A DNA stretch of 37,055 nucleotides from positions 1 to 37,055 of the forward strand of contig JALOKP010000056.1 in NCBI GenBank assembly GCA_025456425.1, given 5' to 3'. Below, in pieces: positions 1 through 37,055 of this stretch; position 1 is the first letter of the stretch; every line of letters begins with the position of its first letter. A program made the position numbers and the translations under genes. The notes beneath the pieces were generated by a model, which saw only the letters and a program-made list of their open reading frames with translations, was not told the DNA's origin and searched no databases. Source of the DNA: Acidobacteriota bacterium (GTDB lineage: Bacteria > Acidobacteriota > Polarisedimenticolia > J045).

Positions 1-1775
1 TGCCCCTGCAGCTCGATCCCCTGGTGGACCGTCTTCCCGGCGTTGACCGTCCGCGGGTTGCCGTCGTCGTCGATCCCCGCGCCGTAGACCAGCTCGTCCT
101 TGAAGTCCATCCGGTAGAGGTTGACGCCGAAGCGGTTCGCGCCGCGCGCGAAGCCGGCGCCGGCCTCGTAGGAGACCAGCCGCTCCGGCTTGGCAAAGGG
201 ATCGGCGTAGCGGGTCAGGCTCAGCCGCTCGGCGAACAGCTCCTCGGGCCGCACGAACGGGTCCTGCTGGTCCCAGATGTCGCGCGTCCGCGGCTCGCTG
301 GCGGCGGTCGAGACCGAGCCGTAGAGGTTCCAGTCGGGCGAGAGGTTCCAGTTGACGCCGAGCCGCGGCAGCAGGAAGGCGTAGTCGGCCTCGTACGACA
401 GCCCGCGGATCGCGTCGTCCTTCATCTCGTAGCGGTGGAACGCGCCCGCCAGCTCGCCGCTCACGACGAGCGCCGGGGTCGCGCTCCAGCTCTCGCGCAG
501 GTAGACCGTCGCGGTCGCCTTGGTGTTGACGTAGTCGTAGAGCGCCAGGTCGTCCCTCAGCGGCGTCCCCTCGACGGAGCCCTCGGTCACGTTCCCCTGG
601 TGGTGGCCGCGGTAGGCCCGCAGCTCGATCCCCGTGACCAGCTCGCCGTTCCCGTGCTGCCACGCCAGCCGCGGGATCCAGCCCAACTGGCGCTCGGCGA
701 TCTCGCGCTTGCGCCAGGCCCCGTCGACCAGCACCGCGGCGGTCGGGAAGCCGGACGGGTCGAACGCCGTCGCCGCCAGGAACTCCGCGTTGAATTGGCG
801 GTAGTAGCCGCCGCCGCCGACCAGGTAGGCGGTGTTCGAGAGCGCCAGGTCGGGGCGGATCTGCCAGTCGTGGATCACCTCGAAGCGCGGCTGGAAGTAG
901 TGGTCGGTCTCGCCGGGGCGCAGGAAGTTCACCTTCCGGTCGACCTCGGTGTCGCCGGTGACGTCGCCGTCGAGGTACTCCTTCGGCACCCCGAGGTAGG
1001 CCAGCTGCAGGTCCTCGGGCCCGCCGTAGAGGTGGATCCGCGTCGTCGATCGCGCGCCGAAGTGCTCGACCGCCAGGAAGGCCATCGCGTGCCGGGTCCA
1101 GGCGTCGTCGCGGTAGCCCTCGCTGGTGATCCGCGAGACGCGCGCCAGCCAGGCCCAGTCGGCGCCGAGCGGGCCGCCGTACTCCAGCGCGACCCGGTCG
1201 GTCCCGAACGAGCCGACGCCGAGCAGCACTTCCCCCTGCTCCGAGCGCGAGAGGTGCCGGGTCTGCATGTTCACCGAGCCGCCGACCGCGGGCGAGCCGT
1301 ACTGCGACATCCCCGGCCCGCGTTTCACCTGCAGCCCGTCGAGCGTCCCGGCCAGGCCGGCGTAGTCGACGAAGTAGACCTGCTGCGCCTCGGGCGTGTT
1401 GAGCGGCACGCCGTTGACCGTCACGGCGATCCGCCGCTGGTCGAAGCCGCGCAGGCTGAAGTAGCTGTAGCCGACGCCGTTGCCGGCGTCGCTGTAGGCG
1501 TAGCCGCCGGGCAGCTCGGCCAGCAGCATCGCCGTGTCCTGCGCGTGGTCGAGCGCGGCGATCTCTTCGCGGTCCAGCTCGGAGAACGAGATCGCGTCGC
1601 GCCGCGCCTCGGCGCGCGTCGCGGTGACGGTGACCTCCTCGACGATCTCCGGCTGGGGAGGCGGCGGAGCCGCGGCGGCCGGCGCAGCGGCGGCGGTCCC
1701 GTCCGGATCCGCGCCCGCGGCGAGCGCGGCCGGGACGGCGGCGAGAAGGGCGAGCAACGCGAGGGAGCGGATCAC
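1..1775 (-). CDS. TonB-dependent outer-membrane receptor, probably for thiamin or a precursor (C-terminus off the window)
   Basis: About 591 codons are visible. The frame starts at GTG 1775 behind GGGAGG (1785-1780). A hydrophobic Ala/Leu signal peptide is followed by a Pro/Ala spacer and a TonB-box-like EEVTVTATR. The plug domain includes the motifs GYSYFSLRGFDQRRIAVTVN, GVPLNTPEAQQVYFVDY and QYGSPAVGGSVNMQTR. The rest is beta-barrel; the last residues seen (AGKTVHQGIELQG) are typical of a late barrel strand, so probably only the last strands are missing. The family moves scarce nutrients across the outer membrane using TonB energy. The TPP riboswitch directly upstream implies thiamin, a phosphate ester or a pyrimidine/thiazole precursor as substrate; the sequence alone does not fix which. 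Divergent from the ECF sigma gene. Confidence 0.9.
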   Translation of the reverse strand, partial: MIRSLALLALLAAVPAALAAGADPDGTAAAAPAAAAPPPPQPEIVEEVTVTATRAEARRDAISFSELDREEIAALDHAQDTAMLLAELPGGYAYSDAGNGVGYSYFSLRGFDQRRIAVTVNGVPLNTPEAQQVYFVDYAGLAGTLDGLQVKRGPGMSQYGSPAVGGSVNMQTRHLSRSEQGEVLLGVGSFGTDRVALEYGGPLGADWAWLARVSRITSEGYRDDAWTRHAMAFLAVEHFGARSTTRIHLYGGPEDLQLAYLGVPKEYLDGDVTGDTEVDRKVNFLRPGETDHYFQPRFEVIHDWQIRPDLALSNTAYLVGGGGYYRQFNAEFLAATAFDPSGFPTAAVLVDGAWRKREIAERQLGWIPRLAWQHGNGELVTGIELRAYRGHHQGNVTEGSVEGTPLRDDLALYDYVNTKATATVYLRESWSATPALVVSGELAGAFHRYEMKDDAIRGLSYEADYAFLLPRLGVNWNLSPDWNLYGSVSTAASEPRTRDIWDQQDPFVRPEELFAERLSLTRYADPFAKPERLVSYEAGAGFARGANRFGVNLYRMDFKDELVYGAGIDDDGNPRTVNAGKTVHQGIELQG

Positions 1776-1779
1776 GGCG

Positions 1780-1804
1780 CCTCCCACCGGGCCTGCGCGG
1801 GAGG
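1780..1804 (-). promoter_or_regulatory. Possible Shine-Dalgarno-sequestering hairpin of the TPP-controlled receptor
   Basis: On the minus strand CCTCCC (1804-1799) is the exact complement of the ribosome binding site GGGAGG (1785-1780), with a 13-base loop. Pairing would hide the site four bases ahead of the GTG start. No U-tract terminator is seen between the aptamer and the gene, so translational control is the simpler reading. How the aptamer would switch this hairpin is not clear from the sequence. Confidence 0.5.
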
Positions 1805-1841
1805 AAGACGCTTCGCGGGGATCGACGGGATCTTCGCGGCG

Positions 1842-1930
1842 CGTCCCGTTTCCCTACGCTGGCATGACCCAGATCAGGTTCTAGGGTGTTCTCTCAGCCC
1901 GGTTGTCTCCCGGGCACCCCTAACGGAACG
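1842..1930 (-). promoter_or_regulatory. TPP riboswitch (THI element)
   Basis: On the minus strand the hallmarks occur in order: GGGGTGCCCGGG, then GGGCTGAGA, then ACCCT, AGAACCTGATCTGGGTCATG and CCAGCGTAGGGAA. The closing helix P1 is nine pairs: 1930-1922 with 1850-1842, one of them a wobble. This is the conserved thiamin-pyrophosphate aptamer. It lies 66 bases upstream of the TonB-dependent receptor start and is expected to lower its expression when TPP is abundant. The 3' strand of P1 (1849-1844, ACGGGA) can instead pair with 1830-1825 (TCCCGT), which gives a possible alternative fold. Confidence 0.95.
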
Positions 1931-2047
1931 CTCCGACCTTACGACCACGGGGTGCGGCTGGCAAGCCGGCCGCGCCGCCGCCCCGGCCCGAGGCGCTATC
2001 CTGTCCGGGCCTGACCTGACGATGACTCGTCCCGGGGGACGGAGACG

Positions 2048-2653
2048 GTGGTGAGTTCCAGCCAGCCGAGCGCCGGGCCGGAAGGGCCGGACGACGCGGC
2101 CCTCGTACGCGCCTGCCTCGCGGGCGACGACGCGGCGTGGGAGGCGGTCGTCCGCCGCTACCGCCGCCTGATCTACTCGATCCCGGTCGCGTACCGGCTG
2201 CCGCCGGACCTGGCCGACGAGATCTTCCAGCGGGTGGCGGTCAAGCTGCTCGAGCACCTCCCCCGCCTGCGCCGCGTCGAGTCGCTGGCCTCGTGGCTGG
2301 CCACGGTCGCGAGGCACGAGTGCCAGGCGCTGCGGCGCGAGGGCTCGCGCTTCGCGGACCGCGACGCGGAGACGGTGCTCGCCCAGGCCGAGGCGCCGCC
2401 GCAGGACCTGGCCGAGGCGCTCGGCGCGGTCGAGCGCGAGCACGCCCTGGCGCTGGCGCTGGAGCGGATCGGCGAGCCCTGCCGGGGGCTGCTCAGCGCG
2501 CTGTACCTGGAAGAGCCCGCCCCCTCGTACCAGGAGATCGCGGCGCGGCTGGGGCGCCCGGTCGGGTCCCTCGGCCCGACCCGGTCCCGCTGCCTGGCCA
2601 AGCTCCAGAAGCTCTACCTGGCCGGGGGGGGCCCCGCCCTCGAAGGGGACTGA
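2048..2653 (+). CDS. ECF-type RNA polymerase sigma factor
   Basis: 201 residues, usual ECF length. Region 2 (about residues 18-100) includes LVRACLAGDDAAWEAVVRRY, the core-binding DLADEIFQRVAVKLLEHL and the promoter-melting stretch SLASWLATVARHE. Region 4 (about 140-195) is a helix-turn-helix, YQEIAARLGRPVGSLGPTRS. There is no membrane segment. Two tandem GTG codons (2048, 2051) can start it; GGAG at 2041-2044 fits 2051 slightly better. It begins the plus-strand block with the CHAT and subtilase genes and has no classical ZAS or FecR anti-sigma beside it. It likely directs transcription of the block or of unlinked targets. The target promoter is unknown. Confidence 0.9.
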   Translation: MVSSSQPSAGPEGPDDAALVRACLAGDDAAWEAVVRRYRRLIYSIPVAYRLPPDLADEIFQRVAVKLLEHLPRLRRVESLASWLATVARHECQALRREGSRFADRDAETVLAQAEAPPQDLAEALGAVEREHALALALERIGEPCRGLLSALYLEEPAPSYQEIAARLGRPVGSLGPTRSRCLAKLQKLYLAGGGPALEGD

Positions 2654-2662
2654 AACCCGGCG

Positions 2663-2671
2663 GTATCAGCC
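2663..2671 (+). promoter_or_regulatory. Shared motif GTATCAGCC upstream of the beta-rich/CHAT genes
   Basis: GTATCAGCC lies in the 106-base gap after the sigma-factor gene, about 90 bases ahead of ATG 2760. The same core, in the same orientation relative to the downstream gene, appears before the P-loop gene and the Crp/Fnr gene. It is followed by a G-rich run. Its role (promoter element, regulator site or leader) is unknown. Confidence 0.3.
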
Positions 2672-2759
2672 GGGGGGGGCCCGGCTCTAGAGGGTGTCGG
2701 ATCTGGGCACGGCGCGGCCTCCGGGGGAACCGGCGGGCCGCGGGGTCGGAGGGAACGAG

Positions 2760-3275
2760 ATGAAGCGACGCACGCGCGCGGCCGATCCCGAGCGGCTCGC
2801 GCCCCACCTGAAGGGGAAGCACCTCGTGGAGCCGCCGGCGGCGACGCTCCACCAGGCGATCGCCCTGCGCAGCCTGCTGCCGAGGCCGGAGACGGCGCGC
2901 CGCGGGTTCCTGGCGACGCTGCTGTTCGACTCGCTGGCCGCGCCGCTCCCGGCCGGGGTCCGCGGGAGCGCCCTCACCGAGCGCCGCCTGCTCTACCGGC
3001 TGGAGGGGGGCGACGGCGCGTGCGAACTCGACCTGCTGATCCGCAGCCGGGCCGGGAAGGTCGAGCTGGCGGGCCAGTTCCTCCCTCCGATCGACGGCGC
3101 GGCGGTCGCGGTGCGCGCCGGCCGCTCGGTCCGGCGCCAGGCGCTGGGCGAGGCCGGCGACTTCCTGTTCCGCGCCCTCGCGGCGCCGCGCGCCGGGCTG
3201 GCGCTGACCCTCGAGATCGACGGCCGGGAGGCGGCCGTGATCGAGGGGATCGCGCCCGCCTCCGGCGCCCCCTGA
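2760..3275 (+). CDS. Small beta-rich protein between the ECF sigma and CHAT genes, function unknown
   Basis: 171 residues from ATG 2760 behind GGAGGGAAC; an earlier in-frame start at 2694 lacks such a site. The N-terminal half is basic and helical. The C-terminal half reads as alternating short beta strands, for example LLYRLEGGDGACELDLLIRS, VELAGQFLPP and LALTLEIDGREAAVIEGI. No signal peptide, membrane helix or metal cluster is visible. Its place, one base before the CHAT gene and after the sigma gene, suggests a partner or adaptor of either (inference). An Ig-like fold is possible. I do not recognise the family with certainty. Confidence 0.75.
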   Translation: MKRRTRAADPERLAPHLKGKHLVEPPAATLHQAIALRSLLPRPETARRGFLATLLFDSLAAPLPAGVRGSALTERRLLYRLEGGDGACELDLLIRSRAGKVELAGQFLPPIDGAAVAVRAGRSVRRQALGEAGDFLFRALAAPRAGLALTLEIDGREAAVIEGIAPASGAP

Positions 3276-3276
3276 G

Positions 3277-6138
3277 ATGTCCGCCGCGCGCCGCGCCCCG
3301 CGCCGCCCCTTCGACGCGGAACGGCTCGCGGCGCTCGAGGCGCGCTTCGCCGACCTGTCGCGCACCGACGCGGCGCGTGCCGCGGTGGCCGCGGCCAGGC
3401 TCGCGCGCTACGCGGGCGCGACGGGCGACCCCCGCGCGGCCGGGGCGGCCGAGCACGCGGCCGGCGTGCTGGCCCACCTCGCGGGCCGCACGGGCGCGGC
3501 GCAGCGGCACCTGCGGCGCGCCTTCGCGATCTTCCGTGACGCCGATCGGCCGCTCGACGCCGGCGACGCGCAGCGGGTGCTGGTCGACGTCGCGGTGCAG
3601 GCCGGCGACGCGCCGGCCGCGCGGGCTGCGGCGCGGGCCGCGCGGGCCTGCTACGCGCGCGCCGGCGAGGCCGGCCCGCGGCGGCTCGGCGCGCTGGCGC
3701 TGAACCTGGGGAACCTCCACCACCGGCTCGACCGCCACCGCGAGGCGCTCGCCGCCTACCGCGAGGCCCGCGGCTGGTACGCGCGCGCCCGCGAGCCGCG
3801 CCGGCTGGCGTTCGTCGACTACAACGAGGCCAACATCCTCGCGACGCTCGATCGCACCCCCGTGGCGCGGCGCGGCTACGAGGCGGCGCGCGCGGTCTTC
3901 GCGGCCGAGCGGCTGACGGCGCTGGAGCTGCAGGCCGACTACGCGCTGGCCGGCCTCGACCTGCTCGAAGGACGGCTCGACCCCGCGCTGGCGCGGCTCG
4001 AGGCGGTCCGGGCCCGGCAGGCCGGGCTGGGGGACCCGCTCGGCGCCGCGCATTGCGAGCTGGACGCGGCCGAGGCGCTCTTGCGCCTCAACCGCGCCGA
4101 GGAGGCGGACCTCCGGGCCCGCTCTGCGGCTGCCGCGTTCACCCGGGCGCGGCGGCGCGGCGACCTGGCGCAGGCGCTCGGCGCGCGCGGCGGTGCCGCG
4201 CTGCAGTTGGGCCGGCCGGCCGTCGCGGCCCGGCTGTTCGCGCGCGGCCGCGCGCTGCTCGACGCCGAGGGGAACCGCGTCGGCGCGGCGCTGCTGGCGG
4301 TCGGCCAGGCCCAGGCGCTGCTCGCCGCGGCGGACCGCGTGGCTTCGCGCGACGCGGCGCGGCGTGCGGCGGCGCGCGCGGCGGCGCTCGCGGGCGGCGC
4401 GGCGGCGCTGCTCTCGCGGCGCGGCCTGGCGTCGCGCGCGGCGCGGGCGCTGGCGGTCGCGGCGGCGGCCGAGCGCGACGCGGGGCGCCCGGGGCGGGCC
4501 GCGGCGCGCGCGGCGGAAGCGCTCCGGATCGCGCGGCGGCGGCGCGACCCGCGGGTCGAGCTGGGGGCGCGGGTGGTGCTGGCGTCGCTGGCCGAGCGCG
4601 CCGGCCGACTCGACGCGGCCTTCCGTGAACTGGCAGCGGCCGACCGCTGCATCGCGCGGATGCGCGCCGGGGTCTCGACGGAAGAGAGTCGGCTCGCCTT
4701 CGCGCTCGACAAGGGCGCGGTCTACGAGGCGATCCTGTCCAACCGGCTGCGGCGCGGCGGGGCGCGCGCCGTGCGCCAGGCCCTGGCCTTCGCCGAGCGC
4801 GGCAAGGCGCGGGCGCTGGCCGAGCAGATCGCGCGCGGTCCGCGCGGCGCCGGCGGCGCGCGCCGCGCCGGCGCGCGCAAGCTCGCCGCGCGGCTCGAGG
4901 AGCTGGAGCGCGAGCTGGCGGTCGCCGAGGCGCGGCTGGAGGGGAGCGAGGTCCCGGCCGGCGTGCGCGCCGAGGCCGGCTCGCGGCTGTCGCGGCTGGT
5001 CGTCGAGCGCGCCGGCGCGCTGGCGCGCCTGGCGGCGGAGGACCCGCTGGCGGCACTCCTGCTCGGCGGCGAGGTTCCGGGGCCGGCCGCCGCGATGGCG
5101 GCGTTGCGGCCGGACGAGGTCGTGCTCGAGTACGCGGTGGCCGACGGGCGCTTCCAGCTCTTCGCGATCGAGCGCGGCCGGGTCGAGGCGTTCCGCAACC
5201 TCGCGACGGTCGCCGAAGTGCACGACCTGGCCGACCGCCTGCGCTTCCAGCTCGGCCGCGGCGTGCTGGGCGACGCCTTCCACGGCACGCACGAGCGCGC
5301 GATCCACGACGCCTGCCGGCTCTACCTGGGGCGGCTCCACGACGCGCTGCTCGGTCCCCTGGACGGGCGCTTCCACGGCCGCGCGCTGCGGATCGTGCCG
5401 CACGGCGCGCTGCACGGCCTGCCGTTCCACGCCTTCGAGTCGGGCGGCGTGCCGCTGATCGAGCACGGCCCGGTCTCCTACGCGCCGAGTCTCGCGGTGC
5501 TGGCGCTGCTGGCGCGGCCGCGGCGCGGCGCGGTGCGCACCGCCGCGCCGCTCGTGCTGGGCGTCGCCGACCGGCGCGCGCCGGCGATCGAGGCGGAGGT
5601 CGAGGCGGTCGGGCGGCGGCTCGGCGGGGCCGTCGTGCTGCGCGGGCCGGAGGCGACGCGGGCCGCCCTGGACGCGGCCGGGGCGAGCCCCCCGGTCCTT
5701 CACGTCGCCTGTCACGGGATGTTCGCCGAGTCCGGCGCGTTCACCGGGGCGCTGCGGCTGGGGGACACCTGGATTGCCTTACCAGATATTTACAGGCTGC
5801 AGGGGACGGCCGAGATCGTCGTCCTCTCGGGGTGCGACACCGGGCGCGGCACGGTACATTCCGGGGACGAGTGGGTCAGCCTGGTCCGCGGATTCCTGCA
5901 GGCCGGGGCGCGAACGGTGGTGGCCGCGATGTGGGACGTGCACGACCTGTCCGCAGCCCGGACGATGGATGACTTCTACGCCCGGCTCGCCGAGGGTGAG
6001 CCGGTCGGGACGGCGCTCGCCGCAGCGCAGCTTCAGGCCCGCCGGCGGGACCCTTCGCCGCTGCGCTGGGCCCCGTTCATGGTGGTCGGAAACCCCTGGA
6101 CGCGGTGGCCCGCCGCGAGCCGATCGGCGGTCGCGTGA
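3277..6138 (+). CDS. TPR-CHAT caspase-like protease
   Basis: 953 residues with no signal peptide or membrane helix, so probably cytoplasmic. Residues about 20-560 are degenerate tetratricopeptide helices (for example LNLGNLHHRLDRHREALAAY). A charged helical region follows, then a C-terminal CHAT domain (about 620-945). The caspase-type dyad is intact: His813 in HVACHG and Cys853 in LSGCDTG. CHAT proteins are clan CD peptidases; the TPR-CHAT protein Csx29 of Craspase is a characterised relative whose TPR part gates activity. Here the TPR array may sense a partner. The gene starts one base after the preceding stop and shares a GTGA overlap with the subtilase gene. Substrate unknown; the neighbouring beta-rich protein and sigma factor are candidates (inference). 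Confidence 0.92.
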   Translation: MSAARRAPRRPFDAERLAALEARFADLSRTDAARAAVAAARLARYAGATGDPRAAGAAEHAAGVLAHLAGRTGAAQRHLRRAFAIFRDADRPLDAGDAQRVLVDVAVQAGDAPAARAAARAARACYARAGEAGPRRLGALALNLGNLHHRLDRHREALAAYREARGWYARAREPRRLAFVDYNEANILATLDRTPVARRGYEAARAVFAAERLTALELQADYALAGLDLLEGRLDPALARLEAVRARQAGLGDPLGAAHCELDAAEALLRLNRAEEADLRARSAAAAFTRARRRGDLAQALGARGGAALQLGRPAVAARLFARGRALLDAEGNRVGAALLAVGQAQALLAAADRVASRDAARRAAARAAALAGGAAALLSRRGLASRAARALAVAAAAERDAGRPGRAAARAAEALRIARRRRDPRVELGARVVLASLAERAGRLDAAFRELAAADRCIARMRAGVSTEESRLAFALDKGAVYEAILSNRLRRGGARAVRQALAFAERGKARALAEQIARGPRGAGGARRAGARKLAARLEELERELAVAEARLEGSEVPAGVRAEAGSRLSRLVVERAGALARLAAEDPLAALLLGGEVPGPAAAMAALRPDEVVLEYAVADGRFQLFAIERGRVEAFRNLATVAEVHDLADRLRFQLGRGVLGDAFHGTHERAIHDACRLYLGRLHDALLGPLDGRFHGRALRIVPHGALHGLPFHAFESGGVPLIEHGPVSYAPSLAVLALLARPRRGAVRTAAPLVLGVADRRAPAIEAEVEAVGRRLGGAVVLRGPEATRAALDAAGASPPVLHVACHGMFAESGAFTGALRLGDTWIALPDIYRLQGTAEIVVLSGCDTGRGTVHSGDEWVSLVRGFLQAGARTVVAAMWDVHDLSAARTMDDFYARLAEGEPVGTALAAAQLQARRRDPSPLRWAPFMVVGNPWTRWPAASRSAVA

Positions 6139-7718
6139 GCGCCCGCAGCGAAAGCAGGTCGCGCGTGGTCCGTTGCTGCGCCTCGTTCCTCCTCGTCGCG
6201 GCCCTGCTGGCCGGCCTCGCGGCCGCGCCGGCGCTCGCCGTCGATCCGCACCACGCGGTCCCCGGCGAGATCCTGGTCGAACTCACCCCGACGGCCTCCC
6301 CCGCCGCGGTCGCGGCGCGCTACGGCCTCACGCTGCTCGACGGGATCGAGGTCTGGCAGATCTGGCTGATGGGTGCGCCGGCCGGCTCGAGCGTCGCGGC
6401 GATCACCCAGTCGATGGCCAACGACCCCGACGTGGTGTCTGCCGAAACCCATCACCGCTACGAGATCCCGGAAGGGGTCCAGCGCACGATCGCCGACCTC
6501 GACCGTTCGATCACGCTGGACCAGTTCCGGCTGCAGCCGGCCGCAACGCTGGTCCGGACCCAGGCCGCGCACGCCGTCGAAACCGGGTCCGGGGTGGTCG
6601 TGGCGGTCCTCGACACCGGCCTCGCCTTCAACCACGCCGAACTGCGGCCGTGGCTGCTGCTCCCCGGCGTCAACGTGGTCCGGCTCGAAGGGGGCGGGGC
6701 GAACGTCCGTCCCAACGGCCTCGACGACGACGGCGACGGCCTCGCCGACGAGGCGCTGCACCACGGCAGCTTCGTCGCCGGGCTGGTCCACCTCGCAGCC
6801 CCGCACGCCCGGATCCTGCCGATCCGCGTGCTCGACGAGGAGGGCTACGGCACCGGCTTCTCGCTGGCGAAGGGGATCCTCGAGGCGATCCGCGGCGGGG
6901 CCCGCGTGATCAACCTCTCGCTGACGCTCGAGCAGGCCTCGGGGGTCGCGGCGAAGGCGCTGCGCGAGGCGCACGCGGCCGGGATCGCGATCGTCGGCGC
7001 GGCCGGCAACCGCGACCTGTCGACCGTCGACTTCCCCGCCTCGCACGACAAGGTGATCGCGGTCGCGGCGGTCGACGATGCGAAGGTCCGCACGACCTTC
7101 AGCAATTACAGCTCCAAGGTCGACCTGTCGGCCCCGGGCCAGTCCGAGATCTCGATCGCCGACGACGCCGGCTACGGCCGCTGGTCGGGGACCTCGTTCG
7201 CGGCGCCGCTGGTCAGCGGCGGCGCGGCGCTGCTGCTCGACCGCTACCCGGGGCTCGACCCCGACGCCGTGCGCAACGCGCTGCGCGACACGGCGCAGCC
7301 CGATGCCAACCCGGAGGAGTTCGACGGGAAGATGGGGACCGGCGTGCTCGACCTCGACGCCGTCGCCCGCGTCGTGCTCTCCGACCGCACCAGCCTCAAG
7401 CTGCGGCGCGACCCGGGCGGCAGCGTCGCCACGTGGAGCCCCGTGCTGGGCGCGACCGGCTACGACCTGGTCCGCGGCGACGTCGCGGCGCTGCGGCTCG
7501 CGTGGGACCGGGTCGATCTGGGCCCCGTGACCTGCCTGGCCGATTCGAGCGCGGCGACCGACACCGCGGCCGCGCCGGACGGCGCGCTGCCGACCCCGGG
7601 GCAGGCTTTCTTCTACCTCTTCCGCGACAACGCCAGCGCCCCCAACCAGGCCTCCTATGGGACCGACAGCGCGGGCCGCAGCCGGACCGCCGGCAGTGGC
7701 GACTGCGCCGCGCGCTAG
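6135..7718 (+). CDS. Secreted S8 (subtilisin-like) serine protease
   Basis: 527 residues from GTG 6135, which overlaps the CHAT stop as GTGA; an upstream GTG at 6105 is possible. A signal peptide (core ASFLLVAALLAGLAAAPALA) precedes a propeptide-like region (PGEILVELTPTASPAAVAAR). The catalytic triad is complete: Asp160 (VAVLDTG), His210 (HHGSFVAG) and Ser354 (GTSFAAPLVSGG), with oxyanion Asn in GAAGN. After about residue 415 a beta-rich tail ends in FFYLFRDNASAPNQASYG. A related tail occurs on two other secreted proteins in this window. It probably acts in the periplasm or outside. Coupling to an intracellular CHAT protease and a peptide-type ABC importer suggests it generates peptides that feed into signalling or uptake. 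Confidence 0.93.
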   Translation: MSARSESRSRVVRCCASFLLVAALLAGLAAAPALAVDPHHAVPGEILVELTPTASPAAVAARYGLTLLDGIEVWQIWLMGAPAGSSVAAITQSMANDPDVVSAETHHRYEIPEGVQRTIADLDRSITLDQFRLQPAATLVRTQAAHAVETGSGVVVAVLDTGLAFNHAELRPWLLLPGVNVVRLEGGGANVRPNGLDDDGDGLADEALHHGSFVAGLVHLAAPHARILPIRVLDEEGYGTGFSLAKGILEAIRGGARVINLSLTLEQASGVAAKALREAHAAGIAIVGAAGNRDLSTVDFPASHDKVIAVAAVDDAKVRTTFSNYSSKVDLSAPGQSEISIADDAGYGRWSGTSFAAPLVSGGAALLLDRYPGLDPDAVRNALRDTAQPDANPEEFDGKMGTGVLDLDAVARVVLSDRTSLKLRRDPGGSVATWSPVLGATGYDLVRGDVAALRLAWDRVDLGPVTCLADSSAATDTAAAPDGALPTPGQAFFYLFRDNASAPNQASYGTDSAGRSRTAGSGDCAAR

Positions 7719-9465
7719 GCCGCGCCGCGCCGCCGGAACGGCCCTGCTGCTGGCCGCCACGCTGCTGGCGGCCCAGGGCTGCGGCGGCTCCGGCGACGCG
7801 CCGGGCGAAGGCGCCGCGCCGGCGGCCGAGACGCCGCGTCGCGGCGGCACGCTGGTCGTCGCGCTGCGCGGCGACGTCGACTCCTGGAACCCGTACACCG
7901 CCGGCCAGGCTGCCGCGGCCAATGTGCTCGAGCTGCTCTACCCGCGGCTGGTCCGCGAGCGCTTCGGCGCCGGCGAGGCCGGGCTGGTGCCGTGGGCCGC
8001 GCGGACGTGGTCGTTCTCGCCCGACCGCCGCACGCTGACCTTCGCGCTCGACCCGCGCGCGCGCTGGAGCGACGGCTCCCCGCTGCGCTGCGAGGACGTC
8101 GCCTTCACGCTGGCGCTGCAGCGCGACGAGGCGCTGGCCTGGGACGGGGCCTTCCTCAAGGAGGCGATCGAGGCGGTCGAGTGCCCCGACCCGGCGACGG
8201 CCGTCTTCCGCTTCGCACGCCCCTCGTCCTACCAGGCGCTCGATGCCAACGACGACGCGCTGGTCCCGGCGGCCTACCGCGCGGTCCCGCCGGCGAAGTG
8301 GGCCGAGACGCGCTGGGAGACGCGCGCGGTGACCGCGGGGCCGTTCCGGATCGAGTCGGTCAAGCCCGGCCAGGAGGCGGTGCTGGCGCGCGACCCGCAG
8401 TTCTGGATCGAGGGCCGGCCCTTCCTCGACCGCGTCGTCTTCCGCGTCTACCCCGACGCGGCCGCCGCGCTGGCGGCGCTGGAGGCGGGCGAGGTCGACG
8501 TGCTCGACAAGCTGCCGCCGCTGCGCGCGAAGGAGCTGGTGGCGCGCGGCGGGCTCGCCGTCGTCGAGGCGCCGGGGCTGGCCTACACCTTCGTCGGCTG
8601 GAACGCGCTCGACCCCGCAGCCTACGTCGCCGACCGCAGGGCCCGCGGCTGCGCCGCGGACGCGCCGTGCGCGGAGTCCGCCGCCGACATCCGCCGCCTG
8701 CAGAAGTCGCACCCGCACCCGGTCCTCTCCGACCCGCGCGTGCGCCGCGCGCTGACGCTGGCGACCGACCGCGAAGACATCGTGCAGGGCGTGCTGGGGG
8801 GCTACGGGCGGGTCGGCGTCAGCCCGATCGTCTCGGCGCTGGGCGACCCCTTCGACCCCTCGGCGGCGCTCCCCTTCGATCCGGTGCGTGCGGCCGCGCT
8901 GCTGGACGAGGCCGGCTGGAGCGGCCGCGACCCCGACGGCGTGCGCCGCAGGGGCTCGCGCCGCCTCGAGCTGTCCGTGATCGCCGACGCCGAGAACGGG
9001 GCGCGCCGCGACGCGCTCGATCGGATGGCCGCCAGCCTCGCGCGGGCCGGGGTCCGGCTGACGGCCGAGCCGCTGCCGCGCGCCGAGTTCCTGGCCCGGG
9101 CACGCGACAAGCGCTTCGACGGCGTGATCTCGGGCTGGCGCGCCGGCTCGCGGATCGAGCCGCAGGCGATCCTGCACTCCGACGCCGCCGCCGGCCGCGG
9201 CAACAACCTGGGCGCCTGGTCGACGCCGGAATCGGACGCGCTGCTCGACCGCGCGGCCGCGGCCGCCTCGCCGGCCGAGGCGCTTCCGCTGTGGCGGGAG
9301 TGGCAGGCGCTGTTCCGCGAGGAGCAGCCCTACACCGTGCTCTACGAGGAGCGCACGCTGGTCGGCCTGTCGCCGCGCGTGCGCGGCGCGACCCCCTCCC
9401 CGCTCAGCCCCTACGACGGCCTCGAAGCGTGGTGGATCGCGCCGGCCGCGGGGCCGCCCCGCTGA
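7696..9465 (+). CDS. ABC importer substrate-binding lipoprotein, oligopeptide/nickel (SBP_bac_5) family
   Basis: 589 residues from GTG 7696, which gives a compact lipoprotein signal with Cys29 in LLAAQGC; a GTG at 7657 would add 13 residues. Family hallmarks are GGTLVVALRGDVDSWNPYTA near the mature start, RWSDGSPLRCEDVAFTL, and the later HPVLSDPRVRRALTLATDRE. The C-terminal part (ARDKRFDGVISGW) is also typical. These proteins bind peptides, nickel complexes or opines outside the inner membrane and deliver them to DppB/DppC-type permeases, both encoded next. The gene overlaps the subtilase gene by 23 bases, consistent with one operon. The ligand cannot be read from sequence; peptide uptake is favoured by the protease neighbours. 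Confidence 0.92.
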   Translation: MATAPRARPRRAAGTALLLAATLLAAQGCGGSGDAPGEGAAPAAETPRRGGTLVVALRGDVDSWNPYTAGQAAAANVLELLYPRLVRERFGAGEAGLVPWAARTWSFSPDRRTLTFALDPRARWSDGSPLRCEDVAFTLALQRDEALAWDGAFLKEAIEAVECPDPATAVFRFARPSSYQALDANDDALVPAAYRAVPPAKWAETRWETRAVTAGPFRIESVKPGQEAVLARDPQFWIEGRPFLDRVVFRVYPDAAAALAALEAGEVDVLDKLPPLRAKELVARGGLAVVEAPGLAYTFVGWNALDPAAYVADRRARGCAADAPCAESAADIRRLQKSHPHPVLSDPRVRRALTLATDREDIVQGVLGGYGRVGVSPIVSALGDPFDPSAALPFDPVRAAALLDEAGWSGRDPDGVRRRGSRRLELSVIADAENGARRDALDRMAASLARAGVRLTAEPLPRAEFLARARDKRFDGVISGWRAGSRIEPQAILHSDAAAGRGNNLGAWSTPESDALLDRAAAAASPAEALPLWREWQALFREEQPYTVLYEERTLVGLSPRVRGATPSPLSPYDGLEAWWIAPAAGPPR

Positions 9466-10409
9466 GCGCGCGCGCCCTGGCACGGCGGCTGGCGCGCGCG
9501 GCGGCGACGCTGGCCGTCGTCTTCGCGATCACCTTCCTGCTGCTCCACCTCGCGGCCGCCGATCCGGCCGAGCGGCTCGACGATCCCGGCATCCCGGCCG
9601 AGCAGGCCGCGCGCACGCGCGCCGCGCTGGGGCTCGACCGGCCGCTCGGGGCGCAGTTCCTGGCGACGCTCGGGGCCTGGTCGCGGGGCGAGCTGGGGGT
9701 CTCGATCCAGCACCGCCGCCCGGTGCGCGAGGTCCTGGCCGAGGCCCTGCCCGGCTCGCTCCTGCTCGGCGCGGCGGCGCTGCTCGTGGCCTACTCGCTG
9801 GGCCCGCTGGTCGCGACCGGCTGCGCGCTGCTCCCGCCGCGCGGCCAGCGCCGGGCCGACGCGCTGCTGCTGGCGGCGGCGACGCTGCCGCGTTTCTGGC
9901 TCGGCGTGATGCTGGTGCTGGTCTTCCACACCTGGGCCGGCTTGCTGCCGGCGTCGCACGCCGCGGCGCCGGGGGCGGCGGCGCGCTTCGACCTGGCGCA
10001 CCTGGTGCTGCCGGCGCTCGCGCTCGCGCTCCCCGCGGCGGCGGCGATCGCGCGGGTGCAGCGCGCCGCGATGGACGACCCCGAGGTCGAGCCGCGCCTG
10101 GCGCTGGCGCGCGCAGCGGGGGTCTCCGCCCCGCGCGCGCTGTGGCGCCACCGGGTGCGCCCGGCGCTGGCGCCGGTCGCGGCGCTGGCCGCGCTCGACC
10201 TGCCGCTCCTGGTCTCCGGCGCGGTGGTGGTCGAGTCGGTCTTCGCCTGGCCGGGGGCGGGCCGGGTCGCCGCCGACGCCGTGATGGGGGGCGACTACCC
10301 GCTGGCGCTGGCGGCGACGATGCTGGCGGCCGCGACCGTGGTGGCGGGAGGGGTGCTGCTCGACGCCGTCCTGCCGCGGCTCGACCCGCGCGTCCGGGAG
10401 GGCCGGTGA
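9432..10409 (+). CDS. ABC importer permease, DppB/OppB type
   Basis: 325 residues, the family length. Start GTG 9432 (or 9429) overlaps the binding-protein gene by 34 bases; no strong ribosome site is seen, so translational coupling is likely. Family features are an N-terminal helix (TLAVVFAITFLLLHLAA), the segment ARTRAALGLDRPLGAQFLAT, and further membrane helices. The EAA-like loop that docks the ATPase is ARAAGVSAPRALWRHRVRPA. It pairs with the DppC-type protein encoded next. No ATPase genes follow, so the ATPase must be encoded elsewhere or shared. Confidence 0.9.
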   Translation: MDRAGRGAAPLSARALARRLARAAATLAVVFAITFLLLHLAAADPAERLDDPGIPAEQAARTRAALGLDRPLGAQFLATLGAWSRGELGVSIQHRRPVREVLAEALPGSLLLGAAALLVAYSLGPLVATGCALLPPRGQRRADALLLAAATLPRFWLGVMLVLVFHTWAGLLPASHAAAPGAAARFDLAHLVLPALALALPAAAAIARVQRAAMDDPEVEPRLALARAAGVSAPRALWRHRVRPALAPVAALAALDLPLLVSGAVVVESVFAWPGAGRVAADAVMGGDYPLALAATMLAAATVVAGGVLLDAVLPRLDPRVREGR

Positions 10410-11350
10410 CGCGCCGACTGCCGCGCGGGACCGCGGGGGCGCTGGCACTGGCGGTGATCGCCCTGGCCGGCCCGTGGCTGGCGGGCTCTCCCGCCGCACC
10501 GGCGATCGCGCCGGCCGCGGCGCAGCTGCTGCCGCCGCTCTCGATCGCGAGCGAGGTCCCGCTCGCCGGCGGCGGCTTCGCGCGCGCGCCGCGGCTCGAG
10601 GCGACGCCGGACGGAGTGCGCGTCGCGACCGCCGCGGGGTGGCGCAGCTTTCCGGAACGCGCCGCCGGCCCGGTCGTGGAACGGCGGCTGCTGCTCGGCA
10701 CAGACCAGCAGGGGCGCGACCTGCTGGCGCGCACGCTCCACGGGGCGCGCCGCTCGCTGCTGCTCGCGCTGCTCGCGGCGGCGCTGGCGCTGGGGCTCGG
10801 GACCGCGGTCGGCCTGGGTCGCGCGACCGCCCCGCGCGCGGCGTCGCTGGCGCTGGGGGGGCTGATCGACGGCGCGCTCGGCCTGCCGCGGCTGCTGCTG
10901 CTGCTGGCGCTGGCCGGGGCGCTGGCGCGGGTCCCGCTGGGGATCGCGCTGGCACTCGCGCTGGGCGGCTGGATGGAGACGGCGCGCGCCGTCGAGGCGG
11001 GCGCCCGGTCGCTTCTGGCGCGGCCGTTCGTCGCTGCGGCCGCGGCGGCCGGCGGCGCGCGCGGCTGGATCGCAACGCGCCACCTGCTGCCGGGCGTGCT
11101 GCCGGTCCTGGCCGCGCTGCTCCCGCTCGCCGCCGCCGAGGCGGTGCTGCTGGAGGCGACGCTCTCGTTCCTGGGGGCGACCGGGAGCGCCGGCGCGCTG
11201 TCGTGGGGACGGATCATCGCCGAGGGCCGCGCGCTCTTCCCGTCGGGCTGGTGGGTCGCCGCCTTCCCGGGGCTGCTGCTGGCGCTGTCGGCGCTGGCGC
11301 TGGGGCGGCTGGCTCAGGGGGCGGCCCGCGCCACGCGCGGGGCGTCCTGA
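10406..11350 (+). CDS. ABC importer permease, DppC/OppC type
   Basis: 314 residues from GTG 10406 behind GGGAGG; the start overlaps the previous stop as GTGA. A first helix (LALAVIALAGPWLAG) is followed by a long periplasmic stretch and the OppC signature LLGTDQQGRDLLARTLHGAR. More helices follow, with the EAA-like loop AAAAGGARGWIATRHLLPG and the conserved end LEATLSFLG. It forms the channel with the DppB-type protein. Last gene of the plus-strand block. Its 3' end overlaps the convergent outer-membrane barrel gene by 37 bases, with no terminator between them. Confidence 0.9.
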   Translation: MTRRLPRGTAGALALAVIALAGPWLAGSPAAPAIAPAAAQLLPPLSIASEVPLAGGGFARAPRLEATPDGVRVATAAGWRSFPERAAGPVVERRLLLGTDQQGRDLLARTLHGARRSLLLALLAAALALGLGTAVGLGRATAPRAASLALGGLIDGALGLPRLLLLLALAGALARVPLGIALALALGGWMETARAVEAGARSLLARPFVAAAAAAGGARGWIATRHLLPGVLPVLAALLPLAAAEAVLLEATLSFLGATGSAGALSWGRIIAEGRALFPSGWWVAAFPGLLLALSALALGRLAQGAARATRGAS

Positions 11351-12456
11351 GGCGCCAGCGGCAGGCGGTAGCGCACGCCGAGCGAGATCCGGTTCCGATC
11401 GTATTCGACCCGCTCCTCGAGCGCCTCGAAGGCTCCCGGCAGCTCCGCCCGCCCGGCGTCGATGCGCCACTCCGCCAGCAGGTCGAGCCGGGCGGCCAGG
11501 CGCTGCGTCAGCCGCAGTTCCCACTCGGTGCGGCGGTCGATCCGCCCGAACCGCAGCACGTCGAAGCGGTTGGTGGTCGTCAGCGCGCGGCGCTCCTGCT
11601 CCCAGCCCAGCGTCACCGCGCCGGGGTGGCGGCCCCCCCACGGCAGGCGCGCCGAGAGGCCGGCGATCGTCACGTCGTACGAGACGTCGTCGTCCGGGAA
11701 GGGCGAAGCCGGCAGGTCCCCGCGCGCGGCCAGCGTGCCGCGGGAGTAGCCCGCCTCGAGCTGGACCCGCCCCCGCGCCAGCGGCCGGCCGCTCAGGGCG
11801 ACGGCCCACAGCGTGCGCTCGCTGTCGCGCTCGTCGAAGGCCGCGGTGAAATCGCGCCGCCGCCACTCGCGCCCGATCGACCCCGACAGCCGGCCCGGGA
11901 CCAGCTCCTGCTCGTAGCCCAGCGCGAGGGTCAGCTCCTCGTAGCGGGCCCCGGCCCGCACCCGCTGCCCGGCCTCGACCGACGCGTCGTCGTCGGTCAG
12001 GTTGCGCACGAAGGTGTCGGGGATCCACTCCCCGGCGGCGACGAACCGACCCAGCCAGCGGCGCGAGGCGGTCACCTCCTGCGCCAGGCTGATGTCGATC
12101 TCCTCGTAGTTCTTCACCGCGTTCGCGCTGTAGCGGTGCGATTCGACCCCGGCCGCCACGACGGTCGCGCGACGCGGCAGCGGCCGGCTCGTCCAGCGCA
12201 GTTGCAGGTTGCCGATCGCCACCCAGTCCTCCGCGCTGGCCAGCCCGTACCGCGCCTCGGCCCCGCGCTTGCCGAGGTCGTCGCGGGCCTGCTCGCTGCC
12301 GGACAGGACGTTGTCGTCGTACTGCAGCGCGAGCGCGGTCGAGAGCCGCAGGTCGCTGCCGCCGGCGGCCCGCGCCGGACCGGCCGTGCCCAGGAGCAGC
12401 AGCGCCGCCGCCAGCGCGAGCGAAGTGGCCGTCGGGGCGCGGTGCCGGGCGGTCAT
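11314..12456 (-). CDS. Outer-membrane beta-barrel protein
   Basis: 380 residues. A signal peptide (LALAAALLLLGTAGPARA) is followed by amphipathic strands with alternating aromatic and charged residues up to the C-terminal strand RNRISLGVRYRLPL. The early motif ALQYDDNVLSG resembles putative barrel porins that start with YDDN. Last gene of the minus-strand operon, seven bases after the repeat-protein gene. Its partners are an ABC exporter and a secreted repeat protein, so it may anchor or export that protein (inference). No substrate can be named. The 3' end overlaps the convergent permease gene. Confidence 0.85.
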   Translation of the reverse strand: MTARHRAPTATSLALAAALLLLGTAGPARAAGGSDLRLSTALALQYDDNVLSGSEQARDDLGKRGAEARYGLASAEDWVAIGNLQLRWTSRPLPRRATVVAAGVESHRYSANAVKNYEEIDISLAQEVTASRRWLGRFVAAGEWIPDTFVRNLTDDDASVEAGQRVRAGARYEELTLALGYEQELVPGRLSGSIGREWRRRDFTAAFDERDSERTLWAVALSGRPLARGRVQLEAGYSRGTLAARGDLPASPFPDDDVSYDVTIAGLSARLPWGGRHPGAVTLGWEQERRALTTTNRFDVLRFGRIDRRTEWELRLTQRLAARLDLLAEWRIDAGRAELPGAFEALEERVEYDRNRISLGVRYRLPLAPQDAPRVARAAP

Positions 12457-12463
12457 GGCGCGG

Positions 12464-14890
12464 CTACTCGACGACGTAGTAGCGCACGGTGCCCGCGGCC
12501 GCCGTCCCCGCCCCCGCGTCGGTCCAGCCGAGGGTGGAGGTCGTGGCCGCGATCGAGGCGTCGGTGAACCCGGTCGGGGCCGCGTTGCGGAACACGGTGT
12601 AGCTCGCCTGCCCGGTGGAGGTCCAGCTCAGGACGACGTCGGAGCCGACGCGCCTCACGGTCAGCCGGGCCGGGGTCGCCGGCTCGTTGAAGGTGAAGGC
12701 GGCGGCCAGCGTGCCGACCTGCTCGCCGGGGTTGACGACCTGGACCTCGAATCGGCCCGGCGGGTGCGGCGGCGCGACGGCGGTGATCGAGCTGCCCGAC
12801 GCGACGACGACGCTGCGCGCGCTGACGCCCCCGATCCGGACCGTGGCGTCGGGCTGGAAGCCGCTCCCCGTCACGGTCACGGCCTGGCCGCCGGCCGCGC
12901 TTCCCGCGGCGGGGCTGATCGCGCCGACCACCGGGACCGTCAGCGGCAGCAGCCGCGTGTCGGCCAGCGCCGTCGCAGCGGACACCGCGACGCCGCGGCG
13001 CCAGCGCGGCGCGAGCCCGGTCGCGGCGGGCGGGGTGTAGCGCAGGTCCCAGGTCCCGGCGTCGACCGAGACGTTGTAGAAGCCGTCCGCGCCGCTGTCG
13101 TTGTGCGGCGTGAAGAGCGGCGCGCCGGCGCCCGGCGCGAAGAACTCGACCTCGACCGCCCCCACCGGCGCGCCGCTCTGGTCGTTCCGGACGAAGCCGG
13201 AGACCAGGAAGCCCGCCGGCAGCGTGGTGTCGGGAAGCGGCGTGTCGGCCAGCAGCGCGGTGTTCGGCCGCCGGGCCGGGCGCAGCGCCAGGCCCGCCGG
13301 CGGGATGTACTCGATGTCGTACGAGGCCGGCTTGACCATCGTGGCGTAGCTCCCCCCGCCGTCGGTGGTGTCGCGCGGGGTGAACGACTTGTTGCGCGTC
13401 CCCGGCGCGAGGAAGTCGAGATCGACACCCGCCACCGGCGCGCCCTGGGGGTTGCGCACCACGCCGCTCGCGGTCGCGCCGGTGACGAGGCGGAGGGTCG
13501 GCAGGGTCGTCGCTCCGGAGACGGCGACCTGCCGCTGTTCGTCGGGCGCGAGCGGCGAGCAGGACGGCGGCGTGTAGAGCACGTCCCAGGCGCTGCCGGC
13601 CGGAACGATGACCGTGAAGGTGCCGTCGGCACGCGTGTTGTCGTGGGCGATCCGGACCGCTTCGCGGGTCACCGAGTCGACGACGTCGACGTCGACCGAG
13701 AGCACCCCCTGGCCATCGGGGGCGATCGTCCGGCCCGAGAGCGCGAAGCCCGCGGCGAGGACCGTGTCGCCCAGTGTCGTCGCCCCGCTGACCGCGACCC
13801 CCGCGAGCCGCGAGACCAGCAGCGTCCGCCCGGCCGGCGGCTCGACGTTGATGTTGTAGGTGCCGGTCGGGACGAAGATCGAGTAGTTTCCCGAAGCGTC
13901 GGTGGTGTCGAAGTTGGTCGGCTGGCGCTGGCCGTTGTTCGCGTCGAAGAACTTCAGCTCGGCCTCGGCGACCGGCTGGAGGGCGCCGTCCACCACGCGC
14001 CCGGTCACCGTGACCCCGGCCTGCAGGGTGGTCGTGCCGAGGTCGGTGTTGCGGTCGACCCGCACCCCCGACTTGCGGTCGGGGACCAGCCCCTTGCAGC
14101 GCGGCGGGTTGTGCTGGACGGAGTAGGTCCCGGCCGGAAGGTAGGTCGTGAAGCGGCCGGCGGCGTCGGTGTTGTCGTTGGCGGTCGGGACCTTCTCACC
14201 GCTGCAGCCGTCGTAGACGTTCAGGTCGACGTTGCGCAGCGCGGCGTTCTGCTTGTCCTTGACCAGGCCGGTGAGCTGGAAGCCGGTCGCGAGCGTGTCG
14301 CTCAGCCCGGAGACGTCGGACTGCACGACCAGGCCCCGGCGCCGACCGGTGACGTAGGTCGTGCCCGAAGGGGGACGGTACTCGACGTCCCAGGTCCCCG
14401 GCGGGACGCGCATCGAATACGCCCCGCTGGCGCTGGTCACGTCCTTGCCGACGTAGACCCGGTCCCCCGTCGAGGCATTCACCCACTTGAGGTCGACCCC
14501 CGCGATCCCCGCCCCGGAGCCGTTCCTCACGGTCCCGGAGACGAGCCGGCCATTGGGGAGCGTGTTCACGCCCAGGTTCGTGTTGGCGCTGACCACGACG
14601 TCGGGCCGTTCCTTGCCGGCCGAAGCCGAACCGGCGGGCGGCGTGAAGCGGACGTCGTAGGTCCCGCCCGCCACGCTGACGCTGAAGCTCCCGTCGGCCG
14701 CGGTCTTGTCGTTGACCAGGAAGAGGCTCTCGCCGGTACAGACGTCGACGAAGTCGAGGTCGACGTTGGCCATCCCCTGGCCGGCCTCGTTCTTCACCGT
14801 GCCGGTGACGGTGAACGCCAGCGCGGCGCCGGGGGCGGCGAGGATCGACAGGGCGAGCAGGAGACGGGTGAGCGGGCGGCATCGGGTCAT
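12464..14890 (-). CDS. Secreted protein with seven carboxypeptidase-regulatory-like repeats, an IPT/TIG domain and a C-terminal Fn3-like module
   Basis: 808 residues. Start ATG 14890 overlaps the exporter stop as ATGA. A signal peptide ends near ALA-FTVTG. Seven repeats of about 90 residues follow (about 26-650), each with a strand like FTVTGTVKNEAGQGMANVDL, a D-rich turn before DGSFSV and a strand like GTYDVRFTPPAG. Then comes an IPT/TIG segment (VVGAISPAAGSAAGGQAVTV) and a terminal module (VVLSWTSTGQASYTVFRN ... VRYYVVE). Such proteins are usually extracellular or surface structural or adhesive proteins. Paired cysteines occur in repeats 1, 3 and 5. The neighbouring ABC exporter and barrel suggest a dedicated route or maturation, unproven. 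Confidence 0.88.
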   Translation of the reverse strand: MTRCRPLTRLLLALSILAAPGAALAFTVTGTVKNEAGQGMANVDLDFVDVCTGESLFLVNDKTAADGSFSVSVAGGTYDVRFTPPAGSASAGKERPDVVVSANTNLGVNTLPNGRLVSGTVRNGSGAGIAGVDLKWVNASTGDRVYVGKDVTSASGAYSMRVPPGTWDVEYRPPSGTTYVTGRRRGLVVQSDVSGLSDTLATGFQLTGLVKDKQNAALRNVDLNVYDGCSGEKVPTANDNTDAAGRFTTYLPAGTYSVQHNPPRCKGLVPDRKSGVRVDRNTDLGTTTLQAGVTVTGRVVDGALQPVAEAELKFFDANNGQRQPTNFDTTDASGNYSIFVPTGTYNINVEPPAGRTLLVSRLAGVAVSGATTLGDTVLAAGFALSGRTIAPDGQGVLSVDVDVVDSVTREAVRIAHDNTRADGTFTVIVPAGSAWDVLYTPPSCSPLAPDEQRQVAVSGATTLPTLRLVTGATASGVVRNPQGAPVAGVDLDFLAPGTRNKSFTPRDTTDGGGSYATMVKPASYDIEYIPPAGLALRPARRPNTALLADTPLPDTTLPAGFLVSGFVRNDQSGAPVGAVEVEFFAPGAGAPLFTPHNDSGADGFYNVSVDAGTWDLRYTPPAATGLAPRWRRGVAVSAATALADTRLLPLTVPVVGAISPAAGSAAGGQAVTVTGSGFQPDATVRIGGVSARSVVVASGSSITAVAPPHPPGRFEVQVVNPGEQVGTLAAAFTFNEPATPARLTVRRVGSDVVLSWTSTGQASYTVFRNAAPTGFTDASIAATTSTLGWTDAGAGTAAAGTVRYYVVE
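12940..14815 (-). repeat. Seven tandem protein-level repeats (CarboxypepD_reg-like)
   Basis: Within the secreted protein gene the units begin with FTVTG, RLVSG, FQLTG, VTVTG, FALSG, ATASG and FLVSG. Each ends about 60 residues later with a PP-containing turn such as FTPPAG, YRPPSG, HNPPRC, VEPPAG, YTPPSC, YIPPAG or YTPPAA. The units are clearly diverged in sequence, so this is an old amplification and not a recent DNA duplication. Confidence 0.85.
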
Positions 14891-16731
14891 GGCGTGAGCA
14901 CTCCGGCGGGTCGCAGTCGTTCGTCGAACAGGCGCGCGTAGGCCCCGCGCCGCGCGAGCAGCGTCTCGTGGGTTCCGGTCTCGACGACCCGGCCGTGCTC
15001 GAGCACGACGATCCGGTCCGCGCGCCGCACGGTGACGGCGCGATGGGCGATCACGAAGACGGTCCGCCCCGCCATCGCCTCGGCCAGCGCCGACGAGATC
15101 GCGACCTCGGACTCCGTGTCGACGGCCGACGTCGCCTCGTCGAGCACGAGGATCGGCGGATTGGTCAGCAGGGCGCGGGCGAGCGCGAGCCGCTGCACCT
15201 GCCCGCCCGACAGGCGCTGCCCCCGCTCGCCGACGTCGGCCTCGAGCCCGCCCGGAAGGGCCGCGATGAACTCGGCCGCCCCGGCGATGCGCGCCGCCGC
15301 CAGCACTTCCTCGTCGGTCGCCCCCGGACGGCCGTAGCGGATGTTGTCGGCGACCGAGCCCGAGAACAGGAACGGCTCCTGCGGGACGATCCCGATCTGG
15401 CGCCGCAGCGAGGCCAGCGTCGCGCCGGCGACGTCCTGGCCGTCGATCAGCACCCGGCCGGCCCCCGGGACGAGAAAACGCCCGAGCAGGCCGACGAGCG
15501 TCGTCTTGCCGGCGCCGTTCGGCCCGACCAGCGCTACCAGTTCGCCCGGTCGGACCACCAGGTCGATCCCGGCCAGCACGGGCGCCTCGGGCCGGTAGGC
15601 GAAGTGCACCCCCTCGAACCGCACCTCGCCCCGGGTGACGACGAGCGGGCGGGCCCCGTCCTGCTCGCGCAGCGGGGCGGTCCGCTCGAGGAAGGCCAGC
15701 ACGCGGTCGAGCGAGACGCGCGCGGCCTGGTAGGTCTCGTTGGTGCGCGCCAGCCGCCGCAGCGGCGGGAACATCAGCGCCGCGAGGGCGTAGAAGGCCA
15801 TCAGGCCGCCCTTCGTGAGGCTGCCGTCGAGTACGGCCCGGCCGCCGACCCACAGCACGAGCGCGCCGCCGAGCGCGACCGCGCCCTGCGCGATCCCGTT
15901 CAGCCGGGCCGCGGCCCGCGCCTTCTCGATCAGCCGGTCGCGCAGCCGGCCGCTCTGCTCGGCCAGCCGCCCGGCCTCGTCGGCCTCGCGGTGGAAGGCC
16001 TTGACGATCGCCGCCCCCGCGATCCGCTCCTGCAGCGTGCCGGACAGCTCCGCCCGCTCGCGCCGCACCGCGCGGCCCCGGTCGCGCAGCTCCGGCGAGT
16101 AGCGCCAGAAGGCCAGCAGGTAGACCGGCAGAACCGACAGCGCGACCAGCGCCAGCCGCGCGTCGAGCGCGAGCATCGCGACGACCACGGCGGCGATCGT
16201 CAGGCCGTCGACGAAGGCGCGCAGGAACCCGTCGGTCACCAGGTCGAGCACCGCGCTCATGTCCCCGACCAGCCGCAGCATCAGCCGCCCGGTGCGCGCG
16301 CCGCGGAAGAACGGCAGCGAGAGCGAGTGGAGGTGGCGGTAGAGGTCCATCCTCAGCCCGTACACCACGCGCTGGCCCAGCGTCTCGGCGGTCGTGCGCT
16401 GCGCGTAGAGCAGGGCGGCCTTGGCCAGCGCCAGCCCGGCGAGCAGCCCGAAGACCGCGACGAGCGCTTCCTGGGCCGGCAGGGTCCAGCCGAGGAAGTG
16501 CCCTTCCTGCGCCGGTCCGAGGATCCGGTCGAGGATCTTCTTCAGCAGGAACGGGACGGGGACGTCGACCACGGCCAGGGCGGCACTCGACGCCAGCGCC
16601 GCCAGCAGCAGTCCCTTCTGGCGGCGGGCGTAAGGCAGCAGCGCGAGCAGCTCGGCCAGCGCGCCGCGCTTCTTCTCCGCGCCCTCGTCGAGAAGCGGCG
16701 TCCCCGTCGTCGTTTCCGGCTGCGTCGCCAC
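14887..16731 (-). CDS. ABC exporter half-transporter (MsbA/lipid-peptide type)
   Basis: 614 residues with fused membrane and ATPase domains, usual for exporters. GTG start 16731 lies nine bases after the P-loop gene. About six membrane helices occupy residues 30-330. The nucleotide-binding domain has Walker A GPNGAGKTT, Q-loop VPQEPFLFSG, signature LSGGQ, Walker B ILVLDEATS and the switch His in VIAHR. It probably works as a homodimer that flips lipids, peptides or small molecules outward across the inner membrane. There is no C39 peptidase domain. Its ATGA overlap with the seven-repeat protein gene shows co-expression. Cargo unknown. Confidence 0.92.
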   Translation of the reverse strand: MATQPETTTGTPLLDEGAEKKRGALAELLALLPYARRQKGLLLAALASSAALAVVDVPVPFLLKKILDRILGPAQEGHFLGWTLPAQEALVAVFGLLAGLALAKAALLYAQRTTAETLGQRVVYGLRMDLYRHLHSLSLPFFRGARTGRLMLRLVGDMSAVLDLVTDGFLRAFVDGLTIAAVVVAMLALDARLALVALSVLPVYLLAFWRYSPELRDRGRAVRRERAELSGTLQERIAGAAIVKAFHREADEAGRLAEQSGRLRDRLIEKARAAARLNGIAQGAVALGGALVLWVGGRAVLDGSLTKGGLMAFYALAALMFPPLRRLARTNETYQAARVSLDRVLAFLERTAPLREQDGARPLVVTRGEVRFEGVHFAYRPEAPVLAGIDLVVRPGELVALVGPNGAGKTTLVGLLGRFLVPGAGRVLIDGQDVAGATLASLRRQIGIVPQEPFLFSGSVADNIRYGRPGATDEEVLAAARIAGAAEFIAALPGGLEADVGERGQRLSGGQVQRLALARALLTNPPILVLDEATSAVDTESEVAISSALAEAMAGRTVFVIAHRAVTVRRADRIVVLEHGRVVETGTHETLLARRGAYARLFDERLRPAGVLTP

Positions 16732-16740
16732 CGCCGCGCC

Positions 16741-17772
16741 TCAGGCGGCCTTGACCGCGCTGATGGCCTGGACCAGCGCGCCGCCCAGGATCTGCTCGCC
16801 GCACAGGCAAGGAAGCTGCGTCATCGCCTCGACCTCGGCGCGGCCGAGCGGGCTGTTGGCGACCGGCCCGGCGGTCGCCAGGACCGTGTACCCCATCGTC
16901 CGCAGCATGCGGACGCCGCTCTCGCACGACAGGCTGTCGGGCGCAGCGTAGGTCACGGCGTCGACCGACTCGCGCACCAGCGGGTCCTCGAGCAGCATCC
17001 GCGTCTCGCGCTGCACGATCCCGTCGGCGATCTCGTAGACCAGGTAGTCGGGCTGGTCGGCACGCAGGGCCCACGTAATCTCGCGCCAGATCGCGAGCAG
17101 CTCGTCCCGGCTGCAGCCGGCGGTCGAGGGCCAGCCGGCCCAGGTGAAGTCGAGCACTCGGCCGGCTCCGGCGTCCTCGAGCAGGCTGGGGTCCTTGCGG
17201 CAGGCGGTCCCGGTGATCTTCGCTGCGCTGACGCGAAGTCCGGCCGTCGCCAGGCTGCGGACGAGCTGGGCCGCGGTCGTCGTCTTGCCGGCATTCATCG
17301 AGGCGCCCAGCGAGAGCACGATCCGGGGCCGCGGGGCGTGGAGCGGCCGGGCGGTGGCGCGGCGGAAATCCCGCAGGTGGAGCGGCGTGCCGTCGTCGCC
17401 GGCCAGCCGCCCGAGCCACTCGACGACGGTCGGCTCCGCCATCCGCTCGTTCTTCGAGACGACCTCGCCGCAGACGCCGCCGATGCTCAGGATGTGCCCC
17501 AGCGGCCCGCGGCAGACCGCGGCCCCCTCGAACTGGTCGGTCGCGTAGCGGTGGCCGAGCGCCCCCACGAACAGGTCGTCCCGGAACAGCGCGATCCGCC
17601 GGCCGTCGACCGACTCGAGATCCTTGTGGCGGCCGATCGCGACGACGCGGCCCAGCAACAGGGCCCCGGGGTTCTCCTCCTCGACGACGGGGGCCAATCT
17701 GGTGAAGGCGGTGCGATCGACGAGGTGGGTCGCGTAGGGCCACTTGATGCGCTGGCTGCCGAAGGTCTCCAT
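16741..17772 (-). CDS. P-loop NTPase of unknown function (dethiobiotin-synthetase/DUF1611-like NTPase fold)
   Basis: 343 residues from ATG 17772 behind GAGGAGAG. Residues 1-140 form a beta-rich domain with ALFRDDLFVGALGHRYATDQ and SIGGVCGEVVSKN. The C-terminal half is an NTPase with Walker A GASMNAGKTT (Lys163), then AAKITGTACRKD and a possible second metal/NTP motif YLVYEIADG. The GxxxxGKTT loop followed by AAKxTG resembles SIMIBI-type ATPases that act on small molecules. Cysteines cluster near the C-terminus (CLCGEQ). First gene of the exporter/repeat-protein/barrel operon. I do not know its reaction; it could modify a cargo or act in regulation. Confidence 0.75.
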   Translation of the reverse strand: METFGSQRIKWPYATHLVDRTAFTRLAPVVEEENPGALLLGRVVAIGRHKDLESVDGRRIALFRDDLFVGALGHRYATDQFEGAAVCRGPLGHILSIGGVCGEVVSKNERMAEPTVVEWLGRLAGDDGTPLHLRDFRRATARPLHAPRPRIVLSLGASMNAGKTTTAAQLVRSLATAGLRVSAAKITGTACRKDPSLLEDAGAGRVLDFTWAGWPSTAGCSRDELLAIWREITWALRADQPDYLVYEIADGIVQRETRMLLEDPLVRESVDAVTYAAPDSLSCESGVRMLRTMGYTVLATAGPVANSPLGRAEVEAMTQLPCLCGEQILGGALVQAISAVKAA

Positions 17773-17811
17773 GGGTCGCTCTCCTCGACCCTCAGGACAT
17801 CGCGCCGGCGC

Positions 17812-17820
17812 GGCTGATAC
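17812..17820 (-). promoter_or_regulatory. Shared motif GTATCAGCC upstream of the P-loop/exporter operon
   Basis: Minus-strand GTATCAGCC about 40 bases before ATG 17772, inside the 86-base gap after the Crp/Fnr gene, followed by a GC-rich stretch. Identical over nine bases to the copy at 2663-2671. Its presence argues that this operon has its own promoter or regulator site. Confidence 0.3.
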
Positions 17821-17858
17821 ATCCGGCGCGTGACGTAAGCCACCGCCGGGAGCCGGCG

Positions 17859-18506
17859 CTACCCCTCCAGCCGCGAGCTGACCCCCGCCAGCCGGTCCGG
17901 GTCGACCACGACGATCGAGCCCCGCTCGAGCCGCACGCAGCCGCGCTGCTCGAGCCCCTTCAGCGCGCGCGAGACGACCTCGCGCGCGGTCCACAGGTCG
18001 GCCGCGATCTTCTCGTGCGTCATGTCCAGCCGTCCGGCTCCGGCGGTGCCGGGGCCGACCCGCGCGCGGTCGAGCAGGTAGGAGGCCAGCCGGTCGTCGA
18101 CCGACAGGTCCTGCGTGTCCTCGAGCAGCTCGATCAGCGCGCGCAGCCGCCGGGCCAGCACGCCGAGGAAGGTCGTGCGCAGGAACTCGTCCTGGGCGAA
18201 CAGCTTCCGGAACGCGGCGGCGGGCAGGGCCCAGCCGGTCGCCGCTTCGTCGGCCGCGGCGCTGGCGAGCAGCGGCTGCTCGCTGAGCGCGGCCAGCGAC
18301 GAGACCAGGCACAGCTCGCCGGGCACCACCCGGTAGAGCGTCCCCTCGCGGTCGCCGGGACGCGAGCGGAAGATCCGGACGCAGCCTTCGTCGAGCAGCG
18401 CGACCTGGCGGCAGGGCTCCTTCTCGACGAAGCAGGTCGAGCCGCGGCCGAGCGCGACCGGGCTGCCGTAGCGGCGGAAGAGGGTGGCCAGCGCGACGTT
18501 CATCAT
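17859..18506 (-). CDS. Crp/Fnr-family transcription regulator
   Basis: 215 residues; tandem ATG codons at 18506 and 18503. Residues about 15-120 form a cyclic-nucleotide-binding-type beta-roll (VALLDEGCVRIFRSRPGD, VVPGELCLVSSLAALSE). A dimerisation helix follows (LARRLRALIELLEDT), then the HTH_Crp winged helix with MTHEKIAADLWTAREVVSRA and LEQRGCVRLERGSIVVVD. Fnr-type clustered iron-sulfur cysteines are not obvious, although Cys occurs in the roll (CFVEKEPC), so redox sensing cannot be excluded. It sits 86 bases upstream of the P-loop/exporter operon in the same direction and divergent from the cytochrome group; either may be its target. Confidence 0.9.
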   Translation of the reverse strand: MMNVALATLFRRYGSPVALGRGSTCFVEKEPCRQVALLDEGCVRIFRSRPGDREGTLYRVVPGELCLVSSLAALSEQPLLASAAADEAATGWALPAAAFRKLFAQDEFLRTTFLGVLARRLRALIELLEDTQDLSVDDRLASYLLDRARVGPGTAGAGRLDMTHEKIAADLWTAREVVSRALKGLEQRGCVRLERGSIVVVDPDRLAGVSSRLEG

Positions 18507-18565
18507 GCCCGTTCTCCGCGGCCCGGGTCCCGCGAGCCGTCGCCCGGAAGAGGGCCGCCTCCCCC

Positions 18566-18574
18566 GCCTGATAC
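18566..18574 (-). promoter_or_regulatory. Shared motif GTATCAGGC upstream of the Crp/Fnr gene
   Basis: Minus-strand GTATCAGGC about 60 bases before the Crp/Fnr start, eight of nine bases like the other two copies and again followed by a G-rich run. It could be an autoregulatory site or a promoter element. It lies in the divergent gap shared with the cytochrome genes. Confidence 0.3.
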
Positions 18575-18686
18575 GCCGTTCCCGCGGCCCGGCGGGGCGG
18601 CTTAGCGGTAAGTCATTGGACCTCGGTCACAGACCCCGGGAATGGAATACGGCGATCCTCCCTCCTCTGCTGCGAGGAGGTTGCAG

Positions 18687-19105
18687 GTGGCGGTGTCCCC
18701 CACGCCCGAACGAGCGCCCGGCGCGGCGCGCGCCGTCACCCGGCTCGCGGCGATCCTGCTGGCTGCGCTTCCCGCGGCCTGCGAGAACCCCGACCCGCAC
18801 ATCTTCCCCGACCCGCTCGATCCGGGCGGTGGCGGCACGGTCAGCCTGGCGCGCGACGTGCAGCCGCTGTTCACGCTGCACTGCGTGGGCTGCCACGGTG
18901 GCGCCAGTCCCGAGGCGCAACTGACGCTGGAGTCGGGGCGCCTGTACGACCGGACGCTCGGCGCGGTCGGCGTCGCGAGCTGGGAGCTGCCGCCGCTGCT
19001 GCGGATCGAGCCGGGGGCGAGCGACCGCTCGTACCTCGCTCGCTCTCGCCCGGCGAGATCGAAATCATCCGGGAGTGGATCGATGACGGCGCGCGCGACA
19101 ACTGA
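18687..19105 (+). pseudogene. c-type cytochrome lipoprotein with an internal deletion and frameshift
   Basis: Start GTG 18687 follows GAGGAGG. The lipoprotein signal ends at LPAAC, and a heme site CVGCH lies in LFTLHCVGCHGG. Up to DRSYL (19037) the first frame holds. The expected family ending LSPGEIEIIREWIDDGARDN then appears in another frame (19043-19105, TGA). Between them the stretch that normally carries the axial-Met region is missing. The junction is the repetitive CTCGCTCGCTCTCG (19035-19048), a plausible slippage or deletion point. Without a shift the frame runs on in phase into the next cytochrome gene. Either a real disrupted gene, a recent gene fusion, or a sequencing/assembly indel. 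Confidence 0.65.
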
Positions 19106-20366
19106 CGCGCGCGGCGGCGCGCGGGGCGGCGGGCGCCGCGGCCGCGCCGCCGGCCTCGCGCTGGCCGCGACGCTGGCCGCGCTGGCGGCGCCGGCGGCGC
19201 GCGCGACGGCCGAGGCCGAGGCCTACGCCGCCGCGCAGCGCCTGGTCGAGGCGCGCTGCCTGGGCTGCCACGGGCCGGACGAGCCGGAAGCGGGACTGGA
19301 CCTCACGCCCGAGCGTTTGGCCCGCGCGACGGTCAACGTCCCCTCGCACACGCAGCCGGGACTGCGGCTGGTCGATCCCGGCCGGCCCGACCGGAGCGCG
19401 CTCTACCTCAAGACGCTGCCGGCAACCGAAGGCCACTACCGCGGCCCGCGGATGCCGATGCGCGCAGCGCCGCTCGACGCGGCGGAAACGGCGGTGCTGA
19501 AGAACTGGATCGGCTCGTTCGACCCCGCGGTCTGGGGCGAGCCCGCACCGGCGGCCGCAGCCGAGGCAGCCCCGTCGGCCGAGTCGCGGGCGCCGGAGGG
19601 CTCGCGCCCCGTACCGATCTTCCAGGACACGCGGCTGCTCCAGCTCCCCACGACCGAGACGCTTGGGCCGACCGGGATCGAGACCCGCTTCCTGCACCGC
19701 TTCAAGGAGTCGGTGGAGGAGGCCGGGTGGTACGGCCTGGGCGGGCTCGACGGCGGCGCGTGGACCTCGTTGGGGGTCGCCGTCGGGCTCGGCCCGCGCT
19801 TCGACCTGGAGCTGCGGCGGACGAACCTCTTCAAGGACTGGGCGCTCAACGGGAAGCTCGCGCTCGCGACGCAGCGCCCCGACGGGTCGCCGCTCTCAGT
19901 CGCCGTCGAGCTGGGATACGAGTACCTGCAGGAGCGGAGCGCCGCCAACCGGAACCGCGTCTCGCTCTCGGTCCCGATCGCGCGGCGCTTCGGCGAGCGG
20001 CTCTCGCTGCTGGCGGTCCCGATGTATGCCTCGCGCGCCAACCCGTTCGACCCGGACGACACCGGGGGCACCGTCGCGCTGGGGCTCGGCGGCGAGTTCT
20101 GGCTCAACCCGCACCTCTCCCTGACGGGCGAGTGGATCGGCCAGCTCGCCGGGGTCGACCTTCCCTACCAGTCGGGCTCGGTCGCCTTCTCGATCTTCAC
20201 TTCGCGCCACATCTTCCGGCTCGTCCTGACCAACACCAGCGGCATGCACACCAGCCTCTACGCGCCGGGTGGCGAACTCGATTGGAGCGAGGGCGAGTTC
20301 CGGCTGGGCTTCAACATCGTGAGGACCTTCGACCGCGCCGGCTCGCGCCGCGCATCCGTCCCCTGA
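19083..20366 (+). CDS. c-type cytochrome fused to an outer-membrane beta-barrel (DUF5777-like)
   Basis: 427 residues from ATG 19083 behind GGGAG. An Arg-rich signal peptide ends near AARA-TAEA. The single heme site is C59-L-G-C62-H63, with a candidate axial Met in PRMPMRAAP and a typical ending AETAVLKNWIGSF (about residue 145). A Pro/Ala linker leads to a barrel domain (about 185-427) beginning FQDTRLLQLPTTETLGP, with alternating strands (VAVELGYEYLQERSAANRNR, GEFWLNPHLSLTGEWIGQLA). The order heme then barrel resembles, in architecture only, porin-cytochrome fusions such as Cyc2. It may pass electrons at the outer membrane with the cupredoxin encoded 18 bases downstream (inference). Confidence 0.85.
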   Translation: MTARATTDARGGARGGGRRGRAAGLALAATLAALAAPAARATAEAEAYAAAQRLVEARCLGCHGPDEPEAGLDLTPERLARATVNVPSHTQPGLRLVDPGRPDRSALYLKTLPATEGHYRGPRMPMRAAPLDAAETAVLKNWIGSFDPAVWGEPAPAAAAEAAPSAESRAPEGSRPVPIFQDTRLLQLPTTETLGPTGIETRFLHRFKESVEEAGWYGLGGLDGGAWTSLGVAVGLGPRFDLELRRTNLFKDWALNGKLALATQRPDGSPLSVAVELGYEYLQERSAANRNRVSLSVPIARRFGERLSLLAVPMYASRANPFDPDDTGGTVALGLGGEFWLNPHLSLTGEWIGQLAGVDLPYQSGSVAFSIFTSRHIFRLVLTNTSGMHTSLYAPGGELDWSEGEFRLGFNIVRTFDRAGSRRASVP

Positions 20367-20384
20367 GCCCCTGGAGGACCGACC

Positions 20385-21116
20385 ATGCGACGACTCCCGT
20401 TCCTGCTGTCCGCGGCGCTGCTGGCCGCCGGCCTATCCTTCGATGCGCCCGCCGTGCGGGCCCAGGTCGCCTGCCGCACCGCAAACTGCGCCAACGCCGC
20501 CACGCCACCCACCGCCTGCCAGCAGCGCGCCGTACCACGCCGCCTGGCGATTACCGTCGCCAGCTTCAGCTACACGCCGGACGCGCCGCGGATCGAGCCC
20601 GGCGATTGCGTCCTGTGGGACGCCTCGGGCGGCGTGCACAGCGCGGCCGCCGATTCCTGCCCCGACGACGGCGTGAACTCCTGCACCAGCCCCTCCCCAC
20701 CCACGTGCAAGTGGGACACCGGCAACATCTCCGCCCCGCCCAGCGCGAGCGTGGACGCGGTCTGCAGCTACGACGCGGTGGCCTTCCCCGGCAACACGAG
20801 CTGGGGCTTCTACTGCCGCCAGCACGACAACCCGTCCCACACCGGTTTCCCCGGGATGGCGGGCACGCTGCGCGTGACACCGCTGATCGTGCTGAGCGTC
20901 GGCCGCAGCGGGGCGACGGCGAACCTGTCGTGGACCGGCGGCGACGGTCAGTTCAAGGTGGAGATCGCGGCCAACGACCGGACCTTCCAGACCGGCCGAA
21001 GCACGACGAATCCGACCGGCGGCGCCTCGGGCACGAGCTACGCCGACGCGGTCGCGCCCCCCGCGGGAACGGCGCGCTTCTACCTGGTCCGCAACCGCCA
21101 GACCAACGAGACCTGA
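20385..21116 (+). CDS. Secreted cupredoxin (plastocyanin-like) with C-terminal Fn3-like module
   Basis: 243 residues; ATG 20385 behind GGAGG. The signal peptide ends near AVRA-QVAC. The cupredoxin domain (about 52-165) begins RRLAITVASFSYTPDAPRI. It carries a complete type 1 copper set: His85 (GGVHSA), Cys144 and His147 (FYCRQH) and Met158 (PGMAG). Eight further cysteines in the mature domain suggest disulfides. The C-terminal part (LSVGRSGATANLSWTGG ... ARFYLVRN) resembles the tails of the subtilase and the seven-repeat protein. It is likely a periplasmic or surface electron carrier, possibly the partner of the cytochrome-barrel protein just upstream. Confidence 0.88.
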   Translation: MRRLPFLLSAALLAAGLSFDAPAVRAQVACRTANCANAATPPTACQQRAVPRRLAITVASFSYTPDAPRIEPGDCVLWDASGGVHSAAADSCPDDGVNSCTSPSPPTCKWDTGNISAPPSASVDAVCSYDAVAFPGNTSWGFYCRQHDNPSHTGFPGMAGTLRVTPLIVLSVGRSGATANLSWTGGDGQFKVEIAANDRTFQTGRSTTNPTGGASGTSYADAVAPPAGTARFYLVRNRQTNET

Positions 21117-21126
21117 GCGCGACCCG

Positions 21127-21152
21127 CCGGCGCGCGGGCGCCCGCGCGCCGG
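21127..21152. terminator. Perfect 26-base palindrome between convergent genes
   Basis: The 26 bases are exactly self-complementary (core GGCGCGCGGGCGCCCGCGCG). They lie 10 bases after the cupredoxin stop and six before the pyrophosphatase stop. A hairpin here would work on either strand. There is no T-run, so it may be a bidirectional pause or terminator or a 3'-end stabiliser. Confidence 0.55.
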
Positions 21153-21158
21153 GCGCCG

Positions 21159-21695
21159 CTACGACGCCGTGCCGAAGGTCTCCGCGTACATCCGGAGGTT
21201 GTCTCGGATCGTCCGCCGCGCCTCGGCCGGGTCGAGGAAGTCGTGGACCTTGACCTCCTTCTCCTCGAGCTGCTTGTAGTCCTCGAAGAAGCGCCGCAGC
21301 TCGCGCAGCTTGTGGGGCGGGAGCTGCTCGAGCGAGTGGATGTCGGCCACCTCGGGGTCGTCGACGTGGACCGCGATGATCTTGTCGTCGAGCTTCCCCT
21401 GGTCGGTCATCCGCATCATCCCGACCGGCCGGGCCCGCATGATCGCGCGCGGCACGACCTCCTCCTGGCCCAGCACGAGGATGTCGAGCGGGTCGTTGTC
21501 GTCGCAGAAGGTGCGCGGGATGAAGCCGTAGTTGGCGGGGTAGTGGACCGCGCTGAACAGCACGCGGTCGACCTTCAGCAGGCCGCTCGCCTTGTCCAGC
21601 TCGTACTTGACCTTCGAGCCCTTCGGGATCTCGATCACCGCGTTGACCACCTCGGGACAGTCGTCGCCGGGCGGGACCTCGTGCCAGGGGTTCAT
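21159..21695 (-). CDS. ppa: Inorganic pyrophosphatase (family I)
   Basis: 178 residues, the normal length of bacterial soluble pyrophosphatase. It hydrolyses pyrophosphate to two phosphates in the cytoplasm and so drives biosynthesis. The family signature [10 protein letters not shown] is present with metal-binding Asp66 and Asp71. Other family stretches are [39 protein letters not shown] and the C-terminal [12 protein letters not shown] 21695 overlaps the aminopeptidase stop as ATGA, so the two are translated together. Confidence 0.97.
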
Positions 21696-22843
21696 GCGCG
21701 TTTCACCCAGCGGCCGTCGCGCATCAGGGGCACGATCGCGCCGCCCTTCATGTGGAGGTCGACCGCCCGGACGTGCACGTCGGGCTGGACCTCCGGGATG
21801 TAGACCCGGTCGATGTGGACCACGCGGTCGGGCGCGCTGAACTGGTCCGGCCCGGTCACGCCGCCGAAGTGATCGCTGCGCCCGAAGGCGACGTGCAGCC
21901 CCAGCTTCTCGTCGAGCAGCAGCTCCCCCACCGGGGTGATCCCGTAGTCGGCGAGGATTCCCAGCCCCAGCTCCGCGACGTTGCGGTAGCCCGGCTCGCG
22001 CTCCATCTCGGCCCACTCGGCGCGCGCCACCTTGCCGTCGCCGAGCACCGCCGCGACCCGGTTGCCGGCGATCCGGTAGGCGAAGATCTCGCCCCCCAAC
22101 TGCAGCGGCAGCGTCCCCTCGCTGCGCGACGGGTCGCCCTCGATCTCCCCCTCGTAGGGGACGATGTAGCTCTCGCCCGACGGCAGGTTCCCGGCGACGC
22201 CGGGCTCGGCGATCATCCCGCCGCTGGCGTGGGCGGTGCGGTGCCGCAGGTCGAGGTAGAGGCGGTGGTCCTGCTCCAGCGCGGTGGTCGTGATCTCGGC
22301 CCCCTCCGCGGCGTCCAGCTCCTCCTTGAGCGCGCGGCAGCGCGAGTGGATCTCCATCCAGTCGAGCCGCAGCGCGGGAACCATCGCCTCCGAGAAGCCC
22401 GGCATCGTGGCCGCACGGAAGCGGTGGACGCGGGCGGCCAGCTTGAGCGGCGCGGTGGCGGAGAACTCGGTCGGCGCGAGCAGGATCTGGTGGCGCGCGT
22501 AGACCTCCTCGAACGGCGTCGCCTCGCCCGCCAGCTCGCCGGCGAGGCGCGGCAGCGGCCCCCCCGCGTGGAGGTGCGCGCCGGCCGGCAGGTCGGCGTT
22601 GTTGCGGCGCACGTTGCGGTAGTGGAAGAGCGAGACGCGTTCCAGGCCCAGCTCGCCCTTCGCCGCGTCGAGCCGCTCGGCCCAGCCGGCCGCCATCGCG
22701 CGGCGTGTGGCCCAGGCCGGGTTGTCGGGGGTGTGCTCGTCGGGCAGATCGACCAGCACGGCGAGCCCCCGGTCGTCGGGGTGGCGCTGGAAGACGCGGC
22801 GGACGAGGTGAACGAGTTCGGCTTCGGTCAGCGGCGCGGTCAT
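21692..22843 (-). CDS. Aminopeptidase, M29 (aminopeptidase T/AmpS) type
   Basis: 383 residues from ATG 22843. The C-terminal half holds the M29-type pattern: [18 protein letters not shown] (Glu), [13 protein letters not shown] (Glu), [17 protein letters not shown] (His) and VVHIDRVY (His and Asp), likely two-metal ligands. The family removes N-terminal residues from peptides in the cytoplasm. The N-terminal half is more divergent than classical M29. No signal peptide. Overlaps the pyrophosphatase gene by four bases. Confidence 0.8.
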
Positions 22844-23017
22844 GGGGCCCCCAGGCAGGTCATCGTAGCGCAGCGGCGGCACCGCGTCGCGCGGGACGCG
22901 CAGGCCCGGCGGCTGCGCGTCCGGGAGAGCAGGGGACCGCCTCGGACGGCCGCGGAGCTTGACCGGGCGGGCGGTTGGGGGGACTCTGGAAGCGGACGCG
23001 TTCCGGGGAGAAGCGTG

Positions 23018-23245
23018 ATGGTCCGTCCCAGGGTCTCGACACCCGCCGCGCGCGGCGCCGCGCCCGAGGTCCACTACCGCGCCGTGCAGCTCGACGGCGG
23101 CCGGCTGATGCCGATCGAGGTCCGCCTCGGCCGCCGCCTGCTGCGCACGATCCCCGCCGACGGCGACGAAGGCCAGGCGCTGCTCGCGTCGGGCAAGGTC
23201 GAGATCGTCCCCTACTCGGCCTGGGAGCGCGGCGTCGAGCACTGA
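23018..23245 (+). CDS. Small protein of unknown function
   Basis: 75 residues. ATG 23018 (GTG directly before it) follows GGGGAG. The protein is short and beta-rich (VHYRAVQLDGGRLMPIEVRL, GKVEIVPYSAW), with no signal peptide or membrane helix. It is the only plus-strand gene in this stretch, divergent from the aminopeptidase and convergent with the barrel gene. The amino-acid pattern is ordered and unlike a shadow frame. I do not recognise a family. Confidence 0.6.
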   Translation: MVRPRVSTPAARGAAPEVHYRAVQLDGGRLMPIEVRLGRRLLRTIPADGDEGQALLASGKVEIVPYSAWERGVEH

Positions 23246-23257
23246 ACGGCCGGCCGG

Positions 23258-24121
23258 TCAGAACGGCGCCCCGAGCACCAGCCGCACCGCGGGCACGCCC
23301 GATCCGAAGCGGTAGCTCAACCCGATCCGCGGCAGCGCCACGCCCCAGACCCGGACCGGCCGCACCGTCCCGACCGTGAACCCGGCCTCGAACTGATTGG
23401 CGAGCCCGAACCGCGTCCCGGGATCGCGCAGGAACGACAGGTCCTGCGTATAGAAGTAGGCGATCAGGAAGAAGCCCAGGTCGAGCTCCGCGCTGCCGAG
23501 GCAGACGCCGAGCGGATCGCGGGCCTCGATCGCCAGGTCGAGCTCGCCGTAGTTGTCGAAGCTGCCGAACCCCTCGAGCACGTTGCCGGCGTAGAACGGC
23601 CGCAGGCTGGCGCGCAGCAGCCTCCTGTCGTAGCGCTTCTCCCAGCGCGCGTCCAGTCCGCCCGCGAAGATCCAGCTCTGCTGGTCGGCGGCGAAGTCGA
23701 GCGCGACCCCGGCCTGGACCCAGGGGAAGAGCGTCCAGCCGCGGCGCAGCGGGATCGCCAGCTCGACGCCGGGCACGAAGCTGAGCGTGTTGACCGCCTC
23801 GGGCAGCCCCGACTCGAACAGGTCGTCCGGCTCGAAGTCGAAGAAGCCCAGCGTGACCGGGAGGATCAGCCCGACGCCGACGCCGCCGGGGCGCGGGGCG
23901 AGCAGCCCCACGCGCGGCGTGAACGTGTAGATCTGGATCGTGCGGCCCGAGATCGAGTAGATCCCCGAGCCGAGCAGCGCCGCGTAGGCGTAGTTGACCG
24001 GCGACTCCTCGAGCGTCGGCCCGCGCGGCTCCGGCCGGCCGCCCGCCTGCGCGCCCGGCGCGGTCAGCGCAGCCAGCGCGGCCAGCGCGGCGGCGAGTGG
24101 CGCGAGGAGTCCTCGCCGCAC
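23258..24121 (-). CDS. Outer-membrane beta-barrel protein of unknown function
   Basis: 287 residues from GTG 24121, three bases after the cca stop. The signal peptide is followed by strands with Gly and aromatic residues (VGLLAPRPGGVGVGLILPVT, GWTLFPWVQAGVALDF, LDLGFFLIAYFYTQDLSF). It ends with IGLSYRFGSGVPAVRLVLGA and a terminal Phe, as many outer-membrane barrels do. No conserved functional motif is visible. Likely last gene of the S55 peptidase/propeller/cca run. Confidence 0.75.
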   Translation of the reverse strand: MRRGLLAPLAAALAALAALTAPGAQAGGRPEPRGPTLEESPVNYAYAALLGSGIYSISGRTIQIYTFTPRVGLLAPRPGGVGVGLILPVTLGFFDFEPDDLFESGLPEAVNTLSFVPGVELAIPLRRGWTLFPWVQAGVALDFAADQQSWIFAGGLDARWEKRYDRRLLRASLRPFYAGNVLEGFGSFDNYGELDLAIEARDPLGVCLGSAELDLGFFLIAYFYTQDLSFLRDPGTRFGLANQFEAGFTVGTVRPVRVWGVALPRIGLSYRFGSGVPAVRLVLGAPF

Positions 24122-24124
24122 GGT

Positions 24125-25564
24125 TCAGCCGCCGGCGGCGACGCGGTCCGCCAGCCGCTGCCGGGCCTCCCCGTCCAGCTCCCCGTCGTCGTGCGCGAGC
24201 AGCCAGGCCCGCGCCCCCGCCAGGTCGGTGAACGCGCCGTCGAGCTGGGCGTCGTAGACCCGCTCGAGCAGCGCGCCGATCGCCGGCCCGGGCGGCAGCC
24301 CCAGCTCGACCAGGTGCCGCCCCAGCATCAGCGGGACCGGAGCCGCCGCGGCGACCTGCTCGCGGTGCGCCGCCTCGAGCAGCGCCGTGACGTGCGGCGG
24401 CACGACGGCCGGCAGCGGCGGCCGTCCCATCGCGTCGGCGGTCATCACGAGCGCCAGCCCCTCGATGTTCTCGGGCGCCAGCCGCCGCGCCAGCCGGCGC
24501 ACGGCGCGCGGCGTCATCTCCTGCATTCCGACGAGGTGTTCGCGGACCAGCGGCCCGACGCGCCGCACGATCGCCTGCGGCGCGTCGATCCGCGCGAGGA
24601 AGTCCTCGGCCCGCGCCACGCCGGCCGGCTCGTGCCCCGGCGAGACGATCCGCATCACGCCGCGCTTCAGCTCGCGCTGCGTCGTCTCCGGCTTGCCGAA
24701 GTCGTGGGCCAGCACCGCCAGCGCATAGACGATCCGCGACTCGCGGTCGGCGGCGCGCCACTCGGCCAGCTCGACCAGCCGGTCGAGGCAGTGCCCGGTG
24801 TGAACGAAGACGTCCCCTTCCGGGTGCCACTCCGGGTCCTGCGGGGTCGTGGTCAGCGCGACGATCTCGGGGAAGTGCTCCAGCCAGCCGCAGTCGGCGA
24901 GAAAGCGCAGCCCGCGCGAGGGAACCGTGGCCTCCGCCGCCCACTTGAACCACTCCTCGCGCACGCGCTCGGGCGACAGCTCGCCGAACGCGCCGGCCAT
25001 GTCGCGGCACAGCGCCAGCGTCTCCGGCGCGACCGTCAGGTCGAAGCGGGCGACGAACTGCATCGCCCGCAGGACCCGCAGCGGGTCCTCGACGAAGGCC
25101 GGCCCGACGTGGCGCAGCACCCGCCGCTCGAGGTCCTCCCGCCCGCCGAAGAAGTCGAGCAGCTCGCCGGTCGCCAGGTCCTGCATCAGCGCGTTGATCG
25201 TGAAGTCGCGGCGCGCGGCCGCGTCGCGCGGCGCCATCTCCGGGTCGAACTCGACCTCGAAGCCGCGGTGCCCGATCCCGATCTTGGAATCGCGCCGCGG
25301 GATCGAGACGTCGTAGGTCGAGCCCGACGGCAGGGTCCACTTGACGATCCCGAACGAGCGCCCGACCAGGTCGACCTTCCCGGCGACCGCCAGCCGCCGC
25401 GCCAACTCGTCGAGCGACAGGCCGTAGACCTCGATGTCGACGTCCTTCGAGTCGATCCCCAGCAGCCGGTCGCGCAGCGTGCCGCCGACGACGTACGCCC
25501 GCTCCAGCCCCGGCGTCGCCGCCAGGGCCGCCGCGAGGTCGTCGGGCAGCGGGATCCGCGTCAT
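24125..25564 (-). CDS. cca: CCA tRNA nucleotidyltransferase with HD domain
   Basis: 479 residues. The N-terminal nucleotidyltransferase domain has VVGGTLRDRLLG (residues 25-36), the metal Asp41 and Asp43 in SKDVDIEVYG, and RRDFTINALMQDL. The RNA-binding helical region follows (VEDPLRVLRAMQFVARFDL). An HD phosphohydrolase domain then carries AVLAHDFGKPETT and VGPLVREHLVG. The enzyme adds or repairs the CCA end of tRNAs in the cytoplasm; HD versions may also remove phosphates. ATG 25564 sits seven bases after a TAGACT box, so a leaderless transcript is likely. The gene lies 19 bases after the propeller gene. Confidence 0.93.
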   Translation of the reverse strand: MTRIPLPDDLAAALAATPGLERAYVVGGTLRDRLLGIDSKDVDIEVYGLSLDELARRLAVAGKVDLVGRSFGIVKWTLPSGSTYDVSIPRRDSKIGIGHRGFEVEFDPEMAPRDAAARRDFTINALMQDLATGELLDFFGGREDLERRVLRHVGPAFVEDPLRVLRAMQFVARFDLTVAPETLALCRDMAGAFGELSPERVREEWFKWAAEATVPSRGLRFLADCGWLEHFPEIVALTTTPQDPEWHPEGDVFVHTGHCLDRLVELAEWRAADRESRIVYALAVLAHDFGKPETTQRELKRGVMRIVSPGHEPAGVARAEDFLARIDAPQAIVRRVGPLVREHLVGMQEMTPRAVRRLARRLAPENIEGLALVMTADAMGRPPLPAVVPPHVTALLEAAHREQVAAAAPVPLMLGRHLVELGLPPGPAIGALLERVYDAQLDGAFTDLAGARAWLLAHDDGELDGEARQRLADRVAAGG

Positions 25565-25571
25565 CCCGCGG

Positions 25572-25577
25572 AGTCTA
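25572..25577 (-). promoter_or_regulatory. Putative -10 box (TAGACT) of cca
   Basis: Minus-strand GCTAGACT ends eight bases before the cca ATG, so initiation would fall at or near the start codon. The same octamer precedes the kinase-regulator gene. No clear -35 is visible in the GC-rich upstream sequence. Confidence 0.4.
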
Positions 25578-25583
25578 GCGCGC

Positions 25584-27860
25584 TCAGCGGCGCGCCGGCT
25601 CCGCCTTCGGCACGCGCGCCGTCGTCTCGTTGCCGGCGGCGTCGACGACCGTCACGACCAGCGCGCGCCCTTCCGCCGGCGCGTCGACCGCCCCCTCGAA
25701 GGTCTCGGCGTCGCCGTCGATCACACCGTCCGCGGCGCCGAGCATCCGCCCCTCGCCCGGCGCGGCGGCGACCTCGCAGCCGGCCAGCCGGCCGCCCGGA
25801 TCGCGCGCGGCGATCCGCAGGCCGAGCTGCCCGCCCGGCAGCCGCGTCGTCTCGACCGCGTCGACGACGGGTGCGGTGTGGTCGATCCGCACCGCGTCGG
25901 AGATCAGCTCGCCCGTCAGCTCCGCGCCGGCGACATTGTCCGGCGCGTCGCTGGCGGTGACACGGAAGCGGTAGATCCCGTCCGCCAGGCGGCGCGCGTC
26001 GAAGCTGAAGAACGCCTGCTCGAGCTCCTCGGCCAGCACGGCCCACGCGCCGCACGGCGCGGTCCCCTCGGCGCAGTACTCCAACCGGTAGGTCAGCGCA
26101 TCCTCGTCCGGGTCCTTGGCCTGCCAGGTCACGGTGAGCGCCTCGGATTCCCAGGCCTTCTTGCTGCGCGCCGCGCCGCCCCCGTCGCCGAGCGCGCGCT
26201 GCGCATCGACACCGCGCGGCGGCGGGACGACCGGCGCGTCTCCGGCGGCGACCGCCGACGGCGGCATCGCGCGCAGCGCGACCCCCTGCGGCAGCACGTC
26301 GACGTCGTCGACGCGCGGCGCGCGGTTGGCCGCCTGGTAGCGCGCCTCGACCCGCGTCGCGAGCGGCGCCGCCGGGCCCGCGGCGGAGGCGCCCGCCGCG
26401 GCCTCGAGCCGCACCTGCAGGAAGCGCGCGTCGGGCACGCCGGCCGCCACGCCGGCCGCGCCGGGCGCCCCCGCGGCCCCCTTCACCTCGGTCCATTCGC
26501 TCCAGCCCGGTCCCGGCTCGGCCGTGTTGCCCGAGCGCGCGAGCACGCGCACCGGCGCGTCCCCCGCGACGACCGCGATCCGCCCGAAGCGGGCGCTGCG
26601 CCGCGCGTCGAGCACGTCCGAGGTCCAGCGCGCGCTCGCCGCGCGCCCGGGGCCGTAGAGCACCACGGCGGCCGGGTTGCTCGCCGCCGCCAGGACCCGC
26701 TCGCCGTCGCCGTCGAGCGCGGTCACCGCGCCGTTCTCCGGCAGCTCGGCCCACCACCCCTCGCCGCCCGCGCCGTCGAACCACCAGATCCGCGCCGGGC
26801 CGGCGGTGCCCATCAGCACGCCCCCTGAGGGCCGCGCGAGCAGCGCCAGCGGCGTCTCCTTGCCGTCGCTCCAGAGCGGGCGCGGCGCGCGTCCCGCCGC
26901 GATCAGCACCAGTTCGCCGCCGCCGGCCGGGACCTCCGGCGCGCGCGGGGTCTCGCCCGCCGCGGGCTCCTTCGGCTTGGCTCCTTCCTCCTCGGCCGCC
27001 GCGCGCGCGCGCACGGTGATCGTCGTGGCGGGGGCTTCGCCCCCTTCGCTCTTGCGCGCGCGCTCGCCCGTGCCGCCCGCCTCGGCCCGGCCGGTCGGGC
27101 CGGCGAAGGCGGCCCACAGCCGGCCGTCGGCCCCCGCCGCGATCGCTGCGACCTCGGGCCGGTCGGAGTCCCAGACGACGAAGCCTCCCCCCTTCCCGTC
27201 GAGCCGCACCAAGAGGCCGGAGCCCGCGGTCCCGGCGTAAAGCGTGCCGTCCGGCGCCAGCGCGAGGCGCCGCACGTGCGGTTCGCGCGTCTCCCACAGC
27301 GTCGACACCTGGCGCGTGCCCGGCGCGATCCGCAGCACGCGCCCCGGCATCCCGGTGGCGACCGCGAGATCGCCTCCCGGCAGCACGACGAGATCCCACA
27401 GGTAGGCCGCGTCGGGGCGAGCCAGCTCCTCGAACAACCCCTTGGCGCGGTCGAAGCGGTAGACCGCGCCCTTCGGCCCGGTCGCCAGGTAGACCTCGCC
27501 CTTCGCGCCGCGCGCCAGCGCGAAGACGTCGGGGTCGGCCGGCAGCCCCGGCAGCCGCTGCGGGTCGGTCCCCGCCGCCAGCCGCCACAGCCCCATCGAC
27601 TCGCCCGAGCCGGCCAGCGCCTCGTCCCCGGAGAGCAGCGCGTCCCACAACACCGGCGCCTCGGGGCGGCCCAGCGTCGTCGCGGCCGGGCCGGCCACCA
27701 GCGCGCCGGAGGGATCGAGCGCCATCCCCTCGAAGGTCCCGCCGCGCAGCGTCTTCCCGTCGCGCACCCAGACCTCGGTCTCGACCGCCTGCACCGCGGT
27801 CCCCGCCAGCGCGATCGCGGCAGCGATCAGCACGCCCTTCCCGGTCCCGGACAGCCTCAT
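25584..27860 (-). CDS. Secreted beta-propeller protein with C-terminal Ig/Fn3-like domains
   Basis: 758 residues. The signal peptide (GVLIAAAIALAGTAVQAV) is followed by propeller-like blades such as LARGAKGEVYLATGPKGAVY, LVVLPGGDLAVATGMPGRVL and LALAPDGTLYAGTAGSGLLV (residues about 100-430). A charged, low-complexity insert (EEEGAKPKEPAAGE) breaks the propeller near residue 290. Later come Fn3/Ig-like parts with TVTWQAKDPDEDALTYRLEY and DGIYRFRVTASDAPDN. No catalytic motif is seen. ATG 27860 overlaps the S55 peptidase stop as ATGA, so the two proteins are made together. Role unknown; a periplasmic or extracellular binding scaffold is likely. Confidence 0.8.
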   Translation of the reverse strand: MRLSGTGKGVLIAAAIALAGTAVQAVETEVWVRDGKTLRGGTFEGMALDPSGALVAGPAATTLGRPEAPVLWDALLSGDEALAGSGESMGLWRLAAGTDPQRLPGLPADPDVFALARGAKGEVYLATGPKGAVYRFDRAKGLFEELARPDAAYLWDLVVLPGGDLAVATGMPGRVLRIAPGTRQVSTLWETREPHVRRLALAPDGTLYAGTAGSGLLVRLDGKGGGFVVWDSDRPEVAAIAAGADGRLWAAFAGPTGRAEAGGTGERARKSEGGEAPATTITVRARAAAEEEGAKPKEPAAGETPRAPEVPAGGGELVLIAAGRAPRPLWSDGKETPLALLARPSGGVLMGTAGPARIWWFDGAGGEGWWAELPENGAVTALDGDGERVLAAASNPAAVVLYGPGRAASARWTSDVLDARRSARFGRIAVVAGDAPVRVLARSGNTAEPGPGWSEWTEVKGAAGAPGAAGVAAGVPDARFLQVRLEAAAGASAAGPAAPLATRVEARYQAANRAPRVDDVDVLPQGVALRAMPPSAVAAGDAPVVPPPRGVDAQRALGDGGGAARSKKAWESEALTVTWQAKDPDEDALTYRLEYCAEGTAPCGAWAVLAEELEQAFFSFDARRLADGIYRFRVTASDAPDNVAGAELTGELISDAVRIDHTAPVVDAVETTRLPGGQLGLRIAARDPGGRLAGCEVAAAPGEGRMLGAADGVIDGDAETFEGAVDAPAEGRALVVTVVDAAGNETTARVPKAEPARR

Positions 27861-29674
27861 CGCGTCGACTCCTGCACCAGCACTTCGATCGAGACCCGCG
27901 CCACTCCCGTCACCCCGCGCTCGAGCGGCACGCCGACGCGGGCGACGGTCACGCCGCGCACCCGTCCGGTGTCGCCGGCCGCGGGCCGCGCGCGCAGCAG
28001 CATCTGCGCCGTCCCCGGCAGCGCCGGGTACTCGCGACCGTTCGCGACCAGCCCGTCCGCCGGCAGCGCCAGCGCGATCTCCAGCGCGTCGTCGGCCGGG
28101 CTGGACTCGAAGGTCGCGAGGTAGTCGGCGGCGTCCTTCGCGGTCCGGCGCCGCGCCTCGGCCACGCCGCCCAGCTCGCCCGCCAGCACGCGCGGCGAGC
28201 CGGCCAGCAGCACGTAGCGCCCCGGCAGCGCCGTCTCGGGCACGCGCAGCGCGAGCGTCTCGCGCCGCTGCGAGCCGCGCGGCCCATCCAGGTCGAGCGC
28301 GACCCGCAGCGTCTCGCCCGGCCGCGCGACCAGCCGGTCGGGCAGTGCGCGCGTCAGCTTGTAGATCCCTTCGGGATCGACGCTGCTCACCGCCAGCTCG
28401 ATCCCGGTCACCGCCGGCAGCGCCATCGGCGGACGCATCAGCGCCGCCAGCCGCCGGCCCAGCTCGCCGCCGATCGCCTGCTCGTCACCCGACATCACGC
28501 CGGGCCCGACCGCCTCGAACGGCAACCGCCGCCCGTCGGCCAGCGCGATCGTCCCGCGCGCGCGAAGCACCTCGAGCCGCTCGCGCCCCAGCTCCTGGCC
28601 GAGCGCGATCCGCAGCGCGAGATCGACCAGTTGCGGCGCGATCAGCGGGTCCTTCGCCACGCTGAACGAGCGCGTCACGGCGGTCTCGTCGGTGCGCCGG
28701 ATCGCGAGCGCGACCGGCAGCCCGGCCGGCACCGGTCCGATCGCGCCCGACACCGCGGTCAGCCGGTCCTGCGTCATCGTCCCGGCCGGGACCCCGACGT
28801 TGGAGATCTTGAACGAGCTGAGCAGCGACGGGACGGTCCAGGCGATCTCGGCCGGCGCGAACGGGATCTCGGCGCGGCCCGTGCCCAGGAAGGGGTGGCC
28901 GAAGGCGAGAATCTTCTCGCCGTCGCGCCAGGTCACGGTCCCGGTCGCGGCGAGCTGCACGTCGCCCCAGACCAGCAGGCCGGCGACCGCGTCGCCCGGC
29001 TCGAGCGCGGGCGGCCCCGCCTTCGGGTCGCGCGGCGCCGGCGCGCCGGCCGGCACGACCTGCACCGGGCGCGCCAGTCCCAGCGAGCGCAGCAGCGCGT
29101 CGCTGTCGTCGAAGAGCGCGGGGTCGAGCCCGCGCGCGGCCAGCGCCAGCGGCACCGGCTCCAGCCCCGACGCGCGCGCGGCGGCGCCGGCGCTCCACGG
29201 CGCGAGACCCGCCGGGAAGCGCTCGAGCGCCAGCATCGTCTCGATCGGCGTGATCCCGCAGAGCGGCTCCTTCGAGAAGCCGCCGATCGAGTAGGAGAGC
29301 GCGCCGACCAGCTTCCCGTCCACCGTGACGGGGCTGCCCGACATCCCGGCCGCGACGCCGGTCCAGGTCCCCAGCTCGCCGCGCAGCCGGCACAGGATCA
29401 TGTCGACGCCCGGCCCGATCCCGTCGTCGAGCACGCCGAGCAGCTCGATCTCGATCGTCTCGCGCTGCGTGCCGCGCAGCACGGTCGAGAGGGTGCCGAC
29501 CATCCCGGGGCGGACCTCGGCCAGGGGGAGCGTCGGCGGGGGCGCGGCCGCCGCCGGCACGGCGGCGAGGGCCGCGAGCAGGACCGCCGCGGCCGTCGCG
29601 CGTCGGGCGGCGCGTCGGGCGGCGCGGTGGCCGGGGCGGCGGGTCGAGAGGGTCCGGGACGGGGTCGGTCGCAC
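27857..29674 (-). CDS. SpoIVB-type S55 peptidase domain protein (exported)
   Basis: 605 residues from GTG 29674 with GGAG upstream and a perfect TATAAT box. An Arg-rich signal peptide ends in AAVPAAAA. The domain starts LAEVRPGMVGTLSTVLRGTQ and holds the serine motif GVAAGMSGSPV (Ser112), then ALSYSIGGFSKEPLCGITPI. Further on is ILAFGHPFLGTG, a conserved His after the serine. In Bacillus SpoIVB (from memory) the catalytic His precedes the Ser, so the order here looks permuted or the protein may not be a protease. The organism shows no sporulation genes here. The downstream partner is the propeller protein. Confidence 0.85.
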   Translation of the reverse strand: MRPTPSRTLSTRRPGHRAARRAARRATAAAVLLAALAAVPAAAAPPPTLPLAEVRPGMVGTLSTVLRGTQRETIEIELLGVLDDGIGPGVDMILCRLRGELGTWTGVAAGMSGSPVTVDGKLVGALSYSIGGFSKEPLCGITPIETMLALERFPAGLAPWSAGAAARASGLEPVPLALAARGLDPALFDDSDALLRSLGLARPVQVVPAGAPAPRDPKAGPPALEPGDAVAGLLVWGDVQLAATGTVTWRDGEKILAFGHPFLGTGRAEIPFAPAEIAWTVPSLLSSFKISNVGVPAGTMTQDRLTAVSGAIGPVPAGLPVALAIRRTDETAVTRSFSVAKDPLIAPQLVDLALRIALGQELGRERLEVLRARGTIALADGRRLPFEAVGPGVMSGDEQAIGGELGRRLAALMRPPMALPAVTGIELAVSSVDPEGIYKLTRALPDRLVARPGETLRVALDLDGPRGSQRRETLALRVPETALPGRYVLLAGSPRVLAGELGGVAEARRRTAKDAADYLATFESSPADDALEIALALPADGLVANGREYPALPGTAQMLLRARPAAGDTGRVRGVTVARVGVPLERGVTGVARVSIEVLVQESTR

Positions 29675-29706
29675 GCCGGATCTCCGGGTTCGGCAAAAGG
29701 ACGGCG

Positions 29707-29712
29707 ATTATA
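29707..29712 (-). promoter_or_regulatory. -10 promoter box (TATAAT) of the S55 peptidase operon
   Basis: An exact TATAAT on the minus strand, 32 bases before GTG 29674, is conspicuous in such GC-rich DNA. No good -35 lies 16-18 bases upstream. It likely drives the S55 peptidase and propeller genes and perhaps cca. Confidence 0.55.
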
Positions 29713-29916
29713 CGGGCCCCCTTCCGCACGCGCCGTCCGGCGCGCCCTTGCGCCAACCCGGCCGGAACCGCCCCGGTTCCCACTGTCCCGTCCCGGGGCG
29801 CCGGACCATCCCGGCTCGGCCCGAACGCCGCGGTGCCGGCGCGGATTCGCGTTGACTCGGCCCGCGCCGGAACCAAGCGTTGACCCCGGAGGGTCCTTCA
29901 TCGAGGGAGGAAGACC

Positions 29917-30237
29917 ATGGGAAGCCAGCCGGGTACACGCGTAGCGCTGTTGCTCGTCGCGGCCTTCGCCGCGGGCTCGGGAGCGACCCTGGCCCTGCCC
30001 TCCACCGCGCCGGCGGTCCCCCCGCCGGCCTCCCCGCAGGTCGCCCCGGCCGCGCTCGCGCTCTGGCTCGCGACCGGCGCCGTACTCGCCGGCGAGCTGG
30101 CGCTCGATGCCGTGCGCGCACCGGCCGTCGCCGCGCCGGGCCCGGTCGACGGCGGCGAGCGGACCACCGACCCGGTGCCGATCCCGGAGTGGTGGACCGG
30201 CGGCGACGATCCCTCGGGGCCCTGGCCCGTCGCCTGA
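29917..30237 (+). CDS. Small secreted or membrane protein of unknown function
   Basis: 106 residues; ATG 29917 follows a strong GAGGGAGG site. An N-terminal hydrophobic segment (VALLLVAAFAAGSGATLALP) is a signal peptide or anchor. A second hydrophobic stretch (APAALALWLATGAVLAGELA) may span the membrane. The tail is acidic and Trp/Pro-rich (PIPEWWTGGDDPSGPWPVA). It sits 61 bases upstream of the kinase-regulator gene on the same strand. No family is recognised. Confidence 0.7.
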   Translation: MGSQPGTRVALLLVAAFAAGSGATLALPSTAPAVPPPASPQVAPAALALWLATGAVLAGELALDAVRAPAVAAPGPVDGGERTTDPVPIPEWWTGGDDPSGPWPVA

Positions 30238-30275
30238 CCCGCGCGCCGTCGCGAACTGAGACGGTCGCCCGCTGC

Positions 30276-30281
30276 TAGACT
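30276..30281 (+). promoter_or_regulatory. Putative extended -10 box (TGC-TAGACT) of the kinase-regulator gene
   Basis: GCTGCTAGACT lies 17 bases before GTG 30299, so the transcript leader would be about ten bases. It shares the octamer GCTAGACT with cca. AACTGA 16 bases upstream is a poor -35. Confidence 0.45.
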
Positions 30282-30298
30282 GCGCGCACGGGATCCCC

Positions 30299-35155
<4,857 letters not shown>

Positions 35156-35159
35156 GACG

Positions 35160-35194
35160 GTCGGGGCCTCCCGGCCCCGGCGGCCTCCCGTTTT
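35160..35194 (+). terminator. Hairpin after the kinase-regulator gene
   Basis: Five bases after the stop, GTCGGGGCC (35160-35168) pairs with GGCCCCGGC (35173-35181) around a TCCC loop, with one T-G pair. A TTTT run follows only after nine more bases, so termination may be partial. Confidence 0.45.
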
Positions 35195-35467
35195 CAACTC
35201 GATGGAAACAATCGGGTTGCCGGAGTGAGCGGGAGCCGGCACGCGCGTTGCTTTCTCGTACCGCACCTCCCGGCCGCGGTACGGGAAGCGAAAGGCTCGG
35301 ACCGCTGCCGACCCCACATGGCCCTCCGGGGCCAAAGCGCTCGCCGGTCTCCGTCCGGTCCGACAGGGCTCGACGCACCCAGGGAGGCCGGCGAAACCCC
35401 GCCGCGGGGCGGGCCGTGCGATCCGCTCACACCCTGTGTCGGACGCACGGCCGCCCCGCCCTTTTTT
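35195..35467 (+). ncRNA. Candidate structured RNA or structured 3' UTR between convergent genes
   Basis: The gene-free stretch 35156-35466 holds no plausible reading frame. Successive hairpins are CAACTCGAT/ATCGGGTTG (35195-35203/35211-35219, loop GGAAACA), CGTACCGC/GCGGTACG (35257-35264/35276-35283, loop containing CCTCCC), TGGCCC/GGGCCA (35319-35324/35329-35334) and a 12-pair stem (35341-35352/35383-35394, one T-G). They end in a strong terminator. I find none of the conserved motifs of SRP RNA, tmRNA, RNase P or 6S RNA that I could check by eye. GC-rich DNA folds easily, so this is a candidate only. Confidence 0.35.
35404..35467 (+). terminator. Strong intrinsic terminator
   Basis: A 16-pair stem with one bulged G (35404-35420 with 35444-35459) and a 23-base loop is followed by TTTTTT at 35462-35467. 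The T-run abuts the stop codon of the convergent ChaN-like gene. On the minus strand there is no T-run, so it acts on plus-strand transcripts. Confidence 0.85.
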
Positions 35468-36666
35468 CAGGCGCGCGCGGCGTCCCCGCCCGGCACCAGC
35501 GCCGCGTCGAAGCCCGGCTCGAAGCCGCGCGCCAGGGCCAGCGCGAGCGCGGCGCGTTCGGCCGGACTGTGCCCCGGCCGCAGCGCGACGGCCAGGAACA
35601 GCGCCCCGGCGGCCAGCGCCGCCATCAGGCCCGGCCGGGCCAGGTAGATCGCGTTGGCCTCCGGCACGAAGCTCGCGCCGCGGGCCTCGGCCGCCTCGAG
35701 CGAGGCATGCACCGGCATCGCCAGGGCGCGCGTCCCGGCCAGCCAGGCGGCGAAGCGCCCGCGCTCGCCCGGTCCGAAGACGACCGGGAAGAGGTCGGCC
35801 AGCCAGCGGGCCCGCCCGGCGCGCTTCGCACGCGGGTCGATCCCGGCGCCGCGCGCCATCGCGTCGATCAGCCCGTGGACGAAGAGCGGGACGTCGAGGC
35901 CGGGAGCCGCCGGCTCCTCGCGCGCCCAGCGGCGCACGACGCGCGCGAAGGCCGGCCCGCGCGCGCCGGGAGCCGCCCGCCGGCGCGCGAAGGTCGCGCC
36001 GCCGGCGCGGCGCCACGCCGAGCCCGCGCCCGGGCCCTCGTCGAGGTCGTGGAAGATCCGGACCAGCGCCTCCCCTTCGATCCCGTGACGCGCGAGAGCA
36101 CGCGGCAGGTGCGGCGCCGCGAGGTGCGCCTCGCCGAAGACGACGACGACCGTCCCGCGCGGCCCGAGCGCGTCGGCCAGCGCGGCGATCCGCTCGGCCG
36201 CGACGCGGTCGCGGCGCGCCAGGCTCTCGACGCCGCCGCGTGGCGGCAGGTCGAGCCCGAGCGCCGGCACGCCGCCCCGCCGCGCGCGGCGCAGCAGCCG
36301 CGCCGACGCCGCCCACGGGTAGCCCCACTCGACCTCGTGTCGGATCAGGCGGCGCAGTTCGGCCTCGTCGATCCGCCCCGCGAGGAAGCGGTCGAGCGCC
36401 GCCTGGTCGCGGGCGTGGACCATCTCCAGGCCCAGCGCCAGCGGCCGTCCCGGCAGGCGGGAGAGCAGCGCCTCGGCCGACGCCAGCGCGGAGGGGAGCG
36501 CGTGGAACTCGCCGAGCAGCACGACGCGGGCGCGGCGGACGGCGGCCAGCACGCGCCCCGCGCGCTCCGGCGCGAAGGGGAACTGCCGGGTCTCGCGGTG
36601 GAAGCGGCGGACGTAGGGGGAGCCCGCGACCGGATCGAGGTCGAGGGGCAGGTCGGCGGCGCTCAG
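35467..36666 (-). CDS. ChaN-like (heme-binding/Tiki superfamily) protein
   Basis: About 399 residues. The N-terminal half has the ChaN-type core: [59 protein letters not shown] and [20 protein letters not shown]. ChaN of Campylobacter is an iron-regulated lipoprotein that binds heme; the superfamily also includes Tiki-type proteases. No signal peptide or lipobox is seen here. No ATG, GTG or TTG lies between the tatA stop and the domain. The best start is CTG at 36666, overlapping the tatA stop as CTGA behind AAGGA. The C-terminal 150 residues match nothing I know. Confidence 0.75.
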
Positions 36667-36881
36667 CGCGGGTTGTCCTTGCGCGCGTCGTCGGCGGAAC
36701 CGGTGGTCGAATCGCCCGAAGATCCGTCCTTCATGGAGGAGCGGAAGTTCTTGATCCCCTCGCCGAGGCCGCGCCCGAGTTCCGGAAGCTTCCGCACGCC
36801 GAAGAGCAGGATCACGATCCCCAGGATGAGCAGCAGTTCCGGAAAGCCCAAGCCCTGGATGAAGGCCAGCGGGACGTTCAT
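36663..36881 (-). CDS. tatA: Twin-arginine translocase subunit TatA
   Basis: 72 residues; ATG 36881 behind GGGAGGAG. One N-terminal membrane helix ([14 protein letters not shown]) is followed by the conserved FG hinge and amphipathic helix [19 protein letters not shown] and a short charged tail. This is the TatA/E pattern that forms the pore for folded Tat substrates at the inner membrane. tatB and tatC are not beside it. It overlaps the ChaN-like gene by four bases. Confidence 0.95.
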
Positions 36882-36901
36882 GGAGGATCTCCTCCCAGTC
36901 A

Positions 36902-37055
36902 TTATGGCGGATCCGGCCCACGGTGGCCGCAAGCTTGTTGGTGCGGCGGGGTAGGCTCGGGGGCGGGGGCGGCGTCGGGGAGCCGGTCTTCGGGCTGGGA
37001 CCGAGGTCCGAGCAGCGGGCGCCACGAGTCGGGGAGCGCCTCGCGTTCCGGGAAG
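36902..37055 (-). CDS. Possible C-terminal end of an upstream gene (partial)
   Basis: One minus-strand frame is open from the window edge to TAA at 36904-36902. It reads [20 protein letters not shown] and continues with a Pro-rich tail. The first part looks protein-like, but only about 50 codons are visible and the tail could be noncoding. The stop lies 20 bases before tatA, a normal operon spacing. No family can be assigned. Confidence 0.35.

Follow-up and report, generated by a model that had tools for sequence, protein, structure and literature searches.

A DUF5777 barrel fused to a single-heme domain, between a monoheme lipoprotein and a cupredoxin: a candidate outer-membrane redox module in an Acidobacteriota bacterium

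DUF5777 is a family of barrel proteins with no described function that repeatedly partners one-electron carriers, and in the window analysed here (the whole 37,055-nucleotide stretch of an Acidobacteriota genome) a member of this family is fused to a single-heme domain, with a monoheme lipoprotein encoded upstream and a cupredoxin downstream. We consider it probable, though by no means assured, that these three proteins form an outer-membrane redox module in which the barrel would tether a one-electron carrier at its periplasmic mouth. The genes and sites concerned are as follows:

17859-18506, minus strand: divergent gene for a Crp/Fnr-type regulator (Pfam HTH_Crp_2, E=5.5e-15)
18687-19105, plus strand: gene for a monoheme c-type lipoprotein, frame broken (homologs in G009, G006 and others)
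19083-20366, plus strand: signal peptide, PSCyt1-type monoheme domain, Ala/Pro linker and DUF5777 barrel (Pfam, gene calls and relatives)
19257-19271, plus strand: heme c attachment motif CLGCH of the fused domain (translation)
19446-19460, plus strand: PRMPM motif of the fused heme domain, containing its probable distal Met (kept in relatives)
19620-20330, plus strand: DUF5777 barrel of approximately 12 predicted strands (alignment of 53 barrels)
20385-21116, plus strand: gene for a secreted cupredoxin whose type 1 copper ligands are His/Cys/His/Met and which ends in an FnIII-like domain (ligands and relatives)

The window is part of contig C78, from a genome of 4.28 Mb (85% complete) in which the fusion is the sole copy of DUF5777. 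The preliminary description had placed a CxxCH heme domain and an outer-membrane-type barrel in one polypeptide and had called the barrel DUF5777-like, and both points stand: positions 19083-20366 (+) constitute a single 427-aa frame in which CLGCH precedes the barrel, the order seen in porin-cytochromes, and residues 180-416 match DUF5777 (PF19089) with E=1.5e-39 (136.2 bits against a gathering cut-off of 23.1), the profile being covered end to end (positions 1-247 of 247). The fused heme domain matches the Pfam family PSCyt1 (E=3.9e-5; 24.6 bits against a cut-off of 22) and is joined to the barrel by an Ala/Pro-rich linker of approximately 30 residues. The CxxCH motif and the PSCyt1 score point to a c-type cytochrome, with covalent heme attachment predicted. 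Sequence searches of the PDB found nothing related to the fusion, to the cupredoxin or to either of the barrel profiles. A wider contig scan yielded two distant matches, both in Planctomycetota and to the heme domain only, and the viral contigs scanned gave no match. A search for sigma-70 promoters and terminators found no match, a result of little weight at 77% G+C.

The gene preceding the fusion was overlooked in the preliminary description and represents a third redox gene. Its product carries the heme motif CVGCH (18882-18896) and a lipobox (near 18774-18788), and its frame is broken by a net loss of approximately 67 bases near 19026-19040, in the stretch 18990-19060, relative to the intact lipoproteins of G006 and G009, which belong to the same family. 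The lost segment corresponds to the conserved KLEG...RMP stretch, including the probable distal Met, and the remainder of the window copy is readable in another frame; the loss is either an assembly error or a mutation. As it shifts the lipoprotein into the frame of the fusion, a mechanical open reading frame of 574 aa spans 18642-20366, and its interpretation as a genuine diheme fusion was rejected since the other frame still encodes the C-terminus of the upstream gene and a signal peptide is still present internally. The end of the lipoprotein gene and the start of the fusion overlap by 23 bases (ATGA...ACAACTGA), a length that is identical in G006, which suggests translational coupling of the two. 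The lipoprotein is homologous to the fused heme domain (hhalign 99.9%, E=2.5e-33), and the pair thus looks like a duplicated carrier, one copy being lipid-anchored and the other barrel-anchored. In three genomes of the class (L207, L217 and L218), a homologous monoheme lipoprotein adjoins DUF1501/DUF1800-like genes and another predicted secreted protein.

On the other side of the fusion, the cupredoxin gene starts at 20385, 18 bases past the fusion stop, and its earlier description as a copper protein with a full type 1 site was borne out. The ligand candidates, located at 20628 (His of GGVHSA), 20811 (Cys and His of YCRQH) and 20853 (Met of GMAG), make up the predicted His, Cys, His and Met set with a Cys-x2-His spacing, and all four are conserved in relatives of 45-49% identity. 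The window copy has no match in Pfam; related type 1 cupredoxins from the same class match Copper-bind. The last 79 residues (20877-21113) constitute the FnIII-like domain, perhaps a surface or secretion domain, which is also found at the ends of three further proteins encoded in this genome (loci L151-L153).

Alignment of 53 DUF5777 barrels revealed approximately 12 predicted amphipathic strands, joined by short turns and longer loops; strand borders were placed by eye, and automatic peak counting yielded 13 segments, of which two fell outside the assigned strands. We infer an outer-membrane location for the barrel, and from the order of turns and loops its N- and C-termini would be expected in the periplasm. 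Residues H205, G221, D223, R246, H376, F378, F410, N411 and R414 are invariant across the 53 barrels and are likewise held in a 15-sequence alignment that includes Bacteroidota. AlphaFold, applied to the fusion as a single sequence without an alignment, returned a pLDDT of 33, and profile searches with the barrel identified no porin of known structure. No paper naming DUF5777 was found in a search of freely accessible, published literature.

DUF5777 is present in 118 of the 396 sampled genomes of the phylum (approximately 30%) and in six of the 41 sampled genomes of the class. Gene neighbourhoods were compared across 97 DUF5777 loci (93 from the phylum and four Bacteroidota plasmids), with genes called by a simple coding model and heme and copper sites scored by motif. 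In 75 of these 97 loci, a heme- or copper-site domain was either fused to the barrel or encoded at most two genes away. An N-terminally fused heme motif was found in 27 loci and a fused CuA motif in two, while small heme proteins on the same strand and copper-site proteins, each at most two genes away, were found in 42 and 22 loci, respectively. Among background genes at least four positions away in the same loci, six of 256 encoded small heme proteins and none of 256 a copper site (Fisher test, p=2e-6 for heme and p=1.5e-7 for copper; the loci are related, so these values are not strict probabilities). The pattern covers several well-separated clades of the barrel tree. Stand-alone CuA-type cupredoxins (CxxxCxxxHxxM) also adjoin DUF5777 barrels at L063:3983-4351, L076:4083-4436, L085 and L088, and no oxidase or N2O reductase gene is found in these stretches; the CuA identity is supported in L063 by matches of the neighbouring cupredoxin to NosZ and CoxB models (E about 1e-13).

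The fused N-terminal domains comprise a PSCyt1-type heme domain (in the window and its relatives), a class-I-like heme domain, a heme domain with the motif CxxCHxxPAGGGPRNxFG, a single-heme Reelin-like domain and a CuA cupredoxin. When profiles were compared, no relation was found among the PSCyt1, PAGGGP and Reelin-like heme domains, and the class-I-like domain may be distantly related to PSCyt1 (88%); thus, the same N-terminal end of DUF5777 is joined to a CuA cupredoxin and to heme domains of at least three unrelated types. On the barrel tree, the N-terminal label requires ten changes, against a mean of 33.7 when shuffled. A redox role for DUF5777 is therefore supported both by the enrichment of heme and copper partners over the background and by the fusion of unrelated carriers to one end of the barrel.

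The partners of the window fusion also occur with a different barrel. Full-length relatives of the cupredoxin were found in G025, G029 and G023, all of which are without DUF5777, and in G025 and G023 a five-gene run encodes the cupredoxin, a small protein, a diheme cytochrome, a monoheme lipoprotein and a heme+porin fusion of 358-364 aa, with one N-terminal heme and a barrel other than DUF5777. Relatives of this heme+porin fusion in G029, G012 and G064 each follow directly after a monoheme lipoprotein, one of the five fusions has a Porin_4 match, and the PAGGGP heme domain found on other DUF5777 barrels is a relative of theirs (hhalign 96%). Since G032 presents, in order, the cupredoxin, a small protein, the monoheme lipoprotein and a heme-DUF5777 fusion, and G025 and G023 carry the same cupredoxin and lipoprotein, sequence comparison indicates that two unrelated heme-barrel fusions occupy the same place beside the same partners. 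The sister-family fusions (L154, L156 and L204-L206) resemble the window protein in their single N-terminal heme, their barrel and the same lipoprotein upstream, and those of L154 and L156 additionally in sharing its cupredoxin, but they differ in that the barrel is not DUF5777 and the heme domain is PAGGGP-related. The corresponding gene runs (L154:2857-6315, L156:2866-6149, L204:3979-6833 and L205:1902-6052, with the cupredoxin in L154 and L156) encode, besides a small protein, a diheme cytochrome and the monoheme lipoprotein, fusions of Cyc2-like layout with partly Cyc2-like residues before CxxCH (AEPYLAVRTG). The cupredoxin is a frequent rather than a fixed companion of the fusion, as the close relative G009 encodes the lipoprotein and the fusion with no cupredoxin adjacent. 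On the Bacteroidota plasmids, DUF5777 is found beside monoheme lipoproteins, YceI and, in one case, a Rieske protein; the barrel, its invariant residues and the lipoprotein neighbours are as in the window, whereas YceI and sometimes a Rieske protein stand where the window has a type 1 cupredoxin and, unlike the window protein, many members of the family have no fused redox domain.

In the reading we favour, DUF5777 would form a narrow outer-membrane barrel of approximately 12 strands whose two ends lie in the periplasm, and its N-terminal end would tether the single-heme domain by means of the flexible linker at the periplasmic mouth. The preliminary description had asked whether the heme can enter the barrel and had suggested electron movement across or along the outer membrane; a heme inside the barrel does not agree with a domain of approximately 100 residues on a flexible linker, which should not fit inside a 12-strand barrel. 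Electron tunnelling physics dictates that one heme cannot span the outer membrane, and therefore either a substrate would come through the barrel or the barrel would act as an anchor; for the same reasons of size, linker and distance, the fused heme domain most likely sits in the periplasm. The small barrel and periplasmic heme that the preliminary description had named as counting against it, in conjunction with a lack of conserved redox partners, are thus probably real, but the partners are clearly conserved in relatives. The likeliest job of the module would be electron exchange with a small soluble substrate coming through or to the barrel, as has been proposed for Cyc2 and ferrous iron, with the monoheme lipoprotein and the type 1 cupredoxin shuttling electrons between the respiratory chain and the fused heme. 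High potentials are usual for Met-ligated heme and type 1 copper, and since the genome additionally has COX1-type heme-copper oxidases and no match to MtrB/PioB (PF11854), we infer that a substrate outside the cell would be oxidised and that its electrons would flow towards oxygen. Several points weigh against the module reading: the AlphaFold model has a pLDDT of 33, the neighbourhood counts lack phylogenetic independence and share their loci with the background, the copper proteins are known by motif, G009 encodes no cupredoxin beside its fusion, relatives of the cupredoxin also occur in genomes without DUF5777, and the lipoprotein gene is broken in the window assembly.

To our knowledge, few outer-membrane electron-transfer systems have been described (Cyc2, Mtr/Mto/Pio and similar). 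A broader proposal, which we put forward tentatively and which may well prove wrong, is that DUF5777 constitutes a widespread, unrecognised class of small outer-membrane redox port, present at least in the phylum and in Bacteroidota, through which a dissolved donor or acceptor of electrons would reach one heme c or CuA centre at the periplasmic mouth, and which would have arisen independently of Cyc2 and Mtr. If this is true, approximately 30% of the sampled genomes of the phylum, in addition to Bacteroidota, hold a system that was missed in surveys of iron and extracellular electron metabolism. The association of DUF5777 with one-electron carriers points to an unstudied route of outer-surface redox chemistry in bacteria, and the repeated independent fusion of unrelated carriers renders the function of this uncharacterised barrel family directly testable.

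The same genomic data fit pure anchoring, in which DUF5777 merely holds periplasmic one-electron carriers at the outer membrane while nothing passes through it. The small predicted barrel, the flexible linker and the periplasmic side assigned to the heme domain are all compatible with such a role, the fused carriers are interchangeable as would be expected with a passive tether, and the homologous partner is already tethered to the membrane as a lipoprotein. That same neighbour, however, illustrates that a lipid anchor would be the cheaper means to this end, and a barrel in which His, Asp, Arg and Asn positions stay invariant in both phyla exceeds the needs of a passive tether; we consider pure anchoring rather unlikely, and passage of a substrate through the barrel is preferred because the barrel keeps these invariant polar residues. 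These residues would also suit a channel for a metal ion, copper or a small organic substrate, with the heme and copper domains serving as redox enzyme or gate for the imported compound, for example in metal homeostasis outside respiration. Copper-site proteins in 22 of the 97 neighbourhoods and CuA domains in related fused forms speak for this reading. Against it, the genes adjoining the module include no transporter, chaperone or resistance gene, and most partners are monoheme carriers in which Met ligation is probable; we consider it distinctly improbable.

The comparison with Cyc2 drawn in the preliminary description holds for layout but not for homology. Cyc2 is a 16-stranded porin with the motif AXPXFAR[QK][TY] before CXXCH and PXL after it, and it is argued that a small substrate reaches its heme through the barrel (PMC8406198). 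The window fusion has an N-terminal single-CxxCH heme domain and a C-terminal outer-membrane barrel in the same order, and its cupredoxin recalls rusticyanin in the rus system of acidophiles, from which a descent from porin-cytochrome iron oxidases might be supposed. However, its barrel has approximately 12 strands as predicted by alignment and belongs to a separate Pfam family that retrieved no porin of known structure, the Cyc2 motif is not found around CLGCH, where the sequence is ATAEAEAYAAAQRLVEARCLGCHGPDEPEAGLDL, and no homology to Cyc2 was detected, such that membership of Cyc2 was rejected and descent as a divergent form is highly improbable. Also distinct from Cyc2, which acts in ferrous iron oxidation, are the PSCyt1-type heme domain and the tandem monoheme lipoprotein. 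The MtrCAB, MtoAB and PioAB conduits similarly pair an outer-membrane barrel with a c-type cytochrome, but their barrels have 26 strands and are threaded by a multiheme wire, as opposed to one heme and a small barrel in the present case. Among the 41 class genomes, six have DUF5777 and eight have MtrB/PioB above the cut-off, with no overlap between these small numbers.

Regarding the remainder of the window, it is possible that the divergently encoded Crp/Fnr-type protein (17859-18506) regulates the redox module. Further upstream, positions 12464-14890 (-) encode a secreted protein of approximately 800 aa with approximately seven carboxypeptidase-regulatory-like repeats followed by an IPT-like and FnIII-like end.
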